Below are positions 1 through 64,000 of a stretch of 64,000 nt of DNA, piece after piece; the first letter of the stretch is position 1; every line of letters begins with the position of its first letter. The notes under the pieces are model-generated. The model was not told the DNA's origin, did not search any database, and was given only the letters and a program-made list of their open reading frames with translations. Location: the NCBI RefSeq assembly GCF_018256155.1, contig NZ_JAERLY010000004.1:186001-250000 (forward strand), given 5' to 3'. The stretch is from Gluconobacter sp. Dm-62. Lineage in GTDB: Bacteria > Pseudomonadota > Alphaproteobacteria > Acetobacterales > Acetobacteraceae. The position numbers were made by a program, and so were the translations under genes.

Positions 1-327
1 CCGCGGCAGATATCCCTCCAGAGCGACATCCAGCGCCCCGATATTCAGAATGCCGCGCGGAGTGCCCTCAGTGAACAGATCCGTCAGGGACTGCGCACCT
101 GACACAACCGGCCTCGCCTGCTGATAGAAGAGCCGCCCTTCGGGAGTGGGTGTCAGGCGACCCTTTTCACGCAGAAACAGCTCCTGCCCGAGCAGCAGTT
201 CCAGCTCCTTCAGCCGCGCCGTTACGTTGGACGCCACACAGTTCAGACGCCGTGACGCTGCCACGACCGTCCCCTCCTCCACGACCGCGCAGAACATTTC
301 AAGCTGGGCGAGGCGGAGCGGATTCAT
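1..327 (-). CDS. LysR-family transcriptional regulator, N-terminal part (runs off left edge)
   Basis: Reading the minus strand from the ATG at 327 gives 109 codons with no stop before the window edge, so only the N-terminal third of a LysR regulator is visible. Residues 2-61 form the winged helix-turn-helix: it opens MNPLRLAQLEMF, has a recognition region around AASRRLN and TARLKELE, and continues with LFLREKGRLTPTPEG, a typical wing. The effector-binding domain lies outside the window, so no ligand can be named. The gene lies downstream of the pentose-phosphate operon on the same strand. The assignment to LysR is firm; the target genes are unknown. Confidence 0.88.
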   Translation of the reverse strand, partial: MNPLRLAQLEMFCAVVEEGTVVAASRRLNCVASNVTARLKELELLLGQELFLREKGRLTPTPEGRLFYQQARPVVSGAQSLTDLFTEGTPRGILNIGALDVALEGYLPR

Positions 328-382
328 GGGACAATATCCTTATCGGGGCGGGATTATCCCCCGGCAGAAGATATCCCCAGAA

Positions 383-910
383 TCAGGGAACATCTCCGGG
401 GAAGGGCCTGTGGATTGTTTCTGAAGAACTGGGGACCGATCGCGCCAGGGCAGCTTTCCTGCGGAGTCGCACGATGAGTGTATCCAGTGCGGATAAAAAC
501 CGGCTCCGGTCGTTTTTCCCAAAGGACGGATTATAGGTTGTGACTGCTCCCGTCTCGCGCAGACCCTGCATCAGATCCCGCATGGCCGAGACCATACCCA
601 CTGAGCGTTCGTCGATTTCCTCGCCATTGGGCCGCAGGACGGAGCCTTTTTTCGCCAGACAACGCACCGCGAGCGGAATATCGCTGGTGATGACAATGTC
701 GGATGGCGTCACCTGTTCCGCAATCCAGTCATCCGCCACGTCCGGCCCTTCCGGCACCACGACGCGCTCAATGAGCGGCGACTGCGGGATGTTCATCCAG
801 CTATTGGCAACGATGACTGTCTTGAGGCCATAGCGTGCCCCGACCCGGTAGATCTCGTCCTTGACCGGGCACGCATCGGCATCCACCAGAAGCCGGGTGG
901 TCTCGGCCAT
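383..910 (-). CDS. UPF0178 (YaiI/YqxD) family protein
   Basis: This 175-residue protein begins with the family hallmark DADACPVKDEIYRV (residues 10-23), followed by NSWMNIP and TPSDIVITSDIPLA with further conserved aspartates. The fold of the family (DUF188) resembles PIN/NYN nuclease domains, but no activity is established, so none is assigned. The usual length is about 150; this copy has roughly 20 extra C-terminal residues. It starts 3 bases after the gntK stop, which makes it the last visible member of the carbon operon. That position probably reflects shared transcription, not a metabolic role. Confidence 0.87.
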   Translation of the reverse strand: MAETTRLLVDADACPVKDEIYRVGARYGLKTVIVANSWMNIPQSPLIERVVVPEGPDVADDWIAEQVTPSDIVITSDIPLAVRCLAKKGSVLRPNGEEIDERSVGMVSAMRDLMQGLRETGAVTTYNPSFGKNDRSRFLSALDTLIVRLRRKAALARSVPSSSETIHRPFPGDVP

Positions 911-913
911 GGA

Positions 914-1456
914 TCAGTCCTCCGCCTGAAAATGGCTGATCAGCTCCTCCAGCACCACATCGGGATGCTTCTCGCCCGAGACGCGGATCACCGGCTCGTC
1001 ATCACCGGGAACCTCAAGCGTCGCAAGCTGGCTGGGCAGCAGGCTGGCCGGCATGAAATGTCCTTCCCGCCGCTCCAGCCGCTCGGCAAGTTCCGCAGCC
1101 GATGTGTCGATATGCACAAATTCAATCGGCAGATCCGCACCACGAAGTTGCTCGCGATAGGCGCGCTTGAGTGCGGAACATGTCAGCACCGCGCCATGCC
1201 CGGCTTCGACCTGCGCGCGCAGCCAATCATGACAGAGCGCAAGCCAGGGCGCACGGTCCGCATCGGTCAGCGGCTGTCCCGTGCTCATCTTCTCGACATT
1301 GGCCGGCGGATGCAGCGCATCCCCTTCCTGAAAATGCCAACCCAGACGCGTGGCAAGACCGGTTGCGACCGTTGTCTTGCCTGTTCCGGAGACGCCCATG
1401 ACCACGAGAAAACGCGGCTTCAGACCCATCTGCGTTTCGTGTTCCGTCATTTTCAT
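914..1456 (-). CDS. gntK: Gluconokinase
   Basis: It phosphorylates gluconate to 6-phosphogluconate with ATP in the cytoplasm, feeding the pentose-phosphate pathway. The P-loop GVSGTGKT is at residues 21-28. EGDALHP (44-50) and CSALKRAYR are diagnostic of the GntK/IdnK shikimate-kinase-like family. Its 180 residues match the family. The ATG overlaps the rpiA stop as ATGA, so translation is probably coupled. In an acetic acid bacterium that oxidises glucose to gluconate in the periplasm, this enzyme brings imported gluconate back into cytoplasmic metabolism (family knowledge). Confidence 0.95.
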   Translation of the reverse strand: MKMTEHETQMGLKPRFLVVMGVSGTGKTTVATGLATRLGWHFQEGDALHPPANVEKMSTGQPLTDADRAPWLALCHDWLRAQVEAGHGAVLTCSALKRAYREQLRGADLPIEFVHIDTSAAELAERLERREGHFMPASLLPSQLATLEVPGDDEPVIRVSGEKHPDVVLEELISHFQAED

Positions 1457-2148
1457 GGCTCCCAGTGCTCCACCCCGTCCGGCGTTGCCACCAGAACTTC
1501 GGACGCCATGTTGAGAAACATGCCATGCTCGACGACACCGACGATCCGGTCGATTTTATCAGCCAGTTTTTCAGGGTTGTCGATCGGCCCGAAATGGCAG
1601 TCGAGGATCATGTTGCCGGTATCGGTCACGAACAGCGAACCGGCCCGATCCGTGCGAGGCTTCACACCGCGTGCGCCACAGGCCGCCAGCAGTTCCGCCG
1701 TGCATTCCCAGCCAAAGGAAATGACCTCTACGGGAACAGGTGCCCTTTCGCCCAACAGGTCCACGGGCTTGGTGCCGTCCACGATCACCACGAAGCGCTT
1801 GGCCGCCTGCGCCACGATTTTCTCGCGCAGCAATGCGCCACCCAGACCCTTGATCAGGTTGAGCGAGCCACGCTGGACCTCGTCCGCACCATCAATGGCG
1901 ATGTCGATCCGGCGATGCGCGCTGAAATCCGTCAGGGGGATCCCGGCCTTGAGCGCCTTGTCTTCGCTGTCGTCGGATGTCGGGATTCCGAAAATCTCCA
2001 GACCTTCCGTAACGCGCTCGCCCAGACGCTCGATCATGTAGGCCGCCGTGCTGCCCGTTCCGAGCCCCACGACCATGCCGCTCTTGACCATGTCAGCCGC
2101 CTCACGCGCAGCCGTACGCTTGTGAGCGTTCATATCCGTCCCGCTCAT
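1453..2148 (-). CDS. rpiA: Ribose-5-phosphate isomerase A
   Basis: It interconverts ribose 5-phosphate and ribulose 5-phosphate. The 231-residue product carries the phosphate-binding loop GLGTGSTA at 28-35, the DGADEV motif near residue 88, and KGLGGALLREK, which contains the catalytic glutamate region of RpiA. Length is normal for the family. Both ends overlap their neighbours by four bases (ATGA with pgl upstream and with gntK downstream), which makes this a tightly coupled block. It links the oxidative branch encoded by pgl and gnd to the transketolase and transaldolase reactions encoded upstream. Confidence 0.95.
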   Translation of the reverse strand: MSGTDMNAHKRTAAREAADMVKSGMVVGLGTGSTAAYMIERLGERVTEGLEIFGIPTSDDSEDKALKAGIPLTDFSAHRRIDIAIDGADEVQRGSLNLIKGLGGALLREKIVAQAAKRFVVIVDGTKPVDLLGERAPVPVEVISFGWECTAELLAACGARGVKPRTDRAGSLFVTDTGNMILDCHFGPIDNPEKLADKIDRIVGVVEHGMFLNMASEVLVATPDGVEHWEP

Positions 2149-2885
2149 GCGTCCTCTCCCACCGCAGCGCGGTCCGCAAGAACGATGATGCGTCCCTCGC
2201 TCGTCACCCGTGCCGAAGGGATGGAACTGTCACCCTCGACCAGACGCTCCAGCATTTCGACCTTGGATGCCCCCGTCACGAGGAACACGACCAGTGCGCT
2301 GGACTGGATGGCAGGATAGGTCAGCGTAATGCGCTCATAAGGTGCTGTGGACGGTGCGGCCGTCCCGACCCAGGCCGTCCGTTCCTTCAGAACCGGCTGC
2401 CCCGGAAACAGCGATGCCGTATGACCGTCGGTGCCAAGACCCAGCATGACGAGATCGAACAGCGGGCGCTTCGGATCAAGCTCCGTTGCACCGTAAGCGG
2501 TCTGAAGGGTCTTTTCGTAAGCCTTCGCGTCCTCTTCCACCGTTGCAGCGGTTGGAATGGCGTGGACATTCTGCGCTGGCACTGGAACACGGGACAGCAG
2601 GACGGACTGGCCGACCGTGTGATTGCTGTCGGCATGGCCTTCCGGCACATGACGCTCGTCACCATAGAAAATCTCAACGCGCTCCCACGGGATCAGCTTC
2701 GCACGCGACGGCGTGGCAAGGATCTCGAACAGGCGCTTGGGCGTGGAGCCGCCAGAGAGGGCAACCCGGAACGGGCCATCCGTCTTGGCCAGAATTCCTT
2801 CAACGAGAAGATTCGCCATCCGCAGGGCAACGGCTTCTGAATCAGGAAGGGTTTCCAGCGTGGCGGAACGGATGTCGGTGGTCAT
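2145..2885 (-). CDS. pgl: 6-phosphogluconolactonase
   Basis: It hydrolyses 6-phosphogluconolactone to 6-phosphogluconate, the second step of the oxidative pentose-phosphate pathway. Visible motifs of the DevB/SOL-type lactonase are SGGSTPKRLFE (about 45-55), FYGDERHVP, and LGLGTDGHTASLFPG. The length of 246 fits the family. The start overlaps the stop of the HAD gene by four bases and its stop overlaps rpiA by four, so translation of the three is probably linked. No glucose-6-phosphate dehydrogenase gene is seen in the window, so that partner must be elsewhere. Confidence 0.95.
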   Translation of the reverse strand: MTTDIRSATLETLPDSEAVALRMANLLVEGILAKTDGPFRVALSGGSTPKRLFEILATPSRAKLIPWERVEIFYGDERHVPEGHADSNHTVGQSVLLSRVPVPAQNVHAIPTAATVEEDAKAYEKTLQTAYGATELDPKRPLFDLVMLGLGTDGHTASLFPGQPVLKERTAWVGTAAPSTAPYERITLTYPAIQSSALVVFLVTGASKVEMLERLVEGDSSIPSARVTSEGRIIVLADRAAVGEDA

Positions 2886-3742
2886 GGATTGGGAACTCTC
2901 GGCAGGATGTAGCGCTCGACGGCCTTGGCCCAGCCATCGCGCTCATTGGTGTCTGTGAGAACCTGCGCGGCGGCTTTCACGTCATCTTCAGCCTGTCCCA
3001 TCGCAATACCCAGACCCGCGACCGAAAACATCGGCAGATCGTTATGGGCATCACCAAGACAGGCCACCTCATGCGGCGCAATGCCGTGGGCAAGCGCCAG
3101 TTCACGCACGGCCTCACCCTTGTTGGCCAGGGCCGGTGTCACGTCCAGAAGAATATCGGAAGAGCGGCGCACGCTCGCATCGCCCTGAAGCATCGCGCCA
3201 AGTTCGGTTTCGATGTCCTGAAGCAGGCTGGTATTGCTGCTCACGCCCATCACCTTGCCGATCCCCTCGAACTCCTTGCGAAGATCCGGGACCGGATGCG
3301 GCTTCAGGCCAGTAATGACCTGCTCGTGCTGTACGAAGGGCGTATAGGCGTCTTTTACCATCCAGTAGGACTGGCGTAAAAACCAGGTCTCGATCCCGTG
3401 GAGATGCAGCATGTCATGCACGATCGACAGCACATCCGGGGCGAGAACACGGCTGACCGACGTTGTGCCATCAGGCCGGAAAATAATCCCGCCATTGAAG
3501 CCGGCATTCTGTCCGGTCAGGCCGAGCTGCTCGATGTAGGGAACCATCGCAGCGGGTGGCCGCGCGCTGGCCAGACAGAGTGGAATTCCCCGCTCCTGAA
3601 GCACCTTGACCATGGCCAGTGTCGAAGGCGCGATGGTCTTGTCCGGCGTCAAGAGGGTTCCGTCCATGTCGGACACGACCATCCGGATGGTCTGTGGCAG
3701 CGGCGGCAGATCCGCATGGATGGCGTCGAGGTCAACGGACAT
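2882..3742 (-). CDS. Cof-type HAD-IIB sugar-phosphate phosphatase
   Basis: This cytoplasmic phosphohydrolase is about 286 residues. Motif I is DMDGTLLTPDKT near the N-terminus, giving the nucleophile and acid/base aspartates. Motif IV is GDAHNDLPMF near the C-terminus, with a large cap between them, as in Cof/YbiV-type IIB enzymes. The reading frame is open up to 3910, but that would overlap gnd and add a non-conserved stretch, so the ATG at 3742 (MSVDLDAIHADL) is preferred. It sits between gnd and pgl and overlaps pgl by four bases. The substrate is unknown; removal of a toxic or dead-end pentose-phosphate intermediate is a reasonable guess from context only. Confidence 0.85.
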   Translation of the reverse strand: MSVDLDAIHADLPPLPQTIRMVVSDMDGTLLTPDKTIAPSTLAMVKVLQERGIPLCLASARPPAAMVPYIEQLGLTGQNAGFNGGIIFRPDGTTSVSRVLAPDVLSIVHDMLHLHGIETWFLRQSYWMVKDAYTPFVQHEQVITGLKPHPVPDLRKEFEGIGKVMGVSSNTSLLQDIETELGAMLQGDASVRRSSDILLDVTPALANKGEAVRELALAHGIAPHEVACLGDAHNDLPMFSVAGLGIAMGQAEDDVKAAAQVLTDTNERDGWAKAVERYILPRVPNP

Positions 3743-3754
3743 AAAAGCCCCTGT

Positions 3755-3783
3755 AAAAACCCCCGTCAGAGTCTTTGCGGGGG
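3755..3783 (-). terminator. Terminator-like hairpin between gnd and the HAD/pgl genes
   Basis: On the minus strand CCCCCG (3783-3778) can pair with CGGGGG (3765-3760) across a 12-base loop and is followed directly by five T. It lies in the 106-base gap between the gnd stop and the HAD start. It may attenuate transcription inside the operon, so that the pgl-rpiA-gntK half is less expressed, or mark a 3' end with a second promoter following. The six G-C pairs and the T run are seen in the sequence; function is inferred. Confidence 0.55.
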
Positions 3784-3848
3784 CTGGCTGGTCAGCAATG
3801 GCAAAACCATACCCTGCCAGCCAGTCATTGCCCATGAGGGGCGCAGTC

Positions 3849-4847
3849 TTATTTCTTTTCGACGTGTCCGCCGAAACCGAAACGCTGTGCCGAGAGAACC
3901 TTCTCGGCAAAGTTATTGCCAGACCGTGAGCGGAAGCGCGTAAACAGCGCGGCCGTCATGACCGGAGCCGGCACGTCTTCTTCAATGGCGGCCTCGATCG
4001 TCCAGCGACCTTCACCAGAGTCCGCGACTTCGCCGGAGAACTCGTTGAGGGTTTCCGAACGGGTCAGGGCCTCCGCCGTCAGGTCGAGAAGCCAGGACGA
4101 CACGACACTGCCGCGACGCCAGACTTCGGCGATGTCGCCCATGTTGAGCTCGAACCGGTCTTTTTCCGCAAGAACCGGAGAGTTCTTGCTTTTCATAATG
4201 TCGAAGCCTTCGGCGAAGGCCTGCATCATGCCGTATTCGATGCCGTTATGGACCATCTTCACGAAGTGGCCCGAACCCGCGGGACCACAGTGCAAATAGC
4301 CCTGCTCGGCGCGCGGATCATGACCCGATTCATCACGGCCCGGCGTGCGCTGCACATCCCCGATCCCCGGCGCGAGCGCGCTGAGGATCGGATCAATGTA
4401 TTCGGCGGTTTCTTTCGTCCCGCCGAACATCATGCAGTACCCGCGTTCCAGACCCCAGACCCCGCCCGAGGTGCCGACATCCACATAGGAAATGCCCTTT
4501 TCACCCAGTTCGGCCGACCGGCGGACATCGTCCTTGTAGTAGGTGTTTCCGCCATCAATGATGACATCCCCGCGCCCCAGAAGGCCGCCAAGTTCCTGAA
4601 CGCAGGCCTCGGTGATGGCGCCTGCCGGAAGCATGACCCACACCACACGGTGTTCGTCACCTTCGAGCAGCTTCGCCATCTCGGCCACGGAATTGGCGGG
4701 CGTAGCACGCCCGGCTTCACAACGGCTGACGACCGAGGCCGTCACTTCCGGCGTGCGGTCATGCACGACGACATCATGTCCGTGGCGCGTCAGACGGACG
4801 GCAATATTGCCGCCCATCCGTCCCAGTCCGATGATTCCGATCCGCAT
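3849..4847 (-). CDS. gnd: 6-phosphogluconate dehydrogenase, decarboxylating (short form)
   Basis: It oxidatively decarboxylates 6-phosphogluconate to ribulose 5-phosphate. The Rossmann motif GLGRMG is at residues 7-12. [20 protein letters not shown] and [14 protein letters not shown] form the substrate and catalytic regions, including the Lys and Asn of KMVHN. At 332 residues it is the short YqeC/GntZ-type enzyme, not the 470-residue form. After the second beta strand it has HDRT, where the NADP-specific long enzymes have NRS/NRT; the aspartate (residue 30) suggests NAD use. It starts 3 bases after the tal-pgi stop and ends before the hairpin at 3755-3783. Confidence 0.94.
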
Positions 4848-4850
4848 GAC

Positions 4851-7724
4851 TTATGCTCCTGCCAGTGCTTTGTGAATCGCCGTTTCCAGAGCCTTCAGCC
4901 CCTCTTCCAGCGGTCCATCGATATGAACGCGAAGGGCACGACGGCCACGGGCCGCGAGCACCTCGAAATCGCCTCGCGCCTGTGCCGCTTTCACGACACT
5001 GAAGCTGAAGCCATGGCCCGGAACCGGCACATCCGCCGCATCCGTTGCCGTGACCTGCAGGAACACGCCGCTGTCGGGTCCGCCCTTGTAGGCCTGGCCC
5101 GTCGAATGAAGGAACCGGGGTCCGAATTCAGCGGCTGTCGCCACCTTCAGCGTATCCCGAAGCTCCATGCGAACGGACTGTGCCCAGTCCCGTGTCTGCT
5201 GGTCGCGCCGGATATAGGCGAGCAGCCCGACATAGTCACCCTCCTTCACGCGATCAAAGAGCGCCTTGAGGATGGAGACCGCATCGCTCTTGTTTTCAAA
5301 GGCTTCTGTGTTCTTCGCATCCGCATAGAAGGACAGCGTGCCGTCCTTTGCGAAAGGCGTTTCCGGCGGCAGCGATCCCGTTTCGGCATAGGCTGAGGTC
5401 AGCTTACGCGTCTCGAGCTTGCTGAACTCGACATCCGGCTGATCGAACGGATCGATCCCGAGAACTGCACCGGCCACGGCCGTGGCAAATTCGAACAGGA
5501 AGAACGCCTGCCCGATCTGGGACGCATCGGCGAGACGAATGGTAACAACGGGCGCACCGGCGGCACGCAGTGCGCCAAGGCGGCTGTCGGGTACGTCATC
5601 GCCCAGCAGCAGATCCACGAAAATACGGTCCGTTCCGTACACTTCGGGTGTGCCGAGTTCTTCCTCATCGATGGGGATGAGGCCGAGGCCTTTCTTGCCG
5701 GTGCTTTCCGCAATGAGCTGTTCCAGCCATGCGCCCAGCGAGGCAATCCCGTCAGATGCCAGGATCGTCACCTTGTCACGGCCGAAGCAATGCGCGGCAT
5801 GACCCAGGATCAGCCCCAGAACCGCGCCCGGATTTGCAGCCGGCGGCGCACTTCCATCACAGGATTCAACCATCAGGCGCGTGACCATCAGCAGCTTGCG
5901 GACGTCAATGCCGCTTGCAGCCGCCGGGACGAGACCGAAATTGGACAGGACAGAATAACGACCGCCGATTTTCGGATCACCGTAGAACACACGCCAGAAG
6001 CCGTTTTCCTCGGCCACCTTCTGCATGTGCGAGCCGGGATCGGTGATGGCGATAAAGCTGTCACCCGGCTTCTTGCCCAGAGCCTGCCCTGCGACCTGCC
6101 AAAAATGCGCGAACAGGATGTTCGGCTCCAGCGTTCCGCCGGACTTGCTGGCCACGATGAACAGCGTGTTCTTCGGATCGATGGCTTTTTCGAACGCCGT
6201 AACCTGCTGGGGATCCGTGCTGTCGAGAACATGCAGCTTCGGCCAGCCTTCACGCTGTCCGAACGTCTCGGCGAGAACCTCTGGGCCGAGGCTCGAACCG
6301 CCCATGCCCAGAAGCAGGATATCCTTGAAACCGCGACTGCGGACATCGCGGGCCAGAACTTCCAGCTCCTCGATATGCCACAGACGATCCTGCACGACCG
6401 TCAACCAGTTCAGCCAGCCGGCTTCCGGACCGTTCGTCCAGACGGACGGGTCCTTCTTCCAGATGCGGCGAAGACCACCGCTATGGCTCCAGTCCTTTTC
6501 CGCACCAGCTACGTCATCACGCAGATCCGGCGGCAGATCAGCACTGACCCGCAGCAGACGGCTACCCAGGACGGCTTCGCGCTTGGTCGCAACAGCTGTC
6601 AGCAGCGTGTCGAACGACACGCTGAACGCCGCACAGCCTTCCTTGACGAGCTTTGCCGTCACGGCGTCCAGGTTCAGGTTGAGGCGCTCGGCCTCAGCCA
6701 TCACATGGCGGGCTTCCTCGACATTTTCCGTCAGGCTGGCACGGGACTTGCCGTGGTCGCGGAAGGCATCGAATGTTGCGGGCGGGATGGTGTTGACCGT
6801 CTCGGGGCCAATCAGCTCCTCGACATACAGGACGTCCGAATAGGCCTTGTCCTTGGTGCCGGTGCTGGCCCACAGCAGACGCTGCGGGTTGGCGCCCTTC
6901 TCGGCCAGCGCTTTCCAGCGCGGGCTGTTGCGGACGTCCAGATAGTACTGATACGCCATCTTCGCATTGGCGATTGCGACCTTGCCGCGAACGGCCTTCA
7001 GCGCTTCGGCGTCTGCATCGCCAGCGGCAATGCGACGGTCGATTTCACCATCGATCTTGGCATCGATGCGGCTGACGAAGAACGAGGCCACGCTGGAGAT
7101 GCGCGAAATTTCTTCACCCCGTGCCACGCGGGCTTCAAGGCCGGACACATAGGCTTCCAGAACAGCCTTGTAGGCATCCAGCGAGAACAGCAGCGTCACG
7201 TTGACATTGATGCCGTCCGCGATTGCTTCGCGAATGGCACCCGTGCCTTCCGTGGTGCCCGGGATCTTGATCATCAGGTTATGACGCGACACCGCCTTCC
7301 ACAGACGGCGTGCTTCCGTGATCGTCCCATGCGCGTCAAACGCCAGATAGGGAGAGACTTCAAGGCTGACATAGCCGTCCAGCCCCTTGGTCTTTTCGAA
7401 CACCGGATCCAGCACCGCACAGGCGGAGCGGATGTCGTCGATGGCGAGATGCTCGTACAGTTCGCCGGGGGAGAGGCCCTCACCTTCAAGCAGCTTGCGG
7501 ATCTGCGGATCGTATTCCGTGCCGTGCCCGATGGCCTTCTCGAAGATAGCCGGGTTGGAGGTCACGCCACGCAGGCCGTCCTCGTCCACCAGCTTGCGGA
7601 GGCTGCCATCCTCCGTAAAGCTGCGCTGGATGAAATCCAGCCAGGGAGACTGACCATATTTCTCAAGGTCGCGCAGTACGCTGCCGACTTCGTTCAGACC
7701 GGTATTGGAGATTGTGTCTGCCAC
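4851..7724 (-). CDS. tal-pgi: Bifunctional transaldolase / glucose-6-phosphate isomerase
   Basis: This 957-residue fusion joins two enzymes. Residues 1 to about 380 are a TalB-like transaldolase: it has SNPAIFEKAI, the Schiff-base lysine in LMIKIPGTTEG, and NVTLLFSLDAY. Residues about 400 to 957 are phosphoglucose isomerase with GMGGSSLGPE, VASKSGGTLEPN, and the signature GGRYSVLSNFG. Fusion channels carbon between sedoheptulose/fructose phosphates and glucose 6-phosphate, which makes sense where the pentose cycle replaces upper glycolysis. Twelve bases separate it from tkt upstream and 3 from gnd downstream. The same fusion is known from Gluconobacter and some cyanobacteria. Confidence 0.96.
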   Translation of the reverse strand: MADTISNTGLNEVGSVLRDLEKYGQSPWLDFIQRSFTEDGSLRKLVDEDGLRGVTSNPAIFEKAIGHGTEYDPQIRKLLEGEGLSPGELYEHLAIDDIRSACAVLDPVFEKTKGLDGYVSLEVSPYLAFDAHGTITEARRLWKAVSRHNLMIKIPGTTEGTGAIREAIADGINVNVTLLFSLDAYKAVLEAYVSGLEARVARGEEISRISSVASFFVSRIDAKIDGEIDRRIAAGDADAEALKAVRGKVAIANAKMAYQYYLDVRNSPRWKALAEKGANPQRLLWASTGTKDKAYSDVLYVEELIGPETVNTIPPATFDAFRDHGKSRASLTENVEEARHVMAEAERLNLNLDAVTAKLVKEGCAAFSVSFDTLLTAVATKREAVLGSRLLRVSADLPPDLRDDVAGAEKDWSHSGGLRRIWKKDPSVWTNGPEAGWLNWLTVVQDRLWHIEELEVLARDVRSRGFKDILLLGMGGSSLGPEVLAETFGQREGWPKLHVLDSTDPQQVTAFEKAIDPKNTLFIVASKSGGTLEPNILFAHFWQVAGQALGKKPGDSFIAITDPGSHMQKVAEENGFWRVFYGDPKIGGRYSVLSNFGLVPAAASGIDVRKLLMVTRLMVESCDGSAPPAANPGAVLGLILGHAAHCFGRDKVTILASDGIASLGAWLEQLIAESTGKKGLGLIPIDEEELGTPEVYGTDRIFVDLLLGDDVPDSRLGALRAAGAPVVTIRLADASQIGQAFFLFEFATAVAGAVLGIDPFDQPDVEFSKLETRKLTSAYAETGSLPPETPFAKDGTLSFYADAKNTEAFENKSDAVSILKALFDRVKEGDYVGLLAYIRRDQQTRDWAQSVRMELRDTLKVATAAEFGPRFLHSTGQAYKGGPDSGVFLQVTATDAADVPVPGHGFSFSVVKAAQARGDFEVLAARGRRALRVHIDGPLEEGLKALETAIHKALAGA

Positions 7725-7736
7725 AGGATCTCTCCC

Positions 7737-9794
7737 TTACTTGCCGCGCAGGGCCTGACGCTTTGCTGCGTCAAAAACCGCTTCCGGCGTGAAACCGAAT
7801 TTCGTGAGAAGTGCCGAGGCCGGAGCCGACGCACCGAATGTGTTCATGGCGATGATCGCACCACCGATGCCGACATACCGATCCCAGCCGAAGGCCGCGG
7901 CCTGCTCAACCGCAACGCGACCAATGACGTCCGGCGGCAGCACGGAATCGCGGTATTCCTGGCTCTGCTCTTCGAACAGATCAAAGCTCGGCATGGACAC
8001 GACCCGGGCATTGATGCCTTCCGCCGTGAGCTTCTCATAAGCCCCGACCACGAGACTGACTTCCGAACCCGAAGCGATCAGAATGACGTCCGGCTTGCCT
8101 TCACAGCTCGCCAGCACATAACCGCCCTTCGCCAGACCAGCGGCGGAAGCATATTTCGTGCGGTCGATCGTCGGCAGGTTCTGACGGCTGAGCGCGAGCA
8201 CGGCCGGCTTGTGCGTCATGGGGATCAGCGTGCGCCAGGCTTCGGCCACTTCGTTGGCGTCGGACGGACGGATCGTCATGATGCCCGGCGTTGCACGAAG
8301 CTGGGCCAGCTGCTCGATCGGCTGATGCGTCGGTCCATCTTCGCCCACGCCGATGGAGTCATGCGTGAAGATATACAGAACCGGCAGTTCCATGATGGCG
8401 GACAGACGGATCGGCGCCTTCATGTAATCGGAGAAGATCAGGAAGCCCGAACCGTAGGACCGGATGCCCGACAGCGCGATGCCATTGCAGATGGAGCCCA
8501 TCGCATGTTCGCGCACACCGAAATGCAGGTTGCGGCCACCATAGGTGCCGTTCCATTTTTCCGGCTGGAAGGAGCCACCGCCCTTGATGTCCGTCTTGGT
8601 GGACGGCGTCAGGTCAGCGGAGCCACCGATCATCCAGGGCAGGTTCTTCGCAACTGCATTCAGCACCTGACCCGAACTTGCACGGGAGGCAATGCCCTTC
8701 GCATCCGCGCCGAAGGTCGGGATGTCCTTGTCCCAGCCTTCCGGCAGACGGTGTTCCAGAATGCAGTCGATTTCAGTCGCAAGTTCCGGATGCGCTTCGC
8801 GATAGGCCGAGAACAGCTCACGCCATTCCGCATGGGCTTCCGCGCCACGCTTGCCGAGACCTTCGGCGAAATGCTCCTTCACACCGTCCGGCACGTAGAA
8901 ATCCGGAGCGTCTTCCGGCCAGCCATAGACCTTCTTCGCACCCTTGATTTCGTCCGCACCCAGCGGCTCGCCATGCGCGGACGCCGTACCAGCCTTCTTG
9001 GGCGCGCCATAGCCGATGACCGTCTTGAGAACGATCATGCTCGGGCGATCCGTCACGGCACGGGCGGCCTTCAAAGCAGCGAGAATGGCGTCGACATCGT
9101 TGCCGTCCGTCAGGGTCTGGACGTGCCAGCCATAGGCTTCAAAACGCTTGCCCACATTTTCCGTGAAGGCCAGATCCGTCGAACCCTCGATGGAAATCTG
9201 GTTTGAATCATAGATCCAGGTCAGGTTTCCAAGCGCGAGATGACCAGCCGTGGAGGCAGCTTCAGAAGCAACGCCTTCCATCATGTCGCCGTCACCACAG
9301 AACACCGTCACATGGTAATCGAACAGCTTGAAGCCCGGGCGGTCATAACGCGCGGACATCCATTTCTGGGCGATCGCCATACCGACGGAATTGCCGCAAC
9401 CCTGCCCGAGCGGGCCAGTCGTGGTCTCAACACCAGCGGTAAAGCGGTATTCCGGATGGCCCGGGGTCTTGGAGTTCAGCTGGCGGAACTGCGACAGGTC
9501 TTCGACAGTAAGGGAGGGCGCATCAACGACCTTGCCGTCCTGGATGTCCTTCACGCCCGTCAGGAACAGGGTGGAGTACAGTAGCATCGACGCATGACCG
9601 ACCGAGAGGACGAAACGGTCACGGGCGGGCCAGCACGGATCGGCCGGATCGTATTTCAGATCATGCTGCCAGACGGCATACATCGCAGGGGCAAGGGCCA
9701 TGGCCGTGCCGGGATGGCCGGAATTGGCGCGCTCGACACCTTCCATCGAAAGGGTACGGATCGTATTGATGGCGAGTTGAGGAAGCGTACTCAT
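7737..9794 (-). CDS. tkt: Transketolase
   Basis: This thiamine-diphosphate enzyme moves two-carbon ketol units between pentose, tetrose and hexose phosphates. The ATG at 9794 gives 685 residues, the usual transketolase length; the frame is open upstream to 10073 but the extra stretch is not transketolase-like. Motifs include RANSGHPG, the ThDP-binding GDGDMMEGVASEA, and the second-domain HDSIGVGEDGPTHQP. A GGAGA sits 11 bases before the ATG. It is the first gene of the minus-strand carbon operon, so the operon promoter should lie in the 107 bases shared with the divergent metallo-hydrolase. Confidence 0.96.
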   Translation of the reverse strand: MSTLPQLAINTIRTLSMEGVERANSGHPGTAMALAPAMYAVWQHDLKYDPADPCWPARDRFVLSVGHASMLLYSTLFLTGVKDIQDGKVVDAPSLTVEDLSQFRQLNSKTPGHPEYRFTAGVETTTGPLGQGCGNSVGMAIAQKWMSARYDRPGFKLFDYHVTVFCGDGDMMEGVASEAASTAGHLALGNLTWIYDSNQISIEGSTDLAFTENVGKRFEAYGWHVQTLTDGNDVDAILAALKAARAVTDRPSMIVLKTVIGYGAPKKAGTASAHGEPLGADEIKGAKKVYGWPEDAPDFYVPDGVKEHFAEGLGKRGAEAHAEWRELFSAYREAHPELATEIDCILEHRLPEGWDKDIPTFGADAKGIASRASSGQVLNAVAKNLPWMIGGSADLTPSTKTDIKGGGSFQPEKWNGTYGGRNLHFGVREHAMGSICNGIALSGIRSYGSGFLIFSDYMKAPIRLSAIMELPVLYIFTHDSIGVGEDGPTHQPIEQLAQLRATPGIMTIRPSDANEVAEAWRTLIPMTHKPAVLALSRQNLPTIDRTKYASAAGLAKGGYVLASCEGKPDVILIASGSEVSLVVGAYEKLTAEGINARVVSMPSFDLFEEQSQEYRDSVLPPDVIGRVAVEQAAAFGWDRYVGIGGAIIAMNTFGASAPASALLTKFGFTPEAVFDAAKRQALRGK

Positions 9795-9901
9795 CGGAAT
9801 GGGGTCTCCGGCTTGTGACTGACGGGAAGAAACGCAACGATATCCCCCGTACATTCTGCTGCCACGGCATGACGCGAAGTCGCGCCGGACGCAATGGCTG
9901 A

Positions 9902-10936
9902 TTGGTAAACCATATTGTGAAACACGCTCTTGTGCTTGATGACAACCTGCCGCACTTCGACGGACGCCGTTACAGCAATCCCGAGGCCTGGCGCCCGGAC
10001 GAGGCCCGGACAGCCCGCAAAGTGTCCCAGCGGGCTGGTAACATCTTCCGCTGGCAGATGGGGTTGAGACCACGCTGGCCGGATGCTCTTCCGCCGCAGA
10101 AAACCTTCGATCAGGCCGTGCCTGCTCCGGGAGAATGCTGCGTCACATTTGTCGGTCATGCGACCGTTCTGCTCCAGTTCGGCCGCACAGGACGCGCGCC
10201 TCTGCGGATCATCACTGACCCGGTATTCTCCGAACGCTGCTCCCCCTTCCGCAGTTTCGGCCCCCGTCGCGTGCGGCCGCCCGGCATCGCGCTGAACGCC
10301 CTGCCCCGCATCGACATCATCCTCGTCTCGCACTGTCATTACGACCACATGGACCTGCCGAGCCTGCGCGCTTTGGCCGAACGCGACGACCCGCTCTGCA
10401 TCTCCCTGCCGGGCAACCGCCGCCATCTGGAAAAGGCTGCCCTGCCCCGCATCATGGAACTGGACTGGTGGGAAGGCACAACCGACGACGGCACCCGCAT
10501 CACGGCCACACCTGCCCTGCATGGGAGCGCGCGCACGCCATTCGATTCCAACCGCGCGCTCTGGGGCGGCTTCATGATTGAAGCCGATGGGCACACGGTC
10601 TTTTTCGCGGGCGACACGGCCTGGGGCAAGCATTTCGACGCGATCCACCGCCGATGGCCAAACATCGACCTCGCCATCCTGCCTATCGGCGCCTACGACC
10701 CGCGCGACCTGATGCGGCGCGTTCATATGTCGCCGGAAGAAGCACTCATGGCCTTTGATACACTCAGGGCAAAACAGGGGTTACCCATCCATTTCGGGAC
10801 ATTCCAGCTGACCGACGAAGCTATTCTGGAGCCCCCAACCCGTCTGGAATTCGCAAGCCGCCCTGGCAGCCGCCCTTTCGCGGCGCTGGAGAATGGCGAA
10901 AGCCTCACCCTTCCGCCAGCTGACACAAAAAGCTAA
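9902..10936 (+). CDS. Metallo-beta-lactamase-fold hydrolase (NAPE-PLD/UlaG-like)
   Basis: This 344-residue MBL-fold protein has the metal-binding HCHYDHMD (HxHxDH) in the first half, FVGHATVLLQ before it, and FAGDTAWGKHF and LPIGAYDPR after it. That pattern belongs to the N-acyl-phosphatidylethanolamine phospholipase D / RomA-like group. No signal peptide is evident. The frame opens with TTG at 9902; GTG at 9917 is an alternative start. It is transcribed divergently from tkt and has no obvious metabolic link to it. The substrate cannot be predicted from sequence; phosphodiester lipids are only a family-level suggestion. Confidence 0.85.
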   Translation: MVNHIVKHALVLDDNLPHFDGRRYSNPEAWRPDEARTARKVSQRAGNIFRWQMGLRPRWPDALPPQKTFDQAVPAPGECCVTFVGHATVLLQFGRTGRAPLRIITDPVFSERCSPFRSFGPRRVRPPGIALNALPRIDIILVSHCHYDHMDLPSLRALAERDDPLCISLPGNRRHLEKAALPRIMELDWWEGTTDDGTRITATPALHGSARTPFDSNRALWGGFMIEADGHTVFFAGDTAWGKHFDAIHRRWPNIDLAILPIGAYDPRDLMRRVHMSPEEALMAFDTLRAKQGLPIHFGTFQLTDEAILEPPTRLEFASRPGSRPFAALENGESLTLPPADTKS

Positions 10937-10974
10937 ACTCCTTCCGACATCCCCTCTCTGAGGGACACCGCCAT

Positions 10975-11487
10975 GTGGAAACCGTCATGAACGCCCAGAA
11001 CGTCACTTTCACGTCAGACCAGATCACCGCCCTGTTCATCGACGCGGCCCGTGAAGGCGATACCGACCTCCTGACCCAGTTTCTGGATGCCGGCATGGCC
11101 ATCGATACCCCCGACAGCCGCGGCTACACTGCATTGATCGTCGCCACCTATAACGGCCACGCCGATGCCACACGCCTGCTGCTGAACCGCAGCGCCGATA
11201 CGGAAGCGACCGATCTCAAGGGTGCCAGCGCCCTGTCAGGGGTGGCCTTCAAGGGCCTGACCGACATCGCAACACTTTTGCTCGATCACGGCGCGCAGGT
11301 GGATCATGCCAATCATGCCGGTCGCACGCCGTTGATGTTCTCGATCATGTTCAACCGCGAAGACATGGCGAAGAAGCTTCTGGCTGCTGGTGCCAACCCT
11401 GACCTAAAAGACGCGGACGGCGTCTCCGCCCGCGAGCTCGCCGAACGCCAGCTCATGACCAGCCTGTTCGCGGGAGCATCCGCATGA
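10975..11487 (+). CDS. Ankyrin-repeat protein
   Basis: The product is a soluble protein of about 166-170 residues made almost wholly of four ankyrin repeats. Recognisable units include DSRGYTALIVATYNGHAD, LKGASALSGVAFKGLTD and HAGRTPLMFSIMFNRED. Such proteins mediate protein contacts; no partner is known. GTG at 10975 has AGGG about 10 bases upstream, and ATG at 10987 is the alternative. An out-of-frame ATG at 10973 opens a five-codon ORF only. The stop overlaps the hisC start as ATGA, so the two are translationally coupled, an odd pairing with a biosynthetic enzyme. Confidence 0.85.
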   Translation: METVMNAQNVTFTSDQITALFIDAAREGDTDLLTQFLDAGMAIDTPDSRGYTALIVATYNGHADATRLLLNRSADTEATDLKGASALSGVAFKGLTDIATLLLDHGAQVDHANHAGRTPLMFSIMFNREDMAKKLLAAGANPDLKDADGVSARELAERQLMTSLFAGASA

Positions 11488-12551
11488 GCCGTTTCTGGAA
11501 CAGCCGCGTCCGTGACCTGCACCCCTATGTGCCTGGCGAACAACCCAATGTCGCGGATCTGCTGAAGCTTAACACGAACGAGTCCCCCTATGGCCCGAGC
11601 CCGAAGGCCCTTGAAGCCATCAGGAATGTTGCCACCGACGACATGCGCCTGTACCCGGACCCGACAGCCTCCGACCTGCGCGACACCATTGCCGCCCGGT
11701 TCGGCACAACGGCTGACCATGTTTTCGTAGGCAACGGCTCAGACGAAGTCCTGGCGCATGCTTTTCGGGCCCTCTTTCACGATGACTCTCCGGTTCTGTT
11801 CTCGGACGTAACCTACGCTTTCTATCCAGTGTATTGCGGACTTTTCGAACAGCCGTTCCGCCATATCCCGCTCAATGACGATTTCTCGATCGACATCGAC
11901 GCCTACACCGGCGATTGCGGCGGGATCATCATCGCCAATCCCAACGCCAATACGGGTATCCCTCTGCCGCTGGAACAGATTGAGACAGTCCTGAAACGCT
12001 ATCCGGACCGCACTGTCATCATCGACGAGGCCTATGTGGATTTCGGCGCGCAGTCTGCCATTGAACTGACACACCGCTATGACAATCTTCTGGTGGTTCA
12101 GACGCTGTCCAAGTCCTATGCCCTGGCAGGACTGCGTGTGGGTTTTGCAATTGGCTCTCCGGAGCTGATTGACGGTCTCTTCCGCGTCAAGGACAGCTTC
12201 AATTCCTATCCTCTCTCCCGCCCTGCACAGGCCGGGGCCATCGCAGCAATCCATGACACTGACTGGCTTGCTGACATCACGGCACGCGTCCTTGCCAGCC
12301 GTGACAGACTGGTCCCGGAGCTGCAAAATCTTGGCTTCCAAGTCCTGCCGTCCTGTGCCAACTTCGTTCTCGTGCACCATCCGGCGCACAAGGCCGGAGC
12401 CATCGCCGCAGCCCTGCGCGAGCGTGCGATCCTTGTCCGGCATCTCTCAACCCCGCGCATCCAGGACTGGCTGCGCATCTCGATCGGAACGGACGAAGCC
12501 TGCATACGCCTTACAGACGCTTTGCGGGACATCCTCTCCCCACGATCCTGA
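11484..12551 (+). CDS. hisC: Histidinol-phosphate aminotransferase
   Basis: This PLP enzyme transaminates imidazole acetol phosphate to histidinol phosphate in histidine synthesis; some alphaproteobacterial copies also act on aromatic keto acids. The 355 residues show LNTNESPYGPSP (29-40), NPNANTG (152-158), DEAYVDF (181-187), and the Schiff-base lysine at 210 in SKSYALAGLRVG. Length and motifs are normal. It overlaps the preceding ankyrin gene by four bases. No other his genes are present in the window, so it is separated from the rest of the pathway. Confidence 0.93.
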   Translation: MSRFWNSRVRDLHPYVPGEQPNVADLLKLNTNESPYGPSPKALEAIRNVATDDMRLYPDPTASDLRDTIAARFGTTADHVFVGNGSDEVLAHAFRALFHDDSPVLFSDVTYAFYPVYCGLFEQPFRHIPLNDDFSIDIDAYTGDCGGIIIANPNANTGIPLPLEQIETVLKRYPDRTVIIDEAYVDFGAQSAIELTHRYDNLLVVQTLSKSYALAGLRVGFAIGSPELIDGLFRVKDSFNSYPLSRPAQAGAIAAIHDTDWLADITARVLASRDRLVPELQNLGFQVLPSCANFVLVHHPAHKAGAIAAALRERAILVRHLSTPRIQDWLRISIGTDEACIRLTDALRDILSPRS

Positions 12552-12712
12552 ATTAACCGGACGGTAATACTCCGTCCCCCATAATCATGAGCCTGACAGG
12601 GCCAGCCGGGCACGCCTCAGCGTGCTCCATCCCGCCATCTTTTGGATGAGCGGGAGGCCTTGTGGATGCTTCATGCGGAAAGACCGAACACATGCGTGCA
12701 TTTCAAGGACAG

Positions 12713-12967
12713 ATGTCCGACAACCAGCCTATTCGCCGTAATCAGGCCGAAAAGGAAAAACAGCTCCGGGACCTCAAGGAAACAATCGCTTCCATGAAGT
12801 CACACACTTCTCCGACCCTGAAGGAGAGCATCCAGCGCCGCATCCGCGAACTGGAAACCGAACTGCGGACCATAGCACGCGACAAGGCTGCCAAAGCCGC
12901 CAGCCCGGACGCCCAGTCCGACCGCCAGCGTCGTCCGCCACGCCGCAACACGATCCGCTCCATGTAA
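12713..12967 (+). CDS. Small charged coiled-coil protein, unknown function
   Basis: An 84-residue hypothetical protein starting MSDNQPIRRNQ. The ATG at 12713 is chosen because AAGGA lies 4-5 bases upstream; GTG at 12662 and ATG at 12692 would lengthen it without clear ribosome sites. Residues 10-60 are rich in Glu, Lys, Arg and Leu in heptad-like spacing, suggesting a helical coiled coil. The tail is strongly basic (RQRRPPRRN). It has no signal peptide or membrane segment. A tail of this kind could bind nucleic acid, but this is speculation. It faces the glycosyltransferase gene, with a hairpin between them. Confidence 0.6.
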   Translation: MSDNQPIRRNQAEKEKQLRDLKETIASMKSHTSPTLKESIQRRIRELETELRTIARDKAAKAASPDAQSDRQRRPPRRNTIRSM

Positions 12968-12980
12968 TGGACGCCACAGA

Positions 12981-13012
12981 CAGCCGGACGGGAATATTCG
13001 TCCCGTCGGCTG
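12981..13012. terminator. Hairpin between convergent genes
   Basis: CAGCCGGACGGGA (12981-12993) and TCCCGTCGGCTG (13001-13012) pair over 12 bases with one bulged G, around a 7-base AT-rich loop. It lies exactly in the gap between the plus-strand coiled-coil gene (stop 12967) and the minus-strand glycosyltransferase (stop 13019). There is no T run on either side, so it may act as a 3'-end stabiliser or a weak bidirectional terminator, not a canonical intrinsic terminator. Confidence 0.5.
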
Positions 13013-13018
13013 CCTGCA

Positions 13019-13831
13019 TCAGGCTTCCTGATCAACGACTTCGCAGGAAGCCCTGTCCCAGGCTGGCCCCATCAGACGCAAGCGCGTCGCATGCAGCCCA
13101 TCTGTTTCGGTCAGCACATAATAGGCGGTATATTGCTTGGTCGGTCTGCCGGGCCGGTCCATCAATGTTCTGAAAACATTGCGGTCCGCTGTCATCTGCG
13201 TCCCGTCTCCAGCCAAAGGCTGGTTCCACATTTCCAGCGCTTCCGGCACCCGGGTCCGGTCGATCATCAGGCAGTTTGGGTCAACGAACCCGCCATAACT
13301 CTCGCGGAAAATCCCTCCCCCGATCCCAACCGATTCCCACTGGTCCTCGCATATGGGTTTCAAAGTCCGCGGATGCACGAACCAGCGTCCAGCCCAGGCC
13401 CAGTCTTCCCCGTCGATAGCCGTCAGAAGGGAAGAAAGGTGATCGGGAGCCCACCAGTTGTCATCATCGAGATAGGCAATACGAGGCGCATTCGAGAGCT
13501 GGCTGAGCACGCTGCGCAACACGCCTCCATCCCTTGCACGACCAAATCCACCATGCCTTTGGGACGTGGAATAGCCGGGCCACAAAACTTCGACTACCCA
13601 GCCAGGCGGCCGTCCCTCGACAGCGCGCCGCAGCAACGCGTCCGCGCCATCACCTGGGGAACGATCCACGCCGATCATGATCTGAACCCGTAACCCCCCT
13701 TCCTGCCGAAATACGGACTGGAGCGCCTGAACGATAGAGGGCCGCAACAGGCTGGGCATAACGACCGCCACATCAAACGGGCGCTGGTCGGGTTCGCCTG
13801 GATCGGCGAAAATATGAAGTCCGGGTTCCAT
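13019..13831 (-). CDS. Glycosyltransferase family 2-like protein
   Basis: This 270-residue protein has a GT-A-like N-terminal half. FDVAVVMPSLLRPSIVQAL (19-37) is the nucleotide-binding beta-alpha start, and YLDDDNWWAPDHL near 120 gives the DxD metal/nucleotide-sugar motif at 122-124. WAGRWFVHP and GGFVDPNCLMIDRT follow. It has no membrane helix, so it probably acts in the cytosol or at the membrane surface. The sugar donor and acceptor are unknown, and no polysaccharide cluster surrounds it. It is monocistronic, transcribed towards the small coiled-coil gene and away from the aminopeptidase. Confidence 0.72.
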   Translation of the reverse strand: MEPGLHIFADPGEPDQRPFDVAVVMPSLLRPSIVQALQSVFRQEGGLRVQIMIGVDRSPGDGADALLRRAVEGRPPGWVVEVLWPGYSTSQRHGGFGRARDGGVLRSVLSQLSNAPRIAYLDDDNWWAPDHLSSLLTAIDGEDWAWAGRWFVHPRTLKPICEDQWESVGIGGGIFRESYGGFVDPNCLMIDRTRVPEALEMWNQPLAGDGTQMTADRNVFRTLMDRPGRPTKQYTAYYVLTETDGLHATRLRLMGPAWDRASCEVVDQEA

Positions 13832-13914
13832 GCTTCGACGATACTGTGCGGCTGCCGGCCTGTCACCTCACGCCCGGCACCGCTCTCTTGCACTTCGACG
13901 CTACAGGGCACACC

Positions 13915-15198
13915 ATGATCGACAGAATGATCACTGCGAAAGAGTCCAACGTGTCTGCTCCTTCCACCTTTTCGCACGAACAGCTGCTCGATCGCCTGGG
14001 CGAAGTCGCCGTCCGCGTTGGCCTGAACATTGCACCGGGCCAGCAGCTCCTCATCACCGCTCCACTTTCGGCAGTCGCACTGGTCCGCCGGGTGACAGAA
14101 CACGCCTACAAGGCCGGCGCGTCTGTGGTGACAACGCTTTACGCAGATGACGAGACCACGCTCGCCCGCTTCCTCCATGCCCCGGACGATGCCTTTGACG
14201 TCGCTCCAACATGGCTGGCCGATGGCATGGCACGCGCCTTCCGCGAAGGGGCGGCCCGCATGGCCATCACCGGCGCCAACCCGACTCTTCTGAAGGGGCA
14301 GGACCCCGAGCGCATTTCCCGGGCCAACCGGGCAAATTCCAAGGCCAACCGCCCGGCGATGGAAATCATCACCCAGTTCGCCGTAAACTGGAACATCATC
14401 GCCTGCGCCACCCCGGCCTGGGCCGAGCAGGTGTTCCCGGACCTTCCCCCGGAAGACGCCCTCGCTGCCCTGTGGGACGGAATCTTCAAGGCCTCACGCG
14501 TTGATGTGGCTGACCCCGTCGCCGAGTGGAACGCCCATAATGCCGCCCTGCATGCCCGCGCAAAGTTCATGAACGACAGCCGGTTCGAAGCCCTGCATTT
14601 CAGCGGCCCCGGCACCGACCTGACAGTCGGCCTTGCGGATGGTCATCTCTGGGCGGGCGGATCGGAAAAATCGGGCAACGGCATTGTCTGCAACCCGAAT
14701 ATCCCTACGGAAGAGATCTTCACGACGCCCCATCGCAGCAAGGTTGACGGGCGCGTCAGCAGCACCAAGCCGCTTTTCCATCAGGGCACTCTGATCGATA
14801 ACATCTCGGTGCGCTTTGAGAGCGGCCGCATTGTCGAGGCAACAGCCAGTCAGGGCGAAGATGTGCTCAAGCGCATCCTCAATACCGACGAAGGCGCCGC
14901 GCGGATCGGCGAAGTGGCACTCGTGCCCCATTCCTCGCCCATCTCGGCCAGCAAGATCCTGTATCGCAACACGCTTTTCGATGAAAATGCGTCCAGCCAT
15001 ATCGCGCTTGGCCAAGCCTATACGAAATGCATGGTCGATATCGAAGGCCTGACGCCGGAAGAACTGCTGGAGAGAGGTGTTAACGACTCTCTCATCCATA
15101 TTGACTGGATGATCGGTTCGGACAAGATCGACCTCGATGGTCTCAAGAATGGCAACCGCGTGCCACTGATGCGCGCTGGCGAATGGGTGCAGGCATGA
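13915..15198 (+). CDS. M29-family (AmpS/PepS-like) aminopeptidase
   Basis: A cytoplasmic, metal-dependent leaving-group-tolerant aminopeptidase of about 415-427 residues. Motifs match the thermophilic AmpS/AmpT fold: PTEEIFTTPHRSKVDG, GEVALVPHSSPIS, ASSHIALGQAY and IHIDWMIGS contain the metal-binding Glu, Glu, His, His and Asp and the catalytic Tyr. The start is uncertain. ATG 13915 has CAGGG nearby, GTG 13951 gives 415 residues, closest to family length, and the frame remains open to 13846. The stop overlaps the next ATG (ATGA), so the secreted protein downstream is probably co-translated. Confidence 0.88.
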   Translation: MIDRMITAKESNVSAPSTFSHEQLLDRLGEVAVRVGLNIAPGQQLLITAPLSAVALVRRVTEHAYKAGASVVTTLYADDETTLARFLHAPDDAFDVAPTWLADGMARAFREGAARMAITGANPTLLKGQDPERISRANRANSKANRPAMEIITQFAVNWNIIACATPAWAEQVFPDLPPEDALAALWDGIFKASRVDVADPVAEWNAHNAALHARAKFMNDSRFEALHFSGPGTDLTVGLADGHLWAGGSEKSGNGIVCNPNIPTEEIFTTPHRSKVDGRVSSTKPLFHQGTLIDNISVRFESGRIVEATASQGEDVLKRILNTDEGAARIGEVALVPHSSPISASKILYRNTLFDENASSHIALGQAYTKCMVDIEGLTPEELLERGVNDSLIHIDWMIGSDKIDLDGLKNGNRVPLMRAGEWVQA

Positions 15199-15749
15199 CA
15201 TTTCCCCGCATGACAGGGCTCACAGCCCTCTTTTTCTCTGTTGCGATTGTGCCCCTTGCAGCACAGGCACAGTCCTATCCGCCGCCAGCCTATCAGGGCG
15301 GCGTCCAAAGCCAGACCCAGATTGACGGGAGTGCCCCTGTTCAGGGAGCACCACAGCAGGCTCCGCAGGTTTCGCCCCAGGTCCGCGCAGATACAGAACG
15401 CGCCATGCACTATCCCCTGCCACCGGACTTCATGACCCGTGCTTCAGCCACAATCGCTGAACTTCAGGCCAGAAATATCCAGCCGCCCAATTCCCACGGC
15501 ACGGGTCTTGGAGACACGATCAGACAGATCAGTCAGGTTCCGGGTCTGGCTCCCGTCCTGCAAAGCCACGGCTTCACGCCGGAAAGCTTTGTCATGGGGA
15601 TGACAGCATTCGGCATGACCCTGGCCGCCAGTAACGGTCAGCTTCCGGCTGGCATGCCCAGCCCCAACCCCACCAATGTCGCCCTTTTCAAGGCCCAGCC
15701 CGAGCAGGTCACGGCCCTCATGCAGGCCATGGGCAACCCGCCGCACTAA
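15195..15749 (+). CDS. Exported Pro/Gln-rich protein, unknown function
   Basis: The 184-residue product begins with a clear Sec signal peptide: TGLTALFFSVAIVPLAAQA, with likely cleavage after AQA. A low-complexity Gln/Pro/Val segment follows, then a helical C-terminal region containing GLAPVLQSHGFTPESFVMG. It is probably periplasmic. The ATG at 15195 overlaps the aminopeptidase stop, which fixes the start better than the longer frame opening at 15183. A terminator hairpin follows at 15761-15795. I do not recognise a characterised family. Confidence 0.75.
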   Translation: MTFPRMTGLTALFFSVAIVPLAAQAQSYPPPAYQGGVQSQTQIDGSAPVQGAPQQAPQVSPQVRADTERAMHYPLPPDFMTRASATIAELQARNIQPPNSHGTGLGDTIRQISQVPGLAPVLQSHGFTPESFVMGMTAFGMTLAASNGQLPAGMPSPNPTNVALFKAQPEQVTALMQAMGNPPH

Positions 15750-15760
15750 ACACAGAACTC

Positions 15761-15795
15761 AGGCCGTGTCTTGTGCAGAATGGCACGGCCTTTTC
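15761..15795 (+). terminator. Intrinsic terminator after the aminopeptidase operon
   Basis: AGGCCGTG (15761-15768) pairs with CACGGCCT (15784-15791) around a 15-base loop and runs into TTTT. It lies 11 bases after the stop of the exported protein gene and should end the aminopeptidase transcript before the next small gene at 15818. Confidence 0.7.
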
Positions 15796-15817
15796 GCCCC
15801 TCAGATCAAAGATCAGA

Positions 15818-16249
15818 ATGTCCATCAAACTCGACCCCGAACTTCTTCCTGCCCTGGATATTCTCCGCATGGCCCAGTCAGGCACCCTCCTGCGCGCGGA
15901 ACGTCATACGCCCCCCGACGGTATCCCCGCTTTCGTAACGCGCGACGGCTGGAATGAACTGGTAGAAACCCACGCTGGGAATCATGACGCCCCTCACATG
16001 GTTCTTCTTCCCGCCCTTGAAAAAGCGGTTTTGCGCATCATGTCCCACGCCGCTGAGCAGGCATCCAGTAGCGGCGAAATGACACCAGTTATTACTCTGC
16101 CAAGCGATCTTTTTCCCAGTGATCCGGATCTGGTTCTCTCCTTCGTCCGCGACAGTACACATCCGGTTGCATGCGCCCTGATCGGTACCGCGGCGCAGAT
16201 TGAAAATGCATTACGCGGGTACGGAACAGCTCAGGACCTTCCGAACTGA
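15818..16249 (+). CDS. Hypothetical cytoplasmic protein
   Basis: A 143-residue protein starting MSIKLDPELLPALD at the ATG 15818; the frame is open to 15773 but that region contains the terminator of the preceding gene. There is no signal peptide or membrane segment. It has mixed alpha/beta character with a helix-rich centre (PALEKAVLRIMSHAAEQ) and a C-terminal part ending VACALIGTAAQIENALRG. I cannot place it in a family. It is convergent with fliJ, and its last 19 bases overlap the fliJ 3' end. Confidence 0.65.
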   Translation: MSIKLDPELLPALDILRMAQSGTLLRAERHTPPDGIPAFVTRDGWNELVETHAGNHDAPHMVLLPALEKAVLRIMSHAAEQASSSGEMTPVITLPSDLFPSDPDLVLSFVRDSTHPVACALIGTAAQIENALRGYGTAQDLPN

Positions 16250-16656
16250 CGGGTAGCCAGTTCGTCCAGAGCGTTCTGTTCTTTCTTGAGCTCCACTTGC
16301 CGCTCTTCCTCTTTCTGCTCTTCACGCAATGTCTTGACCGCTTCCATAGCGGCTCTGGCAGCAATCAATGCAGACCGCACCGTCTCCCGATCCAACGCAG
16401 CTTCACGGCAACGGTCCTGAGCCTCTGTAACCGCCTGGCGCCCTGCAGGAAGCCAGCGACTGAAAGCTTCGACGGCGCCGTCACCTGCCGTTGGGCTGGA
16501 CGCGATCTGCTGCTCGCTCAGAATTTCCAGCTGGGCAGCAGCCAGCTTCTCTTCCGCAGCCGTCTCGCGCGCCACCGCATCTGCGAAGCTCCGCTCCACA
16601 AGATCAAGTTCCTGCTCTCGCAACGCAATCAGTGTATCGAGGGGTGAACGCTCCAT
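16231..16656 (-). CDS. fliJ: Flagellar export chaperone FliJ-like protein
   Basis: A roughly 141-residue, almost entirely helical protein rich in Glu, Ala, Arg and Gln. It has heptad-like segments typical of FliJ, the coiled-coil stalk that couples the FliI ATPase to the flagellar export gate. Identity rests mainly on position 13 bases downstream of fliI together with size and coiled-coil character; sequence conservation in FliJ is low. The ATG at 16656 (MERSPLDTL) has GAAGGA 11 bases upstream; an ATG at 16680 would overlap fliI by 11 bases. Its end overlaps the convergent unknown gene. Confidence 0.75.
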   Translation of the reverse strand: MERSPLDTLIALREQELDLVERSFADAVARETAAEEKLAAAQLEILSEQQIASSPTAGDGAVEAFSRWLPAGRQAVTEAQDRCREAALDRETVRSALIAARAAMEAVKTLREEQKEEERQVELKKEQNALDELATRQFGRS

Positions 16657-16669
16657 CCTGATTAATCCT

Positions 16670-18028
16670 TCATGCCGCATTCAGAGGGGCAGTTGGTGAA
16701 ATTGTCTGCATGATGTGTGCCAGCTGCTCAAAAGCTTCAGCGCGTGTGGAACGCTCGTTCCGCCCCTGAGACAGAAACCGGTCCAATTTTGGCATCAGCG
16801 CGATGGCTTCATCCACCTCCCGATCTGTTCCGGGCTTGTATGCGCCGAGACGGATCATGTCCGCCATACGCTGGTATGTTGCCATAGCCGCACGTGCACG
16901 TCGTGTAAGAGCATTCTCTTCCTCCGAATTACATCCCGGGACGGCGCGCGAGAGAGACCGCAAGACATCAATGGCAGGATATCGCCCCTGCTCGCCAATC
17001 TTGCGATCAAGAATAATATGCCCGTCCAGAATACCACGCACGGCATCTGCAACAGGCTCATTCTGGTCGTCGCCTTCCACAAGAACAGTGAAAAGCGCTG
17101 TGATCATTCCCTGATCTGGGTAACCTGGGCCAGCCCTCTCCAAAAGCCGCGGAAGTTCAGCGAATACCGAAGGCGGGTAACCTCGTGTCGCAGGTGGTTC
17201 CCCAGCTGACAGACCAATTTCGCGCAGAGCCATGCAAAAGCGCGTCACACTGTCCATCAACAACAGAACCGACTTATCCTGGTCCCGAAAGTATTCTGCG
17301 ATCGCCATGGCGGAAAGAGCGGCTTCGCGGCGCATCAATGGCGGTGAATCCGAGGTTGCAATGACCAGAACACTTCGTGCCAGCCCTTCTGGCCCGAGGT
17401 CATCCTCAATGAATTCCCGAACTTCACGCCCGCGTTCACCAACAAGCGAGATCACGGCGACATCGCAATCCGCACCTCGCGCCAGCATGGACAGCAAAGT
17501 TGATTTTCCAACTCCGGAACCAGCAAAGAGACCAAGCCTCTGCCCGCGACGGCATGTCGTGAATGCATCCAGCGCACGGACCCCGAGATCAACACGCTCT
17601 CCGAGCCGTGCCCTGCTGGCCGCGTTTGGTGGTGCGCATTGAACAGCCTGCCGCTCCACAGATGGCGACAACGGACCTTTTCCATCAATCGGCTGCCCCA
17701 ATGGATCCAGAACCCGACCCAGCCAACTCTCATTGACGCCAAGGCCGCCATCACGACGATTGAAGGGAATCTTGGCCTCGCAACCTGGGCCAATCCCATC
17801 CAGAGGAGCAAACGACATCAGCCGCGCAACGTTGCCCTGAAACCCCACAACCTCGGATTGTACCACGCGACCATCACGCGCTTTAACGGCGACTCGGTCT
17901 CCAATCGTAATGAATCCATCAAGTCCGACGACTGTCATACACAGACCCACGACGTCTTTAACGCTTCCTACAACCCATTCGCAGGTGAGGTTCAAAAGCT
18001 TTTCAAGCAGCTTGGCATGATCGGTCAT
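16670..18028 (-). CDS. fliI: Flagellum-specific ATPase FliI
   Basis: A type III export ATPase that energises flagellar protein secretion at the cytoplasmic face of the basal body. The 452-residue product has the Walker A motif GSGVGKST at 170-177 and Walker B in SVLLLMDSVTRF. The family signature is SLVGERGREVREFIEDDLG, and GEPPATRGYPPSVF is characteristic of FliI/YscN rather than F1 beta. Length is normal. fliJ follows 13 bases later. The promoter region is shared with the divergent ctrA gene, where a CtrA-box-like sequence occurs. Confidence 0.94.
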   Translation of the reverse strand: MTDHAKLLEKLLNLTCEWVVGSVKDVVGLCMTVVGLDGFITIGDRVAVKARDGRVVQSEVVGFQGNVARLMSFAPLDGIGPGCEAKIPFNRRDGGLGVNESWLGRVLDPLGQPIDGKGPLSPSVERQAVQCAPPNAASRARLGERVDLGVRALDAFTTCRRGQRLGLFAGSGVGKSTLLSMLARGADCDVAVISLVGERGREVREFIEDDLGPEGLARSVLVIATSDSPPLMRREAALSAMAIAEYFRDQDKSVLLLMDSVTRFCMALREIGLSAGEPPATRGYPPSVFAELPRLLERAGPGYPDQGMITALFTVLVEGDDQNEPVADAVRGILDGHIILDRKIGEQGRYPAIDVLRSLSRAVPGCNSEEENALTRRARAAMATYQRMADMIRLGAYKPGTDREVDEAIALMPKLDRFLSQGRNERSTRAEAFEQLAHIMQTISPTAPLNAA

Positions 18029-18089
18029 GTGACAGTTTCCGGCCGTTTTCTGCGGTTTGTTTCCATTTAGGGATCTTACAACCCGACCG

Positions 18090-18104
18090 TTAAGAGAAGA
18101 CTAA
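18090..18104. promoter_or_regulatory. Candidate CtrA-binding site between fliI and ctrA
   Basis: TTAA-GAGAAGA-CTAA spans 18090-18104. It matches the Caulobacter CtrA consensus TTAA-N7-TTAA at seven of eight half-site bases with the exact 7-base spacing. It sits 62 bases upstream of the fliI start and 112 bases upstream of the ctrA start, suitable for autoregulation or flagellar control. Position and spacing are seen directly; binding is inferred. Confidence 0.45.
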
Positions 18105-18216
18105 TGTTCTCCTTTTGAGAGAAAAATAATGACATTTTTACGATTTTTGATCCATATCTATCGACAGACACAACCTTGGGTAGTAACCATTGCTTCACCA
18201 AGCCGGGAGTTGAAAC

Positions 18217-18960
18217 ATGCGTATTCTTCTTGTCGATAGCGATCAGTCTGCCGCCGCCACGTTATCCCAGATTCTGCGAAACGCCTCATTTACCGTTGAC
18301 CATACGCCGTCGGGTGAAGAGGCCATCGAAATGCTCCGGCATTATGATTATGACGTGGTCGTGCTCGAACTGATGCTGAATGATCTTGAAGGATATGAAG
18401 TTATCCGGCGCGTCCGGACAAGCCGCATCACGACACCCATTCTCGTCCTGTCGGCACTGCTACGGCCTCAAGCAAAAATTCGGGCCTTTTCCATGGGTGC
18501 GGACGACTACATGACCAAGCCCTATGACGAAGGTGAACTGGTTGCCCGTCTCCAGGCTGTCATGCGGCGTTCCCGTGGCTTTGCTGAGCCCAAGCTTCGC
18601 ATTGGAAATCTTGAGCTGGACCTCAACGGCAAAAATGTTACCGTTGATGGTGCTCCGCTCCATTTGACCGGCAAAGAATATGCCATTCTGGAGTTGCTGG
18701 TAATCCGCAAGGGATCCGTCCTGACCAAGGACGCATTTCTCAATCACCTGTATGGCGGCATCGACGAACCGGAAATGAAGATCATTGACGTCTTCATCTG
18801 CAAACTGCGCCGTAAATTACAGAATGTCGGTGCTGGAAATCTGATCGCCACAGTGTGGGGACGCGGCTACATCCTGCGTGAAGACGATGCCGCAGACGCA
18901 GTCTCTGCCGCCCTCCCGGCCCCAAAGATCACTGCGGAGATTGCCGACGCAACAGTCTGA
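18217..18960 (+). CDS. ctrA: CtrA-type cell-cycle/flagellar response regulator with non-canonical receiver
   Basis: This 247-residue OmpR-family regulator is recognised as CtrA by its DNA-binding half. It has LTGKEYAILELL, LTKDAFLNHLYGG and EPEMKIIDVFICKLRRKL, nearly identical to Caulobacter CtrA, plus GADDYMTKP in the receiver. The receiver is altered at key places. Residue 51, the phospho-accepting Asp in CtrA, is Glu (codon GAA at 18367, in VVVLELMLND). The Mg2+-binding acidic pair is Ser8-Asp9 instead of Asp8-Asp9. The C-terminus ends IADATV, without the terminal Ala-Ala that marks Caulobacter CtrA for ClpXP. It is divergent from fliI. Control by phosphorelay is doubtful; DNA binding looks intact. 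Confidence 0.92.
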   Translation: MRILLVDSDQSAAATLSQILRNASFTVDHTPSGEEAIEMLRHYDYDVVVLELMLNDLEGYEVIRRVRTSRITTPILVLSALLRPQAKIRAFSMGADDYMTKPYDEGELVARLQAVMRRSRGFAEPKLRIGNLELDLNGKNVTVDGAPLHLTGKEYAILELLVIRKGSVLTKDAFLNHLYGGIDEPEMKIIDVFICKLRRKLQNVGAGNLIATVWGRGYILREDDAADAVSAALPAPKITAEIADATV

Positions 18961-19018
18961 TCTTTCACTGGATCAGACTGATCTTGCCAGCTCTCGTATA
19001 TATGAACGACAGCCGGAT

Positions 19019-20377
19019 TCAGACGTGGGCAATTGCGCGAATGACATCACAGACATGATCCACCACTTCATGCACAAGCGCTTCATCCTGCGCTTCGGCC
19101 ATGACGCGGATCAGCGGCTCCGTCCCGCTTGCACGCAGGACAAGGCGGCCACTCCCGGCCAGCCGCTCATCTGCCCAGGCTTTTGCCGCCGCCAAATCCG
19201 GACTGCCCATCGGACTGGTGCCTGAATAGCGGACATTTTTCAGAAGCTGGGGATAAGGCGTGAAGAAACGGCAGATCTCACTCGCAGGCCGTTTGGTTTC
19301 AACAGAAACGGCTAGAACCTGTAACGCGGCAATCAGACCATCCCCTGTAGTGGCGTAGTCTGACAGGACCATATGTCCGGACTGCTCGCCGCCAAGATTG
19401 GCGCCGATCTCTCGCATGCGTTCAACAACATAACGATCGCCTACCGCCGTCCGCTGAAGCTCGAGACCATTTTCCGCCAAAGCTTTTTCCAGACCCATAT
19501 TGGACATAACGGTCGTAACCACCGTATTGCCCCGCAGCCGGTCATGCTGCTTCCAGAAAGCAGCGATCAGACCGATAATCTGATCTCCATCAACCAGATT
19601 GCCGGCTTCATCCGCAATCAGCACGCGATCCGCATCACCATCCAGCGCAATGCCGAAATCCGCACCATGCTCCCGGACAGCTGCACACAACGTTTCCGGA
19701 TGGGTTGATCCAACACCATCATTGATGTTCAGCCCATCAGGCGAACAGCCGATCTTGATGACTTCTGCACCCAGTTCCCACAGTGCAGTGGGTGCCACCC
19801 GATAAGCGGAGCCATTGGCACAGTCGATAACGATTTTCAGACCATCCAGGCGCAGGCCGCGGGGGAAGGATGCCTTTGCGTTCTCGATATAACGTCCGGC
19901 AGCATCTGTAAGGCGTGACGCCCGACCGATCTGTGCCGGAGAGGCCAGCCGCGCAGACAGATCCTGAGACATCATTTCTTCAATCTGACCCTCCACCTCA
20001 TCAGACAGCTTAAAGCCATCAGGTCCAAACAGCTTGATGCCGTTATCCGTGAAGGGATTGTGCGAAGCAGAAACCATCACGCCCAGATCGGCCCGAAGGG
20101 AGCGCGTCAGCATGGCAATAGCCGGTGTCGGGAGCGGTCCGACCAGAATGACGTCCATTCCTGCAGATAGAAACCCCGCAACCAGAGCGCATTCCAGCAT
20201 GTAGCCAGAGAGACGCGTATCCTTGCCCAGAACGACGCTATGCCGTCGGTTCTGGCTCCGCATAAAATACAGGCCGGCCGCCTGACCCAGCTTCTGTGCG
20301 ATCTCGACCGTCATGGGTGCGGTGTTTGCCGTTCCCCGGATACCATCAGTACCGAACAGAGACCTTTTGGTAGCCAT
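19019..20377 (-). CDS. glmM: Phosphoglucosamine mutase
   Basis: It converts glucosamine 6-phosphate to glucosamine 1-phosphate on the way to UDP-GlcNAc for peptidoglycan and lipopolysaccharide. The 452 residues start [12 protein letters not shown]. They contain the active-site phosphoserine loop [12 protein letters not shown] near residue 100, the metal-binding DGDADR, and the phosphate-binding [12 protein letters not shown] near the end. All are standard GlmM motifs. It follows ftsH on the same strand but is separated from it by a strong terminator at 20407-20453, so it probably has its own promoter. ctrA converges on its 3' end. Confidence 0.96.
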
Positions 20378-20406
20378 AATGAAGAATCCTGCCTGTCTGC
20401 CAGAAA

Positions 20407-20453
20407 TAAAAAAGGCGCGACACCGAGGAATGTCTCCTCAATGACGCGCCTGT
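20407..20453 (-). terminator. Intrinsic terminator downstream of ftsH
   Basis: On the minus strand AGGCGCG and CGCGCCT flank a nearly continuous hairpin whose inner arms are GAGGA and TCCTC, followed by six T. It lies between the ftsH stop (20474) and the glmM start (20377) and should end the tilS/ftsH transcript. Confidence 0.75.
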
Positions 20454-20473
20454 TGGTGCGATTGGCTGCCTGA

Positions 20474-22378
20474 TTAGCCCGCCTGAGGCGCCGGATCAAA
20501 CGCTCCGGGGCGCGTCGTCGGGACAGATGCGCGGCGGTTGTCCGGCATTTGCTCATCATCCGACGTGCGCTCGATGGCCTCACCCCGCATGATGCGACCA
20601 ACATCATCACCCGTCAGGGTTTCATATTCCAGAAGCGCTGCGGTCAGACGATGCAGATCTTCAATACGGGTCGTCAGCAGATCATGGGCCTGGCTGTAAG
20701 CCGTATCGATCAGGACCTTGACCTCCTTGTCGATCTCTCTCGCAGTTTCTTCCGAAATATTTTTATTCTGGGTCACGGAATGACCAAGGAACACTTCCTG
20801 CCCGTTATCGCCATAAGCGATCATACCAAGCTTGTCGCTCATACCCCATTCAGTAACCATACGGCGCGCAAGGTCCGTGGCGCTTTTGATATCACCAGAA
20901 GCACCCGCACTGACTTCTTCCCGACCGAAAATGATTTCCTCTGCCACACGACCACCCATGGCGATGACCAGACGGGCCAGGCACCATTTGCGGCTGTAGG
21001 AAATGTTATCTTTCTCCGGCAGGGTCATGACGAGACCCAGAGCCCGGCCACGCGGCACGATTGTCGCCTTGTGGATCGGATCACTTCCCGGAGTGAAGAT
21101 CGCGCAGATGGCATGTCCGGATTCATGGTAGGCAGTCGAACGCTTCTCGTCCTCGGTCATGACCATGGAACGGCGCTCAGCCCCCATCATGACCTTGTCC
21201 TTGGCTTCCTCGAACTGTGCCATACCCACGGTCCGGCGTCCCTGACGGGCCGCCATCAGCGCAGCTTCATTCACGAGATTGGACAGATCCGCGCCCGAGA
21301 AACCAGGAGTTCCACGTGCAATGACTTTGGGATCCACATCTGAAGAAAGCGGCACCTTCTTCATGTGAACACGCAGGATCTTTTCACGACCGGCAACATC
21401 CGGGTTCGGTACGACAACCTGACGGTCAAAGCGGCCTGGACGCAGGAGAGCCGGATCCAGAACGTCCGGACGGTTGGTCGCGGCAATCAGGATCACGCCC
21501 TCATTGCTCTCAAAACCATCCATCTCGACCAGCATCTGGTTCAGTGTCTGCTCACGCTCGTCGTTACCACCGCCAAGGCCTGCGCCACGATGACGGCCCA
21601 CGGCGTCGATTTCGTCGATGAAGATGATGCACGGCGCAGACTTTTTGCCCTGCTCGAACATGTCACGCACACGGGACGCACCGACGCCGACGAACATTTC
21701 CACAAAGTCCGACCCGGAAATCGTGAAGAACGGCACATTGGCTTCGCCCGCAATGGCACGCGCCAAAAGCGTCTTACCCGTACCCGGCGGCCCAACGAGC
21801 AGCGCACCCTTGGGGATCTTGCCACCCAGACGGGTGAATTTCTGCGGATCGCGCAGGAACTCGACAATCTCCTGAAGCTCGGCTTTTGCCTCGTCGATAC
21901 CGGCGACATCTTCAAACGTTACACGCCCGGTCTTCTCGGTCAGGAGCTTGGCACGGGACTTGCCAAAGCCCATGGCCCGGCCGCCGCCACCCTGCATCTG
22001 ACGGAAAACCATGAAGCACAGCCCGACCAGCAGCAGAACCGGCAGATACGCGCTGGCGTAACGCAGGATAGGGCTTTCCCCGCTTTCCATCGGTTTGGCG
22101 GTCACTTCAACGCCAGAAGATGTCAGACGGGCCGGAAGGCTCGGATCAAGCGGAGCATAGGTCTCGAAAGATGTTCCGTTCGTCAGGGTCCCGGAGACGT
22201 TCTGCTCCTGGATCACGACGGAACGGACCTGATGCTGATCCACATCATGGATGAAATCGGAATAAGCGATCTGCTGGGCTGCATGCTGGCCGCCACCGGG
22301 CTGGAAGGCTGTCAGCACTGCCATTCCGACCACGATGATGACCACCCAGATCGCGACGTTACGGCCTAAATTGTTCAT
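20474..22378 (-). CDS. ftsH: ATP-dependent zinc metalloprotease FtsH
   Basis: A membrane-anchored AAA+ protease that degrades misfolded membrane proteins and regulatory substrates. The 634 residues show an N-terminal transmembrane helix (about 8-25), a periplasmic domain, and a second helix (about 111-126). Walker A GPPGTGKT is at 196-203, Walker B is FIDEID, the SRH contains [19 protein letters not shown], and the zinc-binding HESGH is at 418-422. The proline-rich C-terminal tail is variable. It lies downstream of tilS with a gap of about 170 bases, the usual tilS-ftsH order. Confidence 0.97.
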
Positions 22379-22549
22379 CTCGCTCTCTGTCGTCCTTCAG
22401 ACTGTTCCGTCAGATGCGGTCCGGGAACCCCCGTCACAACTGGCCGACCGGTCACATTCTGCGTTGACTTCATAACATAAGCCTCCGCGTCCACGATCCT
22501 ACCCCACCAAGGACAGGAAAACGCATTTCTTGCGTTTTTGAAGCTCTTT

Positions 22550-23731
22550 TTACGTCCTGAAATGATTTTCTCCCGTCGCCGGGACACCACCGGCCCAGAC
22601 AAAATCCACTTTCCCGCGCATTTTCCCGATACATGGCCACGAAACCAGCTGACCTTCATGCCATATGCCCGGCAGGCAGCGAGCAGCGGCATAAGGAAGT
22701 CCCAGCCTGCGCAGATCCAGTGCATGAACCGCATCTCCAAGGGGGCCGATCAGGGCGCCCTGCGGAACGTCCCGGGTCAGAAGACGCCAGCGACCATCCC
22801 AGACCGCCCCAACACCCGCACGAGTTTGCGGTTCAAGCGCATTTTCCTCGCGAACCAGAATGACGCCGTCTCCAAACCGCCCTCCCCGCCGAACCTGAAC
22901 CCCTGACAGGGTTCCATGCCCATGTTTCAGCAGGGTCTGCACAGCTTCGCGCGCCGGACGATAGGGCTTTCCCGAGACCAGACGAAGCAATACAGACAGA
23001 TTTTCTTCGCCCATTCCGGCCTGCTCAAGAAAAACCCAGCCTTCAGCGTGCCAGACAGCATAGCGGGCGAGGTTTGCGGCAACGTCCCCTTCCAGACGCT
23101 GGCGGTCCTGCCGGGCGGCAATTTGCAAAGTATCGGCATCACGTCGCTGTTCAGGCGTCAGATCCTGCCGCCACCGCACACGTTCAAAGCGCCGGTTCGC
23201 GTTCGACGGATCCTCGATCCAGGGCAGATTTTCCGCCTGTAACGTCTTCCGCAAACGATCCGGCTGCAGCGACAGCAAGGGCCGGACCAGTCGGATCCGG
23301 CCGCGGACAGAAACAGGCTGAATACCGCTCAGACCCAGAGGACCACTCGCACGCAGGCTTCGCATCCACACCGTCTCATCCTGATCTCCCGCATGATGCG
23401 CGACAAGAAGGTCCAGACATCCCTCTGCGACACAGGCCGCTTCAAGCGCTTCGAACCGCGCCTGCCGTGCACGCTCCTGCAACCGGCCTTTAGGAAAAGG
23501 TTCCAGCGTCAGGAGCCGGGCTTTTACCCCCATATCTGCAAGACGCTGAATGGTCAGTCGTGCTTCAGCAGCCGACTCAGACCGCAACGCATGATCCACC
23601 ACGAATGCCAGAACGTTGCGTCGCCAGCGCCGCGCCAGCAACGCAAGGGCCGTGGAATCAGCACCTCCAGAAACAGCCAGTGCGACCGGCGCTTCCTCAA
23701 CATCCGGAGGCCAAGGCCCGAACTGCGCCAT
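22550..23731 (-). CDS. tilS: tRNA(Ile)-lysidine synthase
   Basis: It modifies C34 of tRNA-Ile(CAU) to lysidine with ATP and lysine, so the tRNA reads AUA. The N-type PP-loop SGGADS is at 21-26. [19 protein letters not shown] and [15 protein letters not shown] are typical TilS segments, and a divergent C-terminal domain follows. The ATG at 23731 gives 393 residues. In-frame conserved-looking residues (EREFSSLM) extend upstream without an ATG, GTG or TTG, so the true start may be non-standard or here. It lies between cpoB and ftsH. Confidence 0.93.
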
Positions 23732-23793
23732 CAGGCTGGAAAACTCCCGTTCTCCAACCGGACGCCATACCCCGGAACTCTGAGAGGTGAATT

Positions 23794-24675
23794 TCAGTTG
23801 CAGGCCGCACGGCTCCGAAAGGTCGTCTCAGCCGTTTTTACGCGCGGCGCAGGGGTTGGGAACTCGGATTTGAGCTTGTCCAGCGCCTGACAGGCTGAAC
23901 CCTTGTCGCCAAGCGCCAGCATGGATGCCGCAACACCCAGCAGGGAATCCTGAGCCTTCTGGGATTTCGGAGACTTGCTATAGGCATCGTAATAGGCGAC
24001 GGCCGACTGACGATACTGCTTCTGCCCTGCCAGGGACTGCGCCAGCAAAAACTGCGCGTCCACTTTGCCCGGCACACTATGCGCGGTTTTTACGGCGAAC
24101 CGCGCGTTGCTTTCCGCATCCGTATAATTGCCAGATCTCAGCGACGCGTTACCAATCTTCAACGCCTCCAGAGCTGTTTTGGGCTGAGCGGAAGCATCCG
24201 GCGCGGCAGCGGAAGGCTTTTCCTCGCTGGTCCCTTTTGCAGAGGCTGAAGCAGCAGCAGTCGGGGCGGCTCCTCCGCCACTCTGCGATGCAAACTGCAT
24301 GTCAGAGATCTGCTTGGACACACTGGCCTGATTGTCCCGGACAGAATTGCTGAGCTGATCCAGCTCGCCACGCATCTGACGATTCTGCTCTTCAAGTGCA
24401 GAAACACGTTCCAGAAGCTGTGCCGTCAGATTGCCGTCGCCGGCGGAAACCTGAGGGGCTGCAGTGGCGCTTGGCGCCCCCAGGCTACCTGCCCCACTCT
24501 GAACCTGAGAAAGCTGCTGGCGCAGGGACGCAATCTGGTCCTGCAGGGCAATGGCTTCACGTGAGGAAATTTCACCACTGTCAGGTGCATCCTGAGCCAC
24601 AGCCGATATGACGGGCGACAGGACGGACAGAGCCGTGCCCAGAAAGACGGCACGCAGGGAACGGGACAGCACCAT
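23794..24675 (-). CDS. cpoB: Cell division coordinator CpoB (YbgF), Tol-Pal associated
   Basis: A periplasmic protein of 293 residues that works with Tol-Pal and peptidoglycan synthases. It has a signal peptide ([22 protein letters not shown], cleaved near AVA/AQ). A coiled-coil trimerisation segment contains [16 protein letters not shown] and [19 protein letters not shown]. An Ala/Ser/Pro-rich linker leads to C-terminal tetratricopeptide repeats from about residue 165 ([18 protein letters not shown] and [18 protein letters not shown]). It follows pal in the conserved tol-pal order but is separated from it by a strong terminator. Confidence 0.93.
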
Positions 24676-24749
24676 AACGGATCTCCTGAGACAGACTCGC
24701 AGTCACGGGCACGCAGGCAGGTTTTGCGCGCAACATGGCCCAGTCATAA

Positions 24750-24782
24750 AACAGAAACGGCCGGGGGATAATCCCCCGGCCG
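24750..24782 (-). terminator. Intrinsic terminator downstream of pal
   Basis: On the minus strand a 12-base arm CGGCCGGGGGAT pairs with its complement ATCCCCCGGCCG around a one-base centre (24758-24782), followed by a T-rich TTTCTGTTTT. It sits between the pal stop (24819) and the cpoB start (24675). It should end or attenuate the pal transcript. Confidence 0.75.
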
Positions 24783-24818
24783 CTCATCATCTCAGTCCGT
24801 ACGGGCCGAAACGTCGGT

Positions 24819-25298
24819 TCAGCGAACGGACGTGATGGCGTTACGGTTCTGCGACCAGGACTGCTCGTCATCGCCATCGGCGGTCGGACGGTCCTTGCCG
24901 TAAGAGATCGTGGTGATGCGCGAAGCACTCACGCCCTTGGCGACCAGATAGTCGCGGGCTGCGTTCGCACGACGCTGGCCGAGAGCAATGTTGTACTCCT
25001 CCGTGCCGCGGTCATCGCAGTTGCCAGCAACCTGGATGCTGACCTGCGGGTACTTGGCGAGCCATGCAACCTGCTTGTCCAGCGTTGCGCGGGCTTCTTC
25101 GGAGAGCTGGGACTGGTTCAGCTCGTAGAAGACGCGGTCACCGACATTGGCGACCAGATCGGCTTCGCTGCCAGGCGTCGGGCCAGCTTCCTGAGCGACG
25201 GCGCCTGCACCGTTGCTGTCACCCTTGTTGGTGTTGCCGTTGGAACAGGCTGCGAGAACAAGCGCCAGACCAAGCGCGCCAAATACCTTGAACTTCAT
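24819..25298 (-). CDS. pal: Peptidoglycan-associated lipoprotein Pal
   Basis: An outer-membrane lipoprotein that binds peptidoglycan and TolB to keep the outer membrane attached during constriction. The ATG at 25298 gives 159 residues with a lipoprotein signal peptide ending LAAC (Cys18). The OmpA-like domain follows with ELNQSQLSEEARATLDKQ and GNCDDRGTEEYNIALGQRRA (shown in part), which hold the meso-DAP-binding Asp and Arg. The frame stays open to 25388, but the signal peptide fixes the start. A GH32 gene separates it from tolB, and it has its own likely promoter region at 25445-25474. Confidence 0.96.
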   Translation of the reverse strand: MKFKVFGALGLALVLAACSNGNTNKGDSNGAGAVAQEAGPTPGSEADLVANVGDRVFYELNQSQLSEEARATLDKQVAWLAKYPQVSIQVAGNCDDRGTEEYNIALGQRRANAARDYLVAKGVSASRITTISYGKDRPTADGDDEQSWSQNRNAITSVR

Positions 25299-25444
25299 GT
25301 GTCTCAATCCTGAGAACGGCCCCACAACTGGAACCGAATGCGGAAAATGCCGCGTTATTCCGGACCACTCCCCTTCAGATCGGAACACTCAGGAATCGGT
25401 TGCGATCCTGCGGTGCATCCCCTGAAAAACAGTGGCCATAAGCG

Positions 25445-25474
25445 CCCATACTCATGACTCAAATCATGGGTCAA
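25445..25474 (-). promoter_or_regulatory. Candidate pal promoter with an inverted repeat in the spacer
   Basis: On the minus strand TTGACC (25474-25469) lies 18 bases before TATGGG (25450-25445), a fair -35 and a weak -10. The spacer and flanks hold an imperfect inverted repeat, ACCCATGA and TCATGAGT separated by six bases (7 of 8 positions symmetric), at 25450-25471. A repressor bound there would cover the promoter core. Sequence symmetry is observed; promoter function is inferred. Confidence 0.35.
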
Positions 25475-25584
25475 GTGTCGTGTTAACGCCGCTCAGGCAC
25501 AGAAAGTTCGATTCACATTCGGAACCAGAAATTTCGGCATAAATGTCACAGCTGTCCTGACGAATGTGGCAGAATTCTGCCATA

Positions 25585-27093
25585 TCATCGAAACCAGGAC
25601 ACTTTAACGCTTTTGAAACATGCGCTGCCCGCGTAGCTGCCCAGCGTTAGGCTCGTAGCATGGGGAGGTGGAAAGATCACCTCAGTCATCCTGACGAGTC
25701 CGTCGCCGGCAAAAATCTCAACCGAACTCCGGTCTACAATAACCCTCAGAGAAACGCGCCCATCCTGCATCGAGAGGGGAGCCACATGTCGCGTCGTGAA
25801 GGAATTATCCGGCACGGGAAGACCTGATCGACTGCGATCCACAATTAGCTCCTGACGTCCCGGATCATAGAGGATCTGCGTGCCTGTCTTCCCATCCTGC
25901 GTAGCAGCAACGGTCAGAACCGCAACGTCACCATCAGGCTCGATCACCAGTTGCAGATCCACGACGTCATTTGCAACGTCGGTGCAATTCAGCGCACCCT
26001 CCAGAACCCACGGCTCTCCAGCTTCCGGACGAATTTCGCCTGCCGCAAAAACCTCTTCCGGAGCACCAAGACTGACCGGCACCTGCCTCACCACAAGCGC
26101 GCCATCGGCTCCCCGGGCCAGCGACAGAAACGCTGGCAATGTCATCTGCCCCCGCCAGGGCGATGTTGGCACATGGTTGGCGTAGTTCCAGTTGCCCATC
26201 CAGCCAATGCTGACAGGTGCAGGCGTTCCGGAAAAACAGACGATCGCATAATTATCAGGCCCATAATCCATCCAGCGATACTGCCAGGGATCATCCGCAG
26301 CCACGGGCTGCTCTGCGGGCGTGAAAACCGTGCCGTCAAAGTCGCCCACGTAATAGAACGTCCCTGATCCGCCGGTCAGGCCACCGGGATTGACGCTCAC
26401 GATCATCACCCAACCGTGGCGCCCTGCCTCACCATCGATGGGCAGGCGCACCAGAACCGGCACCTCCCACAGCATGTCCGGCGTATGATAGCCGGGGGGA
26501 CGGAAATCGCTGAGGAACTCCCAATTCAGAAAATCGGTGGAGCGGAAAAGCTTGACCACCTGCTGCTCGGCTTCGACCGCCGTTAGCACCCAGTAACCGC
26601 CCTCTTCGTACCAGCACAGCGCCGGGTCCCTGAAGTTTTGAGACACGGGATCAAGCGTCAGAACCGGGTTATGCCGGTAGCGCGTCCAGTTCACCCCGCC
26701 ATCCAGACTGAACGCAACTGAAACAGCCTGCGTCCCGTCTTCCTGCTCTCCCGACATGTCGCGGAACACGCTGGTATAAAGTGCCAGAAGCGGTGGATTT
26801 TCCGGTGTTCCCAGACCACTGCGATTGTCCCGGTCATAAATCACCGTGCCGGAATAGATCTGCTCCTGCGGAGTGGACGGCAGTGCGATAGGCTGCTCTT
26901 CCCAGTGCAGCAGGTCGCGGCTGGTGGCATGCCCCCAGGAAATATAGCCCATGACGGGCTCAACCGGATTGTGCTGGTAAAAGAGGTGATACACCCCGTC
27001 GATCAGGATTGGCCCGTTCGGATCATTCATCCAGTTCCGGGCCGGGGCGTAGTGCAGCAGCGGGCGCCACTGCCGTGTCTCCTGAGGGGACAT
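25585..27093 (-). CDS. Glycoside hydrolase family 32 beta-fructosidase
   Basis: A retaining fructosidase (sucrose, inulin or levan type) of 502 residues. The five-blade propeller motifs are present. NWMNDPNG carries the nucleophile Asp24, SVFRDMSG and NFRDP carry the transition-state Asp156, and LWEVPV carries the acid/base Glu210; family members more often have ECP at this last site. A C-terminal beta-sandwich follows, ending SSVEIFAGDGLVRMTEVIF. There is no signal peptide, so it is probably cytoplasmic and acts on imported sucrose or fructo-oligosaccharides. AGGAGA lies 7 bases before the ATG. It interrupts the tolB-pal pair and has hairpins on the tolB side, suggesting later insertion. Confidence 0.93.
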   Translation of the reverse strand: MSPQETRQWRPLLHYAPARNWMNDPNGPILIDGVYHLFYQHNPVEPVMGYISWGHATSRDLLHWEEQPIALPSTPQEQIYSGTVIYDRDNRSGLGTPENPPLLALYTSVFRDMSGEQEDGTQAVSVAFSLDGGVNWTRYRHNPVLTLDPVSQNFRDPALCWYEEGGYWVLTAVEAEQQVVKLFRSTDFLNWEFLSDFRPPGYHTPDMLWEVPVLVRLPIDGEAGRHGWVMIVSVNPGGLTGGSGTFYYVGDFDGTVFTPAEQPVAADDPWQYRWMDYGPDNYAIVCFSGTPAPVSIGWMGNWNYANHVPTSPWRGQMTLPAFLSLARGADGALVVRQVPVSLGAPEEVFAAGEIRPEAGEPWVLEGALNCTDVANDVVDLQLVIEPDGDVAVLTVAATQDGKTGTQILYDPGRQELIVDRSRSGLPVPDNSFTTRHVAPLSMQDGRVSLRVIVDRSSVEIFAGDGLVRMTEVIFPPPHATSLTLGSYAGSACFKSVKVSWFR

Positions 27094-27136
27094 GGGGAAT
27101 TCTCCTGTTAGAGCCGTCCTTGCGACGCCCTACAGG

Positions 27137-27189
27137 AAAAAGGGTTCCCCACCCTTTTGCAAATCCGCGCTCCCGGACCGGAAGCGCGG
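27137..27189 (-). terminator. Tandem hairpins between tolB and the GH32 gene
   Basis: Two inverted repeats lie in the 105-base gap. CCGCGCT/AGCGCGG arms pair at 27165-27189, and AAAAGGGT pairs with ACCCTTTT at 27137-27158, the latter followed on the minus strand by a T and C-rich stretch. They should end most tolB transcription before the GH32 gene. The pairings are plain in the sequence; their efficiency is unknown. Confidence 0.6.
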
Positions 27190-27198
27190 AGTCTGGTC

Positions 27199-28560
27199 TC
27201 AGCCGTTGCGCGGGGACCAGGCCGGATCGGACGCACCCGTCGAAATCCGGATCGGACGCTCGTTGAAGCCCGTGATATCGATCGTCCCGATACCCGACGA
27301 GAAGCCCGCACCACCCGCACCGGATGCGCTCTGGCGGCAGAAGGCCAGCACACGACCATTGGGACAGAACGTCGCACCTTCAACAGTAAAGCCCTGCGTC
27401 AGGATGCGCTCACCCGTGCCATCAGGGTTCATGACGCCAAGTGAGAAGCCACCGCTACCGATACGGGTAAAGGCGATCAGGTCTCCACGCGGGGACCAGA
27501 CTGGCGAGCCATACTGGCCGCTGCCATAGGAAATCCGCTTCGCAGCGCCGCCCGATGCACTCATAATGTAAAGCTGCGGGCTGCCACCACGATCAGAGTT
27601 GAACACAATCTGGCTGCCATCCGGGCTGAAGCACGGGCTGGTGTCGATCGCGCCATTGGAGTTCGTAATCTGACGCTTCGAACGCGAGGCCAGATCGACC
27701 ACAAAGATATCGGACCCGCCACCGCGCGTGGCGGACAGCACGACCGATCCACCTGTCGGCGAGAAGCGTGGCGCAAAAGAAATCCCCGCGAACTCACCCA
27801 GGATCTGCTGACGACCAGACGCTAGATCGAACAGATACACACGCGGGCGGTTGTTGGCGTAGGACATGAACGCAATCTGGTCGCGGACCGGGTTGAAGCG
27901 CGGCGTCAGCGTCAGCCACTCCCCGCCCGTCAGCATACGCTCGTTCGCACCGTCCTGATCCATCAGAGCCAGACGCGTGATCTGGTGATGACGCGGGCCA
28001 GTCCGGGCGATATAGGCGATGCGGGTGTCGAAATAGCCCTTTTCGCCCAGCATCCGCTCATAAATCACGTCAGCAATGATATGGGCGATCCGACGCCAGT
28101 TGCTGTTGGAGGCCGTATAGGCCGTGCCCTGAAGCTGCTGGCCGGAAAGCACATCCCACAGACGCATCTCGACGCGCACACTGCCCGAACCTACAGCCTG
28201 ACCGGCCACGGCCGCACGGGCGCCCTGCGCCTTGAGTGCGCTGAAATCCGGTGTGGAGCCGGGAGGCACGCTGCCGCCCATGACCTTGAACAGGCCGGTT
28301 CCGTTCAGATCGGACGTAATGACGCCGGAAATCTGCTCACCCAGCCCCGCTCCGAAATTCGGGATGACAATGGGGATCGGCTCCTGACGGGCCTGATCAA
28401 CGGTGATTTCCGCTTCGCCAGGGCTGGAAGCCGCGCCGGACTGTGCAAAAGCGGCCAAAGGCGTCGCCAGAAGACCGCCAGCGGCAGTGGCTCCCAGAAC
28501 GGAGCGGCGCGAAAACAGCGCGCTCAGGGCCTCGGCGTCAGTATCGGGAATGAAGGACAT
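27199..28560 (-). CDS. tolB: Tol-Pal system beta-propeller protein TolB
   Basis: A periplasmic propeller that shuttles between Pal and TolA in outer-membrane constriction. The 453-residue precursor has an N-terminal SRRSVLGATAAGG followed by a hydrophobic stretch and AFAQ. This looks like a twin-arginine (Tat) signal, not a plain Sec signal. The mature part has the N-terminal TolB domain (IVIPNFGAGLGEQI) and repeated propeller strands ending in DG or FSPDGSQIVFNSDRGG. It follows tolA by 17 bases. In most bacteria pal comes next; here a GH32 gene intervenes. Confidence 0.95.
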   Translation of the reverse strand: MSFIPDTDAEALSALFSRRSVLGATAAGGLLATPLAAFAQSGAASSPGEAEITVDQARQEPIPIVIPNFGAGLGEQISGVITSDLNGTGLFKVMGGSVPPGSTPDFSALKAQGARAAVAGQAVGSGSVRVEMRLWDVLSGQQLQGTAYTASNSNWRRIAHIIADVIYERMLGEKGYFDTRIAYIARTGPRHHQITRLALMDQDGANERMLTGGEWLTLTPRFNPVRDQIAFMSYANNRPRVYLFDLASGRQQILGEFAGISFAPRFSPTGGSVVLSATRGGGSDIFVVDLASRSKRQITNSNGAIDTSPCFSPDGSQIVFNSDRGGSPQLYIMSASGGAAKRISYGSGQYGSPVWSPRGDLIAFTRIGSGGFSLGVMNPDGTGERILTQGFTVEGATFCPNGRVLAFCRQSASGAGGAGFSSGIGTIDITGFNERPIRISTGASDPAWSPRNG

Positions 28561-28577
28561 GAGACTTCCTCGTGGAT

Positions 28578-29573
28578 TTAAGGCCTGAAGACAAAACGCA
28601 GCTCATGCGTCTGACCAAGCATCTTGGAGGGAATGGGCAGATGGGCACAGGTGGGGCTCAGAACCGCATCCCGCGCCCGCTCTGCCAGAACGCGGTAAGA
28701 CGGGTCCGAAGCCATCTTCGCAGCCGTATCAGGCGCAAATTTGACAATCCGCGCCTCACCGGTCGCATCAACGGTCACGACCATATGCGCGACGAAGCTC
28801 GCATAGTTCCGCGCTTCGGTATCTTCGGAATAGCAGCGCCGCACGGAACCACCGATCGCCTTCTGATCCGCCATCGACAGCGACTTGGTGATGTCACCAT
28901 TCGGCACACCGCCCCCGTTGGGCGCCCCACCCTGTGGCGGGTTGGCCTTTGCGGTCGGCGCATGCGTCTGCTTCTGGTCGGCGCGGAAATTATCCAGCGT
29001 TGCCAGCAGCGAATGACTGTCCGCTTCCGTTTTCTTCGCCGCGTTCGGCTGCGTCATATGCGAAAATTTCGGCATATCCGGCAGTTTGTCGGCCTTCTGG
29101 GTCTGCGGGCTCGGCGGCGCGACCATCGTCGATTTCGACGGCGGTGACGGCGTGGGCGGCGACGCAGGCACAGGCTCGGGCGACTCATCCGTCATTTTCG
29201 GCGGAAGCTTCATGTCCGGCAGCTTCTGCGGCGGCGTCTCCGGCGGTGGCGGCACGGGCTGTGGCGGCGGTGGCGGTGGTGGCGGTTCTTCCGTCGGCGC
29301 CTTCAGAGGAGGCGTTGGAGACGGAGGCGCCTCGTTCTTCACTGGCGCAGGGGCCGGAGCGGGCGCGGGAGCCGGATGATCACCCTTGACCGGGTGGGTC
29401 GGCGGGCCAGCCTGCTCGAACTCCATCTGGACCGTGGGCGGCTCAGGCGGCTCAGGTGGTTTCTCGGGGGGAATCTGCACAAGCAGATACGCGATCAGCC
29501 CCAGGTGAATGGCGGCTGACCCGTAGAGCGCATGACGAAAGCGCCTGTTATCAGAGCGGCGTGGGCGCACCAC
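28578..29573 (-). CDS. tolA: TolA, Tol-Pal energy-transducing protein
   Basis: An inner-membrane protein spanning the periplasm. The 331 residues comprise a short cytoplasmic start, one transmembrane helix (about 12-35, including AIHLGLIAYLLVQIP), and a long Pro/Ala/Lys-rich region (about 40-200). A C-terminal domain with SVRRCYSEDTEARNY, VVTVDATGEARIVKF and a conserved-looking Cys pair follows. The proline-rich linker replaces the alanine/lysine helix of E. coli TolA, as is usual in alphaproteobacteria. Twelve bases separate it from tolR and 17 from tolB, so it is clearly in the tol operon. Confidence 0.9.
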   Translation of the reverse strand: MVRPRRSDNRRFRHALYGSAAIHLGLIAYLLVQIPPEKPPEPPEPPTVQMEFEQAGPPTHPVKGDHPAPAPAPAPAPVKNEAPPSPTPPLKAPTEEPPPPPPPPQPVPPPPETPPQKLPDMKLPPKMTDESPEPVPASPPTPSPPSKSTMVAPPSPQTQKADKLPDMPKFSHMTQPNAAKKTEADSHSLLATLDNFRADQKQTHAPTAKANPPQGGAPNGGGVPNGDITKSLSMADQKAIGGSVRRCYSEDTEARNYASFVAHMVVTVDATGEARIVKFAPDTAAKMASDPSYRVLAERARDAVLSPTCAHLPIPSKMLGQTHELRFVFRP

Positions 29574-29585
29574 GGCAAAAGCCTC

Positions 29586-30026
29586 TTACTGGCCGCTCTG
29601 GGGCTGCTGCGCGAGAAGCGCAACATGCGTGAAGCCGCCCGACGTGATCTGACCCATGACCTGCATCACCTGTCCGTAATCGATATGAGCATCGGCACGG
29701 ACGAAAATACGGTGGGTCGGATCGTTCTGGGACTGCTCCTTGAGCTGGTCGATCAGCTGATCGGATGTCACCGGCTGGTCCCCCAGATAAAGCGTGCCAT
29801 CCGTCTTCAGGGACACCGTGATCGGCTTGGAATCCGAATTGACCGGGCTGGCATCGGTTTTCGGCAGATCCACATTGACGCCACTGGTCAGCATTGGCGC
29901 CGTCACCATGAAAATGATGAGCAGCACCAGCATGACGTCCACCAGAGGTGTGACGTTGATTTCCGACGCGGGCCGACGCTTACGGCGTCCGCCACCTCCA
30001 GCCCGTCCTCCCGCAGACATCCCCAT
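29586..30026 (-). CDS. tolR: TolR, ExbD/TolR-family proton channel subunit
   Basis: The 146-residue protein has one N-terminal transmembrane helix, [17 protein letters not shown], preceded by EINVTPL. It includes the conserved Asp (in PLVDVM) that carries protons in TolR/ExbD. A periplasmic domain follows with [17 protein letters not shown]. It has a Gly/Arg-rich cytoplasmic leader. With TolQ it forms the motor that energises TolA. It starts 3 bases after tolQ ends and is 12 bases from tolA. Confidence 0.95.
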
Positions 30027-30029
30027 GGT

Positions 30030-30821
30030 TCAGGCCTTCCCGCCGGTCGTATCGTCCGCACGTTCCTCGGACTGACGCGACAGGATGGCCGCGAACTCGG
30101 TGCCGAAGGCTTCCATGCGATCCGCGAACTTCTCGAACGAGTTGGTCAGACCGTTATAGGCGATATAGGCCGGAATGGCCGTCACGAGACCAATAGCCGT
30201 CGCGAACAGGGCTTCGGAAATACCGGGAGCCACAACGGACAGGTTGGTATTGTGCATCTGCGCGATGGACGCGAAGGAATGCATGATGCCCCAGACCGTT
30301 CCGAACAGACCCACGAACGGCGCCACCGGGCCGATCGTTGCCAGAAAGATCAGGCGACGCGTCAGACGGTCGTTTTCGCGCATAACGGTGATGTCGATGG
30401 CGCGGTCCACACGTTCACGCACGCCACCCCGGGACAGATCGATCCCGCCAATCCGTGCGGAACGGCGCCACTCACCCATTGCCGCACCAAACACTGCCGC
30501 CATAGGATGCGTCGGACGTGCACCATCGGATTCGTAAAGATCGTCGAGCGATCCGCCCGACCAGAAACGGTCCTCGAACTCGGTCGCCTCACGGCTGACG
30601 CGACGGATGAGAATGATTTTTTCCGCAATGATCGCCCATACGCCGGCGCTGCACAGCAGCAGACCCAGCATCACCAGCTTTACAACGATGGAGGCGTGCA
30701 GGAACAGGTCCAGAGGCGAAAGACCGGCCGCACCGACCGCCCCAAGCGCACTCGAACTTACCTCATGATCCACTGTTCTCTCCTGTACAGATCCTGTCCC
30801 TTGCGGGTCAGGACTCTCCAT
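30030..30821 (-). CDS. tolQ: TolQ, MotA/TolQ/ExbB-family proton channel
   Basis: A 263-residue inner-membrane protein with three transmembrane helices: one near residues 38-65 ([20 protein letters not shown]) and two in the C-terminal half. The MotA/TolQ/ExbB signature is [17 protein letters not shown], with [19 protein letters not shown] after it. It forms the proton channel with TolR. The ATG at 30821 gives an extra N-terminal stretch of about 20 residues before the conserved part, so an internal GTG start is possible. It follows ybgC by 29 bases, the conserved ybgC-tolQRAB order. Confidence 0.95.
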
Positions 30822-30850
30822 TGCACTTCATGACGAAACAGGAAAGTGGG

Positions 30851-31276
30851 TCAGACCTCTCCTGTCTCCAGTTTTCGCACTGCATCACGCCACCGAGGCG
30901 GAATTTTGGCAGGTTTCATGTCCGTGGCACTCAGGCAGGCCAGTTCCACGTCAATAACCGTAGCGGTTTCGCCACCACCGGAATAATTCCGGACCGTCTG
31001 ACAAAGTTTCAGCCGCGTCGGCGTCATGGCCTCCAGCGCCGTCTCGATTTCCATCTCGTCATCGAGTCGGAGCGGCGAGCGATACCGGACCGCCGCCTGA
31101 CGCACGACAAAGACCAGTCCGAAATCGTTCAGAAGCTCCGTGACCGAGGCATCCGCATCCCGCATCGCCTCGCTCCGCGCGCGCTCGGCAAAGCCCAGAT
31201 AGCGCGCATGATAGACGATACCGCCCGCATCGGTGTCTTCGTAATAAACCCGGAACCTGATCTTGTGCGTGGCCAT
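30851..31276 (-). CDS. ybgC: Tol-Pal-associated acyl-CoA thioesterase YbgC
   Basis: A hotdog-fold thioesterase of 141 residues. The family motif YYEDTDAGGIVYHARYLG holds the catalytic Asp, followed by FAERARSEAM. It hydrolyses short- or long-chain acyl-CoA/ACP and is generally cotranscribed with tolQRA, probably for phospholipid-related upkeep of the envelope. It begins the Tol block here, 52 bases after ruvB, and is 29 bases from tolQ. Confidence 0.93.
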   Translation of the reverse strand: MATHKIRFRVYYEDTDAGGIVYHARYLGFAERARSEAMRDADASVTELLNDFGLVFVVRQAAVRYRSPLRLDDEMEIETALEAMTPTRLKLCQTVRNYSGGGETATVIDVELACLSATDMKPAKIPPRWRDAVRKLETGEV

Positions 31277-31328
31277 ACTGTTTCTCCAGTCATGGTGCGC
31301 CCATACCCCGAACCGTGTTCAGGGAGCT

Positions 31329-32378
31329 TCAGGGCGCGGAATCGTCCTGCTCCAGCGTGGAAAGCAGGTCCACCTGGCTCGCCGGCGGCGTCAGGCCGAG
31401 ATGACGCCATCCTGCCTCACCCAGCATCCGCCCACGGGCCGTTCTCAGAACGAGCCCTTCCTGGATCAGGTAGGGCTCGATCACGTCTTCCAGCGTATCG
31501 CGCGCTTCGGCAAGCCCCGCCGCCAGCGTTTCCACACCAACCGGACCGCCATGATGATGCTCGGCAATCCGCTTGAGATAGCGCCGGTCCATTGCGTCCA
31601 GACCCCGCTCGTCCACTTCAAGGCGGCCCAGAGCGGCATCAGCCAGGTCCCGGTCCACGACGGAATGCTTCGACACAAGCGCAAAATCCCGCACGCGGCG
31701 CAGCAGACGCCCCGCAATACGCGGTGTCCCACGGGAGCGCTGGGCGATTTCCTGCGCGCCGTCATCCGTCAGACGCATCCCGAGCTTCATGGCTCCACGC
31801 GAGACAATCGCCCGCAGCTCTTCCGGCGTATAGAACACCAGCCGCAGCGGAATCCCGAACCGGTCCCGCAAAGGCGTCGCCAGCAGACCCGCCCGCGTCG
31901 TCGCAGCCACGAGCGTAAAGGGCGCCAGATCGATCCGCACGGACCGCGCGGCAGGCCCTTCGCCGATGATCAGATCGAGCTGGAAATCCTCCATCGCCGG
32001 ATAGAGGACTTCCTCGATCGCGGGCTGAAGACGATGGATCTCGTCAATGAACAGCACATCGCGCGGCTGAAGATTCGTCAGGATCGCCGCCAGATCGCCA
32101 GCACGCTGAATGACCGGCCCGGATGTCGCCCGGAACCCCACACCCAGTTCCCGCGCCACGATCTGCGCCAGCGTCGTCTTGCCCAGACCCGGAGGTCCGT
32201 GAAGCAGCACATGATCCAGCGCCTCGCCACGCGCACGCGCGGCCTCGATGAAGATCGCCAGATTTTCGCGACTGGCTCTCTGGCCCGTGAAATCCGCAAG
32301 CGTTTCCGGCCGCAGACTCCCCTCACCCGTATCCTCGGGCTGACGGGCCGGATCGGTTTCGCGGTAGTCGTCACTCAT
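31329..32378 (-). CDS. ruvB: Holliday junction branch migration helicase RuvB
   Basis: An AAA+ motor of 349 residues that drives Holliday junction migration with RuvA. Walker [10 protein letters not shown] starts at 61, Walker B is [10 protein letters not shown], sensor and Arg finger are in [17 protein letters not shown], and the winged-helix tail ends near [13 protein letters not shown]. Its ATG overlaps the ruvA stop by four bases. With ruvA and ruvC it forms a fully overlapping ruvCAB cassette. Confidence 0.97.
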
Positions 32379-32977
32379 CGCGCAAGATCCTTCAGACTCA
32401 GACGGATCGCCAGATCAAGCGTCGCATTCTCGTTCTCGGCCAGAACCTTGCTGAGCACAGGCCAAGCCTCGGCCCGACGGAACCCAAGCCCCGCCAGCGC
32501 CAGCAGCGCGTCATTCTCGACACTCGGCCCCGAGACGATCCCCGGCGCGGACACAGTTCCGCCACCACCCGGCATTTTCGCAACCTTGTTGCGCAATTCG
32601 CTCAGGATCCGGTCCGCCAGACGCGGCCCGACACCGGCCGCCCGCGTCAGCGAACCCTTGTCCCCAGCATTGATAGCCAGCAGAATCTCACCCGGACTGT
32701 TGGCCGACAGGATCGCCAGCGCCACTTTCGCGCCCACGCCCTGCACAGTCGTCAGCAGCCGGAACCAGTCCCGCTCATCCGTCGTCGCAAAGCCGAAAAG
32801 CTGGATCGCATCCTCGCGCACGATCGTCTCGATCAGCACACGCGCCACGGATGGCGGCTGCGGCAGCGTCGCGAGTGTGCGGGTCGAGGCCGAAACCACA
32901 TATCCCACGCCATTGACGTCCACGATGCAGCGCTCGCCCTCAATCTGCCCGACAAGTCCTGTCAGTTGTCCGATCAT
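32375..32977 (-). CDS. ruvA: Holliday junction DNA-binding protein RuvA
   Basis: A 200-residue tetrameric junction-binding protein. It starts [26 protein letters not shown] with the OB-fold. Helix-hairpin-helix segments follow ([17 protein letters not shown], then [16 protein letters not shown]), and the C-terminal domain III contacts RuvB. Four-base overlaps with ruvC upstream and ruvB downstream imply translational coupling and fixed stoichiometry. Confidence 0.96.
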
Positions 32978-33480
32978 GCCATGCGCTTCCCGGCCACGAC
33001 ATGCGCGGCACTCGCCCGGTGATGGGCATGACAGATCGCAACGGCCAGCGCATCGGAGGCATCGGCCTTGCGGATCTCGGCGCCCGGCAGAAGCCGCTTC
33101 ACCATCATCGTCACCTGTTCCTTGGTCGCAGAGCCGGTCCCGACCACGGATTTCTTGACCGTCATCGCCCCGTATTCCGCAACCGGCAGCCCTTCATAAG
33201 CAGGCGTCAGAAGAGCCACGCCACGCGCATAACCGAGCTTGAGCGTCGAGGACCCGTTACGGTTGACGTAAGTCTCCTCAACGGCTGCCTCGGCCGGTGC
33301 ATATTCGCGGATCAGCTTTTTGAGCGCGCCATGCAACTCACACAGGCGAAGCGGCACGGATTCGGACCCATCGGTCCCGATCACCCCCGAAGCCACATGC
33401 TTCAGGTGATTGCCGTCCACGTCGATGATGCCCCAGCCCATGAAACGCAGGCCAGGGTCAATGCCCATCAGGCGGATCAA
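32974..33480 (-). CDS. ruvC: Crossover junction endodeoxyribonuclease RuvC
   Basis: A Holliday junction resolvase of 168 residues. It has the catalytic acids in [13 protein letters not shown] (first Asp), [10 protein letters not shown] (Glu) and [17 protein letters not shown] (last acidic pair). RNase H-like fold and length are normal. The start overlaps the yebC stop by four bases and its stop overlaps ruvA, so yebC-ruvC-ruvA-ruvB are one coupled set. Confidence 0.96.
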
Positions 33481-34226
33481 GCAGCCAGCGCCTCGGCCAC
33501 GTCGTCGGGAATATCGAAATTCGCATAGACGGACTGAACGTCGTCATTGTCTTCCAGCACGTCGATCAGCTTCATGACCGAACGCGCCTTGTCCTCATCC
33601 AGCGTCACGCTGTTTTCCGGACGCCAGTCGAGCTTGGACGACTGCGGCTCGCCAAAACGGCTTTCAAGCGCGTCCCGCACAGCGAAGAAATTCTCCATCT
33701 CGCAGGTCACTTCGTGGCCCTCTTCGGTGGTGACGGCATTATCCGCACCAGCCTCGATTGCCGCTTCCAGCATCTCGTCTTCGGAGGCGACATCCAGCGG
33801 ATAGCTGATCGCGCCCAAACGCTGGAACATGAAGGACACGGAGTTCGTCTCACCCATCGAACCGCCATGCTTGGAGAACGCGGCGCGCACTTCGCCGGCC
33901 GTCCGGTTGCGGTTGTCCGTCAGGCCCTCCACGATGATCGCAACACCCGCCGGGCCATAGCCCTCGTAGCGGACCTCGACGTAATCATCGCCACCCGCAG
34001 TGCCGGACGCCTTCTTGATGGCGCGTTCGACATTGTCCTTGGGCATGTTGACTTCACGCGCCATGGAAAGCGCCGCCCGCAGACGCGGGTTGGACGCCGC
34101 TTCAGGCAGACCCGAGCGCACCGCAACCGTGATTTCACGCAGAACCTTGGCAAACTGCTTGGCCCGCTTGGCGTCCTGTGCACCCTTGCGGTGCATAATG
34201 TTCTTAAACTGTGAATGACCGGCCAT
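33477..34226 (-). CDS. YebC/PmpR-family transcription/translation factor
   Basis: The 249-residue protein begins [20 protein letters not shown], the YebC hallmark, and continues with [18 protein letters not shown] and [22 protein letters not shown]. Members are reported as transcription factors and, more recently, as helpers of ribosomes stalled at proline-rich stretches. The proline-rich TolA in the same gene string could be a client, but that is speculation. Its usual position ahead of ruvC is conserved here. Confidence 0.95.
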
Positions 34227-34260
34227 CGGTCGCTCCTTCCTCTATCTGCGTGTCAGAGGC

Positions 34261-37035
<2,775 letters not shown>

Positions 37036-37348
37036 GCTGAACCTTGAGATGCCGAAGACCCGAAGCGCCAGCTCTTTCCACTACCGGAAAGACCCGCCAC
37101 ACCGGGCCGTCAGGATTTTCACGTCTGCTGGAGATAGGACCCGGGCCGCAAAGGGTCAATGGAGAGCCCGTCGAGAACGCCGATGAAATGTCCCTATTGT
37201 CATCATAGCGTCACATCATCGTCCGCCTCCGCGCCCCGCGCGGCACCCGCGTGAAGGAATGGTAACAGACCGCACCCTTGCAGGGCGGACCAGGCTTTGT
37301 CATGGTGCAGGCCATCCTTTTTCAGGTTACATCCGAGGTAGTCCCCAC
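37036..37348. other. Intergenic region between divergent secA and parvulin genes
   Basis: This 313-base stretch must hold the promoters of both secA and the parvulin gene. I see no RNA gene, no long repeat, and no convincing -35/-10 pair. A GC-rich inverted segment lies near 37225-37250 (CGCGCCCCGCGCGG). A 23-codon ORF at 37183-37254 (starting MKCPYCHH) has no ribosome site I can defend, so it is not called. Confidence 0.5.
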
Positions 37349-38275
37349 ATGCGGCTTTCCCGCTCCACTTTCGCTCTCGCCGCCCTTCTGGCTGGCACAT
37401 CGGTTGCAGCATCGACGGCTTTCGCCGCTCCTGCAGCAGCCCCTGTCGCCGCGGCACCCGCAGCAGCTCCGGCCGCTGCCCCGAACCCGGACATGCTGAT
37501 CGCTACCGTCAACGGTTCGAAGATCACGCTCGGTGATGTGCAGCGCGCAGCAGGCAACCTGCCGCCGCAGGCCCGCCAGATCCAGCCGTCCGTTCTGATT
37601 CCGCTGATCGTCAACCAGCTTGTTGACCAGAAAGCTGTTCAGTTCGCCGCAGACAAGGAAGGCCTGAGCAGCAAGCCGGACGTGAAGGCTGCCATGGACG
37701 CAGCTGCAGCGAACGCCCTGCAGAACGCCTATCTTGAGGAAAAGGTCGGCCCGCTGGTCACCGATTCTTCAATGCATGACTTCTATCAGTCGCATTACGC
37801 GAACAAGAAGCCGGAAGAAGAAATCCACGCCCGCCACATCCTCGTGGACAGCGAAGCGCAGGCCAAGGACATCATCGCCCAGCTCAACAAGGGTGCTGAT
37901 TTCGGCAAGCTTGCTGCCCAGCTTTCCAAGGACAAGGGTTCCGCCGGCGCAAACGGTGGCGATCTCGGCTGGTTCAAGAAGGCTGACATGCTGCCGGCTT
38001 TCTCCGCGGCCGCTTTCGCCATGAAGCCCAACACGATTTCCCAGACCCCGGTCCACACCCAGTACGGCTGGCACGTGATCCAGGTTCTCGCGACCCGTAC
38101 GGCTCCGATCCCGACCTTCGATCAGGTCCACGACCAGGTTCGTCAGGAACTGATCCGCGACAAGGTGCGTGACATCGTTCAGGCCGCCGAATCCCAGGTG
38201 AAGGTCGTTCACTACGACGCCCAGGGCAAGGTCATCCCGAATGCAGCTCCGGCTGCCGCACCTGTAAAGAAGTAA
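37349..38275 (+). CDS. Periplasmic parvulin-type peptidyl-prolyl isomerase
   Basis: A SurA/PpiC-like chaperone of 308 residues. The ATG at 37349 begins a signal peptide (FALAALLAGTSVAASTAFA, cleavage near AFA/AP) followed by an Ala/Pro-rich linker. An N-terminal helical domain contains PQARQIQPSVLIPLIVNQL. The parvulin domain contains IHARHILVDSEAQA, GSAGANGGDLGWFKKADM and TQYGWHVIQVL. It assists folding of exported and outer-membrane proteins. It is divergent from secA and followed 4 bases later by argJ. Confidence 0.93.
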   Translation: MRLSRSTFALAALLAGTSVAASTAFAAPAAAPVAAAPAAAPAAAPNPDMLIATVNGSKITLGDVQRAAGNLPPQARQIQPSVLIPLIVNQLVDQKAVQFAADKEGLSSKPDVKAAMDAAAANALQNAYLEEKVGPLVTDSSMHDFYQSHYANKKPEEEIHARHILVDSEAQAKDIIAQLNKGADFGKLAAQLSKDKGSAGANGGDLGWFKKADMLPAFSAAAFAMKPNTISQTPVHTQYGWHVIQVLATRTAPIPTFDQVHDQVRQELIRDKVRDIVQAAESQVKVVHYDAQGKVIPNAAPAAAPVKK

Positions 38276-38279
38276 GTCC

Positions 38280-39515
38280 ATGGCAAAGCCGCTCCCCGTC
38301 TCTCCGCTCGCTCGTCCGCTTCCGGATCTTGCAACGATTGCGGGCGTGCGGCTTTCCGCCGTCGCCGCTGGCATCCGCTATCAGGACCGTACGGACCTGA
38401 TGCTCGCGGAGTTCGCCACCGGCACGATTGCGGCAGGCGTCTATACAAAAAACGCCTGCCCCGGCGCTCCGGTGCTCTGGTGCCGTGAGGCATTGACGAC
38501 CCCCTATGCCCGCGCCCTGCTCGTAAACGCAGGCAACGCCAACGTTTTTACTGGCCGAGCCGGAATTCAGGCCTGTGAAGATTGCGCTGACGCCACCGCA
38601 CAGCTCCTCGACTGCCCCCCGCAGGACGTCTTTCTCGCCTCCACAGGCGTAATCGGCGAAAAACTGCCGCAGGACCGCATCATCGCCGCCCTCCCCGCCG
38701 CAAAGGCCGGGCTGGACGAAAACAGCTGGGCCGATGCCGCCCGCGCCATCATGACGACGGACACTTTCCCCAAGGCGGCCCGTCGCGATGTGAAAATTGC
38801 CGGGACACCCGTCCGGATCCAGGGCATTGCCAAGGGATCGGGCATGGTTGCCCCCGACATGGCCACGATGCTGGCCTATGTCGCGACCGACGCAAAGCTG
38901 CCGCAGAACGTGCTGCAATCCCTGCTGGCCTCGGGCTGTGCCCAGAGTTTCAATGCCATCACGGTCGATTCGGACACGTCCACCTCGGACATGCTGATGA
39001 TTTTCGCAACCGGGCTCGCTGACAATACCGAGATCGACGACGTCAACGATCCCGCTCTCGCCGAGTTTACCCTGGCACTGAACGACCTCCTTCTGGAGCT
39101 CGCGCTGATGGTGGTCCGCGATGGCGAAGGTGCGACAAAGCTTGTCCGCATCGCCGTCACCGGAGCGGATTCAAACCTCTCTGCGCACCGTATTGCGCTT
39201 TGCATCGCGAATTCCCCGCTCGTCAAAACCGCAATTGCAGGTGAGGACGCCAACTGGGGGCGCGTGGTCATGGCAGTCGGAAAAAGCGGCGAACCTGCAG
39301 ACCGTGATCGCCTTTCCGTCGCCATTGGTGGCACATGGATCGCGAAAGATGGCGGTGTCGTCGAGAATTACGACGAAGCCCCCGTAGTCGCCCATATGAA
39401 GGGTCAGGAGATCGAAATTGCCGTCGATCTCGGTCTTGGTGACGGGCAGGCCCGCGTCTGGACCTGCGATCTGACGCATGGCTACATCGACATCAACGGC
39501 TCCTACCGCAGCTGA
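38280..39515 (+). CDS. argJ: Bifunctional ornithine acetyltransferase / N-acetylglutamate synthase
   Basis: ArgJ recycles the acetyl group from N-acetylornithine to glutamate in arginine synthesis. The 411-residue precursor self-cleaves before the Thr in KGSGMVAPDMATMLAY; the alpha chain has LLVNAGNANVFTG and the beta chain has AGEDANWGRVVMAVG and DLTHGYIDINGSYRS. Whether it can also use acetyl-CoA cannot be told from sequence. The start lies 4 bases after the parvulin stop. Confidence 0.95.
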   Translation: MAKPLPVSPLARPLPDLATIAGVRLSAVAAGIRYQDRTDLMLAEFATGTIAAGVYTKNACPGAPVLWCREALTTPYARALLVNAGNANVFTGRAGIQACEDCADATAQLLDCPPQDVFLASTGVIGEKLPQDRIIAALPAAKAGLDENSWADAARAIMTTDTFPKAARRDVKIAGTPVRIQGIAKGSGMVAPDMATMLAYVATDAKLPQNVLQSLLASGCAQSFNAITVDSDTSTSDMLMIFATGLADNTEIDDVNDPALAEFTLALNDLLLELALMVVRDGEGATKLVRIAVTGADSNLSAHRIALCIANSPLVKTAIAGEDANWGRVVMAVGKSGEPADRDRLSVAIGGTWIAKDGGVVENYDEAPVVAHMKGQEIEIAVDLGLGDGQARVWTCDLTHGYIDINGSYRS

Positions 39516-39613
39516 TCGTCCCAACACGTCAGCGAGAGCGGGGCTTGTGCGACCCCGCCGCTGCCGTTAGCAAAACCGGGTGCCGTTTCGCACTTGATAT
39601 GAGGAAAAAGTCC

Positions 39614-40843
39614 ATGTCTGCTGGAGCTCGCGTGCTTGTTCTTGGCGGTGGCGTTGGGGGGCTTGAGGCCGCTGCAGCGCTGGGCCGTCGTCAGAACATC
39701 TCCCTGACACTCGTTGATCGAAGCCCCGTCCATTACTGGAAGCCGGCCCTTCACGAGTTCGCTGCGGGCACCATGCAGCATCAGGGCAACTGCATTCCCT
39801 TCACCGACACGGCCGCCAAATTCGGTTTCACCTTCGTTCAGGGCAGCCCCGTCGCCGTCAACCGCGAAGGCAAGACCGTCTCGCTCGATACGGGTGCAAC
39901 ACTGCCTTACGATTATCTGGTGGTCGCCCTCGGCTCGCGTGCGAATGATTTCGGCATCCCTGGCATCGTCGATCACTGCATGTTCATCGATAGCCTGAAC
40001 GATGCCGACACGCTGTTCGCGACCTTCCGCGATGCGGTCCAGAAGGCCCGCGCCGCTGGCGAAAAGCTGTCCGTCGGCATCGTTGGTGGCGGCGCAACCG
40101 GCGTCCAGCTGATCGCCGAACTGTGCAAATCCATTGATGACGCCCGCGGTCTGGGACCGGCAGTCCGCAAGTCCCTGCTGAACGCCGTCCTGATAGAGAC
40201 CGGCCCGCGCATCCTTCCGGCCTTCCCCGAGGCCGTCTCCTCGGCTGCCTCGCAGCAGCTCGAAAAACTGGGCATCTCGGTGCGGACCGAAGCCATGGTC
40301 GTCGGCGCGGACGAGACCGGCTTCAGCCTGAAGTCCGGCGAGCACATTCCCGCCAGCCTTCGCGTCTGGGCTGCCGGTGTACGCGCCTCGGATGCCACGA
40401 ACCTGCTCGAGGGTCTGGAACGCGGACGCTCCGGCCAGCTCGGTGTGACCACCACGCTTCAGACCACGCAGGACCCGACCGTTTTCGCGATCGGCGACTG
40501 CTCCCGGATCGATGCGGCTCCAATCGCGCCGACCGCACAGGCGGCACGGCAGCAGGGGCAGTATATCGGCCGCGCGCTTCCAGACATCATCGCAGGCAAG
40601 ACCCCTGCCACGTTCGCCTATAATGATCGTGGCGCTGTCGTGGCTCTGGGGGACTATAATGGCTGGGGCATGCTGGACGCCAAGCGCAGCTTTGGTGGCG
40701 GCCTGCTCTCCGGTCTGGCCGCACGTCTGATCCATGAGGGACTGTATCGTCAGCACCTTGCAGGCATTCTGGGCATCACACCCACAGCATGCAGCACGCT
40801 GCGCGAACATCTTTCGCCGGTCAAACCTGATCTGGGCGCCTGA
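39614..40843 (+). CDS. ndh: Type II NADH dehydrogenase (NDH-2)
   Basis: A peripheral membrane flavoprotein, 409 residues, that passes electrons from NADH to ubiquinone without pumping protons. The FAD motif GGGVGGLEAA starts at 11, the NADH motif is VGGGATGVQLIAEL, and the second FAD contact is VFAIGDCSRI, followed by PTAQAARQQGQYIGR, which is typical of NDH-2. The ATG at 39614 has GAGGAAAAAG before it; the frame opens at 39545 without a better start. In acetic acid bacteria this enzyme reoxidises NADH from cytoplasmic sugar oxidation, so it complements the carbon operon at the left of the window. Confidence 0.92.
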   Translation: MSAGARVLVLGGGVGGLEAAAALGRRQNISLTLVDRSPVHYWKPALHEFAAGTMQHQGNCIPFTDTAAKFGFTFVQGSPVAVNREGKTVSLDTGATLPYDYLVVALGSRANDFGIPGIVDHCMFIDSLNDADTLFATFRDAVQKARAAGEKLSVGIVGGGATGVQLIAELCKSIDDARGLGPAVRKSLLNAVLIETGPRILPAFPEAVSSAASQQLEKLGISVRTEAMVVGADETGFSLKSGEHIPASLRVWAAGVRASDATNLLEGLERGRSGQLGVTTTLQTTQDPTVFAIGDCSRIDAAPIAPTAQAARQQGQYIGRALPDIIAGKTPATFAYNDRGAVVALGDYNGWGMLDAKRSFGGGLLSGLAARLIHEGLYRQHLAGILGITPTACSTLREHLSPVKPDLGA

Positions 40844-40878
40844 CCCCCCTTTTCAGAAGCCCGTCAAAGAGAGAATGT

Positions 40879-40908
40879 GGGACGCAGCATTATCCAACCC
40901 TGCGTCCC
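40879..40908. terminator. Hairpin between ndh and the dioxygenase gene
   Basis: GGGACGCAG (40879-40887) and CTGCGTCCC (40900-40908) form a perfect 9-base stem with a 12-base loop, 35 bases after ndh ends and 15 bases before the next start. No T run follows, so it may stabilise mRNA or reduce read-through, not terminate fully. Confidence 0.4.
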
Positions 40909-40923
40909 CTGGTCCGAGAATTC

Positions 40924-41673
40924 ATGAGCGCTACCGATCTCTCCCCGCCCTTTGACAAGGCTCTGACCCGCATCGAAGACACGCTGCTGGAAAAAGGCTT
41001 TTCCTTCCTTCAGGCCGACGTCACACGACCACTGCTGGAGCATGAAGGCCTGACGGACTGGCAGGGCTTTGCCGAAAGCTGGAACCATCTCGGCCTTGAC
41101 CGCTACATGGCGGATGGCGGCCGCTACCGCCGCCGTCGTTATGCGACCTTTGCGGTCTCGGCCGACACCATCACCCGCAAGAAACACCAGCCCCACTACC
41201 AGAGCAGGGACTACAACCTGCTCAATGGCGGTGTGGAACGCTGGTTTCCAGCCGTTGCGGATGCCATCGCCACCCATCCCGTCATGACAGCCGCAATCCG
41301 CACCATCAGCCGGATCGCAGATGCACTGACGCCGCCAACGGAAAAGCCACCGGGCTGGCATGTGGAAGTCCACCAGTTCCGCATCGAAGCACGACCGGAC
41401 AATGAAGGGCGCCCCACGCCCGAAGGCCTGCACCGCGATGGCGTGGACTGGGTGCTAGTACTGATGGTTGCCCGTCACAACGTGGAACAGGGCATCACCA
41501 CGATCCACGACATGCGCAAAGAACCGCTTGGCTCCTTCACGCTGACCAACCCGCTGGACGCTGCCATTGTGGACGATCACCGCGTCTATCACGGTGTCAC
41601 GGCCGTCCAGCCCGTCGATCCCTCAAAGCCTGCATATCGGGATGTGCTGGTGGTGACGCTTCGCCACGCATGA
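40924..41673 (+). CDS. 2-oxoglutarate/Fe(II) dioxygenase-family protein
   Basis: A 249-residue protein of the 2OG-Fe_Oxy_2 type, the family that includes free amino acid hydroxylases such as L-isoleucine dioxygenase. The iron triad appears in LHRDGVDWV (His, Asp) and VYHGVTAV (distal His), with the 2OG-binding Arg in RDVLVVTLR. The N-terminal part has RYRRRRYATF and HYQSRDYNLLNGG. It is cytoplasmic and stand-alone. The substrate is unknown; a free amino acid is a family-based guess. Confidence 0.82.
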   Translation: MSATDLSPPFDKALTRIEDTLLEKGFSFLQADVTRPLLEHEGLTDWQGFAESWNHLGLDRYMADGGRYRRRRYATFAVSADTITRKKHQPHYQSRDYNLLNGGVERWFPAVADAIATHPVMTAAIRTISRIADALTPPTEKPPGWHVEVHQFRIEARPDNEGRPTPEGLHRDGVDWVLVLMVARHNVEQGITTIHDMRKEPLGSFTLTNPLDAAIVDDHRVYHGVTAVQPVDPSKPAYRDVLVVTLRHA

Positions 41674-41714
41674 CACCCTGAACCTTCACAGATGTTCTTC
41701 TTCAATTTCGTGTT

Positions 41715-42266
41715 ATGACAGGTCTCATGTCGATCCAGCAGATTCTTTCCCGCCCTGCGGCGGTTCTGGCCCTGTCCATCCTGTTTCCAGGAGCGCTGAC
41801 CTGCGCCGATGCCGCAACAGGCAAAGGGCATCACCATGCACGCCATACGGCGCAGCCTGCCAATGCCGGGGCCGCACCAGTCATCCTCACAGCCCACCCG
41901 GGAACGAAGCTGGATGAGGACGCCCGCAAGCTGAACGATGATGATCTTCAGGATGCGGCCAAGCATCATGACCAGCCGGTGGTGCTTGTCGGCTCCGCGT
42001 CGCTGTCCTCAGGCAAGAATGATGAAGCCCTGTTCGTCCAGCTCCAGTCCGCCCGCCTCTGCGGTTCGGCAGGATGCACCACGTCGGTTTATCTGAAGCA
42101 CAACGACACCTGGAACACGGTTCTGGACTCCGTGAACGGTGACATCTCCGTCCTCCCCACGCGCCACAAGGGCATGCATGACCTGCTGGTCAGCCCGAAT
42201 GATCGCTGGGTCTGGAACGGCAAGGAATATCAGGACACGCTCAGCGCACCGCCGATGCCCAAATAA
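41715..42266 (+). CDS. Exported protein of unknown function
   Basis: A 183-residue precursor; ATG 41727 (MSIQQILS) is an equally possible start. The signal peptide is around AAVLALSILFPGALTCADA. The mature N-terminus is His-rich (GHHHARH), and a globular part follows with a Cys pair in CGSAGCTTSVYL and a conserved-looking WVWNGKEYQDT. Metal binding or an envelope stress role would be guesses. The tRNA-Gly gene lies just after it on the opposite strand. Confidence 0.72.
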   Translation: MTGLMSIQQILSRPAAVLALSILFPGALTCADAATGKGHHHARHTAQPANAGAAPVILTAHPGTKLDEDARKLNDDDLQDAAKHHDQPVVLVGSASLSSGKNDEALFVQLQSARLCGSAGCTTSVYLKHNDTWNTVLDSVNGDISVLPTRHKGMHDLLVSPNDRWVWNGKEYQDTLSAPPMPK

Positions 42267-42288
42267 CCACTGATTTTTCTGGAAAGTC

Positions 42289-42362
42289 TGGAGCGGGCGA
42301 GGGGAATCGAACCCCCGTATGCAGCTTGGGAAGCTGCCGTTCTACCATTGAACTACGCCCGC
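42289..42362 (-). tRNA. tRNA-Gly (anticodon CCC)
   Basis: Reading the minus strand, GCGGGCG (42362-42356) pairs with CGCCCGC to close the acceptor stem, with T as discriminator and an encoded CCA (42291-42289). The D arm has GTTCAATGGTAGAAC, the anticodon loop is TTCCCAA giving CCC, and the T arm contains GGTTCGATTCC. All four arms form, 74 bases including CCA. It decodes GGG. Confidence 0.95.
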
Positions 42363-42487
42363 AGACGGACGCGAGCATAACCGCTCCGTCTTCCCTTCGC
42401 AATCCACCCCGCCCAAACTTCAGGGTGTTGACGCAAAACCGAAATACGGCTCATAGTCCGGCTGTCAGAAACGTCATGGCGTGCCTG

Positions 42488-42546
42488 ACCCTCGTGATTT
42501 GAGCGGCCGGCTTGCGGCGAGGTTAAAGAATTGCGCTAAAGAGGCC
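42488..42546 (+). ncRNA. SAM-II riboswitch aptamer upstream of metZ
   Basis: The segment carries the SAM-II (metA-type) core in order: CGTGATTTG, a GC-rich loop, CTTGCGG, CGAGGTTAAAGAA, and GCTAAAG. P1 forms between CCTCG (42490-42494) and CGAGG (42518-42522). A pseudoknot is possible between GGCC at 42505-42508 and GGCC at 42543-42546. SAM-II aptamers are known in Alphaproteobacteria before metA, metX and metZ and turn expression off when SAM is high, which fits the gene downstream. Confidence 0.88.
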
Positions 42547-42594
42547 CTGCGTCGTTATCGAACGATTCCCAGGACTTCCACGGCCCGCCACATG

Positions 42595-42617
42595 CGCCCC
42601 GCACAACAGGGCGTTTT
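42595..42617 (+). terminator. Riboswitch-controlled terminator before metZ
   Basis: CGCCC (42595-42599) pairs with GGGCG (42609-42613) and is followed by TTTT (42614-42617), right before the metZ ribosome site. An alternative pairing joins GCCCTG (42544-42549) with CAGGGC (42607-42612) and would destroy the hairpin. SAM binding would lock 42543-42546 in the pseudoknot and so favour termination. The pairings are observed; the switch is inferred. Confidence 0.55.
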
Positions 42618-42632
42618 ATGGAGGGACACATC

Positions 42633-43826
42633 ATGTCTACAGAAAACTGGCGTACAGCCACGCGCCTTCTGCACGAAGCCCCGAACCGTACGGAATTCGG
42701 GGAAACATCAGACGCCGTCTTCCTGACATCCGGCTTCGTCTATGACAGTGCCGAACAGGCCGCCGCAACCTTCACTGGCGACGTCCAGCACTTCCAGTAT
42801 TCCCGTTTCGGCAACCCGACCGTGGACACGCTTCAAGAGCGCCTCGCACTCCTCGAAGGCGCTGAAGCCTGCGTTGCCACCGCAACAGGCATGGGTGCTG
42901 TCTCCTCGGCCATCCTGTCGCATGTAAAAGCCGGTGACCGCGTCGTGGCCTCCCGCGCCATTTTCGGCTCCTGCTACTGGATCGTAACCAACCTCCTGCC
43001 CCGCTACGGCATTGAGACCGAACTGGTGGACGGCACGGATTACGACGCCTGGGAGCGCGCCCTGTCCAAACCCACGGCCGCCGTGCTGATCGAAAGCCCG
43101 TCCAACCCTATGCTGGACGTCCTCGACATCGCGCGTGTGGCTGAACTGACGCACAAGGCTGGTGGTCTGCTGATCGTGGACAACGTGTTCGCAACACCGC
43201 TCGGCCAGTCCCCGCTCAAGCTGGGCGCGGATGTGATCGTCTATTCCTGTACGAAACATATCGACGGTCAGGGCCGCGTCCTTGGCGGTGCGGTGCTCGG
43301 CTCCAGCAAGTGGATCAACGAGACGCTCCAGCCCTTCACCCGCAACACCGGCAACTCCCTTTCGCCGTTCAACGCGTGGGTTCTGCTCAAGGGTCTGGAA
43401 ACGCTCCAGCTCCGTACGGACGCCATGGCCCGCAACGCGGCCACTGTGGCCGATGCACTGGCCGAGCTGCCGGGAATCGTTCAGGTCCGCTATCCGGGCC
43501 GCTCCGATCATCCGCAGCATGAACTGGCCAAAGCCCAGATGAGCAATGGTGGTTCCATGGTCGCGTTCGTGGTGGACAAGGGCCGTGAGGGCGCGTTCGC
43601 CTTCATGAACGCTTTCAGGGTCATCGCGATTTCCAATAATCTCGGCGACGCCCGCAGCCTCGCCACCCACCCCGCCACGACGACGCATATGCGCGTCAGC
43701 GAGGAAGAGCGCGCCCGTCTCGGCATCACGGATGGCGCCATCCGCCTCTCCGTTGGTCTGGAGGACCCGGCCGACCTAATCGACGATCTCAAGCGTGGTG
43801 CGGCGGCCGTTGCGGCCCTCGCATAA
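42633..43826 (+). CDS. metZ: O-succinylhomoserine sulfhydrylase
   Basis: A PLP enzyme of 397 residues that makes homocysteine from O-succinylhomoserine (or O-acetylhomoserine) and sulfide. Motifs are YSRFGNPTVDTLQERLA near the N-terminus, LIESPSNPMLDV, VDNVFATPL, and the Schiff-base lysine in VIVYSCTKHIDGQG. The ATG at 42633 follows GGAGGG by 7 bases. Control by the SAM-II riboswitch and terminator in the leader supports a methionine role. Assignment as MetZ and not cystathionine gamma-synthase rests on its alphaproteobacterial type and the riboswitch. Confidence 0.92.
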   Translation: MSTENWRTATRLLHEAPNRTEFGETSDAVFLTSGFVYDSAEQAAATFTGDVQHFQYSRFGNPTVDTLQERLALLEGAEACVATATGMGAVSSAILSHVKAGDRVVASRAIFGSCYWIVTNLLPRYGIETELVDGTDYDAWERALSKPTAAVLIESPSNPMLDVLDIARVAELTHKAGGLLIVDNVFATPLGQSPLKLGADVIVYSCTKHIDGQGRVLGGAVLGSSKWINETLQPFTRNTGNSLSPFNAWVLLKGLETLQLRTDAMARNAATVADALAELPGIVQVRYPGRSDHPQHELAKAQMSNGGSMVAFVVDKGREGAFAFMNAFRVIAISNNLGDARSLATHPATTTHMRVSEEERARLGITDGAIRLSVGLEDPADLIDDLKRGAAAVAALA

Positions 43827-43867
43827 GTTTTCCTGACAAATGCCCGGGATGGCTTTACAATGGCGTC

Positions 43868-44341
43868 ATGCCTGACAAGTCATCCCACCCCCATCTGCAC
43901 GCCGATCCTGAGACGGCACTCGCCGAAGCCATGGAAAGTGCCCCCCGCTTCAGCGAAACCACGGACGACGTGACGGTCACGGTCCGGACCTTCTGGCTGG
44001 ACGACCAGTCCCATCCCGAAGATCATCAATACGCCTGGGCCTATCACATCAGCATCGAGAACGAGCGGAAAGACACCTTCCAGCTCCTTTCGCGGAGCTG
44101 GGAGATCGTGGACGGACTTGGACGCAAAGAGCACGTCCACGGCGATGGCGTTGTCGGCGAGCAGCCGGTGATCGGCCCGCAGGAACAGTTCGACTACACC
44201 TCCGGCGCCATGCTCACCACACCCACCGGCTTCATGCGCGGCACCTACCACATGGTTGAGCCCCGCTCGGGCCATCGCTTCGACGTCAGCATCCCCGTTT
44301 TCAGCCTCGACAGTCCCCACGACAGCACACTGGTGCACTGA
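43868..44341 (+). CDS. apaG: ApaG family protein
   Basis: A 157-residue protein with the ApaG/FN3-like beta-sandwich: [54 protein letters not shown], and [17 protein letters not shown]. The GxGxxG-like segment binds phosphate-containing ligands in homologues. The role in the cell is unsettled (linked to Co2+ resistance and Mg2+ efflux in enterobacteria). It has an N-terminal extension of about 30 residues. It starts 41 bases after metZ. Confidence 0.93.
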
Positions 44342-44426
44342 CCGGGCCGTGGGCGGGCCGCACGGACAGGCAGGAGAACAGTCACACAAGCTTGACGTTC
44401 CCGCCTTCCCGGCCCATTCCTCCCCC

Positions 44427-45593
44427 ATGCGTATCGCTGCCCTCCTTCTTGCTGCCGGTCGTGGCCGGCGCTTTGACGCCTCCTCGCAGAGCGGGGAAAA
44501 TTCTTCCAAGCAGTTCCGGATGCTGCGGGGCAAACCCGTCATTCGCAGAGCCGCCGAAGCCCTCCTGCCGCATGTCGACGTGCTCCTGCCGGTTGGGGAT
44601 GATCCCCTGCTGGCCGACAGCCTCGAAGGACTGGACATCCTGCCCCCCGTCATTGGCGGCGCGGAACGCCATGACAGCGTACGCAACGGCCTCGAAGCCC
44701 TGGCGAAACTCCCCGAGCCGCCCGATCTGGTGCTGGTCCATGACGGTGCCCGCCCCTGCGTCCCGGCGGAAGTGGTGCAGAACGTCATCGACGCTCTGAA
44801 GACCCATGAGGGCGTGATCCCAGCCGTCGCCGTCATCGACACAATCAAGAAGGCCAAAGACGGCATCATCGTCGATACCGTCCCGCGTGACGGGCTGTGG
44901 CGCGCCCAGACCCCGCAGGGTTTCCGTTTCGGCACCCTGCTCGAACTTCACCGCACCCTGCGCGATGCCCGCACCGACGACGCCGCCCTGCTCGAACAGG
45001 CTGGCCATCCGGTGGCGATCGTCGAAGGGTCGGAAGATAATATCAAACTGACTGTTGCGGAGGACCTGATGCGTCTTGAAGGTGTGATTGACCGGAACCT
45101 ACTGCCCCGCGTTGGACTGGGCTATGACGTCCATGCCTTCGAGGAAGGCCGCAAGCTGATCCTGTGCGGCATCGAGGTGCCCCATACGAAGGGCCTCGCC
45201 GGACATTCCGACGCCGATGTCGGCATCCACACGCTGTGCGACGCCATCTACGGCGCACTGGCCGAAGGCGATATCGGCCGCCATTTTCCGCCTTCCGACA
45301 ATGAATGGAAGGACATGGATTCGGCCCGCTTCCTCGTCCATGCCGGCGAACGCATCCGCGAGCGCGGCGGCTTCCTCGTGAATGCCGACGTCACGCTGAT
45401 CTGCGAACGCCCCAAGATCGGCCCGCACGCCGAAGCCATGCGCAGCCGTCTCGCCGATCTCCTGAAGGTCAGCGTCAGCCGCATCTCGGTCAAGGCCACG
45501 ACCTCCGAGCGTCTGGGCTTCACAGGCCGCGAAGAAGGGATTGCCGCCACCGCCACGGTGAGCATTATGGTTCCCGATAACGGAGAAGCCTGA
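44427..45593 (+). CDS. ispDF: Bifunctional IspD/IspF isoprenoid enzyme
   Basis: A fused enzyme of the MEP isoprenoid pathway, 388 residues. Residues 1 to about 225 are IspD (CDP-ME synthase): [31 protein letters not shown], and [10 protein letters not shown]. The C-terminal 160 are IspF (MECDP synthase): [13 protein letters not shown], the zinc-binding Asp and His, [31 protein letters not shown], and the final [17 protein letters not shown]. The ATG at 44427 is preferred over upstream frames running through apaG. IspDF fusions are usual in Alphaproteobacteria. Confidence 0.95.
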
Positions 45594-45627
45594 CCTTCAT
45601 TTCACCGCCCATATCCGGAGCATCGCC

Positions 45628-46062
45628 ATGAGGATCCGCTACCTGCCTGCATGTTGCGTCACAGCCCTGATGCTGGTCCAGCCAGCTCTGGCGGCCCCGA
45701 TATGCTCTGGAAAGACGACGCAGCAGATTCAGTCCTGCTTCAGCGCCCGCCTGACTCAGGCCGAGGCACAACTGAAGCGATACACGGAAACGGCCCTGCG
45801 ACGAATGCAGGGCCCTGGCATCGCGGCCCGGACACAGGCAGATTTCCGCAAAGGCGAGTCAGCCTGGTGGGCCTTCCGTGAGGCTGAATGCAAAGCGGTG
45901 GCAGGCCGCTGGTCAGACGGCACGATCAGAACATCCATGGAACTGTCCTGTCGTCTGAAACTCACTGAAGAGCGCACCTACGAACTCTGGCAGAACTGGC
46001 TGACCTCTCCGGATAGGGCAACGCCGATCCTGCCCGAACCCGCACTCAGCCCCCAGAACTGA
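45628..46062 (+). CDS. Exported LprI/DUF1311-like protein
   Basis: A 144-residue protein with a signal peptide (CCVTALMLVQPALA, cleavage at ALA/AP). A mature domain with spaced cysteines follows: the first in APICSGKTTQQIQSCF, then EAECKAV and ELSCRLKLTEERTYEL. The pattern AWWAFREAEC is characteristic of the LprI/DUF1311 family, some of which inhibit lysozyme. Function here is not established. It is followed 15 bases later by a strong bidirectional terminator. Confidence 0.8.
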   Translation: MRIRYLPACCVTALMLVQPALAAPICSGKTTQQIQSCFSARLTQAEAQLKRYTETALRRMQGPGIAARTQADFRKGESAWWAFREAECKAVAGRWSDGTIRTSMELSCRLKLTEERTYELWQNWLTSPDRATPILPEPALSPQN

Positions 46063-46077
46063 ACGCTCCCGTCATGA

Positions 46078-46129
46078 AGACATAAAAAAGCCCGGCACTC
46101 CCAAAAGGAGGCCGGGCTTTTTTATGTCT
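46078..46129. terminator. Strong bidirectional terminator
   Basis: A perfect 19-base stem runs from AGACATAAAAAAGCCCGGC (46078-46096) to its complement at 46111-46129, with CTCC/GGAG extending it inward around a short AAAA loop. Both flanks read into T-rich runs on their own strand, so it can stop the plus-strand transcript from the LprI-like gene and the minus-strand transcript of the small membrane gene. Confidence 0.85.
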
Positions 46130-46142
46130 AAGGCGTAAAATC

Positions 46143-46274
46143 TCAGCCGTGAATGGCGCAGACCACTACGATCAGCGGTGTCGCGGCCAGAAAGAGCCAG
46201 GCTCCGATGGAGCAGGTTTTCACAACACGGGTACCCATGTGACGCAGCAGGGGCCTACGAACGGATACGGACAT
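46143..46274 (-). CDS. Small membrane protein (43 aa)
   Basis: An ATG at 46274 preceded by GAGGAAG (5 bases after AGGA) opens a 43-codon frame. It has a basic N-terminus (SVRRPLLRH) and one hydrophobic helix (WLFLAATPLIVVVC). The ribosome site and helix support a real small gene; there is no known family. It is flanked downstream by the strong terminator. It could be a stress or respiratory accessory peptide, but nothing proves this. Confidence 0.5.
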   Translation of the reverse strand: MSVSVRRPLLRHMGTRVVKTCSIGAWLFLAATPLIVVVCAIHG

Positions 46275-46428
46275 ATCTTCCTCGAATCTGACAGTGTTCG
46301 ACAGATCCGGAGATAGCGCCCGATCCCCGGCCGGGGCGAGTCACCAATCATCTCGTTCTGTCACATGGCAGGGTCTTCAATGATCCCCGAATATGGCAAG
46401 ATCATGCCCCATTCAGGGCATTTTCCTC

Positions 46429-47124
46429 TCAGATCGAAACCCGGCGCCCCAGTGTCAGGAACATGCCCGCATCGAGAATGTCCTTCTCGCGGTTTTCCAT
46501 CGTGCGGACGAGTTCATCATCCTGCCCCCACGTCACGAGCTGCGATTTCTCGTCGTTATTGGCCCACAACACAGTATCGGCGAGGCTGACAGCGCCTCCC
46601 ACGATCGCCAGCGACAGCAACAGACTGCCCGTCGCCTGCGCCAGAACGCCCAGAACCGCAAGGTCCAGATCATCCCGCGCCGCCAGAAGCTGCGCCAGAG
46701 CGTCCGTATAACCCTCGGGCTGCACCACCGGCATGAGACCATCGGTTACACTCGGATGGATCCCGTAACCCGAAAGCCAGGCGAAAACCTGCGATGCAAC
46801 CGGCCCGATCCCGTCTTCACAGTAGCAGAGCCCATCATCCACCCCGAGTCCGAGGAGCATGTCACGCGCCGCCTGCGGATCGGGTGCGATACGTTCGATC
46901 ATGGTCCCGGCGATCCGCGTCAGAGGCAGAGACTCCGGCGTGAAGGCCGCACCTTCCGCAATCTGCCCCCACTCCCCCGCAATAGCTTCGGCCAGTGCAG
47001 GCGAACGAACGGCCAGAATCCGGCCCTGCGGCAGACGGATCGAACGGCCATCCAGACGCGGCTCGAACAGCCCGTCCTCCGATACGACCGAAACCGCCTT
47101 CCAGAAACGCTTGTGCCCGCTCAA
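46429..47124 (-). CDS. ATP12-family F1-ATPase assembly chaperone
   Basis: A 231-residue ATP12 protein, a chaperone for the F1 alpha subunit known from mitochondria and Alphaproteobacteria. It begins GHKRFWKAVSV and contains LDGRSIRLPQG, LAEAIAGEWGQIAEG, PLTRIAGTMIERI, and LLGLGVDDGLCYCEDG. Overlap of the ATG with the preceding AsmA stop (ATGA) places it last in the rarA-rluC-asmA operon. No ATP synthase genes are in the window. Confidence 0.9.
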   Translation of the reverse strand: MSGHKRFWKAVSVVSEDGLFEPRLDGRSIRLPQGRILAVRSPALAEAIAGEWGQIAEGAAFTPESLPLTRIAGTMIERIAPDPQAARDMLLGLGVDDGLCYCEDGIGPVASQVFAWLSGYGIHPSVTDGLMPVVQPEGYTDALAQLLAARDDLDLAVLGVLAQATGSLLLSLAIVGGAVSLADTVLWANNDEKSQLVTWGQDDELVRTMENREKDILDAGMFLTLGRRVSI

Positions 47125-49640
47125 TGCAGAACTCCCAGAGCCCGCAGGATATCCCCGGCCTTCGAATGATGCGCCTTGACCGCCGCAGGAGCCGGACCAG
47201 CCTGCCCTTCACGGGCCGCAGCCAACGGTGCCGTGCAGGGATCGACCGTATTGCTGTCCCCGCCGATCGTCACATGAAAATTGCCGCCCGCATCGCGATC
47301 CTGCGCGACATGCGGCGCACCCAGCGTGCCCGTCAGCACAACCGGCGTGGAGGCACCCGCCCCCTCAAAATCCACCACGGGCAGAAGGCGCAGATTAAGA
47401 GCCTGCGTCCCAAGCCCGACAGTCCCGCTGCCAGACGTCGAGAACCGACCGGACTGAAGCCCCAGCGTGTCGATATGGGCGACGTCGTTCGCGATGCTCA
47501 TGTGCAGCCCCAGACAGCGAAGCAACCGCCCCCCTTTCCCGAGCACCACACTGGCCGCAGACCCTGCCATCTGGCCGAGCAGTTCGCTCTGCACCTGACC
47601 ATCCACCATCGAAATCCCCAGATGGCCGTCCAGAGACTGCCGCAGTTCGTCGGAACTGTTGCCCTTCGCCGAAAGCTGCCCCACGACCTGCACCGGCCCC
47701 TGAAGCAGAAGCGGCATCCCAAGCTGGGTCTCCAGCAGACCGGCCGGAAGCATCAGCGGCTGGAACGTCACGCTGCCCGTCACCGGCAGCGCACTGGCAT
47801 CCAGTTCCGCCATTCCCGAAAGCGGCAGTCCCTGGGCCTGACCCGAAATCGGATCCAGACGCAGATGACCGCCCGAGAGCGTCAGGCGCGTTACCAGATC
47901 GGTATATTCGCGGCCGGCAAAGACAACATGATCCGCCGTCAGATGCAGGTTCACATCCTGCGCCCGCAGCCGCTTCACCCATGAAGGCGTCGGATCGGCA
48001 GGCGTTGCAGCAACCGAAAGATGATTGGGCGCAGTCGGAACTGGACCGTCGTTCTGCGGAGCGACAGGCTTCGGCACAGCGATGCCCGGAACAACAGGCT
48101 GCGCTACCGGAGCAGCCGGAGATGCGGACGGAAGCCAGAGGCCCTTGAGCACGTCCAGATCCATTTTTGCCGCATGCAGATTTCCGCTGATAACCGGCGG
48201 CACGTCATGCCCCAGAACCAGCTTCAGAGCCCCGTCCAGCGACAGTTCCTGACTGCCGAATGTCAGCCCATCGAGCAACATATTCTCGCGGTCATGCGCA
48301 TCCAGCGTCCCGTGCAGGCTGACGTCATGCAGAACCACACCGGGCAGATGGAGCGTCTTGCCGTTTCCCTCCGCCACCAGATGTCCGTTTTCCGCACCAA
48401 TCGTCCCCGATATGGCAAACCGTGCATTATCCTCGGCATTCACGGCTGGCGCACCCGACACCAGACCCGTCTGGCTGCGCAGTTCCGCCGTCAGGGGAAC
48501 CGCAGTCCGCAGTCCATTCTGCCAGGCAGCAAGTGCCTGCTGCATCGTTCCGGCGCCCGCTTCCACATGCCAGGCCGTGTCCCGCCACTGCGTATCCGCC
48601 GTGAGCGTCAGCGCCGCATCCGGTCCGGCAGAATCGATGTGCAGGTTCCGCACCGTGCCCTGACGCAGCGCGACATAACCGGCATGCAGATGCACGCGCG
48701 TCGGCTTCATCCCGGCCAGAACCTGACGCAGCAGCGCGTTCCCATCCAGATCCGTCAGCGAACCGAGAGAACCCTCGATCGCTACGTCACCGCCGAGTGC
48801 CGGAACGAAAGGCAGGTTGGCGTGCGGAAACAGACGGTGCACATCCTGAAGATTGGGCCATTCGCCCTGCGCCGTCAGAACGACATTTTCCATTCGCGAC
48901 GGATTACCGATCCGTCCGTCCAGATTCAGCCAGTCGCGCTTGTCCCCGTCACCCAGCGTCGTCCCGATGCTGAAGGCCCAGGGCTGCGTGCCGCGGATCT
49001 GCGACAGGTTGCCGACATGCCCCTTCACCGTGAACGGTGTCCCGGCATGGTGCCCCTGAAGGCTGATCCACGGACTGGAACTCCGCAGCCCCGCCAGATC
49101 CAGCGCATCCAGCCCGAACGATCCGCTCGTGCGGGTCAAACGGTCATTCCACAGCACGGCAGCCTGCGCGACATGCAGCCCGTCCAGCGACAGATCCCAG
49201 TGCGCGTGAATCCGCTGCCCACTCTGACCATGGACCGGCAGGGAGGCGTTTTCATCTTCATGATCCGGCGTCAGGGACCAGTTCGCTTGTCCGTCCAGTC
49301 CCCGGACCAGATTAACCGTCGCACCTTCGATCACGAAGTCCTGAAACCGGACTTCACGATGCAACAGGGCGAAAACGGCAATCCCGGCATGGACCGTATG
49401 GGCCTTGAGAACCGGCATCTGTCCATCGCGCGTCAGCACGACGTCAGACGCCTCAAAGGCCGGCCAGGGCAGAAGCTGCACCGACGAATGACGGACCTGC
49501 ATCGAAAGCCCCGTCTGGTGCTTCAGCGCCACAGCCACGCGCTCGCGCAGCGCGTCCTGATCGATCAGGAAATGCGTGGCCACGCTGACGCCGACAAGGG
49601 CAACGATGGCGGCAATCAGAGCGCCGGTAAGCTTCTTCAT
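47121..49640 (-). CDS. AsmA-family inner-membrane protein
   Basis: An 839-residue protein with an N-terminal membrane anchor (GALIAAIVALVGVSVATHFL) and the AsmA start PWPAFEASDVVLTRDG. A long beta-rich periplasmic region follows, with a C-terminal AsmA-like domain from about residue 560. This fits bridge-like proteins proposed to move phospholipids to the outer membrane. An Ala/Pro-rich linker sits near residues 510-550. Its ends overlap rluC (ATGA) and atp12 (ATGA). The operon position is unusual because in other Alphaproteobacteria rluC and atp12 are often close together without it. Confidence 0.88.
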   Translation of the reverse strand: MKKLTGALIAAIVALVGVSVATHFLIDQDALRERVAVALKHQTGLSMQVRHSSVQLLPWPAFEASDVVLTRDGQMPVLKAHTVHAGIAVFALLHREVRFQDFVIEGATVNLVRGLDGQANWSLTPDHEDENASLPVHGQSGQRIHAHWDLSLDGLHVAQAAVLWNDRLTRTSGSFGLDALDLAGLRSSSPWISLQGHHAGTPFTVKGHVGNLSQIRGTQPWAFSIGTTLGDGDKRDWLNLDGRIGNPSRMENVVLTAQGEWPNLQDVHRLFPHANLPFVPALGGDVAIEGSLGSLTDLDGNALLRQVLAGMKPTRVHLHAGYVALRQGTVRNLHIDSAGPDAALTLTADTQWRDTAWHVEAGAGTMQQALAAWQNGLRTAVPLTAELRSQTGLVSGAPAVNAEDNARFAISGTIGAENGHLVAEGNGKTLHLPGVVLHDVSLHGTLDAHDRENMLLDGLTFGSQELSLDGALKLVLGHDVPPVISGNLHAAKMDLDVLKGLWLPSASPAAPVAQPVVPGIAVPKPVAPQNDGPVPTAPNHLSVAATPADPTPSWVKRLRAQDVNLHLTADHVVFAGREYTDLVTRLTLSGGHLRLDPISGQAQGLPLSGMAELDASALPVTGSVTFQPLMLPAGLLETQLGMPLLLQGPVQVVGQLSAKGNSSDELRQSLDGHLGISMVDGQVQSELLGQMAGSAASVVLGKGGRLLRCLGLHMSIANDVAHIDTLGLQSGRFSTSGSGTVGLGTQALNLRLLPVVDFEGAGASTPVVLTGTLGAPHVAQDRDAGGNFHVTIGGDSNTVDPCTAPLAAAREGQAGPAPAAVKAHHSKAGDILRALGVLH

Positions 49641-50647
49641 TTTGCAGCCCCCCGGCCCTTTGCGCTGCTGCTTCCGCCGCGAACCCGCTTGGGCGCGGGC
49701 GTGTCACCCGCCACGAAACCCAGCGTGCGGAACGTCTCGCGCATATGCGGCGGCAAAGGGGCCGTCACGATCAAGCGCCCCCCGGCAGGATGCGGAATAT
49801 CGAGCTGACGCGCATGCAGATGAAGCCGGTCGATGAACCCTTCCGGATGCGCGGCCTTCCCGCCATAGCGCGGATCGCCCAGGATCGGCGTGCCGATGGA
49901 TTCGGTATGCACACGAAGCTGATGCGTCCGTCCCGTCAGCGGAGACAGCTTCAGCCAGCTCAGCTTCTTTCCGGCCGCATCAAGGGTAGCGTAGTCCGTC
50001 TTGGCCGAAGCCGCATCTTCCTCACCGCGGGCAGCGGCAATCACCAGCGCCGCACCACCCGCACCGATCTTGGCCAGAGGCTGATCAATGATGCCGGATT
50101 CCGGTGAAGGCCGCCCGACAACCACGGCCCAGTACGTCTTCTCCACATCACGCCCACGGAACGCCGCCGCAAGCTTGGCTGCCACACCCGGCGTGCGCGC
50201 AATCAGCAGAATGCCCGACGTGTCACGGTCAATGCGATGCACCAGACGCGGACGGTCCCCGCCCTCGGGGCGCAGACCATCGAGCATCATGTCCACATGC
50301 TTGAGAATGCCCGGGCCGCCCTGCGTCGCAAGGCCCGATGGCTTATCGAGAACCAGCAGATGCTCATCCTCGTAAATCACCATCTTCTTGATCTCACGCG
50401 CCAGCATCGGATCCGGCGGCGGCAGGGGCGCGGGCTTGTCCACATCCGGAAGCGGCGGGATGCGGACGCTCTGTCCGGGGATCAGGCGCGCGTTTGTCTG
50501 GACACGGCCTCCCTCCACGCGGATCTGTCCTTTGCGGCACAGTTTCTGGAGCGCGCCCTGCGTCAGATTGGGGTAGTGACGTCTGAACCAGCGGTCGAGG
50601 CGAATATCGGCCTCATCCTCGGTCACGATGCGGTTGGTAACTGTCAT
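49637..50647 (-). CDS. RluC-type 23S rRNA pseudouridine synthase
   Basis: A 336-residue RluA-family enzyme. It has an N-terminal S4 RNA-binding domain (LTQGALQKLCRKGQIRVEGG), the catalytic motif with the nucleophilic Asp in RLVHRIDRDTSGILLIAR, and further RluA motifs (SPLTGRTHQLRVH). A C-terminal tail is basic and Ser/Lys-rich. It probably modifies several 23S rRNA uridines (RluC sites 955, 2504 and 2580 in E. coli), but the exact targets are inferred. It is coupled to rarA upstream and the AsmA gene downstream by ATGA overlaps. Confidence 0.9.
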   Translation of the reverse strand: MTVTNRIVTEDEADIRLDRWFRRHYPNLTQGALQKLCRKGQIRVEGGRVQTNARLIPGQSVRIPPLPDVDKPAPLPPPDPMLAREIKKMVIYEDEHLLVLDKPSGLATQGGPGILKHVDMMLDGLRPEGGDRPRLVHRIDRDTSGILLIARTPGVAAKLAAAFRGRDVEKTYWAVVVGRPSPESGIIDQPLAKIGAGGAALVIAAARGEEDAASAKTDYATLDAAGKKLSWLKLSPLTGRTHQLRVHTESIGTPILGDPRYGGKAAHPEGFIDRLHLHARQLDIPHPAGGRLIVTAPLPPHMRETFRTLGFVAGDTPAPKRVRGGSSSAKGRGAAK

Positions 50648-52062
50648 GGTTCGCGGGATGCCCTCTTGGCGGCCCGCATGTCCAGAAGTTTTCTGATACG
50701 CCCCTCATGTCCGCGGTCCGTGGGATGATAAAGAGACGCTCTGGGCATCCCTTCCGGAAAGTAGTTCTGACCCGAAAACGCGTCTTCGCTATCGTGGTCG
50801 TATTCATAGCCCTTGCCGTACCCGATGTCCTTCATCAGGGACGTTGGCGCATTCAGGATATGCGACGGCGGCATCAGACTGCCGGTATCGCGCGCCAGAG
50901 CACGGGCCGCCTTGTAAGCCGCGTAAACCGCATTGGATTTCGGCGCGGTCGCCAGATGAACCACGACCTGTGCCAGCGCCAGCTCCCCTTCCGGAGAGCC
51001 CAGCCGCTCATAGGTCTGCCATCCCGCCACGGCCATCGGCAGCGCGGAAGGATCGGCCTGCCCCACATCCTCGGCCGCAAACCGCGTCAGACGCCGGGCG
51101 ACGTAGCGCGGATCCTCCCCGCCCTCCAGCATCCGCGCGAACCAGTACAGAGCCGCATCCGGATCACTGCCCCGCAGCGATTTGTGCAGCGCGGAAATGA
51201 GATTATAGTGCTCTTCCCGGTCCCGGTCATACAGGATCGCCCGGCGGGACAGAATCGCCGCCAGATTGCGCGGCGTCAGCACTTTTGATGGATCAAGCGC
51301 CACAAGCTGCTCGACCATATTCAGCAGATACCGCCCGTCCCCGTCCGCCATGGCGCGCAGACTGGCCCGTGCTTCGGGATCGAGCGGGAGCGGACGGCCG
51401 ACTTCCTCTTCCGCATGCAGCAGCAGGCTTTCAAGGCTCGCATCATCCAGCCGGTTCAGCACCAGAACCTGACACCGCGACAGCAACGCCGCATTCAGCG
51501 CAAAAGATGGGTTTTCGGTCGTCGCGCCCACCAGAACCACCGTCCCACGTTCCACATAGGGCAGGAACCCGTCCTGCTGCGCCCGGTTGAAGCGATGGAT
51601 CTCGTCCACGAACAGGAGCGTACCCTTGCCCGTTGCCGCCTGTTTCTGGTCGGCTTCCTCAAACGCCCGACGCAGATCCGCTACGCCGAAAAAAACAGCA
51701 GAAATCTGCGAATAAAACAGCCCCGCACGGCCCGCTAGAAGTCGCGCAATTGTCGTCTTGCCACAGCCCGGACCGCCCCAGAGGATCAGGCTGGACAGCG
51801 TACCTCGTGCCAGCATCCGCGTCAGCGTGCCTTCAGGCCCGAGCAGATGATCCTGCCCCCGCACGTCTTCCAGCCGCTTCGGCCGCAGACGGTCCGCCAG
51901 AGGCTGCGTCCGTGACGGCGGACGCCGCTGCACCTGTGGTGCCTCGATCGGGCGCTGCTGCCGCATATTTTCAGGCGCGCGGGACTGCATACGGCCGGAG
52001 GCATGTCCCGACGGGCGGTTCGCATCCGGAGCACCGCCGAAAAGATCTGTCATATCGGTCAC
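50644..52062 (-). CDS. rarA: Replication-associated recombination protein RarA (MgsA)
   Basis: An AAA+ clamp-loader-like ATPase of 472 residues acting at stalled forks. An extra N-terminal Arg/Pro-rich segment (about 55 residues) precedes PLADRLRPKRLEDVRGQDHLLG. Walker A GGPGCGKT is at 96-103, Walker B is LFVDEIHRFN, sensor 1 is VLVGATTENPSF, and the C-terminal domain has KSLRGSDPDAALYWFARMLEGG and YLPDH-like spacing. It is first in the operon with rluC, asmA and atp12. Confidence 0.95.
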   Translation of the reverse strand: MTDMTDLFGGAPDANRPSGHASGRMQSRAPENMRQQRPIEAPQVQRRPPSRTQPLADRLRPKRLEDVRGQDHLLGPEGTLTRMLARGTLSSLILWGGPGCGKTTIARLLAGRAGLFYSQISAVFFGVADLRRAFEEADQKQAATGKGTLLFVDEIHRFNRAQQDGFLPYVERGTVVLVGATTENPSFALNAALLSRCQVLVLNRLDDASLESLLLHAEEEVGRPLPLDPEARASLRAMADGDGRYLLNMVEQLVALDPSKVLTPRNLAAILSRRAILYDRDREEHYNLISALHKSLRGSDPDAALYWFARMLEGGEDPRYVARRLTRFAAEDVGQADPSALPMAVAGWQTYERLGSPEGELALAQVVVHLATAPKSNAVYAAYKAARALARDTGSLMPPSHILNAPTSLMKDIGYGKGYEYDHDSEDAFSGQNYFPEGMPRASLYHPTDRGHEGRIRKLLDMRAAKRASREP

Positions 52063-52178
52063 TGGCGTCTCCCGCTCCCCGGTCCGTCCTCAGAAAGTCT
52101 CCCAGTGCATATGGGAAGCCCGGCCGGTCAGGATAATCCCCGGCCTCACCATACCGGAGCATAACCCCGGCCGCCGAC

Positions 52179-55100
52179 TTAATGAAGGATGCGCCGCAAT
52201 ACGCCGGGCAGCAGCATCGACAGCGGATTGACCGACAGATCGGGCTTCTCCACCGTACCGTGCAGCTCGAAGGTCGCCGCCAGCAGGCCGCCTCCCTTTT
52301 CGGGAGACATCAGATGGCCCAGCACGGGCAGGCGCCCCGGCAGCGCATTAAGCCCGAATACCGGCACGATCGTTCCGGTCAGGTTCAGCCCCGACGTTTT
52401 CAGATCGATCGGCCCTTCCATCGTGGCGCCCAGCGCCTGATTACCGATCACCCCGTCATGCAGCACCAGCAGGTTCCCCGCCAGACTCAGACGCGTGGCA
52501 AGATGGCTGATCTCGAAGCGGTCCAGATGATTGGTCAGCCAGTGCAGCGGTGACAGGTCCGACACCGCCGTCAGCGTCAGCGGTGGCCGCAGGAACTGCG
52601 ACGGACCCATTTCCACATGCCCGCGGAAAGGCGGCAGCCCGCCCCAAAGCCCCGCTGATTTGGTATTCCGCCCTTCCGGCACTTTTCGAACGGTCTCGTC
52701 CGGCGTGAACACCCCATCCAGATGCGTCTGCCCGCCCCGGATGCGGTCATACAGCCCCAGGCCGTCGAGCAGCGTGCCGAGATTGTCGATATCCAGCACG
52801 AACGGGTGCTCACGCCCGGTATCAGCCAGAACCGCCCGGACCCGCGTCGGCGCATCGAGCGCAAATCGCCCCGATGTCAGATGCCCGTTCCGCAGTTCGA
52901 TCTGCGAGACGACACCCCCTACCTGCGCCTTGGGTCCATAATAGACATGCGGCGCATTCAGGCTGATGGACCAGTTGTCCCCCATGGACGCGCCTTTGCC
53001 ACCGGAACCCTCCTGCGGCGCAGCGGCCTGTGTCGGGGGATGGGGTGCGAACATCGGCGCCAGATCCAGCGGATCCGCATCAACGCTCACGCCAATCGGC
53101 TGCTCCACGCTCTGCGGCAGGGTGATGCGCGCATCACCTTCCGTGCGGCCAATGCGAAAGCCCTCAAGCACGATCCCCGTCAGCTTGCCGGCGAGCGTCA
53201 CGCCCCGCCCCGCCACAGACAGCCCGGTCCCATGCGCCTGCAACCCGTCCAGAACCGACATCCTTCCGTTCTGAAAGCCCATATGCACCATCGCCGTCGC
53301 GGGCTCCCCCATGGGCTTGGCCCAGATGGGGACCGTCAGTGCCGCCTGCGCCATGTCCAGCGAGAGCTTCAGATCGGAGGTTTCATTGGCCTGCTGCACG
53401 AAATGCGCGTTCAGCACCGCATGCCCGTGAAACAGTCCACCCGGCGCAATCCGGGCCTTCGCCGTGGACGCCGGGTCCAGAACCGAGCGCGCATCAATTG
53501 TCTGCAACACCCGGGACGGCGCCCCCCCTTTGAAGTTCTCATGCAGCACGACATGCGTGGGGATACCTGCGAGCCGTCCATCCCCTGTCAGGTCCAGCGC
53601 GTCTTCAGTGGCGGACATCTTTCCCGATGCCCCGTCCACGGCCTGCCCCATCAGGACATTGCCCAGATGCACGCCGGAGAACGTCGCCTGCGTCCACACA
53701 TGGAGCGCCCCGTCCGGAATATGCGCGACAAGCGGCAGCGTCATTCGCACATGCGCATCCACCATCCCTGCCGGCTGCGTGAACGGCAGCGGATGCCGCG
53801 CTAGAAGATGCAGACGCGGATGCGCCAGCGCGGACATGAACCCCGCCAGAGACCCCGTCAGATGCGTGGAAATATCGCCGGTCTGGTCCTTCGCATACAG
53901 CTTGCCAATCCGGATTTCTCCTTCGGGCAGCAGCACATCATCTTTCACGCCGGTGGACTGGACCCCCCGGCTCAGATCAATCACCAGCGTCTCAGGCCCG
54001 TCAAAATGCAGAGACGCATCAAGACCTGTGGCGGGAGGAACCGGACGCAGCCAGTTCACCGTCAGCCCATGCCCTGTCAGCTGCCCCTGCACCGAGACCG
54101 GCATGATCTTATCCGGACCATGATCGCTGTGCAGATGGGCCTTGACCTCCAGATCACGCCCGGTCCCATCCGTGATGTTCTTTGAAATCCAGCGCCGCCC
54201 ACCCTTGATGATGGTTGCCGGCCAGATGGAGCCCAGCGTCGCAAAGCGGATTCCGTCCAGCCCGGCCTCGACATCCCCATCCATCACCTGAGGCTCGCGC
54301 ACATTGTCCAGCCGCAGGCCGGCCGAGGCATGAACATGCGTCAGCGCGCCTGCGCTATCCGCGACATCCAGCGAGGCGGACGAAACTTCAACCGTCGCGC
54401 CACCAGCCAGACCGGGATGATCCATCCGCAGATGTACGCGCACCTGTCCGGCATGAAGACGAATAGGCTCGGCCGTTTTCTGAAAAACCTGCCCGTCACC
54501 CAGCGCCAGATTCAGCATCAGGTCCGATGGCTGCTCATCCATGCCGCGCGGCATGAATACCGCGTCCGCCCCGATGGAAACCGGCACACGCCAGGCCGCC
54601 GCGAGCGGACTGAAAATACCAAGCTGCGCGGGCTCGAATGGCGTGGTGCCCAGATGAAGCTGGCCGGTCTTCCCGACCTGTCTGGCCTGCGCCGTCAGGG
54701 TAGTGTTGAACCCGTCAAGCAGGATCGCGGCACGGGCGGTGCCCGTCCAGACGAAATCCTGCGAGCGCGGGGCCACGCGGATCCGACGCGCCTGCATTTC
54801 GACCGGCCCGATCACAGCGGTCCGCCCCTGCGGCAGTCCGGCAAGGGTGATGGACACGTTGTGCACATCAATCGCCCGCAGCCGATCAAGCCGTGTCGGT
54901 ACACCCCTGCCACCACGTTTCTGGTTCGGCAGATCCATATCCACGTCGCCATCGGGCAGACGGCGCAGGGCCAGCGTGGCATTCTCAAGACGCAGGGTGC
55001 GCGGCGCAATCACGCCTTCAAACAGCGCGCTCAGCGACAGAACCGCATCAGCCTCCTCGGCGCGTTCCGCAATCAGGTTGTCAAAACGCGTGACCTTCAG

Positions 55101-55439
55101 CCCGCGCGCCATCAGCACCAGCCCGGCGGGAACGCCACCCGCCGCAGGCTGCCACTGGATGCGCAGCGTATCCCAGCTCAGACGCCCGGCCGGGTGCCCG
55201 GGACGCTTGCCCGCCGCAATGGAAACAGGCTCCACGAAATGTGAGACGCGGGTGATGTCCACCGGACCATGCGCCAGTTCCCACAGGAAAACGCTCCCCG
55301 CGGCAGCCGCGAGGGCAAGCGGCGTAACGCAGACCAGCGCGACCCAGCGCGCCACATGCAGATGCCGGGGCATATGCGGCCCCGGACAGAAAGGATGAAA
55401 ACGCCTGCGGGGAGGACGCGGGAAGTCGGGGACGGCCAT
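52179..55439 (-). CDS. Large AsmA-like/YhdP-type envelope protein
   Basis: A 1086-residue protein with a single N-terminal transmembrane helix (WVALVCVTPLALAAAAGSVFL, shown in part). A very long beta-rich periplasmic region follows, and the C-terminal AsmA-like domain contains LDLKTSGLNLTG-like strands and ends near LPGVLRRILH. This matches the YhdP/TamB group that bridges the inner and outer membranes for phospholipid transport. ATG 55376 (MPRHLH) is a possible start, which would drop a Pro/Arg-rich 21-residue leader. It is 116 bases upstream of rarA and the second AsmA-type protein in this block. Confidence 0.82.
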   Translation of the reverse strand: MAVPDFPRPPRRRFHPFCPGPHMPRHLHVARWVALVCVTPLALAAAAGSVFLWELAHGPVDITRVSHFVEPVSIAAGKRPGHPAGRLSWDTLRIQWQPAAGGVPAGLVLMARGLKVTRFDNLIAERAEEADAVLSLSALFEGVIAPRTLRLENATLALRRLPDGDVDMDLPNQKRGGRGVPTRLDRLRAIDVHNVSITLAGLPQGRTAVIGPVEMQARRIRVAPRSQDFVWTGTARAAILLDGFNTTLTAQARQVGKTGQLHLGTTPFEPAQLGIFSPLAAAWRVPVSIGADAVFMPRGMDEQPSDLMLNLALGDGQVFQKTAEPIRLHAGQVRVHLRMDHPGLAGGATVEVSSASLDVADSAGALTHVHASAGLRLDNVREPQVMDGDVEAGLDGIRFATLGSIWPATIIKGGRRWISKNITDGTGRDLEVKAHLHSDHGPDKIMPVSVQGQLTGHGLTVNWLRPVPPATGLDASLHFDGPETLVIDLSRGVQSTGVKDDVLLPEGEIRIGKLYAKDQTGDISTHLTGSLAGFMSALAHPRLHLLARHPLPFTQPAGMVDAHVRMTLPLVAHIPDGALHVWTQATFSGVHLGNVLMGQAVDGASGKMSATEDALDLTGDGRLAGIPTHVVLHENFKGGAPSRVLQTIDARSVLDPASTAKARIAPGGLFHGHAVLNAHFVQQANETSDLKLSLDMAQAALTVPIWAKPMGEPATAMVHMGFQNGRMSVLDGLQAHGTGLSVAGRGVTLAGKLTGIVLEGFRIGRTEGDARITLPQSVEQPIGVSVDADPLDLAPMFAPHPPTQAAAPQEGSGGKGASMGDNWSISLNAPHVYYGPKAQVGGVVSQIELRNGHLTSGRFALDAPTRVRAVLADTGREHPFVLDIDNLGTLLDGLGLYDRIRGGQTHLDGVFTPDETVRKVPEGRNTKSAGLWGGLPPFRGHVEMGPSQFLRPPLTLTAVSDLSPLHWLTNHLDRFEISHLATRLSLAGNLLVLHDGVIGNQALGATMEGPIDLKTSGLNLTGTIVPVFGLNALPGRLPVLGHLMSPEKGGGLLAATFELHGTVEKPDLSVNPLSMLLPGVLRRILH

Positions 55440-55498
55440 AGACGGTCATCGGCGCGTTTCCGGCCTGTCTCCCTCATGAAAAGTTAGGGGTGAGGCGC

Positions 55499-56005
55499 TC
55501 AGGCCTCTGAAGAGAGGTCCCGGAAGGCCTGTGCCACCAGAGCGGCATGATCCGCAGGCTTCACCTTGCGCCATACGTTCCGGATGATGCCTTGGCCATC
55601 GACCAGAAAGGAACTGCGCTCCATACCCATATAAGTCCGGCCATACATGGATTTCTCAACCCATGTTCCGTATGCCTCGGCGACGACATGATCCTCGTCA
55701 GAGGCCAGCGGAAATTCCAGACCATATTTCGTCGCGAATTTTTCAATCTTCGCCACAGGATCAGGGCTGACCCCGATAATGGTCAGCCCGTCCGCCTCGA
55801 ATTTTGGCAGAACGTCCTGCAGACCGCAGGCCTGCGTCGTACAGCCGGGCGTATCCGCTTTCGGATAGAAGTAAAGCAGATAGGGTTTGCCGCTCAGCCC
55901 CACACTGCTCACAGTCCGTCCACCCGAGGCGGCAAGCGTGAAATCTGGCGCCCGGTCACCCGGTTGCAGGTCTGTTTTCTGGGAAGAAACTGTCATAACC
56001 GGCAT
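55499..56005 (-). CDS. bcp: Thioredoxin-dependent peroxiredoxin (Bcp/PrxQ)
   Basis: A 168-residue peroxiredoxin that reduces hydroperoxides. It has GDRAPDFTL, the peroxidatic motif YFYPKADTPGCTTQAC with the resolving Cys five positions later (atypical two-Cys Bcp pattern), and SPDPVAKIEKFATKYGLEFPL. The product is cytoplasmic. It is monocistronic, 59 bases from the large AsmA-like gene upstream region and in the same direction. Confidence 0.94.
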   Translation of the reverse strand: MPVMTVSSQKTDLQPGDRAPDFTLAASGGRTVSSVGLSGKPYLLYFYPKADTPGCTTQACGLQDVLPKFEADGLTIIGVSPDPVAKIEKFATKYGLEFPLASDEDHVVAEAYGTWVEKSMYGRTYMGMERSSFLVDGQGIIRNVWRKVKPADHAALVAQAFRDLSSEA

Positions 56006-56068
56006 GATTGCCTGACCTGTCCGGTCCGATCAAGGCAAACCGGACGGAAACCGTTCAGTATCCCGAGA

Positions 56069-56455
56069 TCAGTAACCGCGATACATGCCCGGATAGGCTG
56101 CAACCGGCGGCGGGCCGTAAACAACCTGCGGCGGAGGGGCATAAACGACCGGCGGCGGAGCATAAACAACCTGCGGAGGCGGCGGAGGGGCATAAGGCTG
56201 AGCCAGAAGCGCGCCGCCCACGGCTCCCAGAGCCAGACCTCCAAGAATTCCGCCCACAACAGCACCAGAGTGATTGCGGTAACCACCATGCCAGCCCCCG
56301 CGTGGGCCGCCATATCCATATCCCGGTCCGTAACCTGGGCCACGGCCACCATCATGCCAGTGAGCCTGTGCCTGTGGCACGAGCACATTCGGAACGATGG
56401 CAGAGCCGATCAGCAGGGGAGCGGCCATAAGAACTGCACGTGTGATGCGACGCAT
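56069..56455 (-). CDS. Exported Gly/Pro/Tyr-rich protein
   Basis: A 128-residue protein. ATG 56455 begins a signal peptide (RAVLMAAPLLIGSAIV, with QAQA/HWHD as the likely cleavage point). A Gly/Tyr-rich segment (GPGYGPGYGYGGPRGG), a glycine-zipper-like stretch (VVGGILGGLALGAVGGAL) and a proline/valine/tyrosine repeat (YAPPPVVYAPPP) follow. The glycine zipper suggests a membrane-associated outer-envelope protein. The frame is open to 56560, but only the ATG 56455 gives a signal peptide. Confidence 0.75.
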   Translation of the reverse strand: MRRITRAVLMAAPLLIGSAIVPNVLVPQAQAHWHDGGRGPGYGPGYGYGGPRGGWHGGYRNHSGAVVGGILGGLALGAVGGALLAQPYAPPPPPQVVYAPPPVVYAPPPQVVYGPPPVAAYPGMYRGY

Positions 56456-56618
56456 GGCATCTTTCTCCTCAAAACACGTGGATCGGAAGCTCCGTGAAGG
56501 AGAACTCTTCCGTCCATGAGAAAGATCATGCCCGCTGAAAATGGCAGCAAGAGGCGCCAATCATGGCAGAAGCCGGACGAATTGTAACAGCTGTCTGCCC
56601 AAGCCGGGACCGTCAGTT

Positions 56619-57227
56619 TCAGTGCGACGGATCGGCCCGGTGATAGCCTGGCGGCGGATCGAAAATCTCGACAGGCTGCGGAGCACGGCTGACGGACACC
56701 GCTTCAACGACCGGCTTTCCATCATGAACCGCGCCCAGCATCAGCCCGTCATCCGTGTAACAGAACGTGGTCGGATGACGATCGCTATCCGCACTTTCCC
56801 AGATCGTGCAGGCTTCTCCCGCAATCCGCCCCTGCCCGAGCCTGCGCCACAATCCGGCGGCTGGCGTCCCTGGCGTCGCGAAACTCCCGCCCGGCGCAGA
56901 CGTAACGGTCACAGTGCGATTCGTGCTGTCCAGCACCATCAGGGTATGGGTGCGGTAATCTGTCAGCATGATCGTTGCCGAACCTTCCGTCGCAACCCGC
57001 TGTCGCCACAACGCGGACGTCCAGCGCATACGCTGGTGCAGATGCTGTCCGGAGGGGCCGGTCAGGAGGTAATCGATATCCGCGTCATGCAACGGCGTGA
57101 CGAGAGGCGCCTCGACCGGCTGCTGAACAGGCATCGAAGGCACATCGGCCTTCGCTGAAACCCCACAGCCCATCACCATCAGCAGGCAGATTATTCCCCC
57201 CGTGCCGTACAGCGAGCGCATTTTCAC
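56619..57227 (-). CDS. Secreted or lipoprotein paralogue B (unknown function)
   Basis: A 202-residue precursor with an N-terminal hydrophobic segment ending VMGC, a possible lipobox. The mature protein shows C-x2-W, then 12 residues, then CYTDDGLMLG, a Cys/TDDG pattern shared with its upstream neighbour, and PPPGYH near the C-terminus. It resembles LolA/LolB-like or DUF4412-type envelope proteins in size and repeat of short beta strands, but I cannot assign it. The start overlaps the upstream gene's stop by four bases. Confidence 0.68.
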   Translation of the reverse strand: MKMRSLYGTGGIICLLMVMGCGVSAKADVPSMPVQQPVEAPLVTPLHDADIDYLLTGPSGQHLHQRMRWTSALWRQRVATEGSATIMLTDYRTHTLMVLDSTNRTVTVTSAPGGSFATPGTPAAGLWRRLGQGRIAGEACTIWESADSDRHPTTFCYTDDGLMLGAVHDGKPVVEAVSVSRAPQPVEIFDPPPGYHRADPSH

Positions 57228-58144
57228 TTCCGGTTTCCCTCAGCAGGGCCACTCGGCGGCTGATCCGGGGCAGACACCGATCCGTCCCCCGAAGAATCGT
57301 TAGGAACCGACGGCTGCGTCGTATCCGGCTGAGCGGGTTGCCCCGGCAAGGGAGCTGCGGAACCGGGCGTCGTCGTGGCTGGAGCAGGAGTGTCCCTGTC
57401 CCCAATCACGGGAGTGTCGGAATCCGAGGTATCGGGAGCCTGCGGCTCGGGCGTCGTCGTCTTCGTATCGTTCCCTGGAGCTTCCGGCACGGGAGATGGC
57501 GTTGCACTTCCCGCTTCGCTCTGATGGGCGGGACGCGCTTTGGGTTCCAGCACATGGAATCCCGCCGGAGGCTCGAACGTGGACGCTGGAATATCCTGAT
57601 AAGAAACCGACAGTGCCTTGATGGAGCCTTCGACCCCGTCTGCATCCACGCCATTTTCATCCAGGATAACGCCATCATCCGTCACGCAGGCACTGGCCTT
57701 GCCGTGACTGCTCAGAATGGTCCAGCGTCCACACGCCACACCCGCCACGGTTTCATGACCGGCGGGCGTATATTGCATATCCAGATCGAGCATGAACGGA
57801 TTGTGCAGGCCGTGGCTGGGATGAAGTCGCGTATAGACCTGCTGCTTCATCATCACGAGCGTAACCTGCTGGGCAGGGCGATCAAGAATCGTCACACCAT
57901 TGCCATCCTGCGAATCGATCCGCAGCAGATCGCCCGCCCCCGAAAACGCGACCTTGACGGTACTGGTGCCACCTTTGGCCGCACTGGACGGAGCGGTCAG
58001 CTCATAGACAACCGTAACATCCCGCGTAGGCGTCAGGCGGGGATGATCGTCCGCACAGGCGGGGTTCGCCAGATACAACCCTGCCGCCAGCAGCCCGAGC
58101 GGTGCAGCACAGAGAAATACGGGGCGGAGGGCGAAAACAGTCAT
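57224..58144 (-). CDS. Secreted paralogue A with Pro/Thr/Ser-rich tail (unknown function)
   Basis: A 306-residue precursor with a signal peptide (LGLLAAGLYLANPACA). A globular domain to about residue 190 contains the shared C-x2-W-x11-C-x-TDDG and PPAGFH motifs. A low-complexity tail rich in Pro, Thr, Ser and Asp follows to the end. The tail is absent from paralogue B. Both are probably periplasmic or surface proteins. ATGA overlaps join it to aat on one side and paralogue B on the other. Confidence 0.68.
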   Translation of the reverse strand: MTVFALRPVFLCAAPLGLLAAGLYLANPACADDHPRLTPTRDVTVVYELTAPSSAAKGGTSTVKVAFSGAGDLLRIDSQDGNGVTILDRPAQQVTLVMMKQQVYTRLHPSHGLHNPFMLDLDMQYTPAGHETVAGVACGRWTILSSHGKASACVTDDGVILDENGVDADGVEGSIKALSVSYQDIPASTFEPPAGFHVLEPKARPAHQSEAGSATPSPVPEAPGNDTKTTTPEPQAPDTSDSDTPVIGDRDTPAPATTTPGSAAPLPGQPAQPDTTQPSVPNDSSGDGSVSAPDQPPSGPAEGNRK

Positions 58145-58839
58145 GGCGGATCTCCGGCAGGCGCGCGCCCAGATATTGCGCGCAGGGACGCAATGGACTC
58201 ATGCAGGGCCTGAAGGCTGAAATCGTCAGGCCAGACCGCACGCACGGTCAGCGCCTGATGAAGCAGGGACTGATACTCAACCGCCGGAATACCAATACCG
58301 CCGAGCCCCGTCAGATGGGGCGTGGTGTATTGCGTATCCAGCAGCGCGTACCGCCCCTTGCGCAACCCTGCAACAAGATGAACCAGAGCCACCTTAGAAG
58401 CATCGCGCTCGCGCGAAAACATGCTCTCGCCGAAAAAAGCCCCGCGCAGGGACACCCCATAAAGGCCACCCACCAGCTTTTCGCCGTCCCACACCTCGAT
58501 GGAATGCGCATTCCCCTGTCGGTACAGGGCACCGTAGAGACTGCGGATCCGTTCGCTGATCCACGTCGTCTCCCGCCCCGGTGCAGGCTCTGCACAGGCC
58601 AGCATGACATCGTCGAAAGCCCGGTCCGCCGTGACCGTCATTTTACCTGACAGAACCAGTCGCATGAGCTTTTTTGGAACATGCATCCCGTTGAGCGGCA
58701 TAACCCCGCGCTCTTCAGGCAGATACCACGTCAGTTCCGTGCTCTCTGCATCCGGCGCCATGGGAAAAATCCCCGCGGCATAGGCCTGAAGCAGAAGCTC
58801 CGGTGTTATCTCGTCCATGATGGCAGTGTCTTTACTCAT
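58141..58839 (-). CDS. aat: Leucyl/phenylalanyl-tRNA-protein transferase
   Basis: It adds Leu or Phe from tRNA to N-terminal Arg or Lys of proteins, marking them for ClpS/ClpAP (N-end rule). Motifs are ITPELLLQAYAAGIFPMA, RGVMPLNGMHVPKKL, TWISERIRSLYGALYRQGNAHSIEVWD (shown in part), and LVGGLYGVSLRGAFFGESMFS. The start is unclear: ATG 58839 (MSKDTAIM) is given; 58818 (MDEITPEL) fits family length and 58890 is also in frame. It starts a three-gene overlapping set with the two secreted paralogues. Confidence 0.9.
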   Translation of the reverse strand: MSKDTAIMDEITPELLLQAYAAGIFPMAPDAESTELTWYLPEERGVMPLNGMHVPKKLMRLVLSGKMTVTADRAFDDVMLACAEPAPGRETTWISERIRSLYGALYRQGNAHSIEVWDGEKLVGGLYGVSLRGAFFGESMFSRERDASKVALVHLVAGLRKGRYALLDTQYTTPHLTGLGGIGIPAVEYQSLLHQALTVRAVWPDDFSLQALHESIASLRAISGRAPAGDPP

Positions 58840-58923
58840 ATCCTGGTCCGGAGCATTGCGGGAAAGCATGGCCGCAACAATGGCAGGCATGATAAGGATG
58901 ACCCACCGTCAGGGAGACCGCCA

Positions 58924-59127
58924 GTGCCGCTTGCTTTCATTTATGCCATCATTCTCGTCATTCTCGGCGCACTGCGTCTTGTAATGCCCCAGGCTCACGG
59001 GCTGCTGCTGGTACTGGCCGAGATCAGTGCAACCTGCCTTGTCATCTCCGCCCTCGTGGACCTGTGGATGATGCGTGAAGGCGTGGAACCCCCGTCCATG
59101 ACCGAGGCGTCCTTTACAGCAGACTGA
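58924..59127 (+). CDS. Small two-helix membrane protein (67 aa)
   Basis: GTG at 58924, with AGGGAGA about 7 bases upstream, opens a 67-codon frame. It carries two hydrophobic helices: LAFIYAIILVILGAL and GLLLVLAEISATCLVISAL, with a short loop at MPQAH. The C-terminal tail is acidic. No family is recognised. The frame is open much farther upstream (to 58681), but the upstream part opposes aat. It overlaps the 3' end of the convergent MAPEG gene by 14 bases. Confidence 0.55.
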   Translation: MPLAFIYAIILVILGALRLVMPQAHGLLLVLAEISATCLVISALVDLWMMREGVEPPSMTEASFTAD

Positions 59128-59503
59128 TCAGCACCAGTAAAAGCCCGGCCATCGACACGCCCCAGATCAGACTGCGTACCGGTCCCCAGCCAAAGGCATA
59201 GGCCGGCACATATAATGCCCGTGCCAGAAAATAGATCCCGGCACCCCAGCCCGTCAGCGGGCTGTAACGACCTGCGACCCAGGCCAGCAGGACCGCCCCG
59301 ATGAAAATCGGCAGCGTCTCCATCAGATTGGCCTGCGCGCGCTTCAGCCGCGCGGCCATCCCTGTATAGCGGGGCGGCTCACCGTCGCGGTTGCTGCTCG
59401 CCCATTGCAGACCATCCTGCTGACGGCACGCGGCGGCGGTCAGGAAAAGCTGGACGACCGCCAGCACCAGTGTCCATCCAAGCCAGACAAGATCGATCGG
59501 CAT
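59114..59503 (-). CDS. MAPEG-family membrane protein
   Basis: A 129-residue integral membrane protein with about four hydrophobic helices. The MAPEG signature is GMAARLKRAQANLMETLPIF, with RALYVPAYAFG after it. Eukaryotic relatives are glutathione transferases or leukotriene synthases; bacterial members are mostly uncharacterised. It follows the EcsC gene by 27 bases on the same strand. Confidence 0.87.
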   Translation of the reverse strand: MPIDLVWLGWTLVLAVVQLFLTAAACRQQDGLQWASSNRDGEPPRYTGMAARLKRAQANLMETLPIFIGAVLLAWVAGRYSPLTGWGAGIYFLARALYVPAYAFGWGPVRSLIWGVSMAGLLLVLISLL

Positions 59504-59530
59504 GGGCTTTTCCCCGGAAAATCCTGAAAA

Positions 59531-60373
59531 TCAGGAAAATGTTTCAGATGTGCCCGCTCCCCCTGCACGCAGGTCGGCGGCGGCTTCCTTAACGGCCAGC
59601 CCATGCGTGCGTTCCAGACGGCGGATCGTGAAATGCGCCCGCGCCAGCGCCCGGTAATGCGCCAGGAACGCCGCATTGAGCGACGCCCCACACAGCGCGC
59701 CTGCCACCGGCACCATCTGCAATGCGAATTTGCGCGACAGGCCGATCCCGTAATGCGACGCCACTTCCGCCATCAGCATCACGATAGGCCGACCGCGCAG
59801 CAGCGCACGCGCTGAGAAAAACCCAAGTTCACTCTCATCATCGGTCTGACGCGCCGGAAAGCTGCGGAGGGCAAAAACTTCGAGACAGGCCCGGCGCGTG
59901 TCTTCGTCGCGCAGATCCTCGCCTTCCTCGCGGGCAATACGGGCAATCTCACGCATGATGGTCAGTGTCGTGAAACCAACATCCGGCGCCAGACCAAAGA
60001 TTCCTCCAAAACCACCCAGCGCGCCAGAAACGGCGACAGCGGCCTGCCCCATATTCTCGCGCCAGGGATCACGGACGGGGGCCGGCGCGTCATTATCGAT
60101 CCCCAGAACGGCAACGCGGAAAGCACGCTCAATGGCGATTTCCGCCGTCTTGTGGAACTTCTCCTGCACCGACGGCGCCAGCCCCAGACCCTGCATACCG
60201 AGTCGCGTGGCCTGTCCGACGGCGCCGCCCATCAGGTCTGCAAGACGCACGAGGACCCCGCGGCCCTGCTCCACCTTTTCGAGAACCGACTGAAGCTGGG
60301 CCAGGGAATCCCCGTCCAGCGCCATCGAGGCGAATTCGCTGGTTGGAAGCTGCGTGTCATTCACTGCGGTCAT
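59531..60373 (-). CDS. EcsC-family protein
   Basis: A 280-residue protein of the EcsC family. It has VRLADLMGGAVGQATRLGMQGL, GGFGGIFGLAPDVGFTTLTIMREIARIA, and ARALLRGRPIVMLMAEVASHYGIGLSRKFA. Glycine-rich hydrophobic stretches suggest membrane association. In Bacillus EcsC is encoded with an ABC transporter; no EcsAB genes are next to it here. ATG 60373 is preferred because AGGAG is 11 bases upstream; TTG 60382 lies too close to it. Confidence 0.82.
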   Translation of the reverse strand: MTAVNDTQLPTSEFASMALDGDSLAQLQSVLEKVEQGRGVLVRLADLMGGAVGQATRLGMQGLGLAPSVQEKFHKTAEIAIERAFRVAVLGIDNDAPAPVRDPWRENMGQAAVAVSGALGGFGGIFGLAPDVGFTTLTIMREIARIAREEGEDLRDEDTRRACLEVFALRSFPARQTDDESELGFFSARALLRGRPIVMLMAEVASHYGIGLSRKFALQMVPVAGALCGASLNAAFLAHYRALARAHFTIRRLERTHGLAVKEAAADLRAGGAGTSETFS

Positions 60374-60514
60374 GACGATCAAAACTCCTGTTCGTAAGAC
60401 CCGAAACCGTTTACCGGATAGCAGGTTTCATATCCTAATATGACGCCATCATGGGGATATCGGCTCCGTGAGGCTACCCGGGAGACCACCGTCGGGGTGA
60501 GGAGAATTACACCA

Positions 60515-61033
60515 ATGACCGCATTATCGCGCTGGATCCTGTCTGCTCCACTGGCAGTCGGCCTCCTCGTTCCGGCCGGTTTTCCGGCATTTGCCGCTCC
60601 CGGACACACCAATCATCATGCCGCGCATGGCACGGCCAATCTGCCGCAGATGGGCCCGACATCCGGCCAGATCGTCGGCGCACCGGCCAAGCCGCTAACT
60701 CCTGCACAACAGGCTGCCCTGCCCGACGAAGGCGCCCCGCCCCCACCGCACGGCTATACGGAAGTAGAAGACTCGGAAGCAGCTCTCGCCAGCTACAGCG
60801 ACCGTGTCCGCACCCATCTTCCGGTTGGCATGCCGGGCACGAACGCCCAGCAGAAGACCAACGGCACCAACAACCTGCCGTCCCATTTCACGCTGTTCGG
60901 CATGCCAGTGAAGTTCAACGCCCCGGTCCAGTCACCCTATGAAGACGAAGACTCCCCGACGAGCTATGCTGGCCATCCGGTCAATGGCCAGACGAACATG
61001 CTCGTAAACGGCGACTCCTCCGCCATTCACTAA
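60515..61033 (+). CDS. Exported protein of unknown function
   Basis: A 172-residue precursor with the signal peptide WILSAPLAVGLLVPAGFPAFA (shown in part), cleaved near FAA/PG. The mature protein is rich in His, Asn, Pro and Gly and apparently disordered. The ATG at 60515 follows GAGGAGAA by about 8 bases, so the longer open frame from 60440 is not used. It is divergent from the EcsC gene, and the EVE-domain gene converges on its end. No family is recognised. Confidence 0.7.
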   Translation: MTALSRWILSAPLAVGLLVPAGFPAFAAPGHTNHHAAHGTANLPQMGPTSGQIVGAPAKPLTPAQQAALPDEGAPPPPHGYTEVEDSEAALASYSDRVRTHLPVGMPGTNAQQKTNGTNNLPSHFTLFGMPVKFNAPVQSPYEDEDSPTSYAGHPVNGQTNMLVNGDSSAIH

Positions 61034-61044
61034 GACGGCGTCTC

Positions 61045-61461
61045 TCAGGGACGCGTCCAGCCCCCGATCTGCGTCAGGTGACGGAACTCCGCCTCCGTCA
61101 CCGGCGCCACGGACAGTCTGGACTGTTTCAGCAGCGCCATTTCCGCCAGATCCGGATCAGCCTTGATGTCGGCCAGACTCACCGGACGGGCAAAAGCCCC
61201 CATTGCCTTTACATCCACACAGACCCAGCGCGGATCTTCCGCTGTAGGGTCCGGATAGGCCTCCCGCACCACTTCAACCACGCCAACGATGCGTTTTTCG
61301 CTGACGGAATGGTAGAAAAACGCCAGATCGCCGTTTTTCATGGCCGAGAGGTTGTTGCGCGCCTGATAGTTGCGCACTCCCGTCCACGGCTCGACGCCAT
61401 TATGGACCTGCTGTGCCCACGAAAACGCCTCGGGTTCCGATTTCACCAGCCAGAAAGCCAC
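61045..61461 (-). CDS. EVE-domain protein
   Basis: A 138-residue cytoplasmic protein of the EVE/PUA-like fold (thymocyte nuclear protein 1 type). It begins MAFWLVKSEPEAFSW, with WTGVRNYQARNNLSAMKNGD, LAFFYHS and VGVVEVVREAYPD making the modified-base-binding pocket. EVE domains bind modified cytosine or RNA bases; the physiological ligand here is not known. It is convergent with the exported gene and divergent from ccmC. Confidence 0.9.
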   Translation of the reverse strand: MAFWLVKSEPEAFSWAQQVHNGVEPWTGVRNYQARNNLSAMKNGDLAFFYHSVSEKRIVGVVEVVREAYPDPTAEDPRWVCVDVKAMGAFARPVSLADIKADPDLAEMALLKQSRLSVAPVTEAEFRHLTQIGGWTRP

Positions 61462-61649
61462 GTTTCACTCCCGCCAAAAGGGCATTTATAGGGGCATTTG
61501 CCGCTCATTTCCGTGAAACGTGATAACAGTGATCGGAACAATGGGACAACGCGCCTCTTCCGAATATGATTGCTTCGGACTATTTCAATGGGGAACCTTT
61601 CGCGGGGAACCAATCGCCGCGTCGCCACTCTGCCGAGGTCCGTGTCCCA

Positions 61650-62411
61650 GTGCGCCCTACCCCCAACCTGCTCCATCGCTATGCCAATCCGGGGCAGTTC
61701 CTTCGTCTGGCGCGCGCACTGCTTCCCTGGCTGACCAGCGGCGCGATCCTGTTCCTGGCAGTCGGCGTCATCTGGGGCCTGTTCATCGCCCCGGCTGACT
61801 GGCAGCAGGGCGACACGGTACGCATCATGTATGTGCATGTCCCGATGGCCTGGCTGGCATCGTCCTGCTACCTCGGCCTGGCAACATGCGGCGTTCTCTC
61901 GCTGGTCTGGCGTCATCCGCTGGCGGATCTCGCCGCCATCGAGATCGGCCCGGTCGGCGCCTGCGCCGCTGCCCTGTGCCTGATCACGGGTTCGCTCTGG
62001 GGCGAGCCGATGTGGGGCACATGGTGGGTCTGGGATGCACGCCTGACCTCGATGCTGGTGCTGTTCTTCCTGTATCTGGGCCATATCGCCCTGATCCGCG
62101 CCTTCGATGAACCCGCCCGCGGCCAGCGCGCCGCCGCGATCCTCGCGCTTGCCGGCGTGATCGACCTGCCGATCATCAAGTTCAGCGTCCAGTGGTGGAA
62201 CACCCTGCACCAGCCCGACAGCATTACCCTGACCGGCGCGCCCACCATGTCCATGATGATGCTCTGGCCGCTGCTGATCTGCACGATCGGCTTCACACTC
62301 GGCGTCGCGGCCGTCATCTTCACCCGGCTCAGCGCCGCCATCCATGAAAGCCGCGCACGCCAGCTTCTGGCCCGTTCGCGCCTCGACCGCAGGGACAGCC
62401 ACGCAGCATGA
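61650..62411 (+). CDS. ccmC: Heme exporter protein CcmC
   Basis: A cytochrome c maturation membrane protein with six helices. The tryptophan-rich heme motif is WGTWWVWDARLTS, flanked by His residues (VHVPMAW) that ligand heme to hand over to CcmE. The GTG at 61650 gives 253 residues, close to the family's roughly 245; ATG 61566 gives 281, with a non-conserved Arg-rich leader. It is the first visible gene of the ccmCDEF operon and overlaps ccmD by ATGA. ccmA and ccmB are not seen here. Confidence 0.92.
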   Translation: MRPTPNLLHRYANPGQFLRLARALLPWLTSGAILFLAVGVIWGLFIAPADWQQGDTVRIMYVHVPMAWLASSCYLGLATCGVLSLVWRHPLADLAAIEIGPVGACAAALCLITGSLWGEPMWGTWWVWDARLTSMLVLFFLYLGHIALIRAFDEPARGQRAAAILALAGVIDLPIIKFSVQWWNTLHQPDSITLTGAPTMSMMMLWPLLICTIGFTLGVAAVIFTRLSAAIHESRARQLLARSRLDRRDSHAA

Positions 62412-62575
62412 TGCACCTCCCGAACCACTGGCCCTATATCGCGGCCTCCTATGCCCTGACGCTGGGCTGCTCTCTCGTCCTCGGTGTCGGCGCGGCCCTG
62501 CGCCTTCGGAAGTCCAAGGCTCGTCTGGCTGCCGTTGAAGGCCATGCCCGCCGTCGCGAAAGTTCTGCCCCATGA
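62408..62575 (+). CDS. ccmD: Heme exporter protein CcmD
   Basis: A 55-residue protein with one transmembrane helix (YALTLGCSLVLGVGAALRL) and a basic Arg-rich tail, typical of CcmD, which tethers CcmABC to CcmE. It starts MMHLPNHWPY. It overlaps ccmC at its ATG (ATGA) and ccmE at its stop (ATGA), and these overlaps support the assignment. It is too short for most ORF calling. Confidence 0.85.
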   Translation: MMHLPNHWPYIAASYALTLGCSLVLGVGAALRLRKSKARLAAVEGHARRRESSAP

Positions 62576-63075
62576 CCCGCAAGACCCGTCGCCTCTGGAT
62601 CGTCATCGCCTGTCTGGCCTGTGTCGGCTCCGCCGCCGCCCTGACTTTGCGTGCGTTCTCGTCCAACATCGTCTTCTTCATGGCACCATCGCAGGTGAAA
62701 GCCAGTCCGCCGTCGCCTGACCGCCCCATCCGCCTCGGCGGCATGGTCATGGCTGGCAGCCTGCACCGCATCAACGAAAACGGCACCCCCGTGAACGCCT
62801 TTCAGGTGACGGACGGACAGGCCGCGGTCGAGGTCCATTACACCGGCATCCTCCCCGACCTGTTCCGCGAAGGACAGAGCGTCGTCGCCCTCGGCACCGT
62901 TCAGAAGGATGGCGGCTTCACGGCCAGCGAAGTCCTCGCCAAGCATGACGAGACCTACATGCCCAAGGAAGTCGCGGACGAACTCAAGCGCACCGGCAAG
63001 TGGGACCCGCGCTTCGGCAAGGCTCCGGACGCATCAAGCTGGGACACCATGACCGCAAAGAAAGCAGGGGGCTGA
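62572..63075 (+). CDS. ccmE: Cytochrome c-type biogenesis heme chaperone CcmE
   Basis: A membrane-anchored periplasmic heme chaperone, 167 residues. It has an N-terminal helix (RLWIVIACLACVGSAAALTL), an OB-fold, and the covalent heme-binding His125 in VLAKHDETYMP, with Tyr129 nearby. It passes heme from CcmC to CcmF. The ATG overlaps ccmD by four bases, and ccmF begins 7 bases after its stop. Confidence 0.95.
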   Translation: MTRKTRRLWIVIACLACVGSAAALTLRAFSSNIVFFMAPSQVKASPPSPDRPIRLGGMVMAGSLHRINENGTPVNAFQVTDGQAAVEVHYTGILPDLFREGQSVVALGTVQKDGGFTASEVLAKHDETYMPKEVADELKRTGKWDPRFGKAPDASSWDTMTAKKAGG

Positions 63076-63082
63076 TCGCCTG

Positions 63083-64000
63083 ATGTTCGGACCTGAACAG
63101 GGCCATTTCGCCCTGGCCCTCGCCTGCGTGCTCGCCCTCGTGCAGTTCGCTGTCCCGCTCTGGGGCGCCAGCCGCCGCGATGCCCGTCTCGTGGGGCTCG
63201 CACCCTATCTGGCCGTTTCGCAGCTTATTGCGCTGGGCTACTCGTTCCTGTGCCTCATCATGTGCGCCGTGGGCGACGATTTCTCGGTCCAGAACGTCGC
63301 GGCGAACTCCGCTGTCTCCAAGCCGCTCCTGTATAAAATCACGGGCGTCTGGGGAAACCATGAAGGCTCGGTTCTGCTCTGGACACTGATCCTCGCAGCC
63401 TGCGGTGGTGCGGTTTCGCTGTTTGGCCGCAACCTGCCAGACATCCTGCGCGGGCGCGTTCTGGCCATTCTCGGCGGCGTTTCCGCCGGGTTCCAGATGT
63501 TCTGCCTCCTGACTTCCGATCCGTTCGAGCGGGTTTTCCCCGCCCCCATGGACGGTCAGGGCATGAACCCGCTCCTTCAGGACCCGGGCCTCGCCTTCCA
63601 TCCCCCCATTCTCTACACCGGCTATGTCGGTTTCGCCGTCCCCTTCGCCTTCGCCGTCGCCGCCCTGATCGAAGGCCGCGTCGATGCCGCATGGGGCCGC
63701 TGGGTCCGCCCCTGGGCCGTCGCGGCCTGGTGCTTCCTGACCTGCGGCATCGCGCTCGGCTCCTGGTGGTCCTATTATGTGCTGGGCTGGGGCGGTTACT
63801 GGTTCTGGGATCCGGTGGAAAACGCCTCCCTCATTCCCTGGCTGACGGGCACGGCCCTCGTGCATTCCGCCATCGTCGTGGAAAAGCGCGAAGGCCTGAA
63901 AATCTGGACGGTCCTGCTGGCCATCGCGACCTTCTCGTTCTCGCTGTCGGGTACGTTCCTCGTCCGCTCGGGCATCCTGAACTCGGTCCATGCCTTTGCC
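63083..64000 (+). CDS. ccmF: Heme lyase CcmF, N-terminal part (runs off right edge)
   Basis: The visible 306 codons begin MFGPEQGHFALALACVL and hold several membrane helices, the tryptophan-rich heme-handling motif GGYWFWDPVENASLIPWL, and HEGSVLLWTLIL. This is the start of CcmF, which ligates heme to apocytochrome c; the family is about 650 residues, so more than half lies beyond the window. No stop is seen before 64000. It closes the visible ccmCDEF order. Confidence 0.95.
   Translation, partial: MFGPEQGHFALALACVLALVQFAVPLWGASRRDARLVGLAPYLAVSQLIALGYSFLCLIMCAVGDDFSVQNVAANSAVSKPLLYKITGVWGNHEGSVLLWTLILAACGGAVSLFGRNLPDILRGRVLAILGGVSAGFQMFCLLTSDPFERVFPAPMDGQGMNPLLQDPGLAFHPPILYTGYVGFAVPFAFAVAALIEGRVDAAWGRWVRPWAVAAWCFLTCGIALGSWWSYYVLGWGGYWFWDPVENASLIPWLTGTALVHSAIVVEKREGLKIWTVLLAIATFSFSLSGTFLVRSGILNSVHAFA

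Follow-up and report, generated by a model that had tools for sequence, protein, structure and literature searches.

What becomes of a response regulator when the aspartate that should accept its phosphate is no longer there? The question is raised by a ctrA gene of Gluconobacter sp. Dm-62, which lies at 18217-18960 on the forward strand of a 64,000-nucleotide stretch of DNA (the window). An earlier note on this DNA had claimed that the gene encodes Glu at the phospho-acceptor position and Ser at one of two Mg2+-binding positions, that its DNA-binding half is almost unchanged, and that the CckA-ChpT relay would no longer control it.

The CtrA protein of the window

The gene encodes an OmpR-family response regulator of 247 amino acids, made up of a receiver and a winged helix. 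Pfam places Response_reg at residues 3-112 and Trans_reg_C at residues 146-220, both over cut-off, and the receiver match (PF00072) reaches 85.9 bits against a cut-off of 30.2. The best NCBIfam match is NF045991 (RespRegCtrARhodob), with 325.5 bits against a cut-off of 350; the next best scores 163. The nearest relatives of the gene are found in named Gluconobacter species. A second, canonical CtrA was not found in the source genome, a 3.46-Mb draft in 52 contigs that is 99.99% complete; the best other matches there are OmpR-type paralogues with 35% identity.

Both substitutions are borne out by the sequence. Codon 51 (18367-18369, + strand) is GAA, for Glu, and codon 8 (18238-18240, + strand) is AGC, for Ser. 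Residues E7 and D8 are taken here, by alignment with PhoB, to be the Mg2+-binding acid pair, with residue 8 as its second member. Since residue 7 of the window protein is Asp, only one acid of the pair is gone, and the acid triad positions read D7, S8 and E51. Missing are the second metal-binding acid and the acceptor Asp, residues needed for phosphotransfer. According to the alignment, the conserved Thr/Ser position (codon 79, TCG for Ser; 18451-18453, + strand) and the conserved Lys (codon 101, AAG; 18517-18519, + strand) are both kept.

The receiver (residues 1-118; 18217-18570, + strand) is predicted to be ordered, with ten-residue pLDDT means of 91-98 over residues 1-120. In the predicted structure, Glu51 ends strand 3 (47-51), Ser79 ends strand 4 and Lys101 lies just past strand 5. 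Together with the faster evolution of this domain in ChpT-less relatives (see below), the predicted fold suggests that it is now a pseudo-receiver. The DNA-binding domain (residues 124-222; 18586-18882, + strand) is conserved, both in the rate test described below and in its identity averages: it shares about 69-70% mean identity with relatives that have ChpT and with those that do not, so that "almost unchanged" was a fair description.

A flagellar neighbourhood

Divergent from ctrA is a gene for a fliI-type flagellar export ATPase (16670-18028, - strand), with fliJ behind it (16231-16680, - strand; Pfam FliJ). On the other side follow a phosphohexomutase gene of the glmM type (19019-20377, - strand), which adjoins ctrA downstream in many acetic acid bacteria, and ftsH (20474-22378, - strand); apart from fliJ, these neighbours were assigned by Pfam and by comparison of neighbourhoods. 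The divergent fliI-ctrA pair is found in many genomes with Asp51 and in many with Glu51, and this sharing between the two kinds of lineage argues for orthology. FliG is present in the source genome and in 158 of the 200 genomes surveyed below. It is missing from some genomes that carry CtrA, such as G008 and G073, and CtrA is therefore kept not for flagella only.

Between fliI and ctrA lies a CtrA-box-like candidate site, TTAA-GAGAAGA-CTAA (18090-18104), with seven of the eight bases of TTAA-N7-TTAA, which we take to be the CtrA binding consensus. A match of 7/8 is by itself within chance, as 16 of 100 shuffles reach the same, and this holds for most single motif matches in the gap. The TTAA and the last AA of the site are unchanged in all ten Gluconobacter sequences compared, while the spacer varies. 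No exact TTAA-N7-TTAA occurs within the 64-kb window. Elsewhere in the window, a SAM_alpha riboswitch adjoins a tRNA gene on the opposite strand (42481-42560, + strand, and 42292-42362, - strand).

Residues 51 and 8 across the family

The family was sampled by a draw of 200 genomes that includes the source genome; 169 of the 200 combine a completeness of 90% or more with contamination of no more than 5%. All 200 were searched for CtrA, 51 weaker genomes were searched again, and the loci were then fetched. Of 178 rows, four partial ones were dropped, leaving 174 from 173 genomes (G059 has two copies); the tabulated rows were selected to include the receiver. The other 27 genomes have no CtrA-grade match, have a partial or frame-broken copy (G032, G062, G086, G109) or were not fetched (G072, G106). 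Three paralogue-like rows (L205, L219, L222) were left out of the counts of ChpT against the triad and of the inference of first replacements. Two of these, L219 (G004) and L222 (G089), come from drafts with ChpT, where the best match is a CtrA-related protein whose recognition helix differs and whose pocket is broken; by their sequences they probably represent a separate paralogue family.

Mapping residues 51 and 8 over the Acetobacteraceae, as the earlier note had proposed, shows Glu51 to be common to many acetic acid bacteria. Residue 51 is Asp in 128 rows, Glu in 35, Arg in six, Ala in two, and Gly, His and Ser in one each. Among named full-length matches in the family, Glu51 is found in Tanticharoenia, Brytella, Acetobacter musti, Acidomonas, two Asaia, Bombella mellum and the isolates ESL0709 and B3987. 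Bombella sp. ESL0385 and Parasaccharibacter apium have Ala51, and Asp51 is found in four uncultured Acetobacteraceae or Rhodospirillales and in two sphingomonads. A CtrA-like protein on an uncultured alphaproteobacterial contig (L068), 48% identical, has Ser51.

The least probable reading of the window gene, a sequencing error or an oddity of one strain, has next to no chance of being right. Codon 51 is GAA in all nine named Gluconobacter loci (L042-L050), which come from independent assemblies and so exclude an error, and Glu51 recurs in 35 of the 174 rows.

Probable loss of the phosphorelay

In the source genome, ChpT was found neither with Pfam PF10090 nor with a 24-sequence family profile. 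The family profile splits the draw cleanly, with 119 of the 200 genomes at 89.8 bits or more and all other matches listed at 41.8 bits or less, the latter in frames long enough for histidine kinases. Compared with Pfam, it gains clear matches in G027, G109, G130 and G164; the source genome still has none, and the idea that its ChpT had merely been overlooked by Pfam was rejected. Nor does the family profile give a ChpT-grade match in the three further members of its genus group.

CckA is harder to judge. The curated Caulobacter CckA model is over cut-off in Caulobacter itself, yet in none of the 200 genomes, where family members score only up to 379, so that absence cannot be proven with it. 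CckA was sought with a four-sequence family profile, on which likely orthologues and paralogues share a range of scores near 330-365 bits. At least 374 bits are reached in 77 of the 106 rows with Asp51 and ChpT and in none of the 35 Glu51 rows, although 29 of the 106 also fall below this score. The best match of the source genome to the family profile (1.3e-81) falls among generic hybrid kinases, and its top candidates are hybrid kinases whose scores on two curated CckA models (cut-offs 1000) do not exceed 305 bits. On these profile searches, the loss of ChpT from the source genome is firm and that of CckA likely, if less certain.

The proposal that the relay no longer controls CtrA thus stands in part. 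A natural phosphorylation-blind CtrA is very likely, but the relay does not seem to be merely bypassed, since ChpT was not found and CckA is probably gone. The earlier note had assumed a relay to be present and had proposed looking for both genes in the same genomes; ChpT was not found in 34 of the 35 Glu51 rows, the exception being G133, and none of the 35 has a CckA-grade match.

CpdR is over the curated cut-off in none of the 200 genomes; this cut-off may be too strict here, as the curated one for CckA also fails in the family, and some short single-receiver frames score about 76-87 bits. SciP is over cut-off in only one of 200, a fragmented draft. Both results hold with or without ChpT. 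The C-terminus of CtrA, where a putative Ala-Ala degron would lie, is AA or VA in 78 of 105 rows with ChpT and 24 of 66 without. Of the nine named Gluconobacter, two have -VA or -FA at this end and the remaining seven -AV, -VV or -PV.

The triad and ChpT across the draw

All three acids of the triad, E7, D8 and D51, are present in 102 of 105 rows with ChpT and in 8 of 66 rows without. For the single residues, the corresponding counts are 104/105 and 22/66 for Asp51, and 103/105 and 11/66 for Asp8. Among genera that always have ChpT, 53 of 55 have the full triad in every row. The eight ChpT-less rows with a full triad include five from drafts that are 77-90% complete; the other three, from G099, G030 and G013, are from genomes that are 99-100% complete. 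Within the single genus g54, the ChpT-bearing G130 has E-D-D and Lys101, and the ChpT-less G053 and G179 have D-T-D and D-N-D, both with Arg101.

On a CtrA tree built without the triad columns, a quick gene tree with weak nodes and not a species tree, ChpT is inferred to have been lost ten times, in five cases from a single genome, and the picture is dominated by a clade of 44 rows. Independent-pair tests on this tree (eight pairs, supported branches) were not significant (median p 0.625 for the triad and 1 for Asp51), because the single 44-row clade holds most of the signal. Relay loss would have occurred at the base of this clade, with Glu51 arising later.

Six of the ten first replacements of Asp51 inferred on the tree are to Glu (binomial p 0.02 against 0.25), with Ala, His, Ser and Arg once each. 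At position 8, only two of 18 inferred changes away from Asp go to Glu (Fisher p 0.011 against position 51, exploratory). ChpT-less rows do not always have Glu: Asp51 is kept in the ChpT-less genera g56 and g71, and other ChpT-less rows have Asp, Ala, His or perhaps Arg. Asp and Glu also interconvert inside ChpT-less genera, g60 having two Asp and one Glu and g47 an Asp nested among Glu. G009 and Acetobacter musti combine Glu51 with an intact E7-D8. In G133 (L230), an 88%-complete draft, Glu51 is found with E7, D8, S79 and K101 intact and with ChpT present, and the two other sampled members of its genus have Asp51; judged by its sequence, G133 is a possible intermediate.

A receiver that evolves faster but keeps some residues

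The rate test divided the total receiver branch length by the total branch length of the DNA-binding domain on a fixed topology, with 17 divergent rows (L205, L219 and L222 among them) left out. The ratio is 1.22 on branches with ChpT, 2.54 in the large ChpT-less clade that contains the acetic acid bacteria and 1.99 on the other ChpT-less branches. Relative to the DNA-binding half, the receiver thus evolves about twice as fast without ChpT. Besides Glu51, Ser8 and the lack of a detectable ChpT, the sequence comparison shows correlated decay of the triad and faster evolution of the receiver.

The pocket does not decay evenly. Every one of 101 rows with ChpT, all chosen for an intact triad, has Pro55, Ser79 and Lys101, and 100 of them also have Gly/Ala80. 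In 40 rows of the large ChpT-less clade, Asp8 is left in two, Pro55 in 16 and Gly/Ala80 in 18, and residue 101 is Lys in 25 and Arg in 12. The same 40 rows have an acid at position 51 in 37 cases (28 Glu, 9 Asp), an acid at 7 in 39, Ser/Thr79 in 39 and Tyr/Phe98 in 35. Positions 51 and 101 appear to go together: in 67 ChpT-less rows, which are related and thus do not give independent counts, Lys or Arg is found at 101 in 53 of 56 with an acid at 51, and neither in 10 of 11 with a non-acid 51. Arg51 is paired with Asp101 in three ChpT-less rows and His51 with Asp101 in one.

In G032 (L212) and Bombella dulcis (L071), the ctrA frame is broken within the receiver, with residues 1-95 in one frame and 84-222 in another, and the DNA-binding half remains open. 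A CtrA match split over two frames near residues 65-71 was also seen in G062 (L207), where the genome is 100% complete and ChpT is present. Seven further loci (L209, L210 and L213 of g68, L214, L215 and L217 of g96, and L216 of g24) combine a CtrA-type recognition helix with a degenerate pocket in which residue 51 is Arg or Ser. They do not adjoin fliI, and g68 pairs Arg51 with Asp101; their branches are long and their orthology is uncertain.

Competing explanations

It is quite possible, if short of probable, that nothing but relaxed decay is seen. With the relay gone, residue 51 would drift, Glu would have no functional effect, and the DNA-binding domain and basal dimerisation would suffice while the receiver slowly dies. 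The Asp/Glu flips within g60 and g47, the Ala, His, Ser and perhaps Arg of other ChpT-less rows, the fast receiver evolution in ChpT-less lineages and the broken receiver frames of G032 and Bombella dulcis, both in the ChpT-less clade, all fit such decay. It does not readily explain why an acid is kept at 51 in nearly all rows of a clade that has almost entirely lost Asp8, nor the over-representation of Glu among first replacements, nor the high confidence with which the window receiver is predicted to fold. Somewhat less probable is adaptive phosphomimicry, in which D51E was selected for locking CtrA on, so that the relay became dispensable. It draws on G133, with Glu51 in an otherwise intact pocket and ChpT still there, on the intact E7-D8 of G009 and Acetobacter musti, and on the use of engineered CtrA D51E as a phosphomimetic or active allele (PMC6363796, PMC5189948). 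However, relay loss precedes Glu51 at the base of the 44-row clade on the CtrA tree, g56 and g71 are ChpT-less with Asp51, and G133 is only an 88%-complete draft. A more far-reaching version, which we regard as doubtful, is that a natural D51E made CtrA constitutively active and let acetic acid bacteria drop CckA-ChpT, a phospho-switch giving way to abundance control; the pocket would then have decayed, with the 51-101 charge pair reversed in some lines (Arg51 with Asp101).

The receiver might instead have come to respond to a ligand, a partner protein or another new input, as happens in some pseudo-receivers. The domain is present in all 174 tabulated rows, which were however chosen to include it, and the window protein has a well-folded prediction, but the frame breaks in G032 and Bombella dulcis run counter to such an input, which seems unlikely. 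That CtrA is still phosphorylated, via another residue or by another kinase, is very improbable: the source genome does have hybrid kinases with CckA-like catalytic halves, but ChpT was not found, and neither Asp51 nor Asp8, the direct Mg2+ ligand, is left in the protein.

A CtrA that probably works without phosphate

Taken together, the Gluconobacter CtrA is probably a pseudo-receiver regulator left after relay loss, which works without phosphate and is most likely set by its amount. The CckA-ChpT phosphorelay would have been lost in an ancestor, and CtrA and its flagellar neighbourhood retained. The phosphorylation pocket would thereby have been freed from selection, with loss of Asp8, replacement of Asp51 by Glu and loss of Pro55, and with the pocket-completing Lys drifting in relatives. 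Since the receiver is still predicted to fold and the acid at 51, Ser79, the aromatic residue at 98 and the base at 101 are kept, the phosphate-free receiver probably holds a state competent for DNA binding. The output of CtrA would then follow the quantity of CtrA made, not its phosphorylation, perhaps with putative autoregulation via the conserved TTAA site. We infer that the protein would be unable to be phosphorylated, constitutively active and controlled by its amount, with flagellar targets.

Glu51 might plausibly act as a phosphate mimic. A role for it is favoured by the pairing of an acid at 51 with a base at 101 and by the preference for Glu, but the interchange of Asp and Glu and the occurrence of Ala, His and Arg at this position speak against a strict role.

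Relation to known systems

In its domain order and recognition helix, and in the CtrA-box-like site nearby, the window protein resembles CtrA of Caulobacter and other alphaproteobacteria, and it shares the divergent fliI neighbour with Asp51 CtrA genes of its family. It differs from CckA-ChpT-CtrA systems in having Glu51 and Ser8, with no ChpT and no CckA-grade kinase detected. D51E was engineered in relay-bearing bacteria, in a pocket otherwise intact. The substitution itself is identical to that of the engineered allele in PMC6363796 and PMC5189948. Action without phosphate has a precedent in the Rhodobacter model of PMC6363796, in which gafA is activated by unphosphorylated CtrA.

The closest parallels are the bacterial pseudo-receivers. 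According to a review (PMC12632262), their pocket changes include the second metal acid, D, the D+4 Pro, T+1 and K, and Glu is what aspartate-less receivers most often have at the D position. Glu is there proposed as one possible cause of constitutive activity, an idea that has been disproved in some cases. The window CtrA likewise has Glu at the D position, a second metal-binding residue that is not acidic, and no D+4 Pro, and its relatives show the change of Lys to Arg. Atypical regulators such as ChxR, HP1043 and GlnR, which the review describes as dimerising without phosphorylation, are similar by description only and are not CtrA. Unlike the pseudo-receivers of the review, the CtrA orthologue keeps a true receiver and the relay in sister lineages, and the transition is thus traceable. 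The word "CtrA" is absent from the main text of the review.

Part of the picture was already known: engineered D51E as a phosphomimetic or active form, the class of pseudo-receivers, and the rarity of chpT and cckA among Rhodospirillales. In PMC8116508, ctrA is found in 72-82% of these genomes and chpT, cckA and divL in only 27-36%, and weaker selection or difficult detection is offered as a reason why chpT and cckA are scarce. No description of a natural CtrA that lacks Asp51 and is linked to relay loss appeared in the open-licence PubMed Central literature searched, and such a protein is apparently new.

Significance

In Gluconobacter and other vinegar bacteria, the on/off phospho-switch of the master cell-cycle regulator CtrA appears to have been turned into a phosphorylation-free regulator. 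The Acetobacteraceae show one and the same regulator at several stages: with relay and triad both intact; without the relay but still with Asp51; with Glu51 and an unbroken acid pair; with Glu51 and a broken pair; and with a non-acid residue 51. The on/off mechanisms of bacterial pseudo-receivers, which according to the abstract of PMC12632262 "remain a mystery", become directly testable here with single-residue alleles. The finding may also help to explain why ctrA outnumbers chpT, cckA and divL in the Rhodospirillales genomes of PMC8116508. It would alter the view of motility, and perhaps of cell-cycle control, in industrial acetic acid bacteria.
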